The notes under the pieces: model-generated
Seen by the model: the letters and a program-made list of their open reading frames with translations, nothing else
Database searches by the model: none
What the model was told of the DNA's origin: nothing
From: Pseudomonadota bacterium
GTDB lineage: Bacteria; Bdellovibrionota_C; UBA2361; SZUA-149; DAOLCO01
Reading direction: 5' to 3'
NCBI GenBank assembly: GCA_027487795.1
Contig: JAIYCX010000012.1
Location: 1 to 64,000, forward strand
Length of the DNA stretch: 64,000 nucleotides
Translations under genes and position numbers: made by a program
Shown here: in pieces, positions 1 to 64,000 of the stretch
Layout of the letters: each line of letters starts with the position of its first letter
Position numbering within the stretch: the stretch's first letter is position 1

Positions 1-3000
1 GAAGGCTGAGTTATTACAGTAAATGCACTTGAGCCAAGAAGAGTAACCTTTGGTGTTCCATTGAGGTTTAACAATGCACCTCCGGTATTTCTAACTGTAT
101 AAGTTACTGTTTGAGTATTACCAAAGCTTACTGTACCAAAATCAGTGGCATCGCTTACACTCGGGGTAACGTCGTCATCAAGAATACTCACTGAGTTACC
201 AGAGACATCCATTTCGGGAACAAGGCCTGTTCCTTGAATAGAGAAGTTATAAGGGTTTTCATTCTTGTCGTTATTCGCAATTGAAATGCTTGCATTTCTG
301 AGTCCTTCAGCACTTGGTGCAAATTGGACAATAAACGCAGTTGTCCCAAATGGCGCTGAAACGCTTAATGCAGGCTGAGTAGTAACACTGAAATCTCCAG
401 AGTTAGTGCCAGTAATACTAACTCTTGGAGTTCCTGTTAAACCTAGCGCCAAAGAGCCTGAGTTTGAAATAACATAGGTTCTGCTTGTGTTCGCTCCAAA
501 GTTAACTGAACCAAAATCGCTATTATCTGTAAGACTAGGAGTTATATCGCCGTCAAGGATAATGCTACCGTTTCCTTTGACGCTCGCTTCCCGAGTACCT
601 GCGAGGTTTAGTTCGTTAAGATGTACCGCTCCGCGACTAGAACCGTTTGTATCATCACCAACAGCGCCAACTGCTATCTCAGCTGCGCCATCCCCGTCTA
701 GATCACCAAGCGAAGCTACAGAATATCCATAAAAATCGCTGTTCGCCAGCACTGGCCCATTAGTTGTACCACTTGCGATCTTCGCTGTGCTTTTTATGCT
801 TCCATTCGAGTTCAAATAGGAAATATAGAGCGCTCCGCGTACAGCACCACCGGTATCATCACCTCGAGCTCCGACTAGAATATCAGTTACTCCATCCCCG
901 TCTAGATCACCAGGAGACGCTACCGAGTTACCGTATACATCATCATTAGCTAACACCGGTCCATTGGTCGTACTGTCGTCGATCTTTACTGTATTCTTAA
1001 CGCTTCCATTGGAGTTTAAATACGAAATATGCACTGCTCCGCGATTAGTACCGCCGGTATCATCATCATATGCCCCTACGGCAATATCAGTTACGCCATC
1101 TCCGTCTAAATCACCAAGCGAGGCTAACGAAGAACCGTAAAGATTTGAGTTCGCTAATACTGGTCCATTAGTCGTGCCGCTTGCAATCTTCACCGTACTC
1201 TTAACGCTGCCATCTGAGTTCAAATAGGAAATATAAACTGCTCCGCGATTAGTACCGCCTGTAGAGTCTCGATTAGCCCCAACTACGATATCAGTTATTC
1301 CATCTCCGTCTAGATCACCAAGCGACGTTACCGAAGAACCGTATCTATCATCATTCGCCAACACCGGCCCATTAGTCGTAGTATCATCGATCTTCACTTT
1401 GCCCTTAATGCTGCCATTCGAATTTAAATATAAAATATGCACCGCTCCACGTTGATTGCCGTTTGTATCATCACCAATAGCCCCAACTGCAATATCAGTT
1501 AGTCCATCCCCATCTAAATCTCCAAGCGAGGCTACCGAAATACCGAAAAAGTCAACGTTCGCTAACACCGGCCCGTTAGTCGTACCACTTGCGATCTTCA
1601 CCGTACTCTTGACGCTACCATTCGAATTTAAATAAGAAATATACACAGCTCCTCGTTGGATACCGCCGGTATTGTCTAAATAAGCCCCAACTAAGATATC
1701 GCTTATTCCATCTCCGTCTAGATCCCCAAGAGAAGCTAACGATGTGCCGTAAAATTCATCATTCCCCAACACCGGCCCATTAGTCGTACTGTCGTCAATC
1801 TTCACCGTGCTTGCCACAAGCGGACGGAAGTGGATATAAAGCGCTCCCCGTTCAGTACCGTTTGTATTATCACGATGAGCTCCTACTGCAAGATCAGTTA
1901 CGCCATCTCCGTTTAAGTCCCCAAGAGAAGCTACTGAAATACCATATTCGTTAAAGTCAGAAAGTACTGGCCCATTAGTAGTAGCATCATCAATCTTTAC
2001 CGTACTTTTAATACTGCCATTCATATTTAAATACGAAACATGAACAGCTCCTCGTTGGTTTCCTCCGGTATTATCAAGTAATGCCCCAACTGCGATTTCA
2101 ATTACACCATCACCATCCAGATCACCAAAGGAAGATACTGAAGAACCATAAAAATCAATGTTCGCCAACACTGGACCGTTTGTAGTGTTATCATCAATCT
2201 TTACTGTACTCTTAACACTACCATTCGAATTTAAATATAAAATATGAACAGCTCCGCGAAGAGAACCGCCGGTATCATCACCATAGGCTCCTACTGCAAT
2301 ATCAGTTAAACCATCTCTATCTAAATCTCCAAGCGACGCTAACGAAATACCAAAAAGATCAGAGTTCGCGAGCACCGGTCCATTAGTCGTAGTATCATCG
2401 ATCCTTACTGTGCTCTTAACGCTACCATTGGAATTTAAAAATGATATATACACCGCTCCGCGATCACTACCACCAGTATCATCATAACTAGACCCAACCG
2501 CAATGTCAGTTACACCATCTCCGTCTAAATCTCCAAGCGACGCTACCGAAACTCCGTATAAATCTTCGTTACTAAGCACTGGCCCATTAGTCGTGTTATC
2601 ATCAATCTTTATAGTACTCTTAACACTACCATTGGAATTTAAATATAAGATATGAACAGCTCCGCGATCACTACCGCCGGTATCGTCTCGGCTTGCCCCT
2701 ACCAAAATATCAACAACACCATCCCCGTCTAAATCTCCAAGCGACGCCACAGAGCCGCCATAGCTATCGCCATCTACTAACTCTGGACCATTAGTCGTAC
2801 TATCATCGATCTTAACCGTACTCTTAAAGCTACCATCGGAATTCAAGTATGAAATATATATCGCTCCACGATTACTGCCACTTGTATCATCTCCAGAAGC
2901 CCCAACTACAATATCAGCTACTCCATCGCCGTCTAGATCCCCAAGCGAGACTACAGAACCACCATATATATCAGAATTCGCCAGTACCGGCCCATTGGTC

Positions 3001-3155
3001 GTATTATCGTCGATCTTCACCGTGCTACCCAAAAAATTCTGGGCGGAAGCACTAGGTAATAAAATTGCTAACTGCAAGAAGAGCAAAATAGCCGTAGATA
3101 AAATTCTACTTACTATATTAAAAGTAGATTTGGAGGATATTGTTTGAAGTAGCAT
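1..3155 (-). CDS. Secreted FG-GAP repeat protein with C-terminal choice-of-anchor D domains (3' end off window)
   Basis: Open reading frame on the minus strand from an ATG at 3155 to the left window edge, so the C-terminus is missing. Residues 1 to about 42 form a long signal peptide ending in PSASA before QN. Twelve tandem repeats of about 68 residues follow, each with the FG-GAP/integrin-alpha calcium-loop motif (for example LGDLDGDGVADIVVGA). Past position 590, reading down, come Ig-like modules of the choice-of-anchor D/HYDIN type (motifs such as DFGTVSFGNTQT and FTVITQP). By family knowledge this is an exported calcium-binding beta-propeller, probably surface-attached or secreted, used in adhesion or matrix binding; the ligand is unknown. 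The gene stands alone, divergent from a lipoprotein gene. Unit-length conservation and the lack of in-frame stops in the stretches I translated support an intact gene. Confidence 0.85.
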   Translation of the reverse strand, partial: MLLQTISSKSTFNIVSRILSTAILLFLQLAILLPSASAQNFLGSTVKIDDNTTNGPVLANSDIYGGSVVSLGDLDGDGVADIVVGASGDDTSGSNRGAIYISYLNSDGSFKSTVKIDDSTTNGPELVDGDSYGGSVASLGDLDGDGVVDILVGASRDDTGGSDRGAVHILYLNSNGSVKSTIKIDDNTTNGPVLSNEDLYGVSVASLGDLDGDGVTDIAVGSSYDDTGGSDRGAVYISFLNSNGSVKSTVRIDDTTTNGPVLANSDLFGISLASLGDLDRDGLTDIAVGAYGDDTGGSLRGAVHILYLNSNGSVKSTVKIDDNTTNGPVLANIDFYGSSVSSFGDLDGDGVIEIAVGALLDNTGGNQRGAVHVSYLNMNGSIKSTVKIDDATTNGPVLSDFNEYGISVASLGDLNGDGVTDLAVGAHRDNTNGTERGALYIHFRPLVASTVKIDDSTTNGPVLGNDEFYGTSLASLGDLDGDGISDILVGAYLDNTGGIQRGAVYISYLNSNGSVKSTVKIASGTTNGPVLANVDFFGISVASLGDLDGDGLTDIAVGAIGDDTNGNQRGAVHILYLNSNGSIKGKVKIDDTTTNGPVLANDDRYGSSVTSLGDLDGDGITDIVVGANRDSTGGTNRGAVYISYLNSDGSVKSTVKIASGTTNGPVLANSNLYGSSLASLGDLDGDGVTDIAVGAYDDDTGGTNRGAVHISYLNSNGSVKNTVKIDDSTTNGPVLANDDVYGNSVASPGDLDGDGVTDILVGARGDDTGGAVRGALYISYLNSNGSIKSTAKIASGTTNGPVLANSDFYGYSVASLGDLDGDGAAEIAVGAVGDDTNGSSRGAVHLNELNLAGTREASVKGNGSIILDGDITPSLTDNSDFGSVNFGANTSRTYVISNSGSLALGLTGTPRVSITGTNSGDFSVTTQPALSVSAPFGTTAFIVQFAPSAEGLRNASISIANNDKNENPYNFSIQGTGLVPEMDVSGNSVSILDDDVTPSVSDATDFGTVSFGNTQTVTYTVRNTGGALLNLNGTPKVTLLGSSAFTVITQP
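590..3026 (-). repeat. Twelve tandem 204-bp coding repeats (FG-GAP units)
   Basis: The plus-strand anchor GGCCCATTAGTCGT or close variants recurs at 754, 958, 1162, 1366, 1570, 1774, 1969, 2173, 2377, 2581, 2785 and 2989. Every interval is exactly 204 bp except one of 195 bp, a loss of three codons. All spacings are multiples of three, so the array is a set of 68-residue protein repeats. Homogeneity between units suggests unequal crossing-over or gene conversion, so copy number may vary between strains. Confidence 0.93.
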
Positions 3156-3381
3156 AATTGCCCTAGTTCGGCGTACCTTTTTTAATAAAAGAACAAAAAC
3201 TCACTTAAAGCTAGAGGATTTCATTAGATCTATCAGATGCATAGTCTGAATAAGGAGATTCGTAAGCTAGGAAGACTTCTGAAGCGCCCTATTTTCTACT
3301 ATATTTCAATTATAATGAATCTTTAGATTTTATCGATTCATCTTCTATCTCTGAAAAACGAACATTCTAAAAGCAAAGAAT

Positions 3382-4275
3382 ATGAAAGTCATCGCAAAAC
3401 ATATATCAATTATAGTTTCATTCTCTTTTTTATTGTCGATAATTTCTTGTGGCGGATCCTCATCCAATAAAGACGATAAGCAGTCGTTTTTATTTGTACA
3501 GAATTCACAAAAAGGTTCAATAACTCAAATCAGCGACGATTATTTTCACCTGAAACTAATTGACGTCGCCCCGATGACCCAGTATTTTAGCAACAGAAAT
3601 GAGAATGAGCAGCCGAGTGCTGGCACCATTCCAATGGACACCTTTATAGCATCATGGGACGACCCAAGCATTAAGGATAATTTCAAATCAGATCCACCTA
3701 ATGCTGCACTTGAAGTATACGACGAGAGTGGCAAATTATATTCTCTCGCACTTCAGTTAGAAGCTCCTATTTATACTTCAAATAAAAACAATCTGGAATA
3801 TAGAGTAAAAGTTATCGAACAATTCCCGGACAGTTATGTCGGGCAAATGAGCCTAATGTCTATTCCTCCAACTTTTTTAAACGCTTCGATATTCATAGAT
3901 AATGCGAGTACTGTAGCAACAAGTTTAAATTTTGATCGCGAGGATTGCACAAGTACATTAACGGAGAATATTCCGTATGGTGATCAGTTTTTTCTATTTT
4001 CTGATGCGGTTTCAGAAGCGGTTAGCTACTCGAACTCATGTAAGGTAGCACTTCCCACACAGGACTCTCGTGATGCAATGGCCAAATATCTTCAATCTAG
4101 CTTTCGAGCTCCCTACTCTTGCGGCAATCACTCAGTTTGTGGAAAAATTAATGTAGGTAATAATTTTTCAGATTGTTTGAGTAGTTGTCAAGGTTCTGGA
4201 TGTGATGTCACATACAATGGCGCTCCTTGCTGGTGTTCATATTGGTGCTTTGGAAGATTCGCTCCCTATCCATAG
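3382..4275 (+). CDS. Putative lipoprotein with cysteine-rich C-terminus
   Basis: 297 residues. The N-terminus MKVIAKHISIIVSFSFLLSI followed by ISC is a lipoprotein signal with the lipobox Cys near residue 23, so the mature protein should be lipid-anchored. The body has no family I recognise. The last roughly 60 residues hold nine or ten cysteines in closely spaced groups (CGNHSVCGK, CLSSCQGSGC, CWCSYWC), which suggests a disulfide-rich or metal-binding module. It is divergent from the FG-GAP gene, with about 225 bp between them. Function unknown; surface exposure is inferred only from the lipobox. Confidence 0.75.
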   Translation: MKVIAKHISIIVSFSFLLSIISCGGSSSNKDDKQSFLFVQNSQKGSITQISDDYFHLKLIDVAPMTQYFSNRNENEQPSAGTIPMDTFIASWDDPSIKDNFKSDPPNAALEVYDESGKLYSLALQLEAPIYTSNKNNLEYRVKVIEQFPDSYVGQMSLMSIPPTFLNASIFIDNASTVATSLNFDREDCTSTLTENIPYGDQFFLFSDAVSEAVSYSNSCKVALPTQDSRDAMAKYLQSSFRAPYSCGNHSVCGKINVGNNFSDCLSSCQGSGCDVTYNGAPCWCSYWCFGRFAPYP

Positions 4276-4312
4276 AGAAGAATCGGTACTACCTAGATTA
4301 CTATTCCTGAAC

Positions 4313-5308
4313 CTAAACGACTAATCCACCATTTTCAGCTAGTTTGTTGTTAGTTAAATCTTTAACGTTCTTAAGCGTGCATTCAGCTATTTGAGTGAGT
4401 GCTTCATTCGTGAAAAAGGCTTGATGCGCAGTTATTAGTACATTTGGAAAGCTCATAAGTCTTTGTATCGTATCATCCAGTATGATAGAGGAAGATAGAT
4501 CTCTAAAAAATAAATTTTCTTCTTGTTCATAAACATCGATTCCAAGATACCCTACTTTCTGCTTTTTTAATGCTAAGATAACATCCTCGGTTTTGATTAA
4601 GGCACCTCGACTAGTATTAATAAGCATGACTCCATTTTTCATTTGAGAGATTGCCTTAGAGTCTATTAAATATTTAGTTTCCTGATTTAGTGGGCAGTGT
4701 AATGAAATGATATCCGAATTAGCATAAAGATGGTTCAAGGATGTATACTCTACTCCCATCTCCACTAGGGAGTTATTAGTTACGACATCGGATGCATATA
4801 TTTTACAACCAAAGCCTAACATAATTTTACAAAATGCCTGGCCGATTCTACCCATTCCAATAATGCCTACGCTTTTTTTATGGATATCAAAGCCGAGTAA
4901 ACCATCTAAAGAAAAATTCTGCTCTCTTACTCTATTGTATGCCTTATGAGTTTTTCTATTCAAAGTAAGAATCATTGCAATGGCATGCTCAGCAACAGCC
5001 TCTGGGCTATAAGCTGGCACTCTGCATACCTTAATTCCGTGTCTACTTGCTGCATCAATGTCGACATTATTAAATCCAGCACAGCGCAAAGCAATAATCT
5101 TTACTCCTTTACTTGCTAAAATTTCAATAACTTCTGAAGTAATTTTATCATTTACAAAAACACAAACTGCTAGTGAATCTGTAATAACATTTGCTAGATA
5201 CGTGTCTAAGGATGCATCAAAGTACTCTAACTCAAAACCAAATTTTTCATTCTCTTTATTGAAATAAATTCTGTCGTATTTTTGTGAGGAAAAGAATGTG
5301 ATTTTCAT
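4313..5308 (-). CDS. ldhA: D-lactate dehydrogenase (2-hydroxyacid dehydrogenase family)
   Basis: 331 residues, normal for fermentative NAD-dependent D-lactate dehydrogenases, which reduce pyruvate to D-lactate in the cytoplasm. The Rossmann motif GIIGMGRIG lies near residues 146-156. The Arg-containing NTSRGALI segment and the catalytic-His segment ITAHQAFFT fit the Arg-Glu-His triad of the family. The N-terminal half ends with the typical substrate-domain segment ALRCAGFNNVD. The family also holds other 2-hydroxyacid dehydrogenases, but the LdhA-like motifs favour lactate. Convergent with the lipoprotein gene and divergent from the ArsR gene. No frame damage seen. Confidence 0.88.
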   Translation of the reverse strand: MKITFFSSQKYDRIYFNKENEKFGFELEYFDASLDTYLANVITDSLAVCVFVNDKITSEVIEILASKGVKIIALRCAGFNNVDIDAASRHGIKVCRVPAYSPEAVAEHAIAMILTLNRKTHKAYNRVREQNFSLDGLLGFDIHKKSVGIIGMGRIGQAFCKIMLGFGCKIYASDVVTNNSLVEMGVEYTSLNHLYANSDIISLHCPLNQETKYLIDSKAISQMKNGVMLINTSRGALIKTEDVILALKKQKVGYLGIDVYEQEENLFFRDLSSSIILDDTIQRLMSFPNVLITAHQAFFTNEALTQIAECTLKNVKDLTNNKLAENGGLVV

Positions 5309-5440
5309 GACCTATTATATACTATAAATGACGACTAACCTAAACGAAATTACATAATGATAATAGATCATTATACTGGATAACTTTTGCATACAAAAGA
5401 GGCATGTACCTACTTTACTGGATATCACTTAATTCTTGCA

Positions 5441-5462
5441 TATATCGTAATATCACGATATA
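5441..5462. promoter_or_regulatory. Inverted-repeat operator for the ArsR-family repressor
   Basis: TATATCGT-N6-ACGATATA, a perfect 8+8 bp inverted repeat ending eight bases before the ATG at 5471. Position and symmetry fit an autoregulatory ArsR-type operator. An upstream in-frame ATG at 5387 would place this operator inside the coding region, so 5471 is the better start. Confidence 0.65.
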
Positions 5463-5470
5463 TTGATATA

Positions 5471-5770
5471 ATGAAGAAGCAAAAACTATCATATCTATCA
5501 GAAGCGGCAGAGTGTCTAAAAGTTCTAGCCCATCCTAAAAGACTGATGATTCTCACTATTCTGCGAGATGAACCAAACTTAAGTGTCGGAGAAATTGCAG
5601 AAAGATGCTGTATTCAAAGTCATGTCGCAAGTGAACATTTGCGACTTATGTTAAGATGTGGATTCTTATCATTTACAAAAGACGGTCGAACGACTTTTTA
5701 TACAGTAGCAGAACCTCAAGTTTATGGAATCATAGACTGCATAGAACGAAAATTTAAAGTTAATAAGTAA
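5471..5770 (+). CDS. ArsR/SmtB-family transcriptional repressor
   Basis: 99 residues from ATG 5471; an in-frame ATG at 5387 would add 28 residues but overrun the operator. The winged-helix core shows the family landmarks AECLKVLAHPKRLMIL, GEIAERCCIQSHVASEHL and the wing KDGRTTFYTV. Cysteines at about residues 15, 46, 47, 63 and 90 are candidate sensors, with Cys46-Cys47 on the recognition-side helix. The position of the first BigR/SqrR sensing Cys (RLMILC in BigR) is Thr here, so the sensing pair must differ if it responds to persulfide. It is followed after 22 bp by a rhodanese gene and then a CoA-disulfide reductase-rhodanese fusion, which makes a sulfur-stress role likely by context. Confidence 0.8.
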   Translation: MKKQKLSYLSEAAECLKVLAHPKRLMILTILRDEPNLSVGEIAERCCIQSHVASEHLRLMLRCGFLSFTKDGRTTFYTVAEPQVYGIIDCIERKFKVNK

Positions 5771-5792
5771 TAAAAACAAACAAAAGGTCCTA

Positions 5793-6314
5793 ATGTCCAC
5801 AAAAGAAATCAGCCCCTCAGAACTAGAACAGCTAATTAAAAATGATTCCAAAGTAATGCTAGTCGACGTTCGTACTCCTGGCGAGTTTAAATCGTCTCAC
5901 ATTGATAGTAGCATTAATATTCCACTGGGAAGTAAAGAATTTGAGAACTATCTAAGCACTCCACAATCTGAAGCTACAAATATTATAATTTGCCAAGGTG
6001 GAACAAGAGCGAAAAATGCTTGTAATATAATACAAGATAAAACTAAGCTTAATGCGCTAGTACTTAGTGGTGGTGTTAACGCTTGGGAAAAGAATGGAAT
6101 GAAGACCATTAAATCTAGCGGTGCAATCTCTATGGAAAGACAGGTTAGGATTGCTGCTGGCTTATTTGTTTTTCTAGGGTCTATCCTATCTTTGATAATC
6201 GCTACTAACTTTATATATGTTCCAATATTTGTTGGAGCAGGGCTTGTTTTTTCAGGAGTTACCAATACCTGCGGAATGGCGAGAGTGCTGTCCGTAATGC
6301 CATGGAACAAATAA
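5793..6314 (+). CDS. Membrane-anchored rhodanese (YgaP-like, rhodanese-DUF2892)
   Basis: 173 residues. Residues about 5-105 form a rhodanese domain with catalytic Cys67 in the loop ICQGGTRAK. Residues about 113-173 form the DUF2892 hairpin of two membrane helices with the hallmark GVTNTCGMARVL and MPWN. This is the architecture of E. coli YgaP, an inner-membrane sulfurtransferase that moves sulfane sulfur from persulfides to acceptors. Its stop overlaps the start of the next gene (TAATG at 6312-6316), implying translational coupling, and it follows an ArsR repressor as in ygaVP. Substrate not determinable from sequence. Confidence 0.85.
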   Translation: MSTKEISPSELEQLIKNDSKVMLVDVRTPGEFKSSHIDSSINIPLGSKEFENYLSTPQSEATNIIICQGGTRAKNACNIIQDKTKLNALVLSGGVNAWEKNGMKTIKSSGAISMERQVRIAAGLFVFLGSILSLIIATNFIYVPIFVGAGLVFSGVTNTCGMARVLSVMPWNK

Positions 6315-7978
6315 TGAATATTTTAATCATAGGAGGAGTAGCAGGTGGGGCCTCGGCCGCAACTAGAGCCAGAAGAGTTAATCCAGAAGCTAATATTACA
6401 ATACTAGAAAAAGGACCTGCAATATCATTTGCTAACTGTGGGCTTCCTTATCACCTAGGCGGCGAGATAAAAAAAAGAGAAAAGTTACTAGTCGCAACTC
6501 CAGAACTTTTTAAAAATCGATTTGGAATTGATGTTTATACAGATACAGAAGCATTAAAAATAGACAGAGCAAATAAGACGGTAGCGGCATTTAGAAAAAC
6601 AGATAATGCTAGTCTTTCTTTTAGCTATGACAAATTAATCATTTCTACTGGGTCAAAACTTAGAGTACTTCCGGTATTTAATGAGAATTTTCAGAATGTC
6701 TTCAGTCTTTGGTCATTAAAAGACTTAGATAATTCTCTAGAATATATCAATACACATAGTCCTAAAAAAGCTGTTGTTATAGGAGCTGGCTTTGTTGGTC
6801 TTGAAATAGCGGAGCAACTAACTCAACTAGGATTAAAAGTATCACTAGTCGAAAAAGCGCCTCAAGTACTAGGGCCTCTTGATGCAGAGATGGCTTCTTT
6901 TATCGAACAGGAGCTACTGGAAAATGGAGTAGATCTTTATTTAGGTAAAGAAGTAACTAAGGTAGATTCTAATAAAACTACAACCAGTAACATCCTTAAA
7001 CAAATAACATTAGACGACAATACTACCGTTGATACAGATTTAGTCTTCTGGGGAATCGGAGTTTTACCTGAATCAAAATTAGCAGTTGAAGCAGCTTTAA
7101 ATATTGGGACATCAGGAGGTATAGTAGTAAATGAATTTCAACAAACTAGTGATGAAAATATTTATGCAGTAGGAGATGCTTCTGAATGTATATATGCCCC
7201 GACAAATAGAAAAGCCCCTATTCCACTAGCAGGGCCCGCGAATAGAGCTGGAAGAACAGCTGGTGAGCATGCTGCATCAGGAAAATCTCAACTAAAGCAA
7301 AAAGTACAAGGCACAGCAATTGTAAGGGTTTTTAAAAAGACTGCTGCTATCACCGGACTTTCAGTTAGAGCATGTAAAAATGCTTCGATACACTATGAAG
7401 TATCCTTCATTTCAGCGAATAATCACGCAGGTTATTTCCCTGGTGCTTCAGAGTTAATTATAAAATTATTATTTAATCCAAGCGATGGAAAAATTCTAGG
7501 AGCTCAAATTATAGGAGAAGAAGGAGTAGATAAGCGTATTGATATAATCTCAACTATTCTACATTTTGGGGGTAACGCAAATGATCTAGCTTCACTTGAT
7601 CTTGCTTACGCACCTCCATTTGGAAGCGCAAAAGATCCTGTTCATATTGCAGCTTACACAATATTAAATCATCTAGATGCTAGGCCTAAGCTAATTTCTC
7701 CTTATGCAAACCTAGATAATTTTCAAGTAATCGATGTCAGGACTTCTACTGAACGAGATAAATTACCGCTAGCAAATTCTATTCATATCCCCATAGATGA
7801 TCCTAGTGGAGACATTAGAGGACGGCTAGATCAATTAGATAAATCCAAAGAGACGGTAGTAATATGTCACTCAGGAAAACGAGCGCATATTTTAGCTAGT
7901 ATGTTATGTGGTATGGGCTTTATTGATGTTTTTAATAATGCGGGGGGAATGATGATGAGGAGTAGGTGTCGGCATTAA
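6314..7978 (+). CDS. CoA-disulfide reductase fused to rhodanese (CoADR-RHD, NADH-dependent persulfide reductase type)
   Basis: 554 residues from the ATG at 6314, which overlaps the previous stop; an in-frame ATG at 6302 would add four residues. The FAD-binding GGVAGGASAATRARR motif is at the N-terminus. The single redox-active cysteine is in FANCGLPYHLGG (Cys42), the CoADR hallmark. An NAD-binding VVIGAGFVGLEIA segment, a dimerisation domain and a C-terminal rhodanese domain with Cys near 518 (VICHSGKRAH) follow. Known relatives reduce CoA persulfides, CoA disulfide or polysulfide with NAD(P)H. With the upstream sulfurtransferase and ArsR repressor it forms a compact persulfide-detoxification or sulfane-sulfur operon. 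The last residues (GGMMMRSRCRH) depart from the usual rhodanese end and may be a slightly altered C-terminus. Confidence 0.88.
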   Translation: MNILIIGGVAGGASAATRARRVNPEANITILEKGPAISFANCGLPYHLGGEIKKREKLLVATPELFKNRFGIDVYTDTEALKIDRANKTVAAFRKTDNASLSFSYDKLIISTGSKLRVLPVFNENFQNVFSLWSLKDLDNSLEYINTHSPKKAVVIGAGFVGLEIAEQLTQLGLKVSLVEKAPQVLGPLDAEMASFIEQELLENGVDLYLGKEVTKVDSNKTTTSNILKQITLDDNTTVDTDLVFWGIGVLPESKLAVEAALNIGTSGGIVVNEFQQTSDENIYAVGDASECIYAPTNRKAPIPLAGPANRAGRTAGEHAASGKSQLKQKVQGTAIVRVFKKTAAITGLSVRACKNASIHYEVSFISANNHAGYFPGASELIIKLLFNPSDGKILGAQIIGEEGVDKRIDIISTILHFGGNANDLASLDLAYAPPFGSAKDPVHIAAYTILNHLDARPKLISPYANLDNFQVIDVRTSTERDKLPLANSIHIPIDDPSGDIRGRLDQLDKSKETVVICHSGKRAHILASMLCGMGFIDVFNNAGGMMMRSRCRH

Positions 7979-7980
7979 AA

Positions 7981-8235
7981 TCATTTATATACGTCCCTAC
8001 GATGTCCGATTTTTAAAATAGTAATGATAACTTCTTGTTTTAAGATGTCATATATAATTCGATAATCGCCTACGCGAATTCTATACGTTGAAGAAGTACC
8101 AGAAAGCTTTTTGCAACTATATGGTCTTGGTTCTATACCTAGCGAAACTATGATAGCTGAAATTTTACGCTGGGCATCATTTGAAAGTTTTTTTAGCTGT
8201 TTTTCTGCGGTAGTGGTGATGACTATTTTGTACAT
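7981..8235 (-). CDS. RelE/ParE-family toxin
   Basis: 84 residues, standard RelE size. Diagnostic features are the N-terminal YKIVITTTAEKQLKKLS, the central YRIRVGDYRIIYDI and the C-terminal IGHRRDVYK. Proteins of this type are ribosome-dependent mRNA interferases (RelE/YafQ) or gyrase inhibitors (ParE); the central and C-terminal motifs favour the RelE side. It lies 37 bp downstream of an antitoxin-sized gene on the same strand, giving a type II toxin-antitoxin order of antitoxin then toxin. It ends two bases after the convergent oxidoreductase gene. Confidence 0.85.
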   Translation of the reverse strand: MYKIVITTTAEKQLKKLSNDAQRKISAIIVSLGIEPRPYSCKKLSGTSSTYRIRVGDYRIIYDILKQEVIITILKIGHRRDVYK

Positions 8236-8272
8236 TTTTATACTAGTTCACTCCATCTATAAGCACTTTTCA

Positions 8273-8491
8273 TTATTTTAAGCCTTTTAATTCCTTCATC
8301 ACTTCACTAAAAGGACGAGTGGGTTCTCTTCTTAGACTTTGAATCTCTTCTAGATCAGAATGTTCTTCTAGCTTATCTAATATAGCTTCTTCTATAAATC
8401 GTGCCATTACTAGCCCTTGAGAGCGACACCATTCATCGGCTAATTTTTTAACTTTTTTGTTAACCCTAGCTGTTAAAACTGCTTGTTCCAT
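8273..8491 (-). CDS. Antitoxin, ribbon-helix-helix-like, partner of the RelE toxin
   Basis: 72 residues. The N-terminal segment EQAVLTARVNKKVKKLADEW resembles a short DNA-binding beta strand plus helix of CopG/RelB-type antitoxins. The acidic C-terminal tail would be the toxin-neutralising part. Immediately upstream of the toxin gene and preceded by an inverted repeat at 8527-8554, consistent with autoregulation. Family assignment rests on size, position and N-terminal pattern. Confidence 0.72.
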   Translation of the reverse strand: MEQAVLTARVNKKVKKLADEWCRSQGLVMARFIEEAILDKLEEHSDLEEIQSLRREPTRPFSEVMKELKGLK

Positions 8492-8526
8492 GATTTCCTC
8501 GCATAGTTATAGACTACATAATAATA

Positions 8527-8554
8527 TCATTTGACTGCAAAAGATGTCAAATGA
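8527..8554. promoter_or_regulatory. Inverted repeat upstream of the toxin-antitoxin operon
   Basis: TCATTTGAC-N10-GTCAAATGA, a perfect 9+9 bp inverted repeat starting 36 bases upstream of the antitoxin ATG. Position and symmetry suit an operator bound by the antitoxin or the toxin-antitoxin complex. Confidence 0.6.
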
Positions 8555-8659
8555 CAATTAATCATATCAAAACGCAAGTACATTTTACTTAACTATAAAT
8601 TTCTGATTAATTAAATCTAACGTTTCGGTTTTTCCAGGTTTTTTTAAGGAGCTGACATT

Positions 8660-9481
8660 ATGTCGCAAGAAGAATTGTTAATTGGGAAGATGAAACTCGG
8701 TGGAGCAAAAAAAGCCCGTGGTACTAATACAAGCTGTGCTAATGCTAGGAGTGGCAAGGTAAGTACCAATGCCTTGCGAGACTGCTTACGAGAACTGAGA
8801 ATAGATGTAATCGAAAAAAAATCTCTTGAAAGATATAAACTACTGAAAGTAGAGAGCAGAAGAGATGAAATTCACACTCTGGCAGATGAAGAAAAAAAGC
8901 TAGATGAGTCCTTTTATAGGTATGGTATGATCATATTTGAAGGCTTAAATTTATTAAACGGCCTTATAATCTTGTCTATAACTACTGCACTCCTTGCATT
9001 ATCAACATATACAAATTTCTTACTTGCCGATGGAAGTCCACAAGTAGAAATAATATCTTTGCGTATCTTGATTTATGGAACGATTGCAACATTTTTCCTA
9101 TACATCTTAAAACTATTGTTAAAGCCCGTTACTAAAAAAGCAGTTACTAGGCTTAATAACAAATTAGATCTACTATCAAAGCGGACATCCGAATGTCATA
9201 AGATAGAATGGCATAAACTACGAATTGAAGTTTATAACAAACTCACCGATGCACCAAAAGTTCCAGACGAAGTACTAAAGATACTCAGCTATGTTTGCTC
9301 AAGTCTAAATGGGGTTCAAGTATTGATTGAATGTGCAGGAACTCACCAGCAAAAAGAAAAGAGAGGCAAAATATACTTCAAATACGAAGATGGCTCTATC
9401 GTTTGGGTTCAACTTGGGAAAGAGAAGTTTGCACTTTCTGTATTCAATAAAGATGGTACGGAAATTAGCTCTTCTGTGTAG
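8660..9481 (+). CDS. Uncharacterised membrane protein
   Basis: 273 residues, no family recognised. A good Shine-Dalgarno AAGGAG lies just before the ATG. The first roughly 90 residues are charged and likely cytoplasmic, with a helical stretch rich in Lys and Glu. Two hydrophobic segments follow at about 95-120 (LLNGLIILSITTALLALS) and 132-152 (ISLRILIYGTIATFFLYIL). The C-terminal roughly 110 residues are soluble and alpha/beta-looking. The topology suggests a two-pass inner-membrane protein with both ends inside. A perfect hairpin follows at 9555. Monocistronic in appearance; function unknown. Confidence 0.7.
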   Translation: MSQEELLIGKMKLGGAKKARGTNTSCANARSGKVSTNALRDCLRELRIDVIEKKSLERYKLLKVESRRDEIHTLADEEKKLDESFYRYGMIIFEGLNLLNGLIILSITTALLALSTYTNFLLADGSPQVEIISLRILIYGTIATFFLYILKLLLKPVTKKAVTRLNNKLDLLSKRTSECHKIEWHKLRIEVYNKLTDAPKVPDEVLKILSYVCSSLNGVQVLIECAGTHQQKEKRGKIYFKYEDGSIVWVQLGKEKFALSVFNKDGTEISSSV

Positions 9482-9554
9482 ATCTTCCGCGAGTTCATAA
9501 TTCTTGATGAATCCTTAGACAAGGTTCTAAATCTAAAGGTTTCAGATACTTAAT

Positions 9555-9575
9555 GGCTAATGCTTTGCATTAGCC
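9555..9575 (+). terminator. Hairpin downstream of the membrane-protein gene
   Basis: GGCTAATGC-TTT-GCATTAGCC, a perfect 9-bp stem with a 3-nt loop about 75 bp past the stop codon. The downstream tract is only moderately T-rich, so efficiency as an intrinsic terminator is uncertain. Confidence 0.55.
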
Positions 9576-9659
9576 AAGTTTCTATTAATGAAAAGGCTTA
9601 AAATAGTCGACTACCAATATTCGCATTAATAAAATTATAAATTTAATTTAACTATAAGT

Positions 9660-10724
9660 ATGTCATCCAGCGATACTATTAGCTTTGATTATAAAGTTAG
9701 TCGTCGAATTAAATTCGCTATTGTTATGCTTTTTCTTAATGTAGTCATAGCTAGCATTTGTTTCTTATTGCTTAAGGGCGGAAATAGTATCTCAACTTCT
9801 CAGCATAATTATTTAACTGAAATTTTAATATGTAGTATTTTTATTTTCTCTGCCTTATCGCTAAAGTATTTAGTATTTCTAAATTCTTATATTTCAAACC
9901 TTCATCGCAAGATTGGTGATGCAGTTGAAAGTAAAAATAATTTTAAGAAAATACTAGAAGAAAAAGATGAAGCGTTAACAAACGCAAATAAAGAACTAGA
10001 AACTACCAAGGCAGCTAAAAATCAATTTCTTGCCGTCATGAGTCACGAACTAAGAACGCCTCTATCGGGTATTATTTCTTATATAGAACTCATAAAATAT
10101 ACCGAACTAAGCCAAACTCAACTTCAGGATTTAAATGGTATAGAGTCTTGTGCTAGTTCGCTGCTCCATATTGTTGAAGAGATTTTAGATTTTTCTAATC
10201 TAGAAATGGAATATATTAAACTAGACAATGAGCTAATCTATCTACCTGCGATGCTCAGTAATCTAAAGCAGAGAGTACAGAAGTTAGCATTAGAAAAAAG
10301 CCAAACATTCATTTTGCAGAAAGACCCTAATTTACCAGATGTAATAATGGGTGATGCTAAAAATTTAGAACATTTATTGCTAAATTTATTGCGAAACGCA
10401 GTTAAGTTTTCTTCAGCAGGCTCAAGTATAGCACTAACCGCAAAGGCAGTTAGCGATGAAAATAACTTTCATAATGTTCAGTTCATTGTATCAGATTCAG
10501 GACAAGGCATTCCTAAAAATAAACAAAAGGTAATTTTCGAATCATTCAGGCAGGGTGAGGATTCCTTAACAAGAACTTACGGGGGCGTCGGTCTCGGTCT
10601 TTCAATAAGTCAGAAACTAGCTACATTAATGCGGGGTAAGATTGAGGTGGAAAGTGAAGAAAATGTGGGGACATCGTTTTTTTGCACCCTACCAGTAGAG
10701 ATTCCAATATTAACATCTAATTAA
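9660..10724 (+). CDS. Membrane sensor histidine kinase
   Basis: 354 residues. Two membrane helices at about 18-37 and 53-75 with only a short loop between them, so there is no sizeable periplasmic sensor. A coiled coil covers about 83-120. The HisKA box MSHELRTPLSG has the phosphorylated His129. The HATPase domain shows the N box LLLNLLRNAVKF, the G1 box DSGQGIP and the G2 box GGVGLGLSIS. It autophosphorylates and probably passes phosphate to the REC domain two genes downstream. Spacing to the FIST gene is 7 bp, so one operon is clear. With no large input domain, its signal may come from the FIST protein, as in NosP-kinase pairs. Confidence 0.9.
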   Translation: MSSSDTISFDYKVSRRIKFAIVMLFLNVVIASICFLLLKGGNSISTSQHNYLTEILICSIFIFSALSLKYLVFLNSYISNLHRKIGDAVESKNNFKKILEEKDEALTNANKELETTKAAKNQFLAVMSHELRTPLSGIISYIELIKYTELSQTQLQDLNGIESCASSLLHIVEEILDFSNLEMEYIKLDNELIYLPAMLSNLKQRVQKLALEKSQTFILQKDPNLPDVIMGDAKNLEHLLLNLLRNAVKFSSAGSSIALTAKAVSDENNFHNVQFIVSDSGQGIPKNKQKVIFESFRQGEDSLTRTYGGVGLGLSISQKLATLMRGKIEVESEENVGTSFFCTLPVEIPILTSN

Positions 10725-10731
10725 TTATTTT

Positions 10732-11862
10732 ATGAAAATCACTAAATATCAATATAAAAATAATAATTGGCAATCAGAACTTTCCCCAGCTAGTTTTTCT
10801 GAAAATGATTTAGCAATATTATTTGCTAGCCCATTTTTCAAACCGGACTCTGAAGTAATAAAAAATTTACAAGCTACTTTTCAGAAAAATATAATAATCG
10901 GGTGCTCTACAGCCGGAGAAATTTTTGGAAGTTCTATAAACGATGAAAGTTTATCCCTTGTCGTTTTAAGCTTTAAAGAAACAAAATTAAAATCTGCTCA
11001 ATGTAAAATTAATAATGCTGAAGATTCAAGATCTTCTGGTAGAAGCCTAGCTTATGATCTAGAAGGTGAAAATCTTAAAGCAGTATTTATATTATCAGAG
11101 GGTATAAACATTAACGGGACGGATCTACTAAAAGGTCTTCGTGATGTTCTTCCTGAAAATGTTATTATAACTGGAGGTTTAGCCGGCGATGGCCCTAGAT
11201 TTGAAAGTACATGGGTGCTTGGTAATGAAATAGCAGGAGCTAATTATGTCGTAGCAGTTGGATTTTATGGAAATAAAATTTCTATCAAGCACGGTTCTGA
11301 AGGGGGTTGGGATACTTTTGGACCTGCGCGGCTAATTACAAAATCAAAAGGAAATATTTTATACGAACTAGATGGTTCTCCTGCTCTTACTTTATATAAA
11401 GATTATTTAGGGAAAAGAGCATCAGGCCTTCCAGCTACTGCACTTCTATTTCCGATGAGTATCGGAAATCAAAAAGATTCTCATTCCTCCTTAGTTAGAA
11501 CTATTCTTTCTGTGAATGAAGAAGAAATGTCTTTAACATTCGCAGGAGATATGCCAACAGGAGAGTATGCCACATTCATGCGAGCAAATTCTGATCGCCT
11601 AGTAAACGGATCAGCTACCGCAGCACGCAAGGCAAAACAAGAGACTGATGAAGATATTTTATGCTTAGCTGTTAGTTGTGTGGGTAGAAGATTAGTTATG
11701 GGAGAGAGAACTGAAGAAGAGATTGAAGCTTTGATGGAAAATCTACCTCCACAAACAAATGTCATAGGCTTTTATTCATATGGAGAAATATCTCCATCTA
11801 AAAAGAACATTGCAGAGCTGCATAATCAAACAATGACTTTAACAACTATTTCGGAACTTTGA
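10732..11862 (+). CDS. FIST-domain sensory protein
   Basis: 376 residues covering FIST_N and FIST_C. Recognisable stretches are LFASPFF, IIGCSTAGEIFG, VIITGGLAGDG, VAVGFYGN and, in the C-terminal half, NVIGFYSYGEISP. FIST proteins are cytoplasmic small-molecule sensors; one branch (NosP) binds heme and senses nitric oxide and is typically encoded beside a histidine kinase. Here the gene sits between a kinase with no obvious input domain and a PAS-REC protein, so a sensor role for this three-gene unit is likely. Histidines such as the one in SIKHGSEGGW could be ligands, but heme binding cannot be decided by eye. Confidence 0.85.
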   Translation: MKITKYQYKNNNWQSELSPASFSENDLAILFASPFFKPDSEVIKNLQATFQKNIIIGCSTAGEIFGSSINDESLSLVVLSFKETKLKSAQCKINNAEDSRSSGRSLAYDLEGENLKAVFILSEGININGTDLLKGLRDVLPENVIITGGLAGDGPRFESTWVLGNEIAGANYVVAVGFYGNKISIKHGSEGGWDTFGPARLITKSKGNILYELDGSPALTLYKDYLGKRASGLPATALLFPMSIGNQKDSHSSLVRTILSVNEEEMSLTFAGDMPTGEYATFMRANSDRLVNGSATAARKAKQETDEDILCLAVSCVGRRLVMGERTEEEIEALMENLPPQTNVIGFYSYGEISPSKKNIAELHNQTMTLTTISEL

Positions 11863-11868
11863 GATTAG

Positions 11869-12951
11869 ATGGCTGAGATTACAAATAGTTTGCTCATTCG
11901 CCAACTTAAAAAGTTAGGCCTTAGTGAAAATGAGCCGCCAGATGATAAAAACAAATGGCTTGATTTTTTAAAACGAGTTGAAAAAGCTTATTCTGAATCA
12001 GACGAAGATCGTTATACCTTAGAGCGCAGCCTAGACCTTTCATCAAACGAGCATACGGCAATGTACACTCGAAGCGTGGAAGCAACTACACAATTAAAAA
12101 TTAATACAGAGAAACTTAATGCAGTACTTTCATCTATGTCTGAAGGAGTATTACTAATTAACGACAATATGAATATAGAGTATGCAAATAAAGCAGCTGA
12201 AAATATTCTAGAAATCGAAGTAGACTTAGTAAAAGGGAAAAAATTTAATCAACTTTTTGGCGCGCCGGGATGGGAAGATCAGTGTCATGAAATAATTAAC
12301 AAAAAAGTTGAAGCGACTATAGAAACTCGACTACAAACAGCAAGTGGTAAAATAATTCCTATAGATATAAAATTTTCACCCATACGAAATAAAGAAAATA
12401 TTTTCTTAGGTTCTGTTCTTGCTTTTCATTGTTTAGAAAAACAAAAGCAAAAAGAAGCTGAAGTAGAACAAGCAAAATTAAATACCAATAAAAAATATAT
12501 TAGTAACGATGTTGATATAGAACAGATTCGCCATGAAAGTTTGAGCCCTAAAATCATCATTGATAAATCTAAAAATAAAGTTAAAATTTTATTAGTTGAA
12601 GATAATAAAATTAATCAAGTGGTGATCAGCAGGCTATTATCTAACAAGGGCTATAATGTTGATATTGCAGAGAATGGTTTTGTCGCATTAGATAAATTAT
12701 CAGAATCTACTTATAACTTAGTATTGATGGACTTACATATGCCTGGAATGGACGGAAGAGAGGCGACTAAAATCATTAGGTCTGATAAATCAGAAAAAAA
12801 GAATATACCGATTTTAGCAATAACCGCTGATGCGATCAGCGGAGTAGAAGATGAATGCCTTAAAATAGGAATGAACGGATTTATAACAAAGCCCATAAAC
12901 TATGAAGAGCTTTATAGACAAATAGAATTACATTGTGTGGTTAACAATTAA
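11869..12951 (+). CDS. PAS domain-containing response regulator
   Basis: 360 residues. The N-terminal roughly 85 residues are helical. A PAS domain spans about 85-190 (NAVLSSMSEGVLLINDNMNI). A charged linker and then a C-terminal REC domain follow from about 237. REC landmarks are Glu244-Asp245 (LLVEDNKINQ), phospho-acceptor Asp288 (VLMDLHMPGMDG), Thr319 and Lys341 (ITKPI). There is no kinase or DNA-binding domain, so it resembles the receiver half of a split hybrid kinase. It starts 6 bp after the FIST gene and is the likely phosphate acceptor of the operon's kinase. The output step is not encoded nearby. Confidence 0.88.
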   Translation: MAEITNSLLIRQLKKLGLSENEPPDDKNKWLDFLKRVEKAYSESDEDRYTLERSLDLSSNEHTAMYTRSVEATTQLKINTEKLNAVLSSMSEGVLLINDNMNIEYANKAAENILEIEVDLVKGKKFNQLFGAPGWEDQCHEIINKKVEATIETRLQTASGKIIPIDIKFSPIRNKENIFLGSVLAFHCLEKQKQKEAEVEQAKLNTNKKYISNDVDIEQIRHESLSPKIIIDKSKNKVKILLVEDNKINQVVISRLLSNKGYNVDIAENGFVALDKLSESTYNLVLMDLHMPGMDGREATKIIRSDKSEKKNIPILAITADAISGVEDECLKIGMNGFITKPINYEELYRQIELHCVVNN

Positions 12952-13036
12952 TTAAAAATCTATTTTTATTTCCTTGATTAACTAAAATATTTATTTTAAC
13001 CTGATTCAGGCAAACAATCTAAACGGAGTTATCATT

Positions 13037-13897
13037 ATGTGCGTTCCTGGCTGCATGGAAAAAATTAGTAAAAAACTTGGTCGTAGACAATTTCTAGGAT
13101 CGATGATTGCTGCCTCTGCTTATGCTGCGGCAGGTTGCACACAAAATAAAGCAATTGAATTGGCTTCTGCTAGCTCTGATAAAGCTGGCATTAAACAACG
13201 AACTCAAACTACATTTACAGAAGTTGTAGACTTAACTCATACCTTATCAACAGACTTTCCAAACTTTTTTGGAAAACCAATGTTCAAGTTAAAATCTAAT
13301 ACCACCCTTAAAAAGGACCACTTTAATACTAACTATATTGAAGTCTTCGAACATGTAGGCACTCATATTGATGCTCCAATTCACTTCTCGGCTGACGGCA
13401 GAACAGTAGACGAAATACCTGTTTCAGATTTAGTTCTTCCACTGCATATTATTGATATTAAGCTAAAAGCTGATAAGGATCATGATGCAGAAGTTACCGT
13501 AGAAGATATCATGGAATACGAATCTAAACATGGACAAATCAAGGAAGCCTCATGCGTAGCGATGAATAGCGGCTGGGATAAAAGAGCGACATCAAATGAC
13601 TTTAGAAATCTAGATTCAAAGAAAGTAATGCACTTCCCTGGGTTTAGTCTTGATGCTTCAAAGTTTCTTGCAGAGAAGAGAAATGCCTATTCCATCGCCT
13701 CAGATACTCTCAGCCTTGATAGAGGAAATTCAAAAGATTTTGCAACACATTATCACTGGCTTCCTTCTGGTAGATTCGGAATAGAATGTTTAGCTAATTT
13801 AGATCAACTTCCTGCCGTAGGAGCAACTATAGTAGTAGGAGCGCCTAAGTTTAAAGGCGGGACAGGTGGGCCTAGTAGGATTATTGCGCTGAAGTAG
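13037..13897 (+). CDS. Tat-exported lipoprotein, cyclase/kynurenine formamidase-like metal hydrolase
   Basis: 286 residues; the start at 13037 is supported by CGGAG about nine bases upstream. The N-terminus has a twin-arginine motif (GRRQFLG) followed by AAAGC, a lipobox, indicating folded export and lipid anchoring. The catalytic core matches the PF04199 cyclase family: HVGTHIDAPIHF carries the metal-binding His-Gly-Thr-His-x-Asp pattern, with supporting FPGFS and GIECLANL segments. Family members hydrolyse N-formylkynurenine, isatin or related amide/cyclic substrates in an Mn- or Zn-dependent way. The true substrate is unknown. Apparently monocistronic after the signalling operon. Confidence 0.82.
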   Translation: MCVPGCMEKISKKLGRRQFLGSMIAASAYAAAGCTQNKAIELASASSDKAGIKQRTQTTFTEVVDLTHTLSTDFPNFFGKPMFKLKSNTTLKKDHFNTNYIEVFEHVGTHIDAPIHFSADGRTVDEIPVSDLVLPLHIIDIKLKADKDHDAEVTVEDIMEYESKHGQIKEASCVAMNSGWDKRATSNDFRNLDSKKVMHFPGFSLDASKFLAEKRNAYSIASDTLSLDRGNSKDFATHYHWLPSGRFGIECLANLDQLPAVGATIVVGAPKFKGGTGGPSRIIALK

Positions 13898-13935
13898 ACA
13901 TAGCCTAGACTAATTTAGTATGTTATAATTTATAT

Positions 13936-14204
13936 ATGCCTGAGTTATCTAGATTTTTTGGTATTATTATTAGAATGTTTATGGAGGCTGGAGAGTCTCA
14001 TAATGTACCCATATCCATGTCTATTATGGTGAGTATGTAGCAGTTTTTAGTTTAGATAATATTGAAATAATTGCAGGAAACATTCCTAAACGTCAACAAA
14101 GACTAGTTGAGGCTTGGGTTGAGCTTCATATTGAAGAATTGATTGAAGATTGGAAGTTACCTCAGTCTGGAAAAAAACCAAATCCAATTGAACCTCTTAG
14201 GTAA
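13936..14204 (+). pseudogene. DUF4160 protein gene broken by a one-base deletion
   Basis: Starts MPELSRFFGIIIRM, the classic DUF4160 beginning. Frame 1 runs through HNVP at 13999-14010 and then hits stops. The other frame resumes at 14010 with HIHVYYGEYVAVF and continues to the stop at 14202 with the expected DUF4160 tail (QRLVEAWVELHIEELIEDW). Adding one C to the CCC run at 14008-14010 restores the whole protein (about 89 residues). The intact family occurs directly upstream of DUF2442, as here, in suspected toxin-antitoxin pairs. Either a recent inactivation or a sequence error. Confidence 0.82.
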
Positions 14205-14213
14205 GCAACAAAA

Positions 14214-14501
14214 ATGAAACATCAACTGATACAAATCAATTCTTTCGAAATTATAGATGACTTTAAACTAAAGATATATTTTTCGGATGGAATTACCAAT
14301 GAAGTGGATTTTCTACCTATGCTTAAAGGAGAAATATATGGTCCTCTTAGTGAAAATTCTTTTTTCAGAAAAGTTAAAATTGATCCGGAAGTTAAAACAT
14401 TAGTTTGGCCAAACGGTGCTGACTTTGATCCCTCCATTCTATATAACTGGGATGCTGTTAAAAAAGAGTTAATAGAAAGAGCGAATACTTGGTGCAGCTA
14501 A
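14214..14501 (+). CDS. DUF2442 domain protein
   Basis: 95 residues. The pattern DFKLKIYFSDGITNEVDFLPML, a mid-protein GPL, and the ending WPNGADFDPSILYNW is the standard DUF2442 signature. It follows the frameshifted DUF4160 gene by 9 bp, the usual arrangement of this uncharacterised pair, for which an antitoxin-like role has been suggested. If the DUF4160 gene is truly dead, this gene is an orphan. No DNA-binding motif seen by eye. Confidence 0.8.
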   Translation: MKHQLIQINSFEIIDDFKLKIYFSDGITNEVDFLPMLKGEIYGPLSENSFFRKVKIDPEVKTLVWPNGADFDPSILYNWDAVKKELIERANTWCS

Positions 14502-14545
14502 GAGCAACAATATAATAATTTAAAATCTACCAGCCTAACTTTCAA

Positions 14546-14613
14546 TCAAAGCAGAAAGAAGATTTGAAAAACTAATTTTTGCTTTAGGAACATGGTTTGA
14601 CCAATCGAACTAA
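14546..14613. repeat. 68-bp intergenic repeat, copy 1
   Basis: About 80 percent identical, same length and same orientation to 16451-16518. Starts TCAAAGCAG, contains TTGCTTTAG and the partial palindrome TGGTTTGACCA, ends CGAACTAA. Both copies follow the stop of a plus-strand gene. Nature unknown. Confidence 0.7.
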
Positions 14614-14726
14614 ATAGTTAGTTCGATAAGAACCGAGTAAGGAGAATTAACCTTTTTAAAGTACTACTAGTTATCAGAGTCTGAGGATACGAAATTGTAT
14701 CCTCAGACTAGAAATTAGAATAGAAA

Positions 14727-15443
14727 CTAAATGGATTTTTGTTCAAAACGGTCCAATTCTTTCAATTCTTCATCTGAGAACGTAGAACAATCTCTAGACA
14801 ACTCCAAAATATCCGAAGCGATAAGCTCATGACCATTTGTAAAGTCTAATTCAAATCTTCGTAGTAAATTTAACTGCATCATTCGACAAGAATAATTTAC
14901 ACTGGATATATTGCTTTCAGAGATCAACTTGACCGTAATAAGTACAAACTCTTTTGTATTGGGAAGTAAATAAAATCTTCTTTCCAATAAAGAAGCTGAA
15001 CTAATAACAGTCGAACTTTCTTCGTTACCGTCACAATCAAAAATTAAACTCGATGTTTTTACATCTGCAAACAAAAAACGGCCACTTTCGTTGATAATTT
15101 CAAAGGCCTCTTTTTGCTTCTGACATCTGGCATCCCAGTCTTGCCTTCGTTTTTTTTCAGCTTGAACAACATTTATCAAGTCAGAAAAACCCTTAAACTT
15201 CTCCCATAATTCTTGTATATGTCTCTTATTAATCTCGCGGCTAATCGGTCCCACATCTCTTTTCAAAAAGTCCAGAATTAGACTCTCAAGGTTTTTCGCG
15301 TCAACAAACCCCCCAGTATCAACATTTGTCAGATCGGAAAAACTACTCCTGCCTCTAGGATATTGACTTTCATCATCTAGCATCTCGATGTCTTTCGCAA
15401 TTCCAGCAACAATTTCTTTCATCTCTTCGAATCGAATAGTCAT
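14727..15443 (-). CDS. Hypothetical protein
   Basis: 238 residues, not recognised. No signal peptide or membrane segment. The first half is helical and charged (a coiled-coil-like stretch near REINKRHIQELWEKF and AEKKRRQDWDARCQKQKEAF). The second half looks mixed alpha/beta with repeated Ser and Asp. It opposes its neighbours on both sides and lies between the two 68-bp repeats, inside the block they bracket. Upstream, about 390 bp of noncoding sequence holds two strong hairpins. Accessory gene of unknown role. Confidence 0.6.
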   Translation of the reverse strand: MTIRFEEMKEIVAGIAKDIEMLDDESQYPRGRSSFSDLTNVDTGGFVDAKNLESLILDFLKRDVGPISREINKRHIQELWEKFKGFSDLINVVQAEKKRRQDWDARCQKQKEAFEIINESGRFLFADVKTSSLIFDCDGNEESSTVISSASLLERRFYLLPNTKEFVLITVKLISESNISSVNYSCRMMQLNLLRRFELDFTNGHELIASDILELSRDCSTFSDEELKELDRFEQKSI

Positions 15444-15831
15444 ATTTAACCTCTCTTAAAGCAAGTTCCATACTCGAAAGCATACGTTTAATAAAATCCA
15501 ACATTCAATTAAACGTGTGCTTCCAAGCTATGAAAACAAAACCTTAATCTCCTTACTCAGTCTTTTGAAACATTTGACGAATGTCACTTCTTTCAAAAGA
15601 CTGCATAAAACTCTTCTACCAATTAATAATTTTATTTTATAGTTTACCTGCAATTATGAAGACAACTTGCTAGATAATGATAAATAATATTAAAAACAGT
15701 TATCGGAGCTATAATCAATATAATTTCAATAAGTTACCGATTTAGATTTTAATTTAAATGTTGCGTTAAACAGTGATAGTCTTCAAAAGCATAAAAAGTT
15801 TTTTACAATAATAATTTTCAACAGGATCAAA
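15444..15831. other. 388-bp intergenic region with two strong hairpins
   Basis: Lies between the hypothetical gene (minus) and wrbA (plus). Hairpin 1 at 15478-15522 pairs 15-bp arms (AAGCATACGTTTAAT with ATTAAACGTGTGCTT, one G-U) around a 15-nt loop. Hairpin 2 at 15558-15603 has perfect 13-bp arms (CAGTCTTTTGAAA and TTTCAAAAGACTG) and an inner ACATT/AATGT stem. The remainder, 15604-15820, is AT-rich with no structure I can support; wrbA has an AGGA-type ribosome site near 15823. Confidence 0.6.
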
Positions 15832-16419
15832 ATGGCAATCGTTTCTATTATATATTTTTCAGGTACTGGACATAATCATCTGATGGCGGAGGCGGTAGCT
15901 TCTGGTGCTAAGCAAGTAGCTGGTGCTGAAGTAAATCTTTTAAGAATCACTGGAGATCAGATAAAAGATGGTAGATGGTCTAATGATGATTATGCAGAAA
16001 AGCTTGCGAAATCCGATGCTATAATATTTGGTGCGCCTACATATATGGGCGGTGCGGCTTCGCAGTTTAAGGCTTTTGCTGATTGGACTGGGGGCGTATG
16101 GTTTAAGCAAGGCTGGAAAGATAAGATTGCAGGTGGCTTTTCACATAGTGGGACACCAAGCGGTGATAAAGTTGTGACTCTTCAGTATATGTTTGCTCTT
16201 TCATGTCAGCATGGAATGATTTGGGTATCAAACGGCGAATTCCCTTCAATGTATTTAGGTAAAACTGACGGAGTAAATCGTCTTGGTGGATTCTCTGGTG
16301 CGATGGGCGCTGGTGGGGCTGCTCAAGGTCAGCCTGCTGCAATTGATAGCGGGGATAAATTAACTGCGGAACTTTATGGAAAGAGAATTTCTGAGTTTGC
16401 AGCTAAGGTGACTAAGTAA
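15832..16419 (+). CDS. wrbA: NAD(P)H:quinone oxidoreductase, WrbA-type flavoprotein
   Basis: 195 residues, flavodoxin fold. The FMN phosphate loop is IIYFSGTGHNHLMAEA at the N-terminus, in place of the more usual YSMYGH pattern. PTYMGGAASQFKAFADWTG is the WrbA-type PTRFG-like loop and the segment around SGTPSGDKVVTL matches the WrbA tetramer region. These cytoplasmic FMN enzymes carry out two-electron reduction of quinones and protect against redox cycling. The variant FMN loop makes a general NAD(P)H-dependent flavin reductase possible as an alternative. Monocistronic; repeat copy 2 follows the stop. Confidence 0.82.
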   Translation: MAIVSIIYFSGTGHNHLMAEAVASGAKQVAGAEVNLLRITGDQIKDGRWSNDDYAEKLAKSDAIIFGAPTYMGGAASQFKAFADWTGGVWFKQGWKDKIAGGFSHSGTPSGDKVVTLQYMFALSCQHGMIWVSNGEFPSMYLGKTDGVNRLGGFSGAMGAGGAAQGQPAAIDSGDKLTAELYGKRISEFAAKVTK

Positions 16420-16450
16420 GCCAGGCAAAAAGCTAAAGAATATTATAAAG

Positions 16451-16518
16451 TCAAAGCAGGAAGAGGATTTGTAAAAACCAATTCTTGCTTTAGTGCCTGG
16501 TTTAACCAGTCGAGCTAA
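16451..16518. repeat. 68-bp intergenic repeat, copy 2
   Basis: Partner of 14546-14613. Starts TCAAAGCAG and holds the palindrome CTGGTTTAACCAG near its end. Located 31 bp after the wrbA stop. The copies are direct repeats 1.9 kb apart and enclose a hypothetical gene plus wrbA. Confidence 0.7.
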
Positions 16519-16527
16519 GACAATAAA

Positions 16528-16683
16528 CTAGGCAACCCTGTTTTCATCATCAGGCTCTTCATACAATTTTAGTTTTGGAGGTAACAATCTTCTCTTTAAA
16601 GACCTGCGATACCACCACATCGACAATAAGGCTAAAATACTACCGAGAACAAGACCAATTATCATTTCCATCAGAGCTTTCAT
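16528..16683 (-). CDS. Small single-pass membrane protein
   Basis: 51 residues from ATG 16683 (an in-frame upstream ATG at 16734 would add 17 residues). The 16683 start has a purine-rich AGGAGAGG-type stretch upstream. One membrane helix (MIIGLVLGSILALLSMWWY) is followed by a basic stretch YRRSLKRRLLPPK and an acidic tail, predicting N-out/C-in. No family recognised. It lies just before the parS cluster; any link to segregation is speculation. Confidence 0.55.
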   Translation of the reverse strand: MKALMEMIIGLVLGSILALLSMWWYRRSLKRRLLPPKLKLYEEPDDENRVA

Positions 16684-16906
16684 GATCTCAATCCCTCTCC
16701 TTGTGGATTTTCTTGAAACATAAAAAACGAGCACTAAATTACCAACAATAGAAGAATGATTATATGGATTTCACTCACCATAAAACGCTCAAAATAACCA
16801 TCCTCTACCCGATAATACATATTACATTTTCCTATGCAACTTATCAACCCAGATCTAACTAATTGTAAATACTAGAGAAAGTGCCATTTCGCGCTTATAA
16901 TTAAAT

Positions 16907-16922
16907 TGTTTCACGTGAAACA
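16907..16922. promoter_or_regulatory. parS site 1
   Basis: Perfect 16-bp palindrome TGTTTCACGTGAAACA, the canonical bacterial chromosomal ParB-binding site. First of seven within 1.13 kb upstream of parA. Confidence 0.95.
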
Positions 16923-17018
16923 TAAGATCTAAATAATACCGTCCCTAGTGACCTAAAATTAAATTTTTGATATCTTCAACGAGTTACCATTGGCAGCATT
17001 CTTTCAAAGGAGATGATG

Positions 17019-17189
17019 ATGACCTGCGTTGTATGTGGTTCGGTTTTCATGGTTTGTTTCTTAGTAGCCGTCGTTTATAGATTACGATGGAATGTGGTTA
17101 AGATAGAAACCAGAAGCAAAGGTTTTTTTGGTAAGAAGCTCAGATACTACTACAGCGACGGCAGCTATAGTGATAAGTGCGAGCTTTGA
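17019..17189 (+). CDS. Small membrane protein within the parS cluster
   Basis: 56 residues from ATG 17019 (in-frame ATGs also at 17013 and 17016). AAAGGAG at 17006-17012 is an excellent ribosome binding site for 17019. Sequence MTCVVCGSVFMVCFLVAVVY forms one membrane helix containing three cysteines, followed by a basic, Tyr-rich tail (RYYYSDGSYSDKCEL). A terminator follows at 17228. The site, size and terminator make it a real small gene though unlike any family I know. Lies between parS sites 1 and 2. Confidence 0.65.
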   Translation: MTCVVCGSVFMVCFLVAVVYRLRWNVVKIETRSKGFFGKKLRYYYSDGSYSDKCEL

Positions 17190-17227
17190 TAGATCAGTTG
17201 GTGGTTTTCTTTAAGGGTAAATCTCAA

Positions 17228-17260
17228 AAGCCATACTAACTTAGTCTGGCTTCTTTTCTT
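17228..17260 (+). terminator. Rho-independent terminator
   Basis: Stem AAGCCA/TGGCTT with inner ACTA/TAGT, followed by the T-rich tract CTTTTCTT. It ends the small gene 17019-17189. Confidence 0.7.
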
Positions 17261-17266
17261 AATAGA

Positions 17267-17282
17267 TGTTTCACGTGAAACA
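17267..17282. promoter_or_regulatory. parS site 2
   Basis: Perfect TGTTTCACGTGAAACA, immediately after the terminator of the small gene. Confidence 0.95.
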
Positions 17283-17361
17283 TTGGTACTAATCATCTAG
17301 ACGTAATTGCATTCAGTACTCAGTTATAATATTAATCTCCTTATTAAGGTTCCAAACAGTA

Positions 17362-17377
17362 TGTTTCACGTGAAACA
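17362..17377. promoter_or_regulatory. parS site 3
   Basis: Perfect TGTTTCACGTGAAACA, 32 bp before the ATG of the 78-residue gene at 17410, so ParB binding could influence that gene. Confidence 0.95.
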
Positions 17378-17409
17378 TACAAATAGGTTTCTATACTAAG
17401 GAGATCATC

Positions 17410-17646
17410 ATGGCGAGTGTTCGTGACGTAATGGATGAGACTTTAAAGCTTCACGGGGGAATTGAAATTGAGGAATTCTGTAAAATCTCAGAATTTCACC
17501 GTCAATTCTGGGAAGATCTTTGTAATAAATCGGCCAAAGCTTTTAAGGGAGTGGAGGCAGAGAACTACCCTTCGGACCTAGACGAAGCTACGATACTGAC
17601 AGATAGCGAATATCAAGAGTTCATGATTCGTCTAAAAGGGTCATAA
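17410..17646 (+). CDS. Small hypothetical protein between parS sites
   Basis: 78 residues with a strong ribosome site (AAGGAGA just upstream). Acidic, soluble, apparently helical (MASVRDVMDETLKLHGGIEI at the start, EYQEFMIRLKGS at the end). No membrane segment and no family recognised. It is framed by parS sites 3 and 4 and followed by a clear terminator, so it is its own transcription unit within the centromere-like region. A segregation-linked role is possible but only positional. Confidence 0.65.
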   Translation: MASVRDVMDETLKLHGGIEIEEFCKISEFHRQFWEDLCNKSAKAFKGVEAENYPSDLDEATILTDSEYQEFMIRLKGS

Positions 17647-17664
17647 GAGTAACTAATAAGGTTC

Positions 17665-17692
17665 AAGGGGCATTGACTTGCCCCCTATTTTT
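17665..17692 (+). terminator. Rho-independent terminator
   Basis: GGGGCA/TGCCCC stem with a 6-nt loop, followed by CTATTTTT, about 20 bp past the stop of the 78-residue gene. Confidence 0.75.
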
Positions 17693-17701
17693 CTGACTCA
17701 A

Positions 17702-17717
17702 TGTTTCACGTGAAACA
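17702..17717. promoter_or_regulatory. parS site 4
   Basis: Perfect TGTTTCACGTGAAACA; left end of the first 100-bp parS-bounded repeat. Confidence 0.95.
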
Positions 17718-17785
17718 TACCCAACCAACCAATAAATACCCCTTCCATACTTCCCTCCTTCCTGTTTTTTCCAAAACTAACGTAA

Positions 17786-17801
17786 TGTTTCACGTGAAAC
17801 A
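17786..17801. promoter_or_regulatory. parS site 5
   Basis: Perfect TGTTTCACGTGAAACA; right end of the first 100-bp repeat. Confidence 0.95.
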
Positions 17802-17935
17802 TCTCCCAAAGAGCTCTTTTCGAATAATCTTCACCTAAAATACCTTATCGCCCATGCAAAAGTAGAGACCCAAGAGAACTAATTATTTCGAAGACCTATA
17901 TCCCCCCTTTCCGCGAGGAAGACGGATGGTTTCAA

Positions 17936-17951
17936 TGTTTCACGTGAAACA
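17936..17951. promoter_or_regulatory. parS site 6
   Basis: Perfect TGTTTCACGTGAAACA; left end of the second 100-bp repeat. Confidence 0.95.
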
Positions 17952-18019
17952 TACCCAAAGAACCCATAAACACCCCTTCCATTCTTCCCTCCTTCCTGTT
18001 TTCTCCAAAACGAATGAAA

Positions 18020-18035
18020 TGTTTCACGTGAAACA
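18020..18035. promoter_or_regulatory. parS site 7
   Basis: Perfect TGTTTCACGTGAAACA ending six bases before the -35 box of parA; ParB binding or spreading here could repress parAB. Confidence 0.95.
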
Positions 18036-18041
18036 TTCAAC

Positions 18042-18069
18042 TTGAAAAACTAGAAAATCATGCTATACA
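18042..18069 (+). promoter_or_regulatory. Sigma-70-type promoter of parAB
   Basis: -35 TTGAAA (18042-18047), 16-bp spacer, -10 TATACA (18064-18069). Only six bases separate the -10 box from the parA ATG at 18076, so the transcript probably starts at or next to the AUG. No Shine-Dalgarno fits in that space. Confidence 0.6.
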
Positions 18070-18075
18070 AACCGA

Positions 18076-18912
18076 ATGGCAAAAATTATAGCAGTTGCAA
18101 ATCAAAAAGGCGGGGTTGGTAAAACAACTACTTCAGTTAACCTAGCATCAGCTCTGGCAGAATCAGGCTCTAAGGTCTTAGTAATAGACATAGATCCTCA
18201 GGGAAATGCTACTAGTGGGCTGGGGTTAGATAAGAATAATCTAGCTGCGACTCTATATGAGGTATTTACCGAATCATTCGCTTTAACCTCTATTATAAGT
18301 GGTACTGAGCAAAAAGGACTTTGGGTAGCTCCTTCCAATTCTGACCTTATCGGTGCGGAACTTGAGATCATCACCGTAGAAGGACGAGAGCAAATACTAA
18401 AGAATGCAATAAGTAAGATAAGTCACTCATTTGATTACGTAATTATGGATTGCCCGCCTTCCCTAGGGCTTCTTACAGTAAACGCCTTAGTAGCTGCTGA
18501 CTCAGTATTAGTGCCATTACAATGTGAATACTATGCACTAGAAGGAATATCCTCTTTAATGGAGACAATCACAGTAGCTCAGGAAAGACTAAATTCTTCT
18601 CTAGAACTAGAAGGAGTAGTTCTCACCATGTATGATGGAAGAACTAACTTAGCACGGCAAGTTGCACTGGAAGCAAGAAACTTTTTTAATGACAAAGTTT
18701 TTGAAACAGTAATTCCAAGAAATATAAAGTTAAGTGAAAGTCCAAGTTTTGGTAAGCCGATCACACTTTACGACAGTGAATCAATTGGCGCAAAAGCCTA
18801 CAGAAACCTAGCAAAAGAGCTTAAAGACAGGGAGAAAATTGCTGCTGCTAATTTCATGAGAGCGGAGACTATTGAGAACTTTCCAAACCTCTCTAATCTA
18901 GGAGGTTCATAG
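18076..18912 (+). CDS. parA: Chromosome-partitioning ATPase ParA (Soj)
   Basis: 278 residues. Deviant Walker A KGGVGKTT at residues 11-18, Walker A' VLVIDIDPQGNATSGLG and Walker B FDYVIMDCPPSLGLLT are all present. ParA forms ATP-dependent DNA-bound dimers on the nucleoid and moves ParB-parS complexes during segregation. The seven parS sites upstream and parB directly downstream (stop/start overlap) define a complete ParABS system. No N-terminal helix-turn-helix is present, so it is the chromosomal (Soj) type and regulation would come from ParB. Full length. Confidence 0.96.
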   Translation: MAKIIAVANQKGGVGKTTTSVNLASALAESGSKVLVIDIDPQGNATSGLGLDKNNLAATLYEVFTESFALTSIISGTEQKGLWVAPSNSDLIGAELEIITVEGREQILKNAISKISHSFDYVIMDCPPSLGLLTVNALVAADSVLVPLQCEYYALEGISSLMETITVAQERLNSSLELEGVVLTMYDGRTNLARQVALEARNFFNDKVFETVIPRNIKLSESPSFGKPITLYDSESIGAKAYRNLAKELKDREKIAAANFMRAETIENFPNLSNLGGS

Positions 18913-20282
18913 TGAGCGATTCTAATTCGAATAAAGCACCTCTTTATACACAGAAAAATGTTTCCCTAGTTTCCCGCGCAATACAGGAGTTTAATAAAGT
19001 GAATCCAAAACAACCAGAAGAAAATTCAAAGATAAATTCAGCAGCAGATGCTGATACTAGTTTTGAAAAAGTAGTATTACAAAAAGGAGCAAATATCCCT
19101 AAAAAGCGCTCCGTTCTAGGCCGAGGGCTCTCTAGTTTAATGTCTCAAACTAGCGTTGCAGTCTCTGTTACGGGACCAGCAGCTAATGCAAGTAATCCTT
19201 CATTAAGTGCTTCACCAAACTTTGGAATGCCTATAGTTAGCAGAGCGAGCATTACAGGAACTAATCTAAATAGCATTGAAAGAGGAGTTGAAAAACCATT
19301 CAATACTTCTATAAATAGTACTATTCCAAATAGTGTTATACCTAAGGTAGAATCTGCATCAAAGGCAGTTGAAGTAGTAGCCCCGCAAGCTGCAAGTGAT
19401 CAAACTGCTAATGACAAAACTAGTAGCGCTAAACTTAATACAGACCATGCAGCACCTGAAAATACTGAATTAGAAAGTCTATTATTCATCCCTATAGACA
19501 AGCTAATACCGAATCCTAAACAACCTAGAAAAGAATTCTCACAAGCAGAAATCAAAGAACTCGCTTCATCAATACGTCGCTCTGGATTATTACAACCGAT
19601 CCTAGTTAGAAAGAATTCTAACGAAAAGTCTATCCTTGTACCTTACGAAATTATCGCTGGGGAGCGACGTTGGAGAGCTGCTAAAGAAGCTGGTTTGATT
19701 GCAGTTCCTGCGATTTTAAAAGACTTAAATGACAGAGAAACTTTAGAAATTGGAATTATAGAAAACGTCCAAAGACAAGATCTAAATCCACTTGAAGAAG
19801 CTGAAGCTTATAACGCTTTAATAAATGACTTTGGATGCTCGCACGAAGAACTAAGTAAGATAGTATCAAAAGATAGATCCTCCATCACCAACACCCTAAG
19901 ACTAATGACCCTGCCACCAGCAGTCAAAAAACTAGTCTCAGAGCGAAAAATCTCAGCCGGCCACGCTCGTGCGCTACTTTCACTAAAAGACGAATCTGAG
20001 CAAATTAAGCTCGCTGAAGAGCTCATCTCACTTAAGTTATCAGTACGTGACGTAGAAGATAAGATCAAAGAAAAGAAAGGGCTTAAAAAGAAGGTTCAAA
20101 CAACTTCTAGCAATGAAGAGCCAGTATCTGATGAAAGAAACCTAGCTCTAGAAGAACGAATAAGAAGGGTTCTTGGAACTAAAGTCAAAGTTAGCTTATC
20201 TGCAAGTGGCAAAGGCGAAGTGAAAATTTCATTCTTTTCTAGGCCTGAGTTTGAGACGTTTTTAGAGAAGCTTGGGGCTTAG
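18912..20282 (+). CDS. parB: Chromosome-partitioning protein ParB (Spo0J), CTPase type
   Basis: 456 residues from GTG at 18912, which overlaps the parA stop; AGGAGG lies just upstream. The first roughly 190 residues are a low-complexity Ser/Asn/Ala-rich extension, much longer than in typical chromosomal ParB (around 290 residues). The conserved N-domain begins near 195 (IPIDKLIPNPKQPRKEF) and carries the CTP-binding GERRWRAAK and ENVQRQDL boxes. The parS-reading helix-turn-helix region includes SKIVSKDRSSITNTLRLM and SAGHARALL, and a C-terminal dimerisation domain ends the protein. ParB loads at parS, slides as a CTP-dependent clamp and is moved by ParA. Confidence 0.95.
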   Translation: MSDSNSNKAPLYTQKNVSLVSRAIQEFNKVNPKQPEENSKINSAADADTSFEKVVLQKGANIPKKRSVLGRGLSSLMSQTSVAVSVTGPAANASNPSLSASPNFGMPIVSRASITGTNLNSIERGVEKPFNTSINSTIPNSVIPKVESASKAVEVVAPQAASDQTANDKTSSAKLNTDHAAPENTELESLLFIPIDKLIPNPKQPRKEFSQAEIKELASSIRRSGLLQPILVRKNSNEKSILVPYEIIAGERRWRAAKEAGLIAVPAILKDLNDRETLEIGIIENVQRQDLNPLEEAEAYNALINDFGCSHEELSKIVSKDRSSITNTLRLMTLPPAVKKLVSERKISAGHARALLSLKDESEQIKLAEELISLKLSVRDVEDKIKEKKGLKKKVQTTSSNEEPVSDERNLALEERIRRVLGTKVKVSLSASGKGEVKISFFSRPEFETFLEKLGA

Positions 20283-20309
20283 GGGATTTACTTTTTTGTA
20301 CCCCGCCCC

Positions 20310-20457
20310 AGAGGTATTAGATCAAACCTCTTCTTGTGTCGAACTGAAGCCACCGCTTGTTTCGGAACTTCCCTTGCAGAGCAAGGCAATTTCCGAAATC
20401 AAGCCCACACATCAACCGCCCCTCGCCATCTGCGAAGAGCTTTGATCTAATACCTCT
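20310..20457. repeat. Long-stem element D: 24-bp arms around a 100-bp structured core
   Basis: Left arm 20310-20333 and right arm 20434-20457 are inverted repeats with one mismatch (they begin AGAGGTATTAGATCAAA and end TTTGATCTAATACCTCT). The core holds a nested hairpin (TTTCGGAA with TTCCGAAA around CCTTGC/GCAAGG) and the block ACTGAAGCCACCG that recurs at 25732 and, diverged, at 40858. It lies 28 bp after parB. It may act as a processing, termination or insulation structure; no long T tract follows. Confidence 0.7.
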
Positions 20458-20502
20458 TGCCCCTCCGATCGCTTATTTTATTTTATAGATCTGTGATAAC
20501 TA

Positions 20503-20568
20503 AACTGATCAACATACGTATATTGGGATTACGCATTCTCTAATACATACTGGAATATTTGATCAGTT
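20503..20568. other. Inverted repeat in the parB-to-membrane-gene gap
   Basis: AACTGATCAA at 20503-20512 and TTGATCAGTT at 20559-20568, perfect 10-bp arms 46 bp apart. The gap 20458-20761 otherwise holds the conserved promoter-like module at 20577-20702 and no gene. Confidence 0.5.
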
Positions 20569-20576
20569 AGTGGGAT

Positions 20577-20702
20577 GTTGATAACGGGTTTGAGGAGGAG
20601 AATAATTAATAATATTAGATATTTAAGTGGATTCTACAGATAATATGTGTTAGTTATTATTTTAAAAGTACTAGCAATGCGAACTGGTACAATAATATGT
20701 TA
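20577..20702 (+). promoter_or_regulatory. Conserved upstream module, copy 1
   Basis: Shares blocks with 25861-25988: GTTGATA near the start, GATTCTACA, TAGTTATTATTTT and GTACAATAATATGTTA. It contains an inverted repeat GTACTAG-N9-CTGGTAC (20668-20690) running into a -10-like TACAATAAT, so it is a plausible promoter with an operator for the gene at 20762. Confidence 0.55.
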
Positions 20703-20761
20703 CTCACTTATACCCAGCACGAGAATATACCCAGCACAAGAAGAATCGAATCGAAATATTT

Positions 20762-21154
20762 ATGGTAATTATTATACTTTTTGTTTTGATCGCATGCTGC
20801 TTTCCACTACCTGTGTTTGCTACGACGGGGATGGCCGCTTTTAGTGAGATGTTCTTCTTGCTTTTAATCGGAATAGCACTATTAGCTATTATCACTGTGT
20901 GGTTAGGAGTAAAGCTTCGTTCTTGGTGGTGTATTATATGGTCATTTACTAATCTTATTTTGTTAATTGTAGTTTTCAGCCATCGTTTCTTTATTACTAA
21001 CTATTCTATTAATCAATATATTGATAACCAATCCCTGTTTTATTTATTTATCCTATTGCCACTATCATATATAACATTACTTTTTTTACAGTTGGTAAAA
21101 CTAGGGTATCCTTCACTGAAGGATTTTAAAGTTCCAAGAAAAGAAGATAAGTAG
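20762..21154 (+). CDS. Small polytopic membrane protein
   Basis: 130 residues. The N-terminus (MVIIILFVLIACCFPLPVFA) may be a signal peptide or first helix. Further helices lie at about 28-50, 54-72 and 88-110, with a short basic C-terminal tail (KDFKVPRKEDK). Composition and length resemble the small hypothetical membrane proteins common in accessory gene clusters; no family recognised. First of a run of five small plus-strand genes separated by short hairpins. It shares its upstream module with the broken gene at 26012. Confidence 0.6.
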   Translation: MVIIILFVLIACCFPLPVFATTGMAAFSEMFFLLLIGIALLAIITVWLGVKLRSWWCIIWSFTNLILLIVVFSHRFFITNYSINQYIDNQSLFYLFILLPLSYITLLFLQLVKLGYPSLKDFKVPRKEDK

Positions 21155-21165
21155 TATTGTCCTGT

Positions 21166-21223
21166 GAGTAACAACCCGTTTTTTCGAAGCGCTAATCGCG
21201 CTCGAAAAACTTTGCCGTTATGT
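21166..21223 (+). other. Hairpin with attC-like outer boxes, site 1
   Basis: Central stem GTTTTTTCGA/TCGAAAAAC with GCGC/GCGC at the tip (21178-21210). Outside it, after unpaired spacers, TAAC (21169-21172) can pair with GTTA (21217-21220). The overall plan (outer box pair, unpaired spacer, inner stem, 58 bp, directly after a stop codon) resembles an integron attC site, but the R box is not canonical and no integrase is present. It overlaps the alternative upstream start of the next gene. Confidence 0.35.
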
Positions 21224-21229
21224 TCCTTT

Positions 21230-21595
21230 ATGAAACGACTACTGTATGTTTTAATTTTTATTTGCATTGCCGTGTTGGTAATCTTGCAGACACCACTGAG
21301 AAAGTTTTTATTGCAAGATATTTGTCTTGATAGCGGTGGCAAGTGGGCAATAAATGGAGACCTCTGTATTACTAAAGATTGCGCGAATGATAACTCTTGC
21401 AGACCACACTATAATAATCTTGCAGTTTGTCGTACTCTGAAAATAGGGATATCGAAGTCGGAGCTTTTCTTTCAATTAGGAATGCCAGATAGTCAGGACG
21501 GTAATGTTTATACCTTTACTGGTGGACCTGGTGCCTCTCAAATAAGAGCAATTATAGACAATAATATAGCTACCGGTATAAACTGCGGAATTTAA
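21230..21595 (+). CDS. Small exported protein with SmpA/BamE-like segment
   Basis: 121 residues from ATG 21230; an in-frame upstream start at 21164 would force translation through the hairpin, so it is disfavoured. MKRLLYVLIFICIAVLVIL is a signal anchor. Six cysteines lie in the middle (DICLDSG, GDLCITKDCANDNSCRPH, AVCRTL), likely disulfides. LKIGISKSELFFQLGMPDSQ resembles the SmpA/OmlA 'G-x-S-x-x-E-V-x-x-x-L-G-x-P' pattern of small envelope proteins. The function is inferred only at the level of an envelope protein. Confidence 0.55.
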   Translation: MKRLLYVLIFICIAVLVILQTPLRKFLLQDICLDSGGKWAINGDLCITKDCANDNSCRPHYNNLAVCRTLKIGISKSELFFQLGMPDSQDGNVYTFTGGPGASQIRAIIDNNIATGINCGI

Positions 21596-21652
21596 CTATG
21601 CGTTTTTCGCGAGTCGCAGGCCACCGCAAAAACTCGATAGCTAGGAACCCGA

Positions 21653-22042
21653 ATGAAAAACTTTAAAATAGTAATATTCTATCTATCTCTTTTGCTTAAT
21701 ATGTATTTTCTTGCAATCTATTGGGTTGTCTATCGCGGAGGTGAGATTTCAAACAAAAATCTTGAAGACATTCAAAAATATAATTTAAATTGCTCCGAAG
21801 GGTCTGTAGTAAATATAGAAAGATGGGGTAAGAATGGTTATTCAAAAAGCTGTATTGGAGCTACGAACGGTCGATGGATTGCCTGGGAGAATGGATACAA
21901 AAATATAGAGGGGGAGTATCTTGAAGGCAAGGAGAATGGCAAGTGGATTTGGTTTCACAAAAATGGGGCTGTATATCGCGAGGTTACTTATGACCATGGA
22001 AATGAAACTAAAAATATAATTATTAATGAACAACCTCAATAG
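21653..22042 (+). CDS. Membrane-anchored MORN-like repeat protein
   Basis: 129 residues. N-terminal signal anchor (FKIVIFYLSLLLNMYFLAIY). The C-terminal half has two or three MORN-type repeats (NGRWIAWENGYKNIEGEYLE, GKENGKWIWFHKNGAVYREV), a pattern used by proteins annotated as YwqK-family antitoxins and by envelope-associated proteins. No toxin partner is obvious next to it. Follows the hairpin at 21593-21640 by about a dozen bases, in the same orientation as its neighbours. Confidence 0.6.
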   Translation: MKNFKIVIFYLSLLLNMYFLAIYWVVYRGGEISNKNLEDIQKYNLNCSEGSVVNIERWGKNGYSKSCIGATNGRWIAWENGYKNIEGEYLEGKENGKWIWFHKNGAVYREVTYDHGNETKNIIINEQPQ

Positions 22043-22108
22043 GGTGCCTAACAATTCACTTTTCGCAAATAGCTGCTTAAAAGCAAAACTTAAAAGTTAT
22101 TACCATAA

Positions 22109-22490
22109 ATGATAAAAACTCTTTGTATAATACTATTATTGACATTGCATCTATCGGCATGCGATTCCGGATTAAAATGGAGCGAGGGTGAATACGAGGT
22201 CCATTGGATAGATACTTTGCACAATCGTACGCTCGTTAGGAAAATAGATTCAACAAGCTCAATTGGTCGTGTAAGAGCTGAAGTCATAGCGGTCGGTAGC
22301 AATGATAAGTTTGTAGTTGCAAAGCAGAAAGATCCACACTCTAACTCAGTTTCTTATTTTGTCATTAACAGAGAAAAAGATGGGGATTTTTTTAAACCAG
22401 GACGTAATTACCGAAGGACCATTTTCTGAAAAACGGTTTCTCGAATTAAAAAAGCAACTGGGTCTTCCTAGTTTTAGTAATGAATTCTAA
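22109..22490 (+). pseudogene. Small lipoprotein gene with a frameshift in a T7 run
   Basis: Starts MIKTLCIILLLTLHLSAC, a signal with lipobox LSAC. The first frame ends at 22429 after an unnatural FFKPGRNYRRTIF. The other frame continues from the T run at about 22387-22393 with DVITEGPFSEKRFLELKK and LGLPSFSNEF to a stop at 22488. Removing one T joins the two into a roughly 126-residue protein. The tail is clearly protein-like, so the break is recent, a sequencing error, or slippage on T7. The family is a small Trp-rich lipoprotein (GEYEVHWIDT) I cannot name. Confidence 0.7.
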
Positions 22491-22679
22491 AACTCACCCT
22501 TACCTAGCCCATGGCCCATCTCCCTTAACAAACTTGAAAAATCACAAAACTGGTGCTAATTAAGAACTGGGTAGTTGTAAGATCAAAAGCGTTATTAGCA
22601 AATTAATTTATCAGATTCACTGATCAGAAATGTTTGTTAATAACGTTCCGTCCCTATTTTTTACTACAAAGGTTATAAA

Positions 22680-22961
22680 ATGAAAGTTTCTGCAGAACCA
22701 GGTACTACCGTAGATGTTGTTATCAATGGTAACTCCTATCCAACATTTGTCGACAATGATAACATCCAACGTTTCGCTAACCCCGATGCTCTGCTTATTA
22801 AACTGAAAGAGACTAAAATTTTAGATATGAGCAAAGTGTATCTTGGTTATTTAGCTGACGATGAACTTCGAGAATTTATCCGCAGAACCGGACATTCTCT
22901 CTGCTATTATTTCGAATATTTTCCAGAAGATCTTTGTGAAAATACACTTGAAGTCGACTAG
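22680..22961 (+). CDS. Small hypothetical protein
   Basis: 93 residues, soluble, acidic, no family recognised (MKVSAEPGTTVDVVINGNSY at the start; DELREFIRRTGHSLCYYFEY later). The start lacks a strong ribosome site. A perfect 11-bp hairpin follows directly. Last of the plus-strand run before the aspartic protease pair on the other strand. The gap 22491-22679 before it shows no gene. Confidence 0.5.
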   Translation: MKVSAEPGTTVDVVINGNSYPTFVDNDNIQRFANPDALLIKLKETKILDMSKVYLGYLADDELREFIRRTGHSLCYYFEYFPEDLCENTLEVD

Positions 22962-22981
22962 AAAAAAAGGATAAAATATTT

Positions 22982-23018
22982 CGTCCCACAGGTTTTTAAT
23001 TTTGTTTCCTGTGGGACG
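22982..23018 (+). terminator. Strong hairpin after the 93-residue gene
   Basis: CGTCCCACAGG and CCTGTGGGACG are perfect 11-bp arms with a 15-nt loop. It is followed by GTTCGTTATT rather than a clean T run. It lies between convergent genes, so it could serve both directions. Confidence 0.65.
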
Positions 23019-23070
23019 GTTCGTTATTGATTAATCCTGCTTAGTAGAATTATAATGGAAACACTATTAG

Positions 23071-23466
23071 CTAGAAAATTTTTAATAAGCCATTAGGTCC
23101 GTTCATCTCAATATGGAATTGTCGAATGATATCCCATCCGAGAAGTCCATCTATGCCATATTTAGAAAAATTATCAAAGTCATAAACTCCAACAGCGACA
23201 TTCTCAAATGACCTACCGAAAATTGTAAGAGATCGAGCTGAAACTAAGTAACCTTCCTGCTCATCACCCGCTGGACCGTGAATGCTAATTACATTTGAAC
23301 TGTCAGATATAGAGTAACCCATTGTTTCCATAAGTCCAGTATCAATTTGAGTTACCGCACATCCAGTATCTAAAACTAGCTTTACTCGTCTTCTACCGTT
23401 TGGTCCCTCTACTAAAGCATCTACTAGTGGTATAGTTTCAAGTGGGTCAAATTCAATTACTAGCAT
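23071..23466 (-). CDS. Retropepsin-like aspartic protease domain protein
   Basis: 131 residues. Clan AA aspartyl protease signature VKLVLDTGCAVTQID (catalytic DTG), then the flap region and the distal hydrophobic-Gly motif IDGLLGWDII. Such single-domain proteases act as dimers; physiological substrates in bacteria are mostly unknown. No signal peptide, so cytoplasmic. Its start overlaps the end of the upstream 87-residue gene by 14 bp, so the two are co-translated and probably work together. Confidence 0.78.
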   Translation of the reverse strand: MLVIEFDPLETIPLVDALVEGPNGRRRVKLVLDTGCAVTQIDTGLMETMGYSISDSSNVISIHGPAGDEQEGYLVSARSLTIFGRSFENVAVGVYDFDNFSKYGIDGLLGWDIIRQFHIEMNGPNGLLKIF

Positions 23467-23716
23467 TTTTTAGTTGCATTATGCTGGAGCAAAGAAATTT
23501 ATTTGCTGGAATGTTTGGCTTACCCACAAAAAGTATAGCCGAGTCTTTTGGGGGATCTACTTTAGCTAATTTGTAAAATTCTTGGCGATCAGAGGCATGT
23601 ACTCTAACTTTTCCAGAATTAGGAAATGGTTTTCCTTCTAGCCACTCATAATCCACTAGCTCAACCCACTGATTGTCAAAGTCTTTTTCTATCTGATTCC
23701 AGTTTTGTTTATCCAT
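23453..23716 (-). CDS. Small hypothetical protein paired with the aspartic protease
   Basis: 87 residues, soluble, Trp/Asp-rich N-terminus (NWNQIEKDFDNQWVELVDYE). No family recognised. Overlaps the protease gene by 14 bp, a tight coupling that suggests a partner, inhibitor or substrate. Divergent from the damaged acetyltransferase gene. Confidence 0.6.
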   Translation of the reverse strand: MDKQNWNQIEKDFDNQWVELVDYEWLEGKPFPNSGKVRVHASDRQEFYKLAKVDPPKDSAILFVGKPNIPANKFLCSSIMQLKNASN

Positions 23717-23819
23717 GTAGTTAAGGATACAAGAAAACTATGGTAAATTCAAAGAAATTCTTTTAAAAAATAACTGAAACTATTTAGTAGAGCAGCAAAC
23801 CCCGAAAACATCAAATAAA

Positions 23820-24254
23820 ATGCAAATTTTAATTCAAAAAGCCGGACCCGAAAATTTAGATGCAATACATAGTTTGTATCCTCATCTTTTTTCCTCCGAT
23901 GATATTAATGTCCTACATTTTTTTAAGAAGCTAAACAGGAAGAAAATGCTCGAGGAGGGAAGAGGAACAGAAAGAAGAAGTATGGAAAATTTACAGCTAC
24001 TTGTAGTTATCGCATAACTTTCGGGTAAGCAGAAACTATTTTCCCCAATGTCCCCTAGAGCCCCTTCCAGTTCCTCTTCCTTTCTCCAGCATTCCTTCCT
24101 GTCATATCTCTTTAGTTATAAAAAGTACTCACATTGAAATAATACTTTTGTCTACATGCTTCTATCTGGAGCAGATAATAAGAACCATGCTTTCTATGAA
24201 AAGTTAGGTTTTAACCGTAATAGGAAGGTTGGATTTGAAATGAGTTTTCGCTAG
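23820..24254 (+). pseudogene. GNAT acetyltransferase pseudogene interrupted by an inverted-repeat insertion
   Basis: The 5' part (MQILIQKAGPENLDAIHSLYP) is a normal GNAT N-terminus with a Gcn5 beta1-alpha1 pattern. The 3' part, from about 24140, encodes LLSGADNKNHAFYEKLGF and a short end (VGFEMSF), the acetyl-CoA-binding C-terminus. Between them the frame is lost in a segment of about 200 bp that contains the long inverted repeat at 23935-24102, and the central core of the domain is gone. The enzyme must be dead unless the reading is wrong. Confidence 0.75.
23935..24102. repeat. Imperfect inverted repeat inside the acetyltransferase pseudogene
   Basis: Arms of about 45 bp at roughly 23935-23980 and 24058-24102 share GGAAGAGGAAC and flanking blocks, near 80 percent complementary, with about 75 bp between them. 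It may be a miniature inverted-repeat insertion or a fold-back duplication. Confidence 0.5.
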
Positions 24255-24259
24255 TGTGA

Positions 24260-25588
24260 TCAGTTATTTAATAGCTCAAAAATTAAATTCCTAGTTGTGG
24301 CGTTATATATCTTACCTACTTCTAAATTTTTACTCAGTATAATTCCATTTTCGTACTTTAGTACTTGCTTTAGCTCTGACTCCTTAAGGCGCTCTGTCCA
24401 TTTTACTTCGATAGGCAAAAATCCTTTATCCTCTGGAATAACTAAATCAACTTCTCCCTCAGCTTTTATGTAATATAATTTATTATTTTCTCTTCTATAA
24501 TTAGCTATAACTACAGATTCAACTAATTGTGCTTCATTAAATTTAAAATCCTCAGACAATGCTTTTTCTTTTTGAAGTAGATGTAAAATAGCATTAGCGA
24601 TAAAGGGATCTGTGAAATGAAATCTCCTTTCTTTTTTAGGATATCCTGCGCGTTTGTTTTGATCATATGCTTGAAGAGTAATAAGAATATCTAGTCTTTC
24701 TAAATGATCTATATAATTAATTACAGTTTCGGTACTTAGACCTAATGATTCATTAGAAAGTTTACTGTACGATATTTGTGATCCGTATCTTTCAATAATT
24801 ACTCTTAATAAATCTATTAATTTATTTTTATCTTTATTCTTTCTTGTAAAATCTGATGTTATCCACTGTTGATAAGTCATATACGCAGATTTAAGACTTG
24901 AGCTATCCTTATAAAATAAGTTTATTGCTGAAAGATAGCCCCCTACTTTAAGATAGTCATTAAATAGGTTTTCGATTTCAAGATAGTATCGATTAGGCTC
25001 GGAAAGAAATTCTTTAGAGATTAAATTTACAAATTCTTTAAACTGTAGTGGAAATAATTGAATGTCACGTCCCGATATCCCTCTCCGATTAACTCCTGGA
25101 AATCCCTTTGCGCCGTCTTCTAATAATATTCTATCACTTCCAGTTAAGACCATTTTAGAATTAGCCGTCCATCCAAGATCAATTATCGCCTTGATTGTTA
25201 GTTGCCATTCCTTTATTCCACATACCTCGTCTATTATTACTATGTTTGGCTCAGCCCGATCTATTTCATTAAAGAATTCTCTTAAAGAGATTTCCAATTC
25301 TTTTCTGTCAGTAAACAGATCGCAGTTTATATAAATAGTATTTGTAGATTTTACTTTTTTTTCTAAGATCTCCTTTTTAATAAATTGTTTTAAGCTTGTA
25401 GTTTTACCAATCTGGCGGCCGGCATATAATAAATACACGCCCTCACTTATGATTTCTTGATCTAGCTTATAGTCGAAGATAAATTTTGAATTGTTTATGT
25501 CCTTCAGATGTTTATCAATTCCTAAAAACTTATCGATAGATTCCCACTGAGGGTTTGATTCAACTAGTCTTAAGTCGTAAATAGTCAT
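24260..25588 (-). CDS. AAA-family ATPase with DUF4143 domain
   Basis: 442 residues. P-loop GRQIGKTT near residue 58, Walker B IVIIDEV and sensor-like MVLTGSD. The C-terminal DUF4143 domain ends in EGEVDLVIPEDKGFLPIEVK, a PD-(D/E)xK-like arrangement. Proteins of this type are widespread, uncharacterised ATPases often found singly in accessory regions and suspected of roles in DNA processing or conflict. Monocistronic; divergent from the module at 25732-25988. A second, unrelated-length member lies at 28107. Confidence 0.82.
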   Translation of the reverse strand: MTIYDLRLVESNPQWESIDKFLGIDKHLKDINNSKFIFDYKLDQEIISEGVYLLYAGRQIGKTTSLKQFIKKEILEKKVKSTNTIYINCDLFTDRKELEISLREFFNEIDRAEPNIVIIDEVCGIKEWQLTIKAIIDLGWTANSKMVLTGSDRILLEDGAKGFPGVNRRGISGRDIQLFPLQFKEFVNLISKEFLSEPNRYYLEIENLFNDYLKVGGYLSAINLFYKDSSSLKSAYMTYQQWITSDFTRKNKDKNKLIDLLRVIIERYGSQISYSKLSNESLGLSTETVINYIDHLERLDILITLQAYDQNKRAGYPKKERRFHFTDPFIANAILHLLQKEKALSEDFKFNEAQLVESVVIANYRRENNKLYYIKAEGEVDLVIPEDKGFLPIEVKWTERLKESELKQVLKYENGIILSKNLEVGKIYNATTRNLIFELLNN

Positions 25589-25731
25589 AAATACAATAGG
25601 TTATAAGTTTATTCGATGATATCTGATAAATTTATAAGATGCAATAAGATAAAAATAGATACATAAATTAAGTCGTTTAGCCTATTTTAGATCTGAGTTG
25701 CTAGAGGGGATTTTTTATATTTGTTTGTCGG

Positions 25732-25988
25732 AGACTGAAGCCACCGTGATTTTCGGAACTTACCTTCCGTTAGCTACTCTCAGTCAAACAGCTCAACATT
25801 CATATACGAGAATCACGAGTTCTCGTGAACACACAGGAATATTTCTCCTGTTAGTAGAAAGTTGATATACCGTTTGAATCTGGGAATAGTAAATAGTAAT
25901 AAGTATTTAAATAGATTCTACAACTCGTCTGTGATAGTTATTATTTTGAAAGTACTAGAAATACCTAACTAGTACAATAATATGTTAG
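25732..25988 (+). promoter_or_regulatory. Conserved upstream module, copy 2, with core motif of element D
   Basis: Begins with ACTGAAGCCACCG and TTTCGGAACTT (25734-25766), the same blocks as in element D at 20343-20371, but without the long arms. A small hairpin ACGAGAA/TTCTCGT follows. From 25861 it matches 20577-20702, including the inverted repeat GTACTAG-N10-CTAGTAC (25952-25975, perfect) next to TACAATAAT. It precedes the broken gene at 26012. The rest of the gap 25589-26011 shows no gene. Confidence 0.6.
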
Positions 25989-26011
25989 TTTGATTTACTA
26001 GGTAATATAAA

Positions 26012-26499
26012 ATGGCGTTTACGAATAGGGATAAAAATAAAATAGATTCTGAAATTGATTTACTCAATTATTTAGATTCAAGCTCCCTTTTTGCAATAAT
26101 TAAGATGATAAACCAGAGATTCTCGAGTTAGATTATTGGCGCGAGCTAACTTCACTTATTGCAATAAATATAGAACCAAGTTTTATACTCGGTAGCGAAC
26201 ATTTGTCTCTTTTGCTGTCTAAACTAACGGACAATTTACAGGCAATTATTTTGTATGGTGTAGACTCAACATGTATCGATTCAAAATTATTTACTAAATT
26301 TACAAAGCTAGAACAGCTTTGCCTTGAATCGGGAAGGGGATATAATAATACTTACCTCAGCGTGAAAATTGAAAAAAGCGCCGTTGAAAAACTTTCTTCG
26401 GATTTAAATTTAAAAACTTTTCGATTTGGAGAGTCTTCAAGTCTTTGGGATCACGAATGTTATGATGGTAAATCTTGGACTGAAAATAATTATAAGTAA
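26012..26499 (+). pseudogene. Hypothetical protein gene with a one-base frameshift
   Basis: ATG 26012 gives MAFTNRDKNKIDSEIDLLNY and continues to IIK near 26100, then meets TAG. The other frame takes over with DDKPEILELDYWRELTSLIA and runs to the stop at 26497, ending DHECYDGKSWTENNYK. Adding one A in the AA at about 26102 restores a protein of roughly 162 residues. No family recognised; a soluble immunity- or effector-like protein is possible, only from its setting. It shares its upstream module with the gene at 20762. Confidence 0.7.
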
Positions 26500-26577
26500 G
26501 TACAAAACTAACTATACGTTTTTCACAAATTGCTAAGCAACTGCGAAAACCTTACCGTCAATCCGCATCTCGAAAAT

Positions 26578-27081
26578 ATGCTAACCTTAACCAAGAAAAC
26601 ACATAATGGAATAATAGTTAGTCCAAGGTTCCCTGCAAAGTGCGTAAAAATTGATGCTGGAATATTTGAAAAATTGGTAGACATACAAAAGTCCTTGCCT
26701 CAAGATCTAAATATTATTCTAACACGGGGATATGAAGATCCTAATAGCCTACTAGGTATTTCCAGAAAAATATTGCGATATGTTGGAAAAGTTTCTTTCT
26801 CGATAATTTATCCAAGTCGCTTAAATGAGATATCTGAAATATTTGTACCAAATGGCCATGATAAGAATGGAAAACATATAGATATATCAATTGCTATTCA
26901 AAATAAAAATACAAATTGGCTGCCATTCGGAGTATTTACCTCTCCTCGGGTAATTGCCAAAGTTGAAAAAGAATATGAAGATGTAATTTCACTACTTGGA
27001 AACAAAATACTTGCCAAAGGTGGTAGGCTTCATAATAATCGGCTTGAACGTCTGCAAATGCATGTCGACTTTGCGGATTAA
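26578..27081 (+). CDS. Putative M15-like (D-Ala-D-Ala dipeptidase type) protein
   Basis: 167 residues from ATG 26578; the longer frame from a TTG at 26530 runs through a hairpin and is disfavoured. NIILTRGYEDP, NGHDKNGKHIDISI and LQMHVDFAD resemble the Zn-binding pattern of peptidase M15/VanX enzymes (His-x6-Asp-like plus a late His), which cleave D-Ala-D-Ala dipeptides. No signal peptide seen. The match is motif-level only and key spacing is not certain, so it may be an inactive relative. Preceded by a hairpin at 26509-26550 sharing a 16-bp block with 21593. Confidence 0.45.
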   Translation: MLTLTKKTHNGIIVSPRFPAKCVKIDAGIFEKLVDIQKSLPQDLNIILTRGYEDPNSLLGISRKILRYVGKVSFSIIYPSRLNEISEIFVPNGHDKNGKHIDISIAIQNKNTNWLPFGVFTSPRVIAKVEKEYEDVISLLGNKILAKGGRLHNNRLERLQMHVDFAD

Positions 27082-27110
27082 AAAATCAATTAAAAAAATG
27101 GACTTAGCAA

Positions 27111-27848
27111 ATGGATCTTAACATCAACGGAAAAAGAGCTCTTGTCTTTGCATCTTCTGAAGGTCTAGGCAAAGCTATTGCTAAAGAACTTGTAGCTGAA
27201 GGTGCAAAAGTGATTATAAGCTCACGCAACTCAGAAAAACTTGCATCTGCTGCTAAGGAAATTAATGCTGTTGATTTTATTCCCTGTGATCTTTTAGTTA
27301 AAGGAGCGGCGCGTGATCTGACCAGAGCTGCTATTGAAAAACTTGGAGGCCTAGATATATTAGTAACTAATGCGGGCGGGCCCCCAACAGGTCTATTTAA
27401 AGATATTACAACAGAGCAGTGGGAATCTTCTTACCAATCATTATTTATGAGTCTTGTTGAAGCAGTTCAAGTGGCATTACCAGAAATGTCAAAGACTGGA
27501 TGGGGACGCATACTCATGGTCACTTCAGTTGCGGCAAAAGAACCTATTGCAAATCTGACAATATCAAGTTCCTTGCGAGCTGGTGTGCATGGACTAGTAA
27601 ATGCTGTGAGTAAAGAAATCGGTGTTAATGGTATTACCATCAATGCACTAATGCCAACATTCACAGCCACTGAAAGACTAAAAGAATTGAGGCCGAATGC
27701 TGAAGATTTGATCAGCAAAATTCCAATGAGGCGGCTCGGTAAACCTGAAGAACTTGGAAAGTTAACCGCATTCTTGGCTTCTGATCATGCAGGCTTTATA
27801 ACAGGTCAAGCAATTGCATACGATGGTGGATCATTAGCCGGTATATAG
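27111..27848 (+). CDS. SDR-family oxidoreductase with altered catalytic residues
   Basis: 245 residues. Classical Rossmann start (RALVFASSEGLGKAIAKEL) and NAG motif (VTNAGGPPTG), ending with the SDR C-terminal signature ITGQAIAYDGGS. After the catalytic Ser (VTSVAA), the positions of the usual Tyr and Lys hold Ser and Arg (ISSSLRAGVHG), as in a known FabG-like subfamily that lacks YxxxK. It may still use NAD(P)H with a different mechanism, or act as a non-catalytic protein. Substrate unknown. It starts 29 bp after the M15-like gene. Confidence 0.8.
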   Translation: MDLNINGKRALVFASSEGLGKAIAKELVAEGAKVIISSRNSEKLASAAKEINAVDFIPCDLLVKGAARDLTRAAIEKLGGLDILVTNAGGPPTGLFKDITTEQWESSYQSLFMSLVEAVQVALPEMSKTGWGRILMVTSVAAKEPIANLTISSSLRAGVHGLVNAVSKEIGVNGITINALMPTFTATERLKELRPNAEDLISKIPMRRLGKPEELGKLTAFLASDHAGFITGQAIAYDGGSLAGI

Positions 27849-28106
27849 ACTAACTACATTGTGAAAAATTTAACTTTAATAAAACCAAATAAATTGTTCT
27901 ATCGTTTAGATTAAGGAAACTTTTTGGATCTTTGGGGCTTAAGTGGAGATCGTGACTATTCTTATCGCTAATATTAGGTGTTTTTAAAGTAGTTTTTTAA
28001 GAATTATGAACCCTATTTATAATGATTCTCACCTTAAATATTGAGTTCATCGATTAATATTGCTAGCAATTCTAATTAAAATACTGGCAAAGAATGATTT
28101 TGACAT

Positions 28107-29549
28107 ATGAAACGAAAAGCCCTAATTAATTTAAAGGAGTGGTTCTGCGAGAATAAGCGGAAGCCTTTAATATTAAGGGGACCTAGACAAGTTGGTAAAA
28201 CGACATTAGTCAGGGACTTTGCGAAGATAGAAAAATTAACCCTACATGAAATTAATCTTGAAAGATATCAGAATCTAAGAGAGATCATCGCTCACTCACA
28301 AGTAGATAATTTCATAAAAGAAGTACAGATGATTTGCTCTAAAGGAGCAGTTAATGGCCCTGAATCAATACTATTCATAGACGAGATTCAGGCAATACCA
28401 GAGGCACTACAATTTTTAAGGTACCTTTACGAAGATTATCCGAATCTACCAGTTATAGCTGCTGGTTCTTTGCTTGAGTTCGCACTACAAGATAAAACCA
28501 ATGCATTTTCTATGCCTGTTGGCAGAGTCAGTTACCAGTTTATGGGTCCCTGTACATTTAATGAGTACTTAGAAGAAGTGGAAGATGATGATGAATTAAT
28601 CGACTATCTTTCAAGCTACCAAATTGGATCAACTTTTTCAGCGCAAATACATGAGAGATTAATGGCGCGATTAAGGTCTTACTTAATTATTGGAGGTATG
28701 CCGGAAGCTCTTCAGTCTTTTGTTGATACAGAGAACTATGCATTTTCACAAAAAATTCTAACCTCGATAGTATTGACTTATCATGATGATTTTTTAAAGT
28801 ACTCAAGAAAAACATCTCTTCATAACCTTCAAAAGATTCTAGATCATACGCCTCTAAACATAGGTAAAGAAGTTAGTTATGAAGAAATAGATAAGCATGA
28901 AGAAATAGCAGATTTGAGGTCCGCAATTGAAATGCTTGATATGGCTGGTATACTTAATCTTGCTTACGGAACTAATGCAATTAAACCGTCTCTCTGTTCG
29001 GGAGTTGATGAAAGAAAATTCAAAAGTTATTTTCTTGATTGTGGTGTTTTAAATGCATTATCTAGAATCTCAGCTCAACCGTCTGAGATAAGAATTTTTA
29101 ATGAAAAGATTAGCTGTGAGCAATTTATAGCGCAACATCTAAAGTACTTAGGACCATACTATCAACCTCCTGAACTATTCTATCCTCTAATAGAAGAACT
29201 AGAAGAAGGGAAAGAAAAAGAAATTGATTTTTTATTTCAATACGGAAATCATATTATCCCGATAATAATAGAAGCTGAAAATAAAAATGTAGTACGATCG
29301 TTTTATAATTACATAACTCGTACTAATGAAAATCTTGCTGTACATTTTCATTTAAACTTACCGTCCCTGCAAGAAGTTGAAATTCCCTCGATCGATAAAA
29401 AAGAAGATAATAAAAAAATAAGTTTATTATCTTTGCCAATATATCTGATTGGAGAATTAGAAAGGCTTATCAAGGAGTCAGATCTTCTAATTGAAACTTC
29501 ATTACCAAATGCTTGGCCTTCGGATGGAGATTCGCCAAATCAGTACTAG
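28107..29549 (+). CDS. AAA-family ATPase with DUF4143 domain
   Basis: 480 residues. P-loop RGPRQVGKTTLVRDF near residues 24-38, Walker B SILFIDEIQAIPEAL and sensor VIAAGSLLEF, typical AAA_14. The DUF4143 region ends with a nuclease-like EKEIDFLFQYGNHIIPIIIE. Unlike the shorter paralogue at 24260, this is the standard 'GPRQVGKTT' subtype. Role unknown; such genes are often acquired singly. The 258-bp gap before it shows no gene. Confidence 0.85.
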   Translation: MKRKALINLKEWFCENKRKPLILRGPRQVGKTTLVRDFAKIEKLTLHEINLERYQNLREIIAHSQVDNFIKEVQMICSKGAVNGPESILFIDEIQAIPEALQFLRYLYEDYPNLPVIAAGSLLEFALQDKTNAFSMPVGRVSYQFMGPCTFNEYLEEVEDDDELIDYLSSYQIGSTFSAQIHERLMARLRSYLIIGGMPEALQSFVDTENYAFSQKILTSIVLTYHDDFLKYSRKTSLHNLQKILDHTPLNIGKEVSYEEIDKHEEIADLRSAIEMLDMAGILNLAYGTNAIKPSLCSGVDERKFKSYFLDCGVLNALSRISAQPSEIRIFNEKISCEQFIAQHLKYLGPYYQPPELFYPLIEELEEGKEKEIDFLFQYGNHIIPIIIEAENKNVVRSFYNYITRTNENLAVHFHLNLPSLQEVEIPSIDKKEDNKKISLLSLPIYLIGELERLIKESDLLIETSLPNAWPSDGDSPNQY

Positions 29550-29605
29550 CCTAAAGACAAAGTTTTTTTAACCCTCACTGACTAAGCTGAAACGGCAAGC
29601 CATAC

Positions 29606-31433
29606 TCATATGGTCTCTCTTACAACCCATGCAGCAATCGAATGATTACTAGTAGAATCTACTTTTACAAGACCATAGTTATTAGCAGCTTCTCTTTCAT
29701 TTAGATTAAGCACATTCAAACCATGACTTGGAACAATCGCGTTTTCTGCATTTATCAACTTCTCACCCGTTAAGCGAGTCATATTAATAACAACAGATTC
29801 ATTAGATGATCCAAAGTTTGCAATCAACAAATTATTCTGATGACCAATCCAAGTATTATAAGATCCTGCGAGACTATTTCCAATAGGTGGTACTAAAGGA
29901 ACTGCATACAAATAATAGATACCGCCATTATTTCTTCGTTTATATTGCATCAGATTAGCAAATACTGAATTTAGAGAATTTGACTTCACTACAACAAGAC
30001 CTTTTTCGCCTGGAACATACTCCTCTACAATAAAATGTGATGTACCTTTTGCATTTAAAGAAACTGTTCTTTCAAAAAGCTTAGTGCCAGTTGTAGAATA
30101 GGCGATTACGGTGACCGACTCTGCTGTATCTTGAACATTTGATAATTCCAATATAGCAGAGGAATCTTTATTGTCATAAACAACTCCTATTGTTTCACCT
30201 GTAGGAATGAAAGAGGGAAGATAAGCTGCTCCCTCAAAAGAGTTTATTCCACTTGCATTATCTGCAAAGTATCTCGTTGAATCTACCTTGAATCTTGCAG
30301 TTGTATCATTAGGGTAGCCATTCTACAAAGCCGACAATATTTGGTCCGACTTCGTGCATAGCGATATCTTTTCTAGAATTCGCATCTAAGAAGACATTAA
30401 CTTGTTTAAGTTCTATACCATCAGCTCGCCAAAATTTAAGAACTCCTGACTGAGCGGTCGAGTTATTATTAATAATCTGTACCCAACTTCCGACTGTATT
30501 TTGAGCATCACTAGGAGAAGCACTTGGGTTAAAAGTATTCAGTGGCAAGTATTGTGTGCCTCTAATAGGAGGAGTCGCTGGTATTGCTAAGGCAAAATCA
30601 TAGCCACTGCTCTTTGTAGAACTTTTATAATAAACCATAGTACCAGTTAAATCACCAGGTTCTCCATCACTTTCAGAACAAACTGTCCCGTAATTATTCA
30701 ACTTACGTGATTGAAAATCGTGGACTAACAAGTCTTTTTGTAATCCACTTGATAACTGAAAAGTATAATTCTCTTCAGCTTCGCCAAATAAATTAAGAAC
30801 TTGAGTTTGTACATTTAAATCTCGGTTACTTGTATTTAACTGCTCATAAATATTGGCCATACTTCGACCAAGCGGATCTATTAAAAACCCATTCCAAGGT
30901 GCGCAGATTTTATTCTCATAAATAGGTAAATGACTACGTCTATCAAGAGGATTAGTTCCGGTAGAAAGTTCTTCTCTATCAGCAATTCCATCTAAATCAG
31001 AATCTAACAATAGTGGACTTGTACCTATATTTCTTTCTTCCTGATCATTAATTCCATCTCCGTCAGTATCAACTGCTCCATTAACAACCGCAAAGTAGAT
31101 TTTATTAGACTCTAAGCTTTCATTTCCGTAACTGTCTATTGCAGTAACTGCCGCAAAGTAAGATCCATTTTGTAAATTACTTATCACATATGAAGTAGTA
31201 TATATCGTCGTGGTAGAAAAATACGAACCTTCATTCGCTCTACCAAGCTTAACAAAATAATGTGAAAGATCAGTTAGAGGACTATTATTAATATTAGCTG
31301 TTGGTGCATCCCATTGTAAATTAATGGACGCAAAAGCACATTCTAAACAAGCTAGATGTATAAAGAATGTCAAAGTAAGGAAAGATAGGAGAACTTCTAA
31401 ATATTTTTTAATGCTATTCACAAAATACATCAT
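29606..31433 (-). pseudogene. Secreted fibronectin-III / calcium-binding TSP3-repeat protein, frameshifted
   Basis: Reading from 31433: signal peptide to about residue 35 (ending AFAS), an Fn3 domain (LQWDAPTANINNSPL through AVTAIDSYGNES) and thrombospondin type 3 calcium loops (VDTDGDGINDQEE, DSDLDGIADREE). A long beta-rich region follows, ending at a stop at 30309. The frame then resumes in another phase with NDTTARFKVDSTRYF and continues without a stop to 29606 (ending SIAAWVVRETI). A single added base, or a two-base loss, around 30322-30330 explains the split. Restored, it would be an exported calcium-binding protein of about 600 residues. Confidence 0.75.
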
Positions 31434-31521
31434 AAATTAAATTACCTAAGTTTAGTCGGCTATCAATTGTCAAAGCTTGAGTTCTTTATAAAATAGCTGT
31501 AGTAAGATTTAGGACTATATT

Positions 31522-31729
31522 ATGAAAAAATCTTATCTTTTAGCCGCCATAATTGGATATTCATGCTTCGCCACTGATGCGGAAGCAGTGAGCACAACTC
31601 CTCGTCCCAGTAGTAGTTAGGAGCAGAAGTCCTAGTCCTAGTAGAAGTAATAGTCCTAGCCAAAGTGTTAGCCCAAGCCCATCTGCTTATAAAATGCCTC
31701 AAAGGCCAACTAATCTTCGTATCAATTAG
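31522..31729 (+). pseudogene. Small secreted Ser/Arg/Pro-rich protein, frameshifted
   Basis: ATG 31522 gives a signal peptide (MKKSYLLAAIIGYSCFATDA), then STTPRPSSS and a stop. The shifted frame continues with RSRSPSPSRSNSPSQSVSPS and ends in MPQRPTNLRIN at 31729. One extra or missing base near 31607-31617 joins them into about 68 residues. Low complexity makes the frame call less certain than for the other broken genes. Confidence 0.55.
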
Positions 31730-31744
31730 TTATCCATAAAAATA

Positions 31745-31767
31745 GCCCGTGAATACTAACCACGGGC
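31745..31767 (-). terminator. Rho-independent terminator of the 451-residue gene
   Basis: GCCCGTG-N9-CACGGGC; on the minus strand it is followed by TATTTTTA, a T-rich tract. It lies 24 bp beyond the stop of the minus-strand gene 31791-33146. Confidence 0.75.
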
Positions 31768-31790
31768 ATTAAAAAACATTTCTCAATGTT

Positions 31791-33146
31791 TCAAGTATTT
31801 ATTTTATCAGCAACAAGAGCACCAAAAGCTGATAGTAGATATCTATGACCCTTACCGTAGTGACTCTGATCTAACACTATCAATGGATAGAGAGAATGAA
31901 TAAATGAACTCATACTTTTCTTGATAGATAGCGAGTTCCGAAGTTCAATTTCACTCCAAGACTTTTCTTTAGCTCTCATTACAAGAGCATATCTTAGAAT
32001 AGTTATGCGATCTCTAGATACGAGTGAACTAATTCCTTTCACAGCTACTTCAACTAAGCGACGTCTGAGACTCTGTAAATGATCTTCAATCAAGTATGCA
32101 GTTTTAACAGCTTCGCGACCAAGCTCTGAAAGCTCAATCCAATAAGCTACTGCATCATTATTAATCAGACCATCATCTCTACTTCTTTTTTGAATAAGTC
32201 CGTTATGTAACAAAGCTCTATAAGTAGGAGTGAATTCTCTGCTAATCACATCCTCAAATGAAGTCCAAGTCCTTGGATGACTGAAAGTAACTGGACAGTC
32301 TGTTACTAGACTTATTACCGATTCATAAAGAAGAAAATCTATTAAATCAAATTGTGCAGTCCTATTTAAAGCTATTAGCAATAGCATTTGATTAGCGCTT
32401 AAAGCATTTTCACTCTGTTGCTTTTGGAAGGCCGTAGTTGAATAAAACTCCTTCTCTAAAGCACGCCAAAGTTCTAACCCAAGCTGATTCAATGTATACT
32501 TCTTATAATACCACCCCCTATTTGCATCATAAACAAAAGGAGAAAGAGAATCTAAGATAGAATGAAGTCTTGTTTTGGTTTTTAATTCCGACCTAATATT
32601 AGCCTCGTAATTGCCTGCTGTTCTATGTTTTTTATCAGCAAGAAATTTTAGAACTTGCCGAGCTTTATACTTGTCCTCTGCTCTTAAGTATTTAACTGCT
32701 TGCAGCACAAAAAGCTTTCGAATAAGCAATAGAAAATCTGAACAAAATTCAATTTTGACAGCAGCTTGTTCAAGAGAATATTCTACTCGATCAGATACTA
32801 TAGAATCTGAGCCATCCTCTAAATAATTTTCCAAAAGTTGTCCTGATTCAACAGCCCTTGAAATTGATTTAGCTACTACACTTTTAAGAACCTCAAGGTA
32901 TATTTCAGGAATACACTTCTCAGATATACTTGAAGCATGTTCAGAAATTCCTAAAACTTTCTTAGTTAAAGCCTGCTCTAAGCATGTTTTGCTTGAGCTA
33001 TGCTTAAGATCATTATTAACTATAACACGAAACTTAGCGCCGACCCCTCGATAGCTAAGCCTAGTTTGATATTCAGCCCAAAGAGCAAGATTACCTGAAA
33101 CAACAAAACTATGAGTAAGAAGGTCAAAAGGAAGATTAGCAAACAT
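31791..33146 (-). CDS. Hypothetical protein
   Basis: 451 residues, soluble, predominantly helical, no recognised domain or motif. Mildly basic, with many Leu/Ser/Arg. A segment near GLIQKRSRDDGLINNDAVAY and YWIELSELGREAVK looks like a winged-helix-type fragment, but I cannot support DNA binding. It has its own terminator. Its upstream region (33147-33550) is shared with the divergent 232-residue gene and is rich in hairpins. Confidence 0.65.
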   Translation of the reverse strand: MFANLPFDLLTHSFVVSGNLALWAEYQTRLSYRGVGAKFRVIVNNDLKHSSSKTCLEQALTKKVLGISEHASSISEKCIPEIYLEVLKSVVAKSISRAVESGQLLENYLEDGSDSIVSDRVEYSLEQAAVKIEFCSDFLLLIRKLFVLQAVKYLRAEDKYKARQVLKFLADKKHRTAGNYEANIRSELKTKTRLHSILDSLSPFVYDANRGWYYKKYTLNQLGLELWRALEKEFYSTTAFQKQQSENALSANQMLLLIALNRTAQFDLIDFLLYESVISLVTDCPVTFSHPRTWTSFEDVISREFTPTYRALLHNGLIQKRSRDDGLINNDAVAYWIELSELGREAVKTAYLIEDHLQSLRRRLVEVAVKGISSLVSRDRITILRYALVMRAKEKSWSEIELRNSLSIKKSMSSFIHSLYPLIVLDQSHYGKGHRYLLSAFGALVADKINT

Positions 33147-33550
33147 TTTTTCGACTCGCTAAAAAATATTTTTGAAACACTGACAAAACCAGTAGTGTGA
33201 TAAACTACTGGGTTTGTCTAGTTACTCATCTACCCTACATATAAAGGAGTTAAGGATATTCTATTGATAGAATTCGGTAAACGATATCTCAATTTTTGTA
33301 ATTAAGAATTTAATAAATTGCCGATATTGAGAGTTTAGTTAAAAACTTTTTAACTAAACTTACCGGCCTTAAATCACCACCCTTTCAAACACTAAAATAA
33401 TATGATATAAGTCTAGCAAATTTATACTTTGGGTAGAGCGAAAAAAGGTTAGTTGCTCACTTTTGAAATGAAAGTTTCAGATGTGAGCAATGGTTGAAGA
33501 CTGGTGTACAGTCTCCAAAGCTCAGGTTTATTAGTTAAAGGAGCCATAAC
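33147..33550. other. 404-bp divergent intergenic region with three hairpins
   Basis: Hairpin 1 at 33182-33218: 15-bp arms (GACAAAACCAGTAGT with ACTACTGGGTTTGTC, one mismatch). Hairpin 2 at 33332-33360: perfect 14-bp arms (AGTTTAGTTAAAAA and TTTTTAACTAAACT) with a one-base loop. Hairpin 3 at 33453-33490: TTGCTCAC/GTGAGCAA enclosing TGAAA/TTTCA, followed by AGACTG/CAGTCT near 33497-33513. The last two stems lie in the presumed leader of the gene at 33551. Confidence 0.65.
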
Positions 33551-34249
33551 ATGGCAACAGTTAGTGATTCGACGCAAATGGGATTCAGAGACATTACAGG
33601 TATTTTTCGAGGATGCGGGAGTCGTAGTCGGCAAGTTCGACCAGATGAACAACAAAAATGTGCTGAGATTTTATTTCAGCGAAATTCGCTTTCAGACAGG
33701 GGTCTCGAGGAAGTAATAGCGCAACTCGGCACAATAAATAAAGACCATGCTAATTGCTGGCTAAAAAGTTGGTCATGTCAGGTACCTGAATATGAAGTGA
33801 ATACTCTTTCACTTCATCTTACCTACCGGCTCTTTAATGGAGGCTTTCAGGATGGTTTGTTTGTACCTTTAATCACAATTATGACTGATGAAATTTCTCG
33901 AAAAATCTCATTAGTCGAAACTTACAGGACCTTTTTTGGTTGGGGTAAAGAAGCCGTTCGTTTTAAGGATTTATGTCTAAACGACTTACTATACCACGAA
34001 TCTTCTAACGCTGGCGAAGTTTCAATTGATTCAATTGAGCATTTTCTTAGAGGAAAAGAACCTAAGTTAACGCAAATTATGACGCGTTTAGTTAGCAGAT
34101 TTAATTATCCCTTAGGACTTCTAAAAGTCGAAGAGGATTTTTGTCTTTCTTGGAATTTCGCTTCAGGTGGAGAGCAAACTCATAAACGACCTGCTTACAT
34201 TCTTTGCGCGATAGTAGCAACTAAAAAGACTGAGAGTATGGGCGGTTAG
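33551..34249 (+). CDS. Hypothetical protein
   Basis: 232 residues; the start is supported by AAAGGAG nine bases upstream. No signal peptide or membrane segment and no family recognised. The N-terminus (TQMGFRDITGIFRGCGSRSR) is basic, the middle hydrophobic-mixed (NTLSLHLTYRLFNGGFQDGL), and the C-terminal part ends in KRPAYILCAIVATKK. It has a structured leader upstream and a hairpin terminator downstream, so it is an independently controlled unit. Confidence 0.65.
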   Translation: MATVSDSTQMGFRDITGIFRGCGSRSRQVRPDEQQKCAEILFQRNSLSDRGLEEVIAQLGTINKDHANCWLKSWSCQVPEYEVNTLSLHLTYRLFNGGFQDGLFVPLITIMTDEISRKISLVETYRTFFGWGKEAVRFKDLCLNDLLYHESSNAGEVSIDSIEHFLRGKEPKLTQIMTRLVSRFNYPLGLLKVEEDFCLSWNFASGGEQTHKRPAYILCAIVATKKTESMGG

Positions 34250-34274
34250 AAAATAGTATTTTGCAAATTAATAC

Positions 34275-34299
34275 GCGCCTAGAAAAAAATTCTAGGCGC
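34275..34299. terminator. Hairpin terminator
   Basis: GCGCCTAGAA-AAAAA-TTCTAGGCGC, perfect 10-bp stem 26 bp after the stop of the 232-residue gene. No strong T tract follows. Confidence 0.6.
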
Positions 34300-34367
34300 T
34301 AACTTTGGAAGATGTTAATAAATGGTTATTATCGCTCTCTCAAATTGATTTTCAATCAAAATTATAA

Positions 34368-35159
34368 ATGAACAAAATAGAAAACAAAGAAAAGATTGCG
34401 CTAGTTTTATCAGGAGGTGGTGCTCTTGGAGCTGCTCATATTGGTGCAATGAGAGGGCTAGAGGTTAAATATCAGCCAGAATATTTTTGCGGAACATCAG
34501 CTGGAGCGATAGTTGCAGCCGCACTTGCTTGCGGAATGACGGCAGCGGATATTTCTGAGTTCCTAAAACAAAAAAGTTTATTAAAAGTTGCTTTTGATTT
34601 TTCATTTAGAGGAAGTGGTCTGATAAGAGGAAAAAAAATTCTTGAGCTCTTGAGGCAGGTTTACGACGATAAAAATTTCGAAGATTTGCCAAAGGGAACA
34701 AAACTAAGAATCTGTGCTACAAATTTTCAAACCGGTGATGAAGTTATTCTTAAAAGTGGCAGCATTGCTGAAGCAGTAAGAGCTTCACTTTCTGTACCTG
34801 GAATATTTGAGCCATATTGGCTAAATGATGAGCCACTAGTAGACGGAGGGCTCGTTGCAAACCTTCCGCTTGCTTATGCGCTTAAAGATTACAAGGGAGA
34901 TAAAATATTTGCTGTAGATGTTTGTAGCTACATGTCAAAGTCTTATCCACCAGAAAATGTAAAACGTGTTTCCGTAAGGCAGTCCATAGAAAGATCACTA
35001 AGAATCTTTTTCCTAAATCAACAAAAAAACACCCCGCTCGATCCAAGGCTAACCCTAGTAAAACCAAATCTAGAAAACTTTCACAGCGCTGATATTCTAA
35101 AACTAACAAAGATTGAAAATGCTGGATATGAAGCTATTGGGCTTGAAACTGTTATCTAA
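34368..35159 (+). CDS. Patatin-like phospholipase
   Basis: 263 residues. Oxyanion-hole motif SGGGALGAAHIGAMRGL at about 15-31, nucleophile elbow GTSAG with Ser44 and the catalytic dyad partner in DGG with Asp159. This is the bacterial patatin (RssA/YlbK-like) fold, which hydrolyses acyl esters of phospholipids. No signal peptide, so probably cytoplasmic or membrane-peripheral. No type-specific domain for export. Monocistronic; element A follows its stop by 28 bp. Confidence 0.9.
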   Translation: MNKIENKEKIALVLSGGGALGAAHIGAMRGLEVKYQPEYFCGTSAGAIVAAALACGMTAADISEFLKQKSLLKVAFDFSFRGSGLIRGKKILELLRQVYDDKNFEDLPKGTKLRICATNFQTGDEVILKSGSIAEAVRASLSVPGIFEPYWLNDEPLVDGGLVANLPLAYALKDYKGDKIFAVDVCSYMSKSYPPENVKRVSVRQSIERSLRIFFLNQQKNTPLDPRLTLVKPNLENFHSADILKLTKIENAGYEAIGLETVI

Positions 35160-35187
35160 TTTTTAGCTGAATTAAAAAATATATAAA

Positions 35188-35339
35188 AAGCCCAGAGTGT
35201 TTTAGTCTAATTTTGCGGACTTCGAGTAAATTTTTTTCCTCAGCTATATTTAGCTGGAAAAAATTTAGGGCACCTCGGAGCTACATTCCAGGTGGAATGT
35301 GCGAGAATGAGCAAAATTAGACTAAAACGCTCTGGGCTT
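35188..35339 (+). repeat. Structured intergenic element, family 1, copy A
   Basis: 28-bp arms 35188-35215 and 35312-35339 (outer ends AAGCCCAGAG and CTCTGGGCTT), one difference that is a U-G pair on the plus strand. Core 35216-35311: CGGACTTCGAG, a nested hairpin AAATTTTTTTCC/GGAAAAAATTT with CAGCTA-TATT-TAGCTG inside, then CTCGGAG (pairs with CTTCGAG), then ACATTCC-AGGT-GGAATGT. It lies between the convergent patatin and bcp genes. Related copies are at 59729 and, inverted, 61023. Confidence 0.85.
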
Positions 35340-35357
35340 GATAGCCAATATAGACAA

Positions 35358-35831
35358 TTACTTTTTTAGCTTTTTAATCTCAGCCAAAACCTCTTCTGCA
35401 TGCCCTTCAGGTTTTACTTTCTCATAAATCTTCAAAATTTTTCTATCAGGGCCAAGTATAAATGTTTTTCGGTGAAAGCCTTGAAACTTTTTACCCATAA
35501 AAGTTTTCTCACCATAGGTGTCATACTTTGTTCCAACTGCACCATCAGAATCAGAAAGATAAACTCCTTCTAAACCGGCCTTTTCACAAAACTTAGTCTT
35601 AGTCTTTTGATCTCCGCCTGAGATTCCAATAACCATCGCGTTTACACTAGCAAATTTCTTCAAATATGAAGTAAATCCCTTAGCTTCTATGGTACATCCC
35701 GGAGTATTATCTTTAGGATAAAAGAATAGTACAACATAATCTTCTTTAAAATCTTTAAGCGATAGCTTCTCCCCGTTCTGATCTAGTAATGAAAAAGCTG
35801 GTGCTTTTGATCCTTCTTTTAATGTGGTCAT
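35358..35831 (-). CDS. bcp: Thiol peroxidase Bcp / PrxQ peroxiredoxin
   Basis: 157 residues. Peroxidatic Cys46 in FYPKDNTPGCTIEAKGF. A second Cys at 82 (TKFCEKAG) matches the alpha3-located resolving Cys of one PrxQ subtype, instead of the more common Cys five residues after the first. It reduces hydrogen peroxide and organic hydroperoxides using thioredoxin. Cytoplasmic. Spacing to recQ upstream is 40 bp on the same strand, so the two may be co-transcribed. Confidence 0.92.
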   Translation of the reverse strand: MTTLKEGSKAPAFSLLDQNGEKLSLKDFKEDYVVLFFYPKDNTPGCTIEAKGFTSYLKKFASVNAMVIGISGGDQKTKTKFCEKAGLEGVYLSDSDGAVGTKYDTYGEKTFMGKKFQGFHRKTFILGPDRKILKIYEKVKPEGHAEEVLAEIKKLKK

Positions 35832-35871
35832 GATTTTTATCTCTTATTTTTATATATGCTAATACAATTTA

Positions 35872-37701
35872 TTACGTCAAGGATTCACTTAAAACCTTCA
35901 AAAATCCCTCGCCGTACTTAGATAACTTAGACTCCCCTACTCCAGATATCTGTCTAAGTTTTTCTAAGCTCAAAGGTTTTTCAGCTGCCATTTGTTGTAA
36001 GGTGCTATCATGAAAAATAATATAAGGTGGAATACTTTGTTCATTTGCTAGCTTTTTTCTGTATTCTCTTAGACGATTAAATAAACTTTGACTATCTGTT
36101 GATAGAGTAATCTTTTCAGTCTTTTGTTTGCTGCCATTTTTCTTTACAACTACCCTTCCGATACTATCTTTTCTGAGACTAAATGAAACTTGACCTTTTA
36201 AAATACTAGAACTTTTTTCAGTCAAAAGTATTGATCCATATCCTTCGATATCAACATCCAAATACCCCGCTGCTAATAATTGGCGAAAGCAAGAGTGCCA
36301 ATCTGTATCTGTAAATTCTTTTCCAATTCCATAAGTAGATAATTGAGAATGTCTAAATTGTCTTATCTTTTCCGTTTCTCTTCCAAGTAAAACATCTATT
36401 AAGTGATTTACTCCAAATCGCTGTCCTGTTCTAAATACCGTAGAAAGGGCCTTTTGTGCTTGAGTGGTACCGTCAAATGTCTCAACTTTAGTTAAGCAAT
36501 TATCACAATTACCACATTCTCCTTGATGTTCATCTCCGAAATATCTAAGTAATACTTGCCTGCGGCAAGATGCACTCTCACATAAGCCTATTAGCGCATT
36601 CATTCTTCGATTCTCAAACATTTTTCTTTCCTCAGAAAGTTCTGATCCAGAAATCATTTTTCGAAGTTGCACAACATCTGCTATTCCGTACACCATCCAA
36701 GCAGTACTAGCTAGACCATCTCGCCCTGCCCTACCCGTCTCTTGATAATATGATTCTATACTTTTTGGTAAATCTAAGTGCGCTACAAAACGAACATTTG
36801 GCTTATCAATCCCCATACCAAAAGCAATAGTTGCACACATTATAATATTCTCTTCTTTAATAAATATGTCTTGATTTTTTGCTCTGACTCCTGCGCTAAG
36901 TCCTGCATGATAAGGTAATGCCCTAATGCCTTCCTTGTTTAGTATCTCAGCGGTTTTTTCTACTTTATCCCTGCTCATGCAATAAACAATGCCTGAATCA
37001 CTAGCATGCTCTTCTTTTATAAAATTTAAAAGCTGCTTTCTGGGAGTGTCCTTAATGCCTATTCTATATTTAATGTTAGGCCTATCAAAACCTGAGACAA
37101 AAACTTTTGCTTTTTTCTCAAGCTTATCAAATCCTAATTTGCTTATTATTTCAGCACGGGTAACTTCATCAGCAGTTGCTGTTAGTGCTATCATTGGTAC
37201 ATTAGGAAATTTTTCTTTTAACTTACCTAATTGTAGATACTCAGGTCTAAAATCATGTCCCCACTGAGAAACGCAATGCGCTTCATCAATTGCAAAAAGA
37301 GAAAGCTCCAAAGTACTTAAGAAATCTAAAAAGCTATCTGATAATAATCTTTCAGGAGTTACATAAAGTATTTTAACTTTACCTGCTTTAATTTGTCCGT
37401 ATATTTTAGATTGTTTATCCCCTGTCAAAGTAGAATTTAAAAACTCAGCGCTTACTCCAAACTCCTTCAAAGCCCCTACTTGGTTTTGCATCAGTGCAAT
37501 TAGTGGAGAAACTATTACAGATAAACCTTCAAAAACTAAAGCAGGTACTTGATAACATAAAGACTTCCCCCCACCTGTTGGCATTAATACAAGGGCATCT
37601 TGTCCTTTAGTTACATGATTTATGACTTCTTCTTGTAGGCCTCTAAACCCAGAAAAACCAAAAACAGTGTTTAATATTTGTTTTGATTTATTTTCTTCCA
37701 T
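35872..37701 (-). CDS. recQ: ATP-dependent DNA helicase RecQ
   Basis: 609 residues. Motif 0 [14 protein letters not shown], Walker [17 protein letters not shown] box in [19 protein letters not shown], motif [13 protein letters not shown]. The RQC zinc cluster follows ([15 protein letters not shown] with CGNCDNC), then a winged helix and a C-terminal HRDC domain (about 530-609). A 3'-5' helicase in recombination-dependent repair and replication restart. Full length with all domains in the usual order. It lies between bcp and a one-helix membrane protein on the same strand. Confidence 0.95.
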
Positions 37702-37740
37702 ACAGCTTCTTCCACCTTGCCCGCGCCTACAATTACACTA

Positions 37741-38340
37741 TTAATGAATCATCATCTCGTCAGAGGACTTGGAAGAAATAATTTCACTAAGTTCTTTAAT
37801 TTCTCTTTTTATAGTATCAAGATTTTGATCTAAGGAATTACTTATTTCTTGCTCTCGCTTTTCCATCTCTATTATAGACCAAGCTGGGAGCTTGTTTCCT
37901 TCTTTACTTCTTTTATCCTCAAGTACCCTGCGATTCACTTGGGCTTTAAAAAGTAATGCTATTAATTCAAATCTTTCAGTAAAGGCGATTTCTAGGTTAG
38001 CGACATTATGGCCAGGGGTATTTAACTTCTCCGTCATCATTAAACACTTAGTAACAAAATCTTGATTATGATTTCTTAGAGTAAGTAAAGAATCAGTAGA
38101 ACTTGCGACATCTAGATAAGGAACTTTTAAAATAATTTGAAGGGCCCTACTGTAATCTCCTAATTCTATAAAACTTGAAAACTCAAGTAGAGATTTCTTT
38201 TTCTCTGAGTTTATAGCTTTTGCTCTTAAACTTTTTAAAAAGTCATAGAGAGGTTTTAACAAAACCAAAGAAAAATACCCTGCCATTGTCAATCCCGCGA
38301 CAACTAAACTAGCAGTAACTAATAGCTCAAAAAATTTCAA
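37741..38340 (-). CDS. Hypothetical membrane-anchored protein
   Basis: 199 residues. One N-terminal membrane helix (LLVTASLVVAGLTMAGYFSLVLL) is followed by a soluble helical domain with coiled-coil character at the end (EMEKREQEISNSLDQNLDTI). No family recognised. It is the first gene of a possible minus-strand unit with recQ, 39 bp apart. Divergent from the cysteine desulfurase gene. Role unknown. Confidence 0.6.
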   Translation of the reverse strand: MKFFELLVTASLVVAGLTMAGYFSLVLLKPLYDFLKSLRAKAINSEKKKSLLEFSSFIELGDYSRALQIILKVPYLDVASSTDSLLTLRNHNQDFVTKCLMMTEKLNTPGHNVANLEIAFTERFELIALLFKAQVNRRVLEDKRSKEGNKLPAWSIIEMEKREQEISNSLDQNLDTIKREIKELSEIISSKSSDEMMIH

Positions 38341-38456
38341 AGTTTCTCTCCTCTTTAATAGTGCTTAATTTAGCATGATTTTGTATCTGCTAGAAAATAT
38401 TTTATTGAAATTCTTCATTTTTCTTCTTAGCCAAAATAGGACATAATAGCGAAACT

Positions 38457-39662
38457 ATGATTTATCTTGACCATAATGCAACAACCATTCCCGTACCTGG
38501 CCTAAGTTCGGTCGTTTCACCGTATTTGAGCAGTAGCTTTGGAAATCCTTCTAGTTCTAATTACTTAGCAGGTAGAGAGGCTAAAGAAGCAATAGAAAAG
38601 AGTAGGGAACAACTAGCCTCTTTAGTAGACTGCTCACCAGAAGAAATAATTTTTACCAGTGGCGGGACAGAGGCTATATATTTAAGCTTTCTTGGCTTAT
38701 TAGATCGTCTGAAAGAGCCCACTGCTGCTGATTTTACTAATAAAATAGCAATTTCTAGAGTAGAGCATTCGGCGGTACAAGATGCTGCTAAATATATCGC
38801 TAGCTTAACTTCTGGGGGCCTAGCTTCTACAGAAATTACGAATCTAGAAATAAACAGTGATCTTTCTATAGGTTCATTAACATTAGACCAACAGAAGGGG
38901 ATAAAGATCGTTGCTAGTATGTTAGCAAATAATGAAACTGGAATATTTCATGATCCCTCTGCATTTTTGAATTCACTAGATACTATTAATTCGGATTACG
39001 AATTCTTATCTGATCCTGTTCAAACAATAGGTAAAACAAACTTTTCTTTCTCAAAATCGCGCGCCTCGATCTCATTTCTTTCTGCTCATAAATTTGGCGG
39101 TCCAAAGGGGATAGGGGCTTTACTAGTTAAAAAGAATTCTAAGTGGAAGCCAAGTTTTGTAGGCGGTGGACAAGAGCAGGGTAGGAGGGGGGGAACGGAG
39201 TCCGTGCCTTTAATAGTTGGCCTAGGCCATGCAGCTGTTAATGCAAAAAAGTCTCTTGCGGACGGTTATGAGGAAGAAATAAAAATACTAAGAGATAAGT
39301 TTGAAGAAACTTTATTATCAGAAATTAAAAACATAGAAATAGTAGGGCAGGGTAAAAAAAGACTACCAAATACTTCTTGTTTTTTAACTTCTGGTGTTAT
39401 CGGTGGTGAGGTATCAAAAGCGATTTCACTTAAAGATATATGTATTTCTTCGGGCTCTGCTTGTAGTTCTGGGTCAATTAATCCATCAAAGGTACTGGTC
39501 GCCCTAGGATACTCTACTACTAAAGCAATATCAGCTTTAAGAGTAAGTTTTGGCCATGGAAACACTCTAGAAGAGATACCAATTGTTGTAAAAGAGTTAA
39601 AAAATATAGTCTCTGAAATGAGGCTGAAAAATGAATCTAAGTTATCAAAATTAATGTCATGA
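38457..39662 (+). CDS. Cysteine desulfurase (NifS/IscS family)
   Basis: 401 residues. N-terminal YLDHNATT, PLP-contacting His104 (VEHSAV), ASMLANNETG, the Schiff-base Lys212 in SAHKFGGPKG and the sulfur-accepting Cys336 in the loop GSACSSGS. The long loop is that of group I (IscS/NifS) enzymes, which remove sulfur from cysteine for Fe-S clusters and tRNA thiolation. No iscU, iscR or mnmA is next to it, so the exact role is open. It overlaps hemH by four bases (ATGA), implying translational coupling. Confidence 0.9.
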   Translation: MIYLDHNATTIPVPGLSSVVSPYLSSSFGNPSSSNYLAGREAKEAIEKSREQLASLVDCSPEEIIFTSGGTEAIYLSFLGLLDRLKEPTAADFTNKIAISRVEHSAVQDAAKYIASLTSGGLASTEITNLEINSDLSIGSLTLDQQKGIKIVASMLANNETGIFHDPSAFLNSLDTINSDYEFLSDPVQTIGKTNFSFSKSRASISFLSAHKFGGPKGIGALLVKKNSKWKPSFVGGGQEQGRRGGTESVPLIVGLGHAAVNAKKSLADGYEEEIKILRDKFEETLLSEIKNIEIVGQGKKRLPNTSCFLTSGVIGGEVSKAISLKDICISSGSACSSGSINPSKVLVALGYSTTKAISALRVSFGHGNTLEEIPIVVKELKNIVSEMRLKNESKLSKLMS

Positions 39663-40804
39663 AAAATAATAAAAGCCATAAATACTTTCTAGGAACAAAA
39701 GATTTCTCACATAACTATTCTCCAAAAGTTGGGATACTGTTAGTTAATCTGGGCACTCCTGATCATCCAACAACCAAACATGTTAGAGTTTATCTTAGAG
39801 AGTTTTTAAATGATTCAAGAATTATTGAAATACCTAGGTGGCTTTGGAAGATTATTCTTGAAGGCATAATACTTTGGACTAGACCTCAAAGAGTAGCTAA
39901 ACTTTATAAGTCTATTTGGACAGAAGGGGGCTCTCCACTTCTTGTTTTTACAAAGGCCTTGGCAATGAAAACTGATATTGCTGCTACTAAAAAATACGGC
40001 TCTCAAGTGAAAGTATCATTTGGTATGCGCTACGGTAATCCTTCCGTTTCAAGTGCTCTTAGAGAATTAAAAGATCAAGGTTGCACCAGATTTATATATC
40101 TACCACTATTTGGACAATATTCAGCAACAACTGTCGGCTCTGCTTATGATGCATTAGCAGACGAGCTAAAAAAATGGCGCTGGGTTCCTGATATTAGGAC
40201 TATCAATCAATTTCATGATCATCCAGCTTATATAAAATGTTTGGCTGACAATATAAGAAATCACTGGGCCGTAAAAGGAAGATCAGATAAATTATTAATG
40301 TCCTTTCACGGAGTGCCTTTAAGATACGTTCTTGCTGGTGATCCTTACCATTGTCACTGTCATAAGACTGCAAGGCTAGTTGCAGAAGAACTAGGGCTAA
40401 GTAAAGAAGAATACGTAGTAAGCTTTCAGTCTCAATTTGGAAAAGAAGAGTGGGTAAAACCTGCAACAGATAAGGTTATAGAAGGTCTAGCAAAATCGGG
40501 CCTTAAATCCCTAGATGTAATTTGTCCTGGTTTTATTTGTGACTGTCTTGAAACCTTAGAAGAAATAGAAGAAGAGAATAAAGAAGTTTTCTTACACAAC
40601 GGCGGAGAAAAATTTTCATATATTCACTCAATCAATGACTCAGATGCATTTGCCACAGCACTGTTGGAAATCTGTAAAGATTCTCTTACTGGCTGGGCTT
40701 CTGAAGACTTGGAATCGGCGCTACCAAAGCTAAAAGAGGAAGGGGAAAAGACGGATAAGATTTTTAATGAAAGGATGTGCTTGAAGGAACAGGCTTTTTA
40801 TTAG
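39659..40804 (+). CDS. hemH: Ferrochelatase (protoporphyrin ferrochelatase)
   Basis: 381 residues. VGILLVNLGTPDHPT at the N-terminus, the catalytic-His region MSFHGVPLRYV and the late VICPGFICDCLETLEEI are ferrochelatase signatures. It inserts Fe(II) into protoporphyrin IX, the last step of classic heme synthesis. The Cys/His-rich YHCHCHKTA matches the GDPYHCQC block seen in proteobacterial enzymes. Overlap with the desulfurase gene links sulfur/Fe-S supply with heme synthesis. The start overlaps the previous stop; an N-terminal extension of about 20 residues precedes the core. Confidence 0.93.
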   Translation: MKNNKSHKYFLGTKDFSHNYSPKVGILLVNLGTPDHPTTKHVRVYLREFLNDSRIIEIPRWLWKIILEGIILWTRPQRVAKLYKSIWTEGGSPLLVFTKALAMKTDIAATKKYGSQVKVSFGMRYGNPSVSSALRELKDQGCTRFIYLPLFGQYSATTVGSAYDALADELKKWRWVPDIRTINQFHDHPAYIKCLADNIRNHWAVKGRSDKLLMSFHGVPLRYVLAGDPYHCHCHKTARLVAEELGLSKEEYVVSFQSQFGKEEWVKPATDKVIEGLAKSGLKSLDVICPGFICDCLETLEEIEEENKEVFLHNGGEKFSYIHSINDSDAFATALLEICKDSLTGWASEDLESALPKLKEEGEKTDKIFNERMCLKEQAFY

Positions 40805-40857
40805 GCTTTATTTATCTGCACTAAACATGGTTTCTGTGTCTTACGCTTGCAGGGACA

Positions 40858-40889
40858 TCGAGGCCACCGCGAGTTTTTGAACTTTACTT
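40858..40889 (+). repeat. Diverged copy of the element D core motif
   Basis: TCGAGGCCACCGCGAGTTT and then GAACTTTACTT parallels ACTGAAGCCACCG...TTTCGGAACTT at 20343 and 25734. It lies 54 bp after the hemH stop. No long arms are evident. Confidence 0.4.
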
Positions 40890-40953
40890 AATTTTATAAA
40901 TAAAGAGAAATGACAGGGGAAAAAGACAAGAATCAAGGACTTATTAAGTCCCT

Positions 40954-40983
40954 CTTAGGAGCAAGTAGAACCTTGCTCCTAAG
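40954..40983. terminator. Strong hairpin between hemH and atpE
   Basis: CTTAGGAGCAAG-TAGAAC-CTTGCTCCTAAG, perfect 12-bp stem, with a second small hairpin GGACTT/AAGTCC just before it. It lies between convergent hemH and atpE and could terminate both; no T tract on either side. Confidence 0.65.
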
Positions 40984-41004
40984 ATAAATTATAGAATCTT
41001 ATGA

Positions 41005-41334
41005 TTATATAATTTGGAAAGCGATAACTAATACGAAAAGTACTAGTGACTCGATGAAAACAAGTGCTAATAGCCAAGGCAAGAACATTGCGCCTGCTGC
41101 ACCTGGATTTCTTCCGATGCTATCTAAAGCAGCTGAAATTGCTTTTGCTTGAGCATTAGTAGCACCAAACACTGCAAGTCCAATCGCTAAAGCAGCGCAA
41201 GATCTTGTTGATAAAATTTCTGATGCACCAGCAGATGCTGCTACTACTTCTTCAGCTATTGCTGGAGCAGATACCATAGCATTAACAACAGCCGCACTTG
41301 CGATTGTTTTAATAGTTGATTTTAGACCCTTCAT
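41005..41334 (-). CDS. atpE: ATP synthase F0 subunit c with signal-like N-terminal extension
   Basis: 109 residues, about 30 longer than a standard c subunit. Residues 1-28 look like a cleavable signal (ending APAIA before EE), as in several deltaproteobacterial c subunits. Helix 1 holds Gln62 (NAQAKAISAALDSIGRNP), the polar loop is RNPGA, and helix 2 has the ion-binding Glu95 followed by Ser96 (FIESLVLF). Gln62, Glu95 and Ser96 line up with the Na+-liganding Gln32, Glu65 and Ser66 of Ilyobacter, but the stabilising Tyr70 is Phe100 and Thr67 is Leu. Ion choice is therefore undecided. The F1 genes are not in this window. Confidence 0.92.
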   Translation of the reverse strand: MKGLKSTIKTIASAAVVNAMVSAPAIAEEVVAASAGASEILSTRSCAALAIGLAVFGATNAQAKAISAALDSIGRNPGAAGAMFLPWLLALVFIESLVLFVLVIAFQII

Positions 41335-41433
41335 ATTTCTCCTTACTAAGTTAAATAAAGGTAGTCTTATTCTTTTAAACTACCCACTCTCATTTATGAG
41401 ATTTTTTTATAAATCACCGTTGCTTAAAATTAA

Positions 41434-42114
41434 TTAATGCTCATGTGATACGCCAAGCCTTATATAAATCATTGTTAACAATGAAAATACAAACGCTTGA
41501 ATAAAACTAACAATGGTTCCCAAAACATACAGAGCAACTGTTAAAAAGAAAACAGGTGTGCCCTCAGTTAGTTTTGAAAAAACCCCTAAAACTGTATGAT
41601 CTCCAGTCATATTTCCATAAAGCCTAATGCTTAGAGAAATTGGTCTAACTATGTGACTGATTAGTTCTATAGGAAAAAGTAAAAATCCTAGTAGAAATAC
41701 CGGGCCCCAAAGGTGGGAGATAAAGCCCTTAAATCCTATAGCCTTAACAGTCCAAAAATTATAAAGACCAAAAACTACTAAAGCTACGCCTAAATTAAAA
41801 TGCATAGCATCTGTTGGCATTTCCAGCCCCGGCACTAGTCCTATTATATTTAGGAAAAACAGATATAAGAATAAACAGCATATAAAAGGTAGGTATTTCC
41901 TATTTTCCTTACCCATACTTGAGTCGCCTAGCCACACTATAAAAAGTGCTGTGGACTCGAAAATCATCTTTAGTCCAAACTTAGCTTCTGGCAAATAAGG
42001 TGCATTTGATTTAGAAAGCTGCTTCTTAGCTTTCATTCCAGCAAGCACAAGACCTGCGCCAATTAGGCCCGCAGTTACAAGTCTATTTTCTATAAATAAA
42101 TATCCGGCAGACAT
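41434..42114 (-). CDS. atpB: ATP synthase F0 subunit a
   Basis: 226 residues, several membrane helices. The essential Arg164 lies in SLSIRLYGNMTGDH and the last helix carries the conserved IQAFVFSLLTMIYI. Together with the c ring it forms the ion channel of the F0 motor in the inner membrane. The start codon overlaps the stop of a tiny upstream ORF (TAATG), and no ribosome site is visible, so translation is probably coupled. atpE follows after 99 bp. Split F0 (a, c) and F1 operons are known in several proteobacterial lineages. Confidence 0.93.
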   Translation of the reverse strand: MSAGYLFIENRLVTAGLIGAGLVLAGMKAKKQLSKSNAPYLPEAKFGLKMIFESTALFIVWLGDSSMGKENRKYLPFICCLFLYLFFLNIIGLVPGLEMPTDAMHFNLGVALVVFGLYNFWTVKAIGFKGFISHLWGPVFLLGFLLFPIELISHIVRPISLSIRLYGNMTGDHTVLGVFSKLTEGTPVFFLTVALYVLGTIVSFIQAFVFSLLTMIYIRLGVSHEH

Positions 42115-42200
42115 TAGTCAAAAATTAATGCTATTAATGCTGCGCCTATTACCATAAGGTTGCCAGCGCATGCAAACTTAAGTTTCCATCTGTTATTCAA
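42114..42200 (-). CDS. Candidate 28-residue membrane peptide coupled to atpB
   Basis: TTG start at 42200 overlaps the upstream gene's stop by four bases (TTGA) and its TAA overlaps the atpB ATG. The sequence (NNRWKLKFACAGNLMVIGAA plus LIALIFD) is a short basic head plus one hydrophobic segment. Both junction overlaps and the membrane-like composition argue for translation, but the start is non-AUG and the length near noise. It may be an AtpZ-like remnant or a coupling peptide. Confidence 0.4.
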   Translation of the reverse strand: MNNRWKLKFACAGNLMVIGAALIALIFD

Positions 42201-42511
42201 ACAGCCCTATCTTTTGGCCTATACAAATAATAAAGAATTAAAAGGGCTAAAAATAAGGAAATAACAAAAGTAAGCACTAAGTCTGTGAAGTCTAATGATT
42301 GTCTATTCTTATAACTAATCAAGATACATAAAATTAGTATAGCTTTTCCAAGTAGTATTTGAATTATCGTCTTAACTAACTGACTTATTGTTAATTGAGT
42401 TGTTGCTGACTTATAACTAAGTAGTTTAACAAGGCCAAGATTTCCAACCGTTATAGAAAAAGTAAAAAAGAATCCTAAGTATTTTTCTAAAGAGAAATAA
42501 TTTTCAATCAT
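42197..42511 (-). CDS. Small membrane protein in the atpI position
   Basis: 104 residues with three or four hydrophobic segments (YLGFFFTFSITVGNLGLVKL; TIIQILLGKAILILCILIS; LVLTFVISLFLALLILYYLY), ending in the basic PKDRAV. It lies directly before the atpB block like AtpI/AtpZ proteins, which help c-ring assembly or Mg transport. Sequence similarity is too weak for a firm AtpI call. Divergent from dnaA with about 210 bp between. Confidence 0.6.
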   Translation of the reverse strand: MIENYFSLEKYLGFFFTFSITVGNLGLVKLLSYKSATTQLTISQLVKTIIQILLGKAILILCILISYKNRQSLDFTDLVLTFVISLFLALLILYYLYRPKDRAV

Positions 42512-42720
42512 TTTATTTTTTTCTTTTCATTACTCTCGTTACTTTAAGTTAGTGTAAGTAACTTTTTTATTCTTCTCTTTTTTTTCTCTGCTGTTGTCTT
42601 TTGTTTATAAGTCTGGCTTACTCATTTATCTTTGAATTTTTATTTTATGTTTTGAACTTATAAAGATAAAATAATTAATTCAAATGATGATGAAGAAACA
42701 AGCTTATCAGGAAATTATTG

Positions 42721-44430
42721 ATGGAGAGAATAAGTAACATCATAGAAGGTCAAGCATCTTTTGCTACTGACTCTTTTAACATTTCTTCTTCTAACTTAAC
42801 TTCAAATTCTCTATCTGCCCCTTTAGTAAATCCAAGCAAAAACAAAACCCAAGCTAATAGCCCTGCTCTTGCTAATAACTCTGCTTCTACAAATAATCCA
42901 CCAGTTGCTAACAATCTAAGACCATCTGGTCTTTTAGATAATGATTCTATTTGGTCAAATGTTCTAGAGCAGCTTGCTGAAGTTATTGACGCAAAAGTAT
43001 TTGCTGCTTGGTTTAAAAACACTTCTTTAAGAGATATCAGATTTAACGATAAAGAAATTAACTCTAAAGAAAATGTAGCAGCTAAACCCTCCATTCACCT
43101 TAACGTAACGGTCCCAACTAAGTTTACTAGAGATCACGTTAAGAGTAATTATTCTAATGTTCTTATAGACTCAATTAAAGAAGTTTTTGGTGATTTAGAT
43201 GTTTTAATTAACTATGAAGTAGTTCCAACTAAAATTATCCACACTAAAAGCAAAGCAGAAGAACTTGTTTCCGAAAATAAAAAAGTTCCTACTATTTCAG
43301 ATAACGCACAAAAAGAAATTAGAAAAAGTTCAAATAATATTTCGACTCCAGAAATAAAAAAATATGCTGCAAACAATTCTTCAAATTCTGACAACTCAAA
43401 TTCTAATTTGAATCTAAATTATAACTTTTCTAACTTTGTTGTTGGTACATGTAATCAATTTGCTCACGCTGCCTGTTTAAAAGTTTGTGAAAATCCTGGC
43501 ACTGCTTACAATCCTCTTTTAATATACGGTGGAGTTGGTCTAGGAAAAACTCACCTCGCTAACGCTGTAGGAAACGCAGCAAAAAGAAGAAAGAAAAATA
43601 GCTTATTAGTTTCTTCTGAAACTTTTGTTACAGAACTTATTGCTTCTCTTAAAACTAATACTATGGAAAAGTTTAGAGCGAAGTTCAGATCTCTAGACGT
43701 TCTCATTATTGATGATATCCAATTCATCATAGGTAAAGAAAGAACTCAGGAAGAATTTTTCCATACCTTTAACGAGCTATACGGCAAGAACAAACAGATA
43801 ATTATAACCTCTGACAAACTACCGCAAGATTTAATAGGTTTAGAAGAGCGCCTTAGAACCAGATTTGCTTCAGGTCTGTCTGTTGATCTTCAAGCACCAG
43901 ACTTTGAGACCAGAGTTGCTATCTTAAGTAATAAGGCTGAAAGTTGCGGACTAAGTGTTTCTAGCGAAGTAGCTAGATTAATCGCTAATAGAATAGACAC
44001 TAATGTTAGAGAATTAGAAGGTGCTCTAACTAGATTACAAGCACTTTGCTCTCTTTTGGGAGAAGAGCCTTCCTTACAGTTAGCTCAAAAAGTTATTGAT
44101 ACTATTGCGCCTTCCAGAAGTAAGGAACTAACTACTGATTATATAAAACAAGTAGTTGCTAAACAGTTTGCTGTTTCTATCAATGACCTAACCGGCAAAA
44201 GAAGAACTCAAAACATTGCAATAGCAAGACAAGTTGCTATGTATCTATGCAGAAAACACACTGCTAGATCATTCCCTGAAATAGGCGCACTTTTCGGGGG
44301 AAGGGATCATTCTACCGTAATTCACGCTATTCGCTGCATAAATGAAAGAATGCCCACGGACGATATTCTAAGGGATAATGTTGAAAGAATTGCAGTGGTT
44401 ATCGAGGGCGTTACTCCTACATCTTATTAG
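42721..44430 (+). CDS. dnaA: Chromosomal replication initiator DnaA
   Basis: 569 residues from ATG 42721 (a TTG one codon upstream is also in frame). An Asn/Ser/Ala-rich extension of about 75 residues precedes domain I, which starts near IWSNVLEQLAEVIDAKVFAAW. A second Asn/Ser-rich linker covers about 190-235. The AAA+ domain has Walker A GGVGLGKTHLANA and Walker B VLIIDDIQFI. Domain IV carries the box-recognition helix GALFGGRDHSTVIHAI. It binds ATP and DnaA boxes to open oriC. Autoregulation is likely given the putative boxes downstream. Longer than the usual 450-470 residues because of the two low-complexity stretches. Confidence 0.96.
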   Translation: MERISNIIEGQASFATDSFNISSSNLTSNSLSAPLVNPSKNKTQANSPALANNSASTNNPPVANNLRPSGLLDNDSIWSNVLEQLAEVIDAKVFAAWFKNTSLRDIRFNDKEINSKENVAAKPSIHLNVTVPTKFTRDHVKSNYSNVLIDSIKEVFGDLDVLINYEVVPTKIIHTKSKAEELVSENKKVPTISDNAQKEIRKSSNNISTPEIKKYAANNSSNSDNSNSNLNLNYNFSNFVVGTCNQFAHAACLKVCENPGTAYNPLLIYGGVGLGKTHLANAVGNAAKRRKKNSLLVSSETFVTELIASLKTNTMEKFRAKFRSLDVLIIDDIQFIIGKERTQEEFFHTFNELYGKNKQIIITSDKLPQDLIGLEERLRTRFASGLSVDLQAPDFETRVAILSNKAESCGLSVSSEVARLIANRIDTNVRELEGALTRLQALCSLLGEEPSLQLAQKVIDTIAPSRSKELTTDYIKQVVAKQFAVSINDLTGKRRTQNIAIARQVAMYLCRKHTARSFPEIGALFGGRDHSTVIHAIRCINERMPTDDILRDNVERIAVVIEGVTPTSY

Positions 44431-44433
44431 TGT

Positions 44434-44555
44434 AAGCGTTCACAATTTCCCGCACTCTACGTTTTCTAAGAGTTTAAAAATGCTCATGTACCATTAGTAC
44501 ACTCCGCTTTTTAGCCACTTAGAAAGCCTTAATTGCGGAACAATTCTGAACGCTT
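44434..44555. repeat. Long imperfect hairpin between dnaA and dnaN (element E)
   Basis: Outer arms AAGCGTTCA (44434) and TGAACGCTT (44547-44555), then CCGCA/TGCGG, TTTCTAAG/CTTAGAAA (44463, 44518), TAAAAA-TGC/GC-TTTTTA and tip TGTAC-N5-GTACA. Nearly the whole 122 bp folds as one long stem. It begins three bases after the dnaA stop, so it may end dnaA transcription or form part of the origin region. Confidence 0.65.
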
Positions 44556-44961
44556 TCATATCGAGTGAACAGCTACTATTAAGCCTTTTACTTTCTAGAA
44601 TTATCAATAAAAATCTTAACTTCTTGTTAGTAACTTTTTTATTTTCCTTAGTTATTAACAGTCATGTAAAGCATTCCTACTTATCATAAAAGTTACTACT
44701 ATTTATCCTCAGTTATGACCCTAGTTACTAAAGACTTATAAACAAGATTTTTAAGGTAAAAAACCTAACTTTTCAAAGGTTTATGTACTCTTAAACAGAC
44801 TTAGGCCCTACTACTGTTACTACTACTAATTTTAATTATTTATATATTAATAAAGAAGAAGATAGTCTGTCGTTAATAACTTTATTTTATATTTACATAG
44901 ATTATTTATCTTCAATCAGTTATTAATTATTTAGTTAGTACTTTTAATTTTAGGCTTAAAT
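44556..44961. other. Candidate oriC: AT-rich region with near-consensus DnaA boxes
   Basis: Very AT-rich stretch between dnaA and dnaN, the common origin position. Near-matches to TTATNCACA: TTATTAACA (44652-44660), TTATCCTCA (44703-44711), TTATAAACA (44736-44744) with one mismatch each, and TTATCTTCA (44906-44914) with two. A 15-bp block AGTAACTTTTTTATT at 44629-44643 also occurs upstream of dnaA at 42557-42571. No perfect box was seen, so the assignment rests on position and composition. Confidence 0.5.
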
Positions 44962-46092
44962 ATGGAATTAACAGTTTCCAGAGACTCACTTATAAAAATA
45001 TCTCTTCTTGGCTCAGCTGTAGCTCAGAAGAAATCTAGTATGCCAATCTTATCCAATGTCTTAATACAGGCAAGTGAAGAAGGATGGTTAATGATCTCTG
45101 CTACGGATCTTGATACAAGTCTAAAGGCAAGTACTTCAGCTCAAGTAAAAGTTTCAGGCTCAATAGTTATTGATGCAAAAGTTTTTCATGATGTTGTAAA
45201 AGAGTTACCTGATTATCCAGTAACTTTATCAGCACAAAAGAAAAATCGTTTAGAAGTTCAGTGTGGTCAAACAAGATTTAAAATTAATGGCGTAGCGGGA
45301 GCAGAGTACCCAACTATTTCTGGAGTTGATCTTGTAGATCCTTCAACACTCAGTGTTAAAACTTTAATTGAGATGATTGATAAAACTCTATTTGCAGTTT
45401 GCACTGATGAAACAAGATATAATATTAGCGGAGTTTTAGCAGAAACATTTGAAGGCCCACTTGGTCCAAATAAAAAATGTTTAAGATTTGTTTCAACAGA
45501 TGGACATCGTTTAGCTTTAATAGACAGACCAGCAGAAGGCTTTGAATTAGATAAGCCAATCATACTTCCTAGAAAAGCATTACAAGATCTTAAAAAAGCT
45601 TTAGAAGAATCAGGTCTTGATAGGTGCCAACTATGTGTAGCTAATGGTCAGTTAACAGTGGGCTTAAGTGGAACTAATCTAGGTATTAGATTAAAAGAAA
45701 CTAATTTCCCTGATTATAGAACAGCAATACCAAATGAAACTTCTACAAAAGTTGTAGTTGAGAGAACTATTCTAACATCAGCTATAAAAAGAGTTTCTTT
45801 AGCAACAAATGAAAAATCAAAAGCAGTAAAGCTAAAGCTTAATGATGGTAATTTAGTTATCTCTTCAGCTTCTACAGAGTTCGGGGAAGCATCTGATACT
45901 ATGGATGTTGAACAGGAAGGATCAGATTTTACAAGCGGCTTTAGTGCTAAGTTTTTATTAGAAATGCTTTCAGCAATGAATGAAAGCGATAAAATAACTT
46001 TAAGACTAGATGGCGACTCTTCACCAGCTGTGTTTTCAGGTAATAGTGATGAGCTATATGAAAACGTTGTTATGCCAATGAGGTTTGAGTAG
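44962..46092 (+). CDS. dnaN: DNA polymerase III beta sliding clamp
   Basis: 376 residues, normal length. N-terminal ELTVSRDSLIKISLLGSAVA, mid segments CTDETRYNISGVL and VSTDGHRLALID (the classic clamp motif) and the C-terminal NVVMPMRFE, which closes the third domain. It forms the ring that tethers replicative polymerase and repair enzymes. Gene order dnaA-dnaN-recF-gyrB-gyrA is the classical origin block. recF starts 15 bp later. Confidence 0.96.
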   Translation: MELTVSRDSLIKISLLGSAVAQKKSSMPILSNVLIQASEEGWLMISATDLDTSLKASTSAQVKVSGSIVIDAKVFHDVVKELPDYPVTLSAQKKNRLEVQCGQTRFKINGVAGAEYPTISGVDLVDPSTLSVKTLIEMIDKTLFAVCTDETRYNISGVLAETFEGPLGPNKKCLRFVSTDGHRLALIDRPAEGFELDKPIILPRKALQDLKKALEESGLDRCQLCVANGQLTVGLSGTNLGIRLKETNFPDYRTAIPNETSTKVVVERTILTSAIKRVSLATNEKSKAVKLKLNDGNLVISSASTEFGEASDTMDVEQEGSDFTSGFSAKFLLEMLSAMNESDKITLRLDGDSSPAVFSGNSDELYENVVMPMRFE

Positions 46093-46106
46093 GGCGAATC
46101 TAATAG

Positions 46107-47246
46107 GTGCACTTAGAAAGATTATCTATATTTGGAATTAGAAATCTAAGTCCTGTTACATTAGAACTATCCCCCGGTGTATCTTATATCTTTGGTAATA
46201 ATGGCCAAGGTAAAACTTCTTTATTAGAAGCAATTTTTTTACTTTCTCATGCGAGATCTTTTAGGTCAGCAACGCTGAAGAATGTTCTATGCAGATCGGG
46301 GAAGATAGAAAGTAATCAGGCCCCAATAAATCAAGCACTAGTAAACCAAGCTACAGTAGAAGGTAATTTTAAATCAGACCTTGGAGAAATTTCTATTGGA
46401 GTAAAAATAAATGGTGGGAAAAGAGAACTTTATATAAATGAAAAAAAAAGCTCCTCTACAGAATCATTCATTGGAAATTTAAAAACAGTAATATTTACTC
46501 CTGAAGATTTAGAAATAGTTAAGGGCACGCCCTCTATTAGAAGACAGTTTATAGATAGAGTTCTTGTAATGGTTTCTTCTAAGTACACTAAGAACATTAC
46601 AGAATATGCAAAGATATTAAAGATTAGAAATAAATTATTATTTGAAGGAAGTGCAAAAGAAGCCTTTTTATTTAATGAAAGACTAGCTTATTTTAACGCT
46701 GAAATTTTAAAAGAAAGATTGGATTTTGTTTCTATTATTTCTCCTTATATTTCTAAAATCTATAAAAGCATTTCAAATAACGAAGAAGAAATTATAATAA
46801 ATTATAAATCCAATTTTTATAAAGAAGGCAGATCATTTAGCGAAGTGGAAATTTTTAGAATTTTTGAAGAAGAAAAAAGTAAGGATGCACTAAGAAGAAG
46901 AACATCATATGGAATACATAAAGATGAATTTGTAATTGATTTTGTAAGCAGCTTTGCAAGTGGATCATCAAGAGAGATTTCTTCACAAGGGCAAATTAGA
47001 ACTAAATCTCTTGCTTGCAAATTAGCCTCAGCTGAATTTATAGAAATAAAAACAGGACAAAAACCAGTATTACTTCTGGACGATGTAGAGGGAGAATTAG
47101 ATGAAATTAGAAGATTTAATCTTTATAAATATCTCTCGGGGCTCGCAAACCAAGTTTTAATAACAGGAACCAAACCGAGCCAAGAAAAAGCTATTAATTA
47201 CAGTAGCTTATATGAGGTAATAAATGGCCAGATCAAATTGCTCTAA
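46107..47246 (+). CDS. recF: DNA replication and repair protein RecF
   Basis: 379 residues from GTG 46107. Walker A FGNNGQGKTSLLEAI near residue 30, a signature-like segment ISSQGQIRTKSLA and Walker B VLLLDDVEGELDEIRR. RecF is an SMC-like ATPase that loads RecA at gaps with RecO and RecR. It holds a short Gln/Ala-rich insertion (NQAPINQALVNQATVEGNF) not usual in the family. Co-directional in the dnaN-recF-gyrB series. Confidence 0.94.
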   Translation: MHLERLSIFGIRNLSPVTLELSPGVSYIFGNNGQGKTSLLEAIFLLSHARSFRSATLKNVLCRSGKIESNQAPINQALVNQATVEGNFKSDLGEISIGVKINGGKRELYINEKKSSSTESFIGNLKTVIFTPEDLEIVKGTPSIRRQFIDRVLVMVSSKYTKNITEYAKILKIRNKLLFEGSAKEAFLFNERLAYFNAEILKERLDFVSIISPYISKIYKSISNNEEEIIINYKSNFYKEGRSFSEVEIFRIFEEEKSKDALRRRTSYGIHKDEFVIDFVSSFASGSSREISSQGQIRTKSLACKLASAEFIEIKTGQKPVLLLDDVEGELDEIRRFNLYKYLSGLANQVLITGTKPSQEKAINYSSLYEVINGQIKLL

Positions 47247-47298
47247 TTGCAATCACTTGGTATAAGAATTCATAGTTTTTTGTTTACTAATATATTGA

Positions 47299-49815
<2,517 letters not shown>

Positions 49816-49839
49816 AATTTATAAGTTTGGGAGTTATTC

Positions 49840-52404
49840 ATGAGTGCAGATAATACTCACGATCAACAGGTTATAGTTCCTGTTACAATAGAAGATGAAA
49901 TGAGAGGTTCGTACCTTGATTATGCGATGAGCGTAATTATTGGTAGAGCTCTTCCTGATATTAGAGATGGTTTAAAGCCAGTTCATAGAAGAATACTCTA
50001 TGCGATGTTTGGTGAGGGACTTTTATCTAATAGAAAATTTTCTAAATGTGCCGGTGTTGTTGGAGAAGTTCTAAAAAAGTTTCACCCTCACGGTGACACA
50101 GCAGTATATGATTCATTAGTAAGACTCGCACAGGGTTGGAACATGAGATATCCTTTGATAGATGGCCAAGGAAATTTTGGATCAGTTGATGGAGATCCAG
50201 CTGCTGCGTATCGTTATACAGAATGTAGAATGAAGAACTTAGCTGAGTTTCTACTTGCTGATATTGAAAAATCTACAGTTGATTTTGCACCAAATTTTGA
50301 CGAGTCTACGGAAGAGCCACTAGTACTACCATCAAGAATTCCTAATTTGCTAATAAACGGTGCGGAAGGGATTGCTGTTGGTATGGCTTCAAAGATACCG
50401 CCACATAATCTTAGTGAAGTTATCGCGGCAGTATTAAAGCAAATAGAAAATCCTGATGTTACAGTTCAAGAGCTTATGGAGGTCATTCCTGGCCCTGATT
50501 TTCCAACAGGTGGGATTATATATGGCTCGTCTACAATAAAAGATATTTATACTACTGGTAGAGGCTCTATAAAAATCAGAGCGAAGCTCAGAGTAGAAAC
50601 ATTATCTGGAAAAAGAGATGTTGAAGCGATAGTTGTTGATGAACTTCCTTATCAAGTTAACAAAGCTAGATTAATAGAAAAGATTGCTGAATTAGTTAAC
50701 GAAAAAAAGATCACTGGTATATCAAAGATTAGAGATGAATCTGATAGAACTGGAATGAGAATGGTTTTTGAACTGAAGAGAGATGCGGTTTCTGAAGTTG
50801 TAATAAACCAACTTTATGCAAATACTTTTCTACAAAGATCGTTCGGCGTTATTATGCTAGCAATCGTAGATGGGGTTCCTAAAGAGCTTCCACTTAAAGC
50901 AATGCTTCAAGCTTTTATCGAGCATAGAAGAACTACAATAGTAAGAAGAACTAGATATGAATTAGAAAAAGCGCGTGCAAGACTTCATATTTTAGAAGGT
51001 CTTAAAATTGCATTAGATAATATTGATCAAATAATCGATCTTATTAGAAAGTCAGATTCTACAGCTGATGCAAAAGAAGCATTAATAAGCAGATTTACTT
51101 TAAGCGAAATTCAAGCTCAAAGTATTCTAGACATGCCTTTAAGAAGATTAACAGGTCTAGAGAGAAAAAGCTTAGAAGATGAATACGCAGAAGTTAAGCA
51201 CACCATTGAAGGTCTTGAAAAAATCGTATCTAGTCCAAAAGAAGTAGATAAGGTCGTAGTTACTGAACTTCATGAAGTATTAGAAAAGTTTGGTGATGAA
51301 AGAAGAACAGTTATCGAAGTAGCTGGCGGTGATGATATCGATCTTGAAGATCTTATCGCAGAAGAAGATATGGTTGTTACTATCAGTCACAAAGGATATG
51401 CAAAGAGATGTTCTCCAAGTCTTTACAGGGCTCAGAGAAGAGGAGGAAGGGGAGTTCAAGGGACTAAGAAGCTTGCAGAGGCTGAAGAAGACTTTGTATC
51501 AGAGCTATTTGTTGCTTCAACTCACGCATATTTATTAGTTTTCACAACAGCTGGAAAGCTATACTGGGTTAAGGTTTATAATTTACCAGAAGGCGGCAGA
51601 ACTGCCAGAGGTAGAGCAATAGTTAATATGCTAAAGCTACAGGATGGTGAAGCAGTTTCTGCAATACTTCCAGTTCGAAAGTTCGAAGAGAACCAATTTG
51701 TTGTCATGGTTACTAAAAAGGGTGTTATTAAAAGAGTTGATCTAATGTCTTTCTCTAATGTTAGAAAAGCTGGATTAATTGCAACATCCTTAGATGAGGG
51801 AGATTCTTTAATTGGAGTTAGATTGACTTCAGGTGAGAGTGATTTCTTAATTTCTACTAAGTCAGGTCTTACAATTAGATTCTCTGAAGATGATGTAAGA
51901 GCAATGGGAAGAACGGCAAGAGGTGTTAGGGCTATTAACTTAGAAGCAGACGATGAAGTAGTTGGAGTAACTGTTCTTAAGAAAGAAGATGAAGAAAGCA
52001 CTTCAGATGTAACCTTACTTACTGTATGTGAACTAGGATACGGTAAGAGAACTTCAAGTAATGAATACAGAAGGCAGGGAAGAGGCGGTAAGGGAGTTAT
52101 TGATATTAAGACAAATGAAAGAAACGGTAATGTTATTGGAACAGCTCTAGTTTCTGATCAAGATGATATCATGCTTGTTACTACTTCTGGAAAAATTATT
52201 AGAATGAAAGCTTCTGGTATTTCTACAATTGGTAGAAACACTATGGGAGTTACTCTAATTGGCCTAGAAGAAGGAGAAAAAGTAGCGGCAGTAGCGAAGC
52301 TTCTAGAAGATGGAGATGACACTGGCGGTGAAGATACCGGAGAAGAAAATGGAGAAGAGATCTTAGATGAAGAAAAAGCGCCAGACGGTAAGCTTTTTCA
52401 GTAA
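49840..52404 (+). CDS. gyrA: DNA gyrase subunit A
   Basis: 854 residues. The cleavage domain has the active-site Tyr126 in AAAYRYTECRM and the quinolone-determining stretch KFHPHGDTAVYDSLVR with Thr87 at the E. coli Ser83 position and Asp91 at the Asp87 position. The C-terminal pinwheel carries the gyrase box as QRRGGRG, a Lys-to-Arg variant of QRRGGKG, and several repeats; a second similar RQGRGGKG is near 750. Acidic tail (DTGGEDTGEENGEE). 24 bp after gyrB. Confidence 0.96.
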   Translation: MSADNTHDQQVIVPVTIEDEMRGSYLDYAMSVIIGRALPDIRDGLKPVHRRILYAMFGEGLLSNRKFSKCAGVVGEVLKKFHPHGDTAVYDSLVRLAQGWNMRYPLIDGQGNFGSVDGDPAAAYRYTECRMKNLAEFLLADIEKSTVDFAPNFDESTEEPLVLPSRIPNLLINGAEGIAVGMASKIPPHNLSEVIAAVLKQIENPDVTVQELMEVIPGPDFPTGGIIYGSSTIKDIYTTGRGSIKIRAKLRVETLSGKRDVEAIVVDELPYQVNKARLIEKIAELVNEKKITGISKIRDESDRTGMRMVFELKRDAVSEVVINQLYANTFLQRSFGVIMLAIVDGVPKELPLKAMLQAFIEHRRTTIVRRTRYELEKARARLHILEGLKIALDNIDQIIDLIRKSDSTADAKEALISRFTLSEIQAQSILDMPLRRLTGLERKSLEDEYAEVKHTIEGLEKIVSSPKEVDKVVVTELHEVLEKFGDERRTVIEVAGGDDIDLEDLIAEEDMVVTISHKGYAKRCSPSLYRAQRRGGRGVQGTKKLAEAEEDFVSELFVASTHAYLLVFTTAGKLYWVKVYNLPEGGRTARGRAIVNMLKLQDGEAVSAILPVRKFEENQFVVMVTKKGVIKRVDLMSFSNVRKAGLIATSLDEGDSLIGVRLTSGESDFLISTKSGLTIRFSEDDVRAMGRTARGVRAINLEADDEVVGVTVLKKEDEESTSDVTLLTVCELGYGKRTSSNEYRRQGRGGKGVIDIKTNERNGNVIGTALVSDQDDIMLVTTSGKIIRMKASGISTIGRNTMGVTLIGLEEGEKVAAVAKLLEDGDDTGGEDTGEENGEEILDEEKAPDGKLFQ

Positions 52405-52439
52405 TCGATTAGATTTAAAAAGCTGAGACATAAAAAGCT

Positions 52440-53441
52440 ATGTGTAAAAAAATAGGAATTATCGGTTCTGGAAGTTGGGGAACCGCTGTTTCCCAGCACT
52501 TAGCTTTAAATGAAAATCAAGTAAAAATCTGGGGTAGGGACAGAGACGTTCTTGATTCTATTGATAAGAACTCTGAAAATCCAAAATACCTTAAGGGCTT
52601 AAAACTTTCTAATAATATTAAGTCTTCAGAAAGTTTACAGGACTTAGTAAAAGATTCTGATGTAATAGTTTTCTGTCTTCCTTCAAATTTTAGCAGAAAA
52701 GTAGTTGAAGAAATTTCAAGCTTAGATCTAGCGGGGAAAGTTTTAATAAGCTCAAGCAAAGGATTAGAAACAAATTCTAGTTTGCGAGGATCTGAGTTAA
52801 TCAAAGAAGTTTTAGGAGATAAAACTCCTATCTGGGTATTATCAGGGCCAAGCTTTGCACTTGAAATAGCAAAGGGTCTTCCAACTGCCATGGTTCTTGC
52901 AACCGACAATAACGCAGTGAATCAAGAAACAGAAATTACAAATTTATTTCACAGAGGCAATCTTAGAATATATTCTTCTAAAGACATCGTTGGTGTTGAA
53001 CTTGGTGGAGTACTAAAAAATGTAGTTTCCATAGCTGCTGGAATTGGAGACGGCCTAGGTCTTGGACTTAACGCAAGAGCATCACTACTAACAAGAGGAT
53101 TAAAAGAAATTTGTAATCTTATAGAAGTTGAAGGCGGAAAACTAAGTACCGTCATAGGACTTTCTGGCCTTGGTGATCTTATCTTAACATCCACTGGTGA
53201 CCTAAGTAGAAATAGAACATTTGGAGTTTCACTAGGACGCGGCGCTACTATAGAAGAAGCTATAAAAGAAGTTGGATATACTATCGAAGCTTTGACCTCA
53301 TCAAAAGCAGCAGTAATGTTAGCCGATAGGCACAACATGGAAGTGCCAATCATAAGTCAGGTTGCCGGAATATTAGAAGGCAAACAAACACCAGCAAATG
53401 CGCTAAGGGAGCTTTTGACTCGGGAGCAGAGAGCGGAGTAG
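52440..53441 (+). CDS. gpsA: NAD(P)-dependent glycerol-3-phosphate dehydrogenase
   Basis: 333 residues. Rossmann motif GIIGSGSWGTAVSQHLA, then VLSGPSFALEIAKGLPTA and the catalytic-Lys segment LGGVLKNVVSIAAGI. The GLSGLGDLILTSTG and NRTFG blocks follow. It reduces dihydroxyacetone phosphate to sn-glycerol 3-phosphate for phospholipid synthesis. Ends ELLTREQRAE; the DNA encoding this end is repeated, degenerate, 6.28 kb downstream at 59689-59724 and marks the border of an inserted block. Confidence 0.95.
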   Translation: MCKKIGIIGSGSWGTAVSQHLALNENQVKIWGRDRDVLDSIDKNSENPKYLKGLKLSNNIKSSESLQDLVKDSDVIVFCLPSNFSRKVVEEISSLDLAGKVLISSSKGLETNSSLRGSELIKEVLGDKTPIWVLSGPSFALEIAKGLPTAMVLATDNNAVNQETEITNLFHRGNLRIYSSKDIVGVELGGVLKNVVSIAAGIGDGLGLGLNARASLLTRGLKEICNLIEVEGGKLSTVIGLSGLGDLILTSTGDLSRNRTFGVSLGRGATIEEAIKEVGYTIEALTSSKAAVMLADRHNMEVPIISQVAGILEGKQTPANALRELLTREQRAE

Positions 53442-53444
53442 GAG
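53425..53444 (+). repeat. att-like direct repeat, left (gpsA 3' end)
   Basis: 20 bp ending AGCGGAGTAGGAG, spanning the gpsA stop, identical to 59709-59728. The two copies bracket about 6.3 kb of accessory sequence. Confidence 0.65.
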
Positions 53445-53516
53445 CCACTATTCGTCTTTCCTATTAAAGAGTCTGTACGAGTAACGCTAAATCGTTGTTT
53501 ACAAATCCGTCTTCCT

Positions 53517-55047
53517 CGCTTTCGCCTTGCTATTACCCAAAAGTAAACGAGTAAAAAGCCCTGTTATATACAAAAAGATTGTGCGAGAGGAGCGAAAAAA
53601 GTATTCGTGGAGAAATCAAAGTAGAAGGATTTCAAGATGAAGAAAGAGTGCGACGGAGGATGGACAGAGAGCGAATTTAAAGGATTGGATTTAGGAGATA
53701 AGCGTCGAAATGCTCGCTTAAAATTAATAGCAGAGAAGAAAGGAGCACAACCAAATGCGACAATCAATCAGGCTCATCAATCTTGGTCAGATACCAAAAG
53801 CGCATACGAGCTATTTCGAAACGAATCAGTAACTCCAGAGAAGATATTGAAGCCACACATAGAGAGCACAAAGAGTAGAGCTCTAAAGGAAGAAGTGGTG
53901 CTAGCGATACAAGATACGACAGTAATTTCTTACCAAGGTCATGCGAAGACTAAAGACTTAGCAATAGTAAATAAGACAGGGAAAGGCTTGTTAATGCATA
54001 GTACCCTAATGGTTACGGAAGATGGAGTACCATTGGGATTAGGTAGTCAGAAGCTATATACGAGAGAGAACAAGGAAGAAAAAGATAATGCGCATCAGAG
54101 TAAGCCAATTATAGAAAAAGAGAGTTTTCGTTGGATAGAAGCATTAGATGTGATTAGTAAGCGTTTTGGGAACAGCTCTAGTAAGATAATAATGCTAGGA
54201 GATAGAGAAAACGACATATACGAGTTTATACAGTTATCAGCAGAGAAGGAAGTTGGTTATGTTATTCGTGGTAGTTATGATCGCATATTAGAAGACGGCG
54301 GGAAGATAAAAGAATCTGTATTATCAGAGCCAAGTCTTGGAAGTATTTCGATTGATATTCCTGCTAGAAGTGGAGAAAAGGCGGAAGTTTTACAACTTGA
54401 AGTATATTGTAAAACAATTACCTTATCGGCAGCGAGAAGAAGAGGAGGTTCAAAATGGATAAAGCTTGTTCCTCAGACAGTAACTGCAATTCTTGCGAAA
54501 GAAGCGGTTGTTGAAGAAGGCGAAGAGCCAAAAGAATGGATGCTATTAACAAATATTCAAGTTGATAATCTTAGTGATGCGCTAAAGTATATTCAATACT
54601 ATCAAAGACGTTGGCAAATTGAAATGTTTCATAAAACTCTCAAATCTGGGTGTGCAGTTGAAAAGTGTCGTTTAGAGACTGTTGAAAGATTATATAACTA
54701 TCTTACACTAACTAGTATAGTAGCTTGGAGAATTCTTTGGTGCACTCATATTGCTCGTAGTGATCCAAAAGCACCGGCTACTGATGCTTTTACTAAGGCA
54801 GAGATTGAAGTTCTTCAAATTAGAGAATCTCATAAACAAAACAAAGTTATTAAAATTAAAAATGTTCAACAAGCTATTAAGGCTATTGCTAAACTTGGTG
54901 GATTCCTTGCTCGGAGATGGGATGGTAATCCAGGGATAACTTATGTTTGGAGGGGATTTCAGGTACTAGATAACAGTCTCGATATGTTTTTTGCTATGAA
55001 CAAGAGTGACAACTTGCAGACTTTTGGGTAATAGCAAGGCGAAAGCG
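53517..55047 (+). mobile_element. IS4-family (IS50-like group) insertion sequence
   Basis: Terminal inverted repeats 53517-53544 and 55020-55047 are perfectly complementary over 28 bp (CGCTTTCGCCTTGCTATTAC at the left start). Element length is 1,531 bp with one transposase gene, whose stop lies within the right repeat. No clear target duplication beside the repeats. The outer sequence past the right end, GGGGATCCAGGAG, resembles half of a common REP-like palindrome. Confidence 0.85.
53637..55031 (+). CDS. IS4-family transposase, Tn5-like
   Basis: 464 residues. N-terminal EFKGLDLGDKRRNARLKLIA resembles the Tn5/IS50 transposase start. The DDE triad is visible: Asp in VLAIQDTTVISY, Asp in IIMLGDREND and Glu in the YREK signature Y-x2-R-x3-E-x6-K of YYQRRWQIEMFHKTLKSG. 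Full length with no frame break, so the element may still be active. It cuts and pastes its own element through the 28-bp ends. Located inside the block inserted after gpsA. Confidence 0.93.
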   Translation: MKKECDGGWTESEFKGLDLGDKRRNARLKLIAEKKGAQPNATINQAHQSWSDTKSAYELFRNESVTPEKILKPHIESTKSRALKEEVVLAIQDTTVISYQGHAKTKDLAIVNKTGKGLLMHSTLMVTEDGVPLGLGSQKLYTRENKEEKDNAHQSKPIIEKESFRWIEALDVISKRFGNSSSKIIMLGDRENDIYEFIQLSAEKEVGYVIRGSYDRILEDGGKIKESVLSEPSLGSISIDIPARSGEKAEVLQLEVYCKTITLSAARRRGGSKWIKLVPQTVTAILAKEAVVEEGEEPKEWMLLTNIQVDNLSDALKYIQYYQRRWQIEMFHKTLKSGCAVEKCRLETVERLYNYLTLTSIVAWRILWCTHIARSDPKAPATDAFTKAEIEVLQIRESHKQNKVIKIKNVQQAIKAIAKLGGFLARRWDGNPGITYVWRGFQVLDNSLDMFFAMNKSDNLQTFG

Positions 55048-55491
55048 GGGATCCAGGAGATAACTCGCTAATTATATTAGTTTAATAATAAACCGCACAT
55101 TAGAACTTTGCCTTAGAATAACTGTTAGTATATTTAGATAAATAATAGCTCTTTTACATTTTAATTTTGGGTATGTCGTATAACGACAATAGTCTCTCTA
55201 CTCTAGGATGTAAGGCATTCTAGATTTGAGAGACGTGAGAAAAAATTAAGGTTCTTATATTTTTTTATTCATGAAATCTCATGCCAGAGCTGGAGTGGAA
55301 CTTCCTTTGGAACTTGAGACACGGATGACTGTTAACACTAGGCTTGTCTATGTTTTTTCTATTCTTCCCCAAATAAAAAACAAAGGGTTGGACAGTTAAG
55401 CCCCGTTACTGACGGAGACTAACTGTCCAATCCCGAGCGAGCACATTACTTGGTCGCTCTAGTTTATTTTTTCAAGAAGAGGTACAGGAAA
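55048..55491. other. 444-bp gap with hairpins after the insertion sequence
   Basis: Three foldable segments: TGTCGT-ATA-ACGACA (55174-55188); GTCTCTC/GAGAGAC (55192-55234) with inner CTAGGATG/CATTCTAG; and TTGGACAGTTA/TAACTGTCCAA (55388-55430), 11-bp perfect arms around the loop AGCCCCGTTACTGACGGAGAC. No gene could be supported between them. Confidence 0.55.
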
Positions 55492-55791
55492 ATGGGAAGT
55501 ATCAGTGTTGATGAAATGTTTAAAAATAATTCTATGATTTCAGTTTGCGAGCAGTTTTCGCGAGAAGAGATGCTTGGGTACCTCAGACAGATTGTAGAGG
55601 TCGGCGATCAATCTTGTGGTTTAGTGGAACATGTGGATTGGGGACAAGAATACATACCAATGGATATCGAGCTTGCCACTCAACTCAAGGCAGCTTACCC
55701 GGCGCTAAAGATGGTAAACCTTTATCCGACCGAACCAACCGAACAGGACAAAGAAAAAGCAAGGTCGGAATACGGTTTTGAAATCGAGTAG
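55492..55791 (+). CDS. Small hypothetical protein
   Basis: 99 residues from ATG 55492 with an AGG-containing site upstream (an in-frame ATG at 55450 would add 14 residues that look non-native). Soluble, acidic (MGSISVDEMFKNNSMISVCE; MVNLYPTEPTEQDKEKARSE). Richer in G and C than neighbouring genes, consistent with recent transfer. No family recognised. Confidence 0.5.
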   Translation: MGSISVDEMFKNNSMISVCEQFSREEMLGYLRQIVEVGDQSCGLVEHVDWGQEYIPMDIELATQLKAAYPALKMVNLYPTEPTEQDKEKARSEYGFEIE

Positions 55792-55995
55792 CCTTGGCAT
55801 AATTTAATTCGGATCAGTTTTAACTGTTTCGAGAAGTTTCGCTCGCAAACAATAACCCTAGAGAGTAGAGTCATACGTGAAAAAGTGTGGTTCTGAAAAC
55901 AACCTTTCTCACGTTCTCTCTCTTTATTTTTCTCACTCGGATAACTGCTTTTTGTCGACAGCACTATTTACCTACAGATCTTACTTGGCCTGGTT

Positions 55996-56214
55996 CTAAT
56001 AGTGGCATGCAGCTTCTTTGGAGGCTAGCTCACCAGCTTCTTCCAAAAATAAAATAACTTGCTCGATCTTAACGGTAGGGAAACCATCAAGAAAATCATT
56101 AATAGTATCACCAGCTTTTAAATAATCCAATAAAGTATCGACAGGCACCCTTGTACCAAAAAAAACTGGGGTCCCACCCATGATCTCGGGATCAATTGTA
56201 ATTAATCTAGACAT
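55996..56214 (-). CDS. DUF433 protein (putative antitoxin)
   Basis: 72 residues. LITIDPEIMGGTPVFFGTRVPVDTLLDYL is the textbook DUF433 pattern (given here in part: the DPEIMGGTPVF and GTRVPV boxes), a small helix-turn-helix-like domain usually paired with a DUF5615 PIN-like toxin. The last residues (GELASKEAACHY) are atypical. The expected partner is not next to it; the nearest PIN gene at 56341 belongs to another pair. Orphan antitoxin or a remnant of a second module. Confidence 0.75.
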   Translation of the reverse strand: MSRLITIDPEIMGGTPVFFGTRVPVDTLLDYLKAGDTINDFLDGFPTVKIEQVILFLEEAGELASKEAACHY

Positions 56215-56340
56215 TTTTGAATATTTTCATGATTAAGGTCGGTAAACAACTCGTTTTTGGTTAGGCAATATTTTACTTTTAATATTAACGATAACCTCGT
56301 ACCAAGATAATTTCTAAATTAGCTTAGATAGATCAACCAA

Positions 56341-56730
56341 CTAAATTAATGGAATTTGTTCAAAATAATGAAAGTGCTTATCTCTAGTGCTTAAAGTTAA
56401 ATCATTTTGAACTACAACTGCTGCAATCCAAAGGTCATTTGTGGGTACTGGTTTACCGATCTTTTTTAGTTGAGAAAATAATCTTGCATAGTGGTGGGTT
56501 GTTTGTTCGTCAGCAAAGAGAACAGAAGTCCTATCAGAATTTAAAAATTTAGAGAGAGTTTTAATGTTTAGCTCTTGTTTTTTTCCACATAAGAAACCGG
56601 CACGTAGTTCAGCAAGCACAACAAACGGTATAAATATATGTTTTGCAGCGCGAACTTGAGAAACTATTTTTGGCTCTCCTTTGCAAAAATCAACATAACG
56701 ATTTGTGTCTATTGCAATTTTTAGCGCCAC
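56341..56730 (-). CDS. VapC-like PIN-domain toxin
   Basis: 129 residues. Acidic PIN residues: Asp in IAIDTNRYVDF, Glu in VVLAELRAGF, Asp in VPTNDLWIAAVV and the late Asp in LSTRDKHFHYF. VapC toxins cleave tRNA or rRNA sites. Overlaps the upstream antitoxin gene by 10 bp, a typical arrangement. All four acidic positions are present, so an active enzyme is expected. Confidence 0.85.
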   Translation of the reverse strand: MALKIAIDTNRYVDFCKGEPKIVSQVRAAKHIFIPFVVLAELRAGFLCGKKQELNIKTLSKFLNSDRTSVLFADEQTTHHYARLFSQLKKIGKPVPTNDLWIAAVVVQNDLTLSTRDKHFHYFEQIPLI

Positions 56731-56978
56731 AAATCTTTATCTATTTTTCTTTGATTATTTAATGCTTGCTCTACCTCAGGATCGTCAACCCAAGAATTAA
56801 TACAAAAATCCAAGTCACTATATGTGATCTCACTATTTCCACTAAGAGCTTCTTCCAATGTCTTGAGTGCTGCTCGATTTAGACTAAGATGCTCTTCTCT
56901 AGCACGTTTACGTAACAGCTGATCAAGCTCTGGGGGAACTGTTCTGATAGTATACTGGCTTATTTTATTCTTGGTCAT
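56721..56978 (-). CDS. VapB-like antitoxin (ribbon-helix-helix/FitA type)
   Basis: 85 residues. The N-terminal ISQYTIRTVPPELDQLLRKR looks like an RHH beta strand with helices (Arc/FitA type). The C-terminal half, with NSWVDDPEVEQAL, would wrap the toxin. Located directly upstream of and overlapping the PIN toxin gene. Short inverted GAATG/CATTC near 56980-57000 may be the operator. Confidence 0.78.
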   Translation of the reverse strand: MTKNKISQYTIRTVPPELDQLLRKRAREEHLSLNRAALKTLEEALSGNSEITYSDLDFCINSWVDDPEVEQALNNQRKIDKDLWR

Positions 56979-57036
56979 AATGAATGCATTATTTCATTCT
57001 TTTGTAGGCATGTCAAGCATGCATATTTGGCCTCTA

Positions 57037-57963
57037 TTAATGAGGAAATTTAGTATCAACTTGTCTAAGTAAATTAACTTTTTCGGGCGAAAAAAAACCA
57101 AATACTGCTGTAAAGAGTTCTGTAGTTTTAATTTGAGCTTGTTCGTCGCGGTCAAAGTGGGATAACTTTTCGTCAATAATATAATCTGCTAAACCAAAGT
57201 ATTTAACAAACCGCTGTAAAAAGCGGATTCGAATTATCCACCCTATTTCTTCTTCAGGGGGTGTATTGAGTTTAAATTTAAGAGACTCGGAGCTGACTTC
57301 TTCCAAAGCAGTAGGAAAAGCCCGAATAAAAAGCTGAATAAAATTTTGTGCTGGAACTAATTCTGCCGCCTTTCTGTTAAGCAAATAAAGTAAGAATATT
57401 GAAGCCTTCTGAATAAGCGGGCATAGGGGAAAGCGATCGCTAAAAGACCAGTTATACTTCTTTATCCAATACTTAAGTAGTATTAGATAATCTGATGTTG
57501 TAAAACCTTTGTCAAAAATATGCTGACCTTTTTTAGTAAGGGAGAAGTATCCAGATTTTTTCTTCATCCAACCACAATCAGTAACGGCGTATCGGAGTGC
57601 AAGGACATCTAATGCATTTTCTTCAGTCTGTACGGTATGATTTTCCATTGGAGATTCATGAAGTATGTTCACTATCTTCTTAGGAAGATAACTGTTCTTA
57701 GTCGCCTTTGCTTTACCCAGATCTCCAAGAAACTTTATTAATAGTTTAGTTTTAGTGACAACTGGTGCCTGTTCTAAAAGCGTCGGATCAAACCCGTCGT
57801 TGAACCATATTATATTTTTTAATTCATCAAGAGGAAAATATAAAATTTGATGCATTTGATCTGGTGACAGACCAAGAAAATCATCAAGTGGCTGATAGTT
57901 CGCTAAAGATTCAAAGAACTCAATTTTATCTCGATCACGTTCTGCCATATGATTCGTATACAA
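57037..57963 (-). CDS. Hypothetical protein of a widespread uncharacterised family
   Basis: 308 residues (an in-frame ATG at 57948 gives 303). Soluble, helical. LGLSPDQMHQILYFPLDELK near residue 30 and the later 'K-A-T-K-N-S-Y-L-P-K-K' and GYFSLTKKGQHIF segments resemble proteins that begin with an 'LSPDQMHxLLYxPFD' block and hold a winged-helix-like central part. No function is known to me. It lies inside the inserted block, beside the VapBC-like pair, and reads away from the HipA gene. Confidence 0.6.
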   Translation of the reverse strand: MYTNHMAERDRDKIEFFESLANYQPLDDFLGLSPDQMHQILYFPLDELKNIIWFNDGFDPTLLEQAPVVTKTKLLIKFLGDLGKAKATKNSYLPKKIVNILHESPMENHTVQTEENALDVLALRYAVTDCGWMKKKSGYFSLTKKGQHIFDKGFTTSDYLILLKYWIKKYNWSFSDRFPLCPLIQKASIFLLYLLNRKAAELVPAQNFIQLFIRAFPTALEEVSSESLKFKLNTPPEEEIGWIIRIRFLQRFVKYFGLADYIIDEKLSHFDRDEQAQIKTTELFTAVFGFFSPEKVNLLRQVDTKFPH

Positions 57964-58303
57964 AATCCATTAATCAATAAGTTTCAAATAATCATCCGAC
58001 AATGAATAACGCAAATATTTGGGCTGAAATGGTATATACGCCTATTTATATTCTAATAGATTCTATTAATTTAACTCTAAATTAAACAATCAAGATTCAT
58101 GAATCTTTTAAGAAAGCTTAACAAACACCTTTTTCTATTCACTTTATTTGTAACTAGCTAATATTATTAAATATTATATTCTTAAATCTATTCATTATTC
58201 TAAGTATCAAGATAGTAATAGCTTAAGAACCATTCTCGCCTATCTATTCATTTTCATGTATAAGTTTCTAAAATTATTATTCTAAAATAAAATAAGTCTA
58301 TTC
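57964..58303. promoter_or_regulatory. 340-bp region before the HipA gene with spaced repeats
   Basis: TCTATTCA occurs at 58134-58141, 58187-58194, 58243-58250 and 58297-58304; intervals 53, 56 and 54 bp. The last copy overlaps the ATG. A perfect 16-bp palindrome AAGATTCATGAATCTT lies at 58092-58107. The regular spacing, near five helical turns, suggests cooperative binding of a regulator, probably the winged-helix HipA protein itself. Confidence 0.55.
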
Positions 58304-59683
58304 ATGAATCAAACTCTCAGAGATAGCCAAGTTCTGAAGTACTTATCTATCAATGGTCCACAATCAGGAAAAGAAGTTTGCAATAAAATAAAAATTTCAC
58401 AGGCCACATTTTCAAGATTAGTTAAGAAATTATCTAGTGAGATAGTTGTTATGGGTCGTGGTTCCACAACTATCTATGCAAAAAAAAGGGAGATAAAAGA
58501 GCTTGGTTCTGTCATTAATGTCTTAAAGATTACAGAAGAAAAATCAGCTGAACATGTTGCTGATCTAATACCCATTTTACCAAGAGGCTTCTATATAAAA
58601 TCTAAATCTTCAATTATCAAATCAAGACTATATGAAGACTTACCTTATTGGCTGCATGATCTTAGACCTAGTGGCTACCTAGGTAGGCTTATAGCAAAAA
58701 AATTTTCCAATTATCACTTTCCAGAAGATCCTAGAAACTGGTCTAACGATGATTGCCTTAGATACTGGTGCATATTTGGATCAGATCTAATAGGTAACTT
58801 GATTTTTAGTAGTGAAAAATTCGGCGGAAGAATTAGTCATATATTTGAAAATAATGATAATTCAAATTTTATATCAGAAGATCAAAGAGCGATTATGTAC
58901 CCGGTAATCGCACTTAACACTTTAAACTATGGACACGCAGGTTCCTCTGCCGCGGGAGAGGAACCTAAGTTTTTAGTTAAAAAAAAACTAGCCACAGATT
59001 CTCCCAATTCTAATCAATATGACTCATTAATAGTGAAATTTTCCTCTGCCAATGACGATGAATTAACAAAAAGAAAAAAAGAACTTTTAGTATGTGAACA
59101 TTTAGCTCTTAAAACATTATCCGATAATAAAATAAATTCAGCATACTCAGAACTATTTGAATTCGAAGGAAGATTATTTTTAGAAATACTAAGATTTGAT
59201 AGAGATAGAATAAATAGATTTGGACTTATTTCTCTCTTATCACTCGATATGGAATTTATAGGAAGCGGCTCTAATTGGGAGACAATAGCAAAATCTTTAA
59301 GAAATATGGGCAAAATTAGTAATTTACAATATCAAGAAATATTATTTAGATATTATTTCGGGATTCTAATTGGCAATACGGATATGCACTCTGGGAACCT
59401 ATCTTTTTTTGCCGATGGTGAGCAAATTATTGGATTAGCCCCAGTATATGACATGTTACCTATGGTTTTTGCGCCATTTAATAATGAAATAATTTCACCA
59501 AAAGATAAAATATACAGAATCTCAAAAAAAAATGTGCCTATTTTTAATAAGGCAGAAAAGATATCCAACTTATTTTGGGAGAATGTTTATAATCATAATA
59601 AAATCAGCGATGGATTAAAAGAAGATATAAAAATATGGAAAGAAAGTTATAAAATCGTAGAAGATCAAACGACCCTAGAATAA
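58304..59683 (+). CDS. HipA-family toxin kinase with N-terminal winged helix (YjjJ/HipH-like)
   Basis: 459 residues. The N-terminal 60 residues form a winged helix (YLSINGPQSGKEVCNKIKIS, then QATFSRLVKKL) as in E. coli YjjJ. The kinase core shows HAGSSAAGEEPKFL (Gly-rich/phosphorylation-loop region), VKFSS with the ATP Lys, LEILRFDRD and catalytic GNTDMHSGNLSF. The Mg-binding Asp is in LAPVYDMLPM. HipA kinases phosphorylate translation factors and stop growth; YjjJ types carry their own DNA-binding domain instead of a separate HipB. It is therefore likely to repress itself through the TCTATTCA repeats upstream. Confidence 0.85.
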   Translation: MNQTLRDSQVLKYLSINGPQSGKEVCNKIKISQATFSRLVKKLSSEIVVMGRGSTTIYAKKREIKELGSVINVLKITEEKSAEHVADLIPILPRGFYIKSKSSIIKSRLYEDLPYWLHDLRPSGYLGRLIAKKFSNYHFPEDPRNWSNDDCLRYWCIFGSDLIGNLIFSSEKFGGRISHIFENNDNSNFISEDQRAIMYPVIALNTLNYGHAGSSAAGEEPKFLVKKKLATDSPNSNQYDSLIVKFSSANDDELTKRKKELLVCEHLALKTLSDNKINSAYSELFEFEGRLFLEILRFDRDRINRFGLISLLSLDMEFIGSGSNWETIAKSLRNMGKISNLQYQEILFRYYFGILIGNTDMHSGNLSFFADGEQIIGLAPVYDMLPMVFAPFNNEIISPKDKIYRISKKNVPIFNKAEKISNLFWENVYNHNKISDGLKEDIKIWKESYKIVEDQTTLE

Positions 59684-59688
59684 ATAAT

Positions 59689-59724
59689 AAGCGAACTTTT
59701 AACTAAACAGCAGAGAGCGGAGTA
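59689..59724 (+). pseudogene. Remnant of a gpsA 3' end
   Basis: In one frame 59689-59724 encodes SELLTKQQRAE plus stop, matching the gpsA ending ELLTREQRAE plus stop. The last 20 bases including four past the stop are identical to 53425-53444. Too short to be functional; interpreted as the far border of the inserted block. Confidence 0.7.
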
Positions 59725-59728
59725 GGAG
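59709..59728 (+). repeat. att-like direct repeat, right
   Basis: Identical 20 bp to 53425-53444 (ending AGCGGAGTAGGAG). It immediately precedes element B at 59729. Confidence 0.65.
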
Positions 59729-59877
59729 TGTTCAGGGTATTTTATTTTAAATATGCGGACTTCGAGCAAATTTTTTTCCTCAGCTATATTTAGCTGAAAA
59801 AATTTGTGGCAGCTCGGAACTGCATTCCAGGTGGAATGCGTGAGAATCAGCATATTTAGAATAAAATGCCCTGAACA
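59729..59877 (+). repeat. Structured intergenic element, family 1, copy B
   Basis: 27-bp arms 59729-59755 and 59851-59877 (outer ends TGTTCAGGG and CCCTGAACA) with two differences, both U-G pairs on the plus strand. Core 59756-59850 is over 85 percent identical to copy A. The second hairpin reads GCATTCC-AGGT-GGAATGC, a covarying G-C in place of the A-U of copy A. It starts four bases after the gpsA-remnant stop. Confidence 0.85.
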
Positions 59878-59978
59878 ACGGAACGGTTAACCGTACCATA
59901 ATAACCAAGTTGCTTTATAATACACATTTGTGTTTCTCTTTCTAATAATTATTTCAAAACCATTTTAAAAGTACAAAT

Positions 59979-60992
59979 ATGAAAGCCGTTGGATTTAAAA
60001 CTTCTTTACCAATTAATGAAGTAGATAGCTTTATTGAATTTGAAACCTTAAAACCTGTCCCAGGGTCATTAGATTTACTAGTAAAGGTAGAGGCAGTCTC
60101 TGTAAATCCAGTAGATTTTAAAAGACGACAAAATATGGCGAAAGATCAAGTACTAGCTATGCCAATTATTATAGGCTGGGACGCTGTTGGTATTGTTGAA
60201 TCTGTAGGAGAAAAAGTTAGTTTATTTAATACTGGCGATAAGGTTTTCTATGCAGGAGATATTTCTAAGCAAGGTAGTAATGCAGAATATCAAGTTGTGG
60301 ACGAGCGTATAGTTGGGAAGTGTCCTGTTAATTTAAGTGTAGAAGAATCTGTAGCCATTCCTTTAACTGGGCTTACTGCGTGGGAGATATTATTTGATAG
60401 AGTACGAATCAATCCTGAAAAAGATAAAGGCAAAAGTATATTAATAATTGGAGGAGCTGGAGGTGTTGGCTCAATTGCAATTCAGTTAGCTAAAAAAGTT
60501 GCTGGATTAAAAGTCATCACCACTGCTTCAAGACCAGAAAGTGTTGAATGGTGCAGGAAGCAAGGAGCTGATCTGGTAGTAAATCATAATAATTTAATAA
60601 ATGAAGTTAGAGAAGCAGGGTTTCAAAACGTTGATTATATTCTAGATTTTGTTGATGCGTATTCATATTGGGATACTATGGCAGAATTAATTAAGCCACA
60701 GGGTCATATTGCATCAATTACAGATAGCATAGAACCAATTGCTTTAATTAAATTAAAAAGTAAAAGTGTTTCGTTTTCATGGGAGCTTATGTTCACCAGA
60801 TCTATGTATGAGACCGAAGATATGATCCAGCAGCACCATATTCTTAATAAACTTTCAGAACTTCTAGATAATAAAACTATTAAAACAACTTTAAATAAAA
60901 CATTTATTGGGTTAACTGCTTCAAATTTTAAGCAAGCACATGAGCTATTAGAATCTGGTAAAACAATAGGTAAAATTGCAATTAAGTTTTAA
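59979..60992 (+). CDS. Zinc-independent quinone oxidoreductase-like MDR protein
   Basis: 337 residues. Medium-chain dehydrogenase fold: VEAVSVNPVDFKRRQ, IIGWDAVGIVESVGEKV, cofactor loop IIGGAGGVGSIAIQLAKK. Catalytic-zinc cysteine ligands are absent, so it belongs to the QOR/zeta-crystallin branch that reduces quinones or enones with NADPH. Ends ESGKTIGKIAIKF. Flanked on both sides by family 1 elements (B upstream, C downstream in reverse), an unusual symmetric setting. Confidence 0.88.
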   Translation: MKAVGFKTSLPINEVDSFIEFETLKPVPGSLDLLVKVEAVSVNPVDFKRRQNMAKDQVLAMPIIIGWDAVGIVESVGEKVSLFNTGDKVFYAGDISKQGSNAEYQVVDERIVGKCPVNLSVEESVAIPLTGLTAWEILFDRVRINPEKDKGKSILIIGGAGGVGSIAIQLAKKVAGLKVITTASRPESVEWCRKQGADLVVNHNNLINEVREAGFQNVDYILDFVDAYSYWDTMAELIKPQGHIASITDSIEPIALIKLKSKSVSFSWELMFTRSMYETEDMIQQHHILNKLSELLDNKTIKTTLNKTFIGLTASNFKQAHELLESGKTIGKIAIKF

Positions 60993-61022
60993 TGTAAGTC
61001 TTGGCTACTTACACCCCCAACC

Positions 61023-61173
61023 GAGTTCCAAACTCTTAAACTTTCCTAGTTTCATTCTCGCACATTCCTCCGGAATGTAGCTCCGAGGTGCCCTAAATTT
61101 TTTGCAGCTAAATTTAGCTAAGGAAAAAAATTTACTCGAAGTCCGACTAGTAAAATTCAAGAGTTTAGAACTC
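61023..61173 (-). repeat. Structured intergenic element, family 1, copy C (inverted)
   Basis: 28-bp arms 61023-61050 and 61146-61173 with four differences; read on the minus strand three are G-U pairs and one is A-G. Core 61051-61145 read on the minus strand matches copy A (CGGACTTCGAG, GGGCACCTCGGAGCT, ACATTCC-GGA-GGAATGT with a shorter loop). Arms differ in sequence from copies A and B. It lies between two plus-strand genes. Confidence 0.85.
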
Positions 61174-61341
61174 TACCCCCTCTTTTTTAATATTTTATTA
61201 AATACTATGCAACACTAGATCTATAAATGGAGTTCTCTCTGAACCCATGCGGAACTACTACTCAACTATTTAGAATTAAACTTGCACAACTTATATTCAC
61301 TCTGTTATTGTATTTTTATTTCTTTAAGCCTTATTTTTACC

Positions 61342-61794
61342 ATGAAAAATATTTTTGATTTAAATGTTACATACGAAGTAATTGCAAGAATAGAAAATTT
61401 AAAACCAAATTCTCAAAATCTTTGGGGCAAAATGAATGCTAGTCAAATGCTTGCTCATTGTAATGTTGTATATGAGATGGTTTACACAGAAAAACATCCC
61501 AAGCCTAATTTTTTCATGAAATTAATATTAAAGCTTTTTGTGAAAAATCCTGTCACTAATGAAAAACCTTATAAGAAAAATATTCCTACTGCACCTTCCT
61601 TCATTATAATAGATGAAAAAAACTTTGAGAGTGAAAAAAATAAGTTATTAGCTTATATTAAAGAAACTCAAATAAAAGGTGAAAATTTCTTTGATGGAAA
61701 AGAAAGCCATTCTTTTGGAGTTTTAAATAAAAGACAATGGAATAATCTTTTCTATAAACATCTTGATCATCACTTAAGTCAATTTGGTGTTTAA
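61342..61794 (+). CDS. DUF1569 (DinB-like) protein
   Basis: 150 residues from ATG 61342; an in-frame upstream ATG at 61282 would add 20 hydrophobic residues that look like translated noncoding sequence. LKPNSQNLWGKMNASQMLAH is the DUF1569 signature, and the later HSFGVLNKRQWNNLFYKHLD with its three histidines fits the DinB-type metal site. Members are small cytoplasmic four-helix proteins, possibly thiol-dependent metalloenzymes. The following gene starts about 50 bp later. Confidence 0.75.
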   Translation: MKNIFDLNVTYEVIARIENLKPNSQNLWGKMNASQMLAHCNVVYEMVYTEKHPKPNFFMKLILKLFVKNPVTNEKPYKKNIPTAPSFIIIDEKNFESEKNKLLAYIKETQIKGENFFDGKESHSFGVLNKRQWNNLFYKHLDHHLSQFGV

Positions 61795-61842
61795 TAAGTT
61801 AGTTTAAATTTGGCGCTTTTTTTAAACACAAAAATTTTAATA

Positions 61843-62535
61843 TTGAAGAACAAGCACATAAAATTTTTACTTATTGTACTAATTAATATTATTTTTAACA
61901 ATTCTTTATGCAAAGCAGATGATCCTCAGCTGTGGATTTTTAATAATTTAAATTTTGTAAAAGAAAGTGATCATGAGCTAACATTAACAATGCATGGTCG
62001 TTTTGTGGAAGGAGAAGATTTAAGTCTTTACCAGTTCCAGCCCAAATATGCTTTCAGTTTGCATGACTATTTTTGGGGAGCGTTTAACTATTCTTTTTTT
62101 GGAGTTAAAAATAATTCTAAGAATGTTGAAGATGAAGATATATTTTCTAATCAGCATAGATTAGAAATTGAGCTACAACCTAGATTTCAAATAAGCGAGC
62201 TGTTCAAATATACTGGAAGAAATAGGTTAGAATATTTGATGAATGAAGATATCAATTATCTAAATCATAGATTTAGACATAGATCAGTTATAAGTTTTGA
62301 AGGTTTTAAAGATTCATTTGGTATATTAGTCAGTCAGAGTGAAGTATTTTATGACTTTGGACAAGAAAACTGGAATCAATTCAGAACAGCACCTTTAGGA
62401 GTGCGCTTTAAGATAAAAGATTTTCAAATCTCATTTTTGCCTTCAATACTTAGCTTAAGAAAGAAGTCAGACAATGGAGAATCTAATTGGAGCCATAGTT
62501 ATTTTAGTTCTTTTGAGCTTAGTTATGATTTTTGA
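61843..62535 (+). CDS. Outer-membrane beta-barrel protein, DUF2490
   Basis: 230 residues from TTG 61843, which puts the start at a clean signal peptide (LKNKHIKFLLIVLINIIF...CKA); a TTG at 61810 would add 11 residues. DPQLWIFNNLNF and repeated aromatic beta strands (FWGAFNYSFFGV, QHRLEIELQPRF, NRLEYLMNED) are typical of DUF2490, a predicted outer-membrane barrel. Ends in YSSFELSYDF-like aromatic F, as barrel proteins often do. The start codon is uncertain because no ATG fits. Confidence 0.72.
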   Translation: MKNKHIKFLLIVLINIIFNNSLCKADDPQLWIFNNLNFVKESDHELTLTMHGRFVEGEDLSLYQFQPKYAFSLHDYFWGAFNYSFFGVKNNSKNVEDEDIFSNQHRLEIELQPRFQISELFKYTGRNRLEYLMNEDINYLNHRFRHRSVISFEGFKDSFGILVSQSEVFYDFGQENWNQFRTAPLGVRFKIKDFQISFLPSILSLRKKSDNGESNWSHSYFSSFELSYDF

Positions 62536-62564
62536 TTTGTAGAAAAGAAATTACGCTGCAGAAT

Positions 62565-62598
62565 ATCAGGAGGTGAGCTTTTGGCAGCACCTCCTGAT
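62565..62598. terminator. Hairpin terminator between convergent genes
   Basis: ATCAGGAGGTG and CACCTCCTGAT, perfect 11-bp arms with a 12-nt loop, followed on the plus strand by TTATTAAAAAC. It serves the barrel gene and may serve the opposing gene. Confidence 0.7.
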
Positions 62599-62624
62599 TT
62601 ATTAAAAACATAGGTTTTCAGTCT

Positions 62625-64000
62625 CTAGTTCGTTTGAACACTTTGAGATAAGCACTTAGTAACAAGAGCAATGAAGTCCTGTGAAGATACTTGATGTTCA
62701 TTGGGACATCCTTGGTGTGACATAAAAGTCGATAGTGCCTTCAATAGACTATCTGCTCGTTCACCAATCTTTAATATTCGAGATATTACATTCGCTAGAT
62801 CCCAATCTGCGATTTGCATTAGTGAAGAAATAAATCCTTCATCTTTATGTATGCTGTAACTCGCCCCATGCTTAATAGAATCTAGCAAAATCTCAAAAAG
62901 CTGTTTTTTCCACTTCTCTTCTTTAACTCCAAAAGGCAAACATTTGGTCTGCTCTGCCAAGGAAAGAAGAGTAGGTAGAAATACTGCTGGATGCTTTTTG
63001 CTTCTACGTATCATCTCAGACAAGATGTGTGCTCGTTTTCCTTTACTCCTTGTATTAAAGTAAATACGGTCAATGTAGGAAATCGAAATTTTTGAGATCT
63101 CACCTTCAGGACATTCAGCTAACTTAAAAATTCGGTAGCCTAAAGTATCCTTCGCGGTTTTAAGGATTAATAAACTTGCAATTCTGATCGCCGTATCTCG
63201 TACTTGTGAAGAACCGTTTTCAACGAGATCTCGTATGTCAAGATCTTCTACACCTTCTAAATGTACATCTGCTTTTGCTTGATCCAACATCTTTGAGACG
63301 TTTTTCTTAAAGAAGTCATCACCAGAAGAGTAGCGATCTACATAAGTTGGACCACTTCCAGCTATGTGCAAGCGAGTTAACAGTTCAGGGATCATTTCGA
63401 TACTAATAGAAGGAATATCCAAGTAAGTTTTTTTATCTTCTTCTCTTTCCTCAAAATAAGCCCAGTCCGCAAAAAAGCGAACAGCAAATTTTGCGTCATC
63501 AGAGTTACGTAGACCTGCTGCAATTGCGCCAGTCCAGAATTCACCATAAGTTTTTACTAGCTCTCTTTTAACCACTCGAGAGCCAAGTAACGGCCTGTCT
63601 GATTTAACAAAGTTTATGATTTCCTTTGCCAATGGATCATCAATTGGCAGATTAGCAAATACGTTTCTAAGAACACTAATTTGCCGAATTCGTATAAAAG
63701 TTTTTTCAAAAATTTCAGATGAATTATTTTTTGCAAACTTTAAGACGAGTTCGAGATACTGCCTAAACCTCACAGGCCCAAAAAACGACAATATTCCCGT
63801 ATTTGGCGCATAGTCGTATTCTTTTTTTGGTTCAGATTGAATACTAGAAACTATCTTAGCCAAATGAGGCAACACTACATCAGCACTTAGGCTCTCAAAC
63901 AAAGACTTCAAAAACAATTTTGAGAAGTCATTATGACGAGTGTCCTTAAAGCAATCATCAACAACTGAAAAAATTGATTTCGCAAATTTCTTTGCATAGT
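62625..64000 (-). CDS. Hypothetical protein, N-terminus off window
   Basis: The frame stays open to the right edge (reading YAKKFAKSIFSVVDDCFKDT before the internal TTG at 63917), so at least 458 residues are present and the start is missing. Soluble, long helical repeats that look HEAT/ARM-like (repeats near VRDTAIRIASLLILK, HILSEMIRRSK, VFLPTLLSLAEQ). No family recognised. It ends next to the barrel gene's terminator. Confidence 0.65.
   Translation of the reverse strand, partial: YAKKFAKSIFSVVDDCFKDTRHNDFSKLFLKSLFESLSADVVLPHLAKIVSSIQSEPKKEYDYAPNTGILSFFGPVRFRQYLELVLKFAKNNSSEIFEKTFIRIRQISVLRNVFANLPIDDPLAKEIINFVKSDRPLLGSRVVKRELVKTYGEFWTGAIAAGLRNSDDAKFAVRFFADWAYFEEREEDKKTYLDIPSISIEMIPELLTRLHIAGSGPTYVDRYSSGDDFFKKNVSKMLDQAKADVHLEGVEDLDIRDLVENGSSQVRDTAIRIASLLILKTAKDTLGYRIFKLAECPEGEISKISISYIDRIYFNTRSKGKRAHILSEMIRRSKKHPAVFLPTLLSLAEQTKCLPFGVKEEKWKKQLFEILLDSIKHGASYSIHKDEGFISSLMQIADWDLANVISRILKIGERADSLLKALSTFMSHQGCPNEHQVSSQDFIALVTKCLSQSVQTN

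What the first reader, a model, noticed from the sequence alone, without database searches (positions are those of the whole stretch)
58092..58304. Regularly spaced operator repeats in front of a HipA kinase
Four copies of TCTATTCA lie 53, 56 and 54 bp apart, the last overlapping the start codon, with a 16-bp palindrome upstream. The encoded protein has its own N-terminal winged helix, so it may bind in phase on one DNA face and loop or coat its promoter. HipBA operators are known, but self-control of the fused YjjJ type by phased repeats is not something I know as described.
Basis: partly seen in the sequence, partly recalled or inferred. Interest (0 to 1): 0.55.

Follow-up and report, generated by a model that had tools for sequence, protein, structure and literature searches.

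The report
Toxin kinase's own repeated DNA switch
The four repeats sit in front of a growth-stopping bacterial kinase that carries its own DNA-reading domain, and the same short word is found in front of its relatives in many bacteria including laboratory E. coli, which suggests that the kinase switches its own gene through this word.

Summary
In detail: four exact TCTATTCA lie at 58134, 58187, 58243 and 58297 before a HipH/YjjJ-type kinase gene (58304-59683), the last overlapping the ATG. Orthologues support the idea well beyond this window. TCTATTCA is the top 8-mer upstream of hipH genes (26 of 41 non-redundant loci; shuffles at most 2), always in the sense orientation. In 35 of 58 loci some 8-mer repeats at 12 bp; E. 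coli K-12 hipH has three such copies ending 3 bp before its ATG and one 65 bp further up. The word follows the kinase's recognition helix: 33 of 42 loci with the standard helix have it exactly, 0 of 15 with other helices, of which 11 show another word. A further copy is built into the coding sequence of the wing by unusual codons. Gaps between clusters group near 54, 65 and 76 bp; the window shows the 54-bp class. Best reading: the kinase binds these sites with its own winged helix and represses its gene. The palindrome is not supported, nor phasing at 10.5 bp per turn in the window. Against: a published ChIP-exo found no YjjJ binding, and hipH-less E. coli keep the array. I found no description of this operator in the papers searched.

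The parts
58134..58141 (+). TCTATTCA operator copy 1 (-170 from ATG)
58187..58194 (+). TCTATTCA operator copy 2 (-117); degenerate 12-bp neighbour TATATTCT at 58175-58182
58243..58250 (+). TCTATTCA operator copy 3 (-61)
58297..58304 (+). TCTATTCA operator copy 4 (-7), sharing its last base with the ATG; same geometry in L003 of G014 (TCTATGC-ATG) and in L063 and L081 (TCGTTTC-ATG)
58473..58480 (+). TCTATGCA inside the coding sequence (+169), possible intragenic site, in another reading frame than the +153/+165 site of relatives; weak on its own (about 0.15 such 1-mismatch words per 250 bp and strand)
58092..58107 (.).
58304..59683 (+). HipH/YjjJ-type HipA-like kinase, 459 aa
58304..58486 (+). 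coding region of the N-terminal winged helix (residues 1-61; predicted recognition helix 33-42, motif SQATFSRL as in E. coli HipH)
57037..57963 (-). divergent ORF with no Pfam or NCBIfam match (from TTG 57963 or ATG 57948); shares the intergenic region and could be co-regulated

Best explanation
TCTATTCA is the operator word of the HipH/YjjJ family of HipA-like kinases. The kinase binds it with its own N-terminal winged helix (recognition motif SQATFSRL in the window, identical in E. coli) and represses its own promoter, keeping a growth-inhibiting enzyme scarce without a separate HipB. In most relatives examined the sites form a head-to-tail array with a 12-bp period close to the start codon, in a good part of them with a second cluster about 54, 65 or 76 bp further up, and in one large branch with one more site inside the coding sequence of the wing. 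In the window the sites stand singly, about 54 bp apart, and the last one covers the start codon. Shown here by sequence: the conserved sites, their spacing, their tie to hipH and their change with the recognition helix. Inferred: binding by the kinase itself, repression rather than activation, cooperativity or looping.
For: TCTATTCA is the commonest 8-mer in 41 non-redundant hipH upstreams: 26 of 41, 43 sense and 0 antisense copies; shuffles mean 0.25, at most 2 loci. Without naming a motif, 35 of 58 loci hold an 8-mer pair at 12 bp (shuffle mean 2.7, max 7). The orthologues were found by protein, not by DNA motif. In 15 genomes (about 65 Mb) all 13 matches with 0-1 mismatch to TCTATTCA-N4-TCTATTCA lie 24-108 bp upstream of a hipH start, so no global regulator is needed. 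Helix versus word: Q at position 2 with T/S at position 4, 33 of 42 exact TCTATTCA (40 of 42 with degenerate positions 1 and 3); other helices 0 of 15 exact, 1 of 15 relaxed (L089) (Fisher 6e-8, classes drawn after looking, kinship not removed). Variant words: SRATLMR with TCGTTTCA, DRATLLR with TCGTTGCA, SQTVVAR/NQAAVSR with TCTAGTCA or TCTAGT, SQPQFSR with TCTATGCA, NRTTI[AI]R with TGATGCA. They are nested in a kinase-domain tree. Intragenic site: in 18 non-redundant genes with S-I-Q/H near the wing, 18 of 18 use TC[TC]-ATT (expected 1.3), 13 of 18 TCT-ATT (expected 0.70; P 2e-17 under own codon usage, ignoring kinship); in the 17 that align there, these are the top two of 137 conserved columns for A/T-ending codons. 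Published: Reg-Seq found two repressor sites at E. coli yjjJ, one assigned to MarA, one unassigned (PMC7567609, section 14 part 1); HipH localises to the nucleoid and HTH-less mutants are not toxic (PMC11452175, passages).
Against: ChIP-exo of myc-tagged YjjJ in E. coli K-12 found no binding site (PMC8464067, passages); its authors list it as lacking an HTH. In E. coli genomes without hipH at deoD-lplA the array remains (two opened, L097 and L098), so it is either a relic or used by something else. All 71 exact class words in 58 loci are in sense orientation, which DNA binding does not require. Nine of 42 loci with the standard helix lack exact TCTATTCA, and two (L040, L073) lack even the relaxed word. 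L082, L086, L087 and L092 show no clear array (L082 has an ATTACGTAA pair). The window departs from the family's 12-bp arrays. My scan found no convincing promoter between clusters in most loci. Control pieces of the same loci held the word in 11 of 1046 cases, 0 antisense; the listing puts most of the outside copies at the intragenic site, but L003, L031 and L042 have copies elsewhere.
Confidence: 0.82

Rival explanations
1. The word is bound by another transcription factor that travels with or predates hipH; HipH is only its target.
For: ChIP-exo found no YjjJ binding (PMC8464067); two hipH-less E. coli alleles keep the array with the same 65-bp spacing although the sequence between has diverged.
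Against: The word recurs at hipH in Pseudomonadota, Myxococcota, Thermodesulfobacteriota and the window's group, and is altered in Verrucomicrobiota; it changes with HipH's own recognition helix. Tandem pairs with 0-1 mismatch were found nowhere else in 15 genomes (E. coli K-12 was not among them).
Confidence: 0.1
2. The repeats act in the mRNA (a translational operator or protein-binding leader), not in DNA.
For: All 71 exact class words are on the sense strand; copies overlap or adjoin the start codon and lie within the coding sequence.
Against: Distal clusters lie about 75-120 bp upstream of the start codon, and in L033, L035 and L037 a promoter-like TTGATM-17-TAGAAT lies downstream of them (P 0.035, 0.19 and 0.23 against shuffles); a 12-bp period and a wHTH point to double-stranded DNA.
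Confidence: 0.06
3. In the window the four copies are a chance cluster in AT-rich DNA.
For: Four copies of some 8-mer in 348 bp is not extremely rare (16 of 3000 dinucleotide shuffles, 701 of 3000 order-3 Markov).
Against: The word is exactly the word found at orthologues with the same helix, and the start-codon overlap recurs in L003, L063 and L081.
Confidence: 0.02

Closest known systems
HipH/YjjJ kinases (clade X of Gerdes et al. 2021, PMC8262856)
   Same: Monocistronic HipA-like kinase with N-terminal HTH; window protein best matched by NF007297 (378 bits, cut-off 401) and placed among orthologues in the tree.
   Different: In the passages read, the HTH only 'may function to bind DNA'; no operator is given for HipH.
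HipBA autorepression (HipB operators, E. coli and Shewanella)
   Same: Autoregulation of a HipA-kinase gene through operators in its promoter (PMC8262856, passages; solved complexes 4yg7, 4pu3, 4pu4 listed).
Iteron-like direct-repeat arrays (parC/ParR, plasmid iterons; recalled)
   Same: Head-to-tail short repeats with a period of about one helical turn that nucleate cooperative assemblies.
   Different: Different proteins and functions; resemblance only, recalled and not tested.

Membership tests
HipH/YjjJ | HipA-like kinase core with catalytic and Mg-binding motifs | tested here: met
   HipA_C E 4e-24; N358, D360, H362, N365 and D383 invariant in 54 rows; fold matches HipA structures
HipH/YjjJ | N-terminal HTH/winged helix in the same polypeptide | tested here: met
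   Predicted helices 3-17, 22-29, 33-42 and strands 47-50, 57-61, high pLDDT; the MarR_2 match is below its Pfam cut-off
HipH/YjjJ | NCBIfam equivalog NF007297 over its curated cut-off | tested here: not met
   378 bits against 401, nearly full length; G014, in the same three-row clade, passes with 425.8. So the window protein is called HipH-type, a divergent relative, not an equivalog
HipH/YjjJ | No adjacent HipB/HipS antitoxin gene | tested here: inconclusive
   Neighbours are a divergent ORF with no Pfam match and an alcohol dehydrogenase; the divergent ORF's function is unknown
HipH/YjjJ | Ser/Thr kinase activity and toxicity | not testable with these tools
   Shown for E. coli YjjJ (PMC9948734, passages)
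Autoregulated HipBA-type operon | Palindromic HipB operators | tested here: not met
   Sites are asymmetric direct repeats, 71 sense and 0 antisense
Autoregulated HipBA-type operon | A product of the gene's operon binds its promoter and represses it | not testable with these tools
   Inferred from conservation and helix-word co-variation

The most novel reading that the evidence does not exclude
The operator array is more than a switch: HipH kinases assemble head to tail on 12-bp repeats and across clusters spaced by whole helical turns, including a site built into their own DNA-binding-domain coding sequence, so that the gene's DNA both silences transcription and holds the toxic kinase, taking the place of the missing antitoxin.
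Probability: 0.12. Interest if true: 0.88.

Novelty: new variant of a known kind. Interest (0 to 1): 0.7.

Why it matters
How HipH/YjjJ, a growth-inhibiting kinase without an antitoxin gene, is controlled is stated as unknown (PMC8262856, passage), and a genome-wide assay dismissed it as a non-binder (PMC8464067, passages). A conserved word with a 12-bp period, co-varying with the recognition helix and present in laboratory E. coli, makes this directly testable at the bench. The intragenic copy would be a clear case of codons chosen for DNA binding within the DNA-binding domain that would read them.

Tried and rejected
Palindrome as operator: 10 perfect 16-bp palindromes in the window. Strict one-face phasing at 10.5 bp/turn: not met in the window; family gaps give a best period of 11.35, near the upper edge of the range scanned (10.2-11.4), and R 0.62-0.69 at 10.5, which 11-12-bp unit loss could also produce. 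Promoters between clusters: best scores mostly no better than shuffles. Nearby species: no other genome of the window's family is held; 2 of 45 genomes of its phylum carry hipH, so conservation among close kin could not be tested. Plasmid DNA similar to the upstream: none. Protein match in phage records: none. Solved structure by sequence: none. Literature searches for the operator; the 481 papers with TCTATTCA were seen only as the 40 best listings, one of them opened for passages (unrelated). The 2017 YjjJ paper (PubMed 28430938) is not held.

Rows dropped. Of 46 genome-contig loci, 6 partial matches (L041, L043-L045, L047, L049) were not used. L060 was printed (it shows the array) but not counted. 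L068 (wrong start), L066 and L065 (near copies), L090 and L093 (no N-terminal HTH) and L096 (same as L039) were dropped; fragments L091 and L094 were not examined. 72 loci became 58 after removing those sharing half or more of their 4-mers with a kept one. Of 47 plasmid records with a match, 15 were fetched. The helix classes were defined after inspection; the regex misread L037, L079 and L081 and was corrected. One of the 18 S-I-Q/H genes (L042) has the peptide at +186, outside the wing column shared by the other 17. L064 is mislabelled TCTAGTCA in the tree through a chance word; it carries TCTATTCA. The window's branch in that tree is long (1.24), so its place is less sure. L034's start is probably 27 bp downstream of the one used.

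Full report
What is there. Window 58304-59683 encodes a 459-aa HipA-like kinase (HipA_C 4e-24) best matched by the YjjJ/HipH model NF007297 (378 bits, slightly under the 401-bit cut-off). AlphaFold (mean pLDDT 87.9) gives an N-terminal winged helix (helices 3-17, 22-29, 33-42; strands 47-50, 57-61) and a kinase body that matches HipA structures. Upstream are four exact TCTATTCA with gaps of 53, 56 and 54 bp, the last sharing its final base with the ATG. From the window alone this is suggestive but not decisive.

Orthologues. I collected hipH genes by protein search and from annotated records, without using the DNA word. The upstream regions carry the same word. In 41 non-redundant loci TCTATTCA is the commonest 8-mer, present in 26, with 43 copies on the sense strand and none on the other; shuffles gave at most 2 loci. 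Control pieces of the same loci held it in 11 of 1046 cases, in large part the intragenic site described below. The usual form is a head-to-tail array with a 12-bp period. Without naming a word, 35 of 58 loci have an 8-mer pair at 12 bp against a shuffle maximum of 7. E. coli K-12 hipH has copies at -100, -35, -23 and -11. A second sample, 398 genomes drawn evenly from one phylum, gave 21 genomes and 22 hipH matches. Of these, 9 have exact TCTATTCA (one being a locus already in the first set), 5 have a variant word, 4 no clear array, and 4 were not informative: L090 and L093 lack the N-terminal HTH, L091 and L094 are fragments that were not examined.

The sites belong to hipH. In 15 genomes (about 65 Mb) all 13 matches with 0-1 mismatch to TCTATTCA-N4-TCTATTCA lie 24-108 bp upstream of a hipH start. 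The window genome has no such 12-bp pair with 0-1 mismatch (9 matches with 2 mismatches, 14 of the reversed control), and its pairs 48-73 bp apart occur only here. E. coli K-12 could not be searched this way.

The kinase's helix and the word change together. Loci with Q at position 2 and T/S at position 4 of the recognition motif (SQPT, SQAT, SQPS, SQST) have exact TCTATTCA in 33 of 42 cases and a relaxed form in 40 of 42; of 15 loci with other helices none has it exactly and one (L089) has the relaxed form (classes chosen after inspection, kinship not removed). L050, which has the word, has a broken helix motif and is in neither class. Eleven of the 15 show other words: TCGTTTCA (SRATLMR: L063, L079, L081), TCGTTGCA (DRATLLR: L067), TCTAGTCA or TCTAGT (SQTVVAR, NQAAVSR: L088, L089, L095), TCTATGCA/TCTACGCA (SQPQFSR: L003, from the window's own order), TGATGCA or GATGCA twice (NRTT: L028, L029), and by eye TCTTCTCA/TCTTTGCA (L059). 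In the kinase-domain tree TCTATTCA is spread over most clades and the variants are nested; window, L003 and L005 form one clade (100/98; the window's branch is long). This is the main reason to name the kinase itself as the binder.

A site inside the gene. Many relatives have TC[TC]ATTCA at +153 or +165, where the wing reads S-I-Q or S-I-H. In 18 non-redundant genes with this peptide, 18 of 18 use TC[TC]-ATT (1.3 expected from each gene's own codons) and 13 of 18 TCT-ATT (0.70 expected); 17 of them share the wing column, L042's lies at +186. The two columns are first and second of 137 conserved columns for A/T-ending codons. In part, upstream and internal variants agree: GCTATTCA in L026, L027 and L071; TCCATTCA in L020, L069 and L070; TCTACGCA in L003. 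There are exceptions: L011, L013, L018, L023, L036 and L062. E. coli and the loci with non-standard helices lack it, apart from L003 (which covers the first set only). The window has TCTATGCA at 58473, in another frame, which alone is weak; 1-mismatch words also lie at 58062 and 59009.

Spacing. Gaps between clusters group at 53-56 (10), 63-67 (8) and 76-77 (3), with 89 and 102 besides and none elsewhere between 25 and 110; periodicity P is below 0.001 against uniform or jittered gaps. The window's gaps are three of the ten in the first group. Whole helical turns would explain this; so would losing 11-12-bp units. At 10.5 bp/turn the window's own four copies are not on one face.

How it most likely works. 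HipH binds its word through the winged helix and represses its own promoter (inferred). Head-to-tail sites suggest cooperative monomers; two clusters suggest looping or flanking of the promoter (inferred). Independent published hints: Reg-Seq lists yjjJ as having two repressor sites, one assigned to MarA and one unassigned (PMC7567609, section 14 part 1; positions not held); HTH-less HipH is not toxic, HipH sits on the nucleoid, and hipH expression responds to c-di-GMP through its promoter (PMC11452175, passages). A predicted E. coli yjjJ promoter uses TCTATT as its -10 box (PMC3946193, passage), so some copies may overlap promoter elements.

Results against. ChIP-exo of YjjJ found no binding (PMC8464067, passages). 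The 125-bp E. coli hipH upstream matches 4962 of 5426 genomes but is covered to 80% or more in only 1358. In two of the rest that I opened, hipH is missing and an 87-aa HTH_3 gene lies there in the opposite direction, yet the array and its 65-bp spacing remain; O157 has one copy changed to TCCATTCA. All 71 exact class words are in sense orientation, which I cannot explain by DNA binding alone. L082, L086, L087 and L092 show no clear 12-bp array of the class words.

Known or new. HipH's HTH is described as one that may bind DNA (PMC8262856, passages). In my searches and the passages read I found no operator for it; the 2017 YjjJ paper is not held. Autoregulation of HipA-type kinases by HipB is old; a kinase-fused reader with a 12-bp direct-repeat operator and an intragenic copy would be a new variant.

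Noticed in passing
L097:3940-4300 and L098:3940-4300 (E. coli deoD-lplA): hipH is absent and a convergent 87-aa HTH_3 gene lies in its place (internal stop in strain C10), but the TCTATTCA array with 65-bp spacing is kept while the sequence between has diverged; 3604 of 4962 matching genomes have under 80% cover of the query, and 14 of 20 sampled rows show this HTH gene (only two were opened).
   Followed up: partly
L050:2977-3819: hipH of Piscinibacter aquaticus has a broken recognition helix (probable frameshift) and a 280-aa frame; the operator words TCTATTCA and TCTATGCA remain upstream.
   Followed up: no
L068:295-2790: Myxococcus plasmid: a HipA-domain gene lies divergent from a separate winged-HTH gene, perhaps a split or differently arranged relative.
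   Followed up: no
L072 and L073, 1447-4086: On two plasmids hipH is followed by the same three annotated genes (hypothetical, DUF1817, site-specific integrase), suggesting a mobile unit.
   Followed up: no
window 56341-56978 (-): PIN-domain gene with a FitA/Arc-like antitoxin gene, near a DUF433 gene (55996-56214).
   Followed up: no
window 53637-55031 (+): Tn5-type transposase about 3 kb from the hipH operator.
   Followed up: no
window 57037-57963 (-): 308-aa divergent protein with no Pfam or NCBIfam match; it shares the hipH intergenic region.
   Followed up: partly
L002:1983-3383: hipH on an IMG/VR contig of 17 kb, with the operator and the intragenic site; possibly a prophage or a bacterial contig miscalled as viral.
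   Followed up: no
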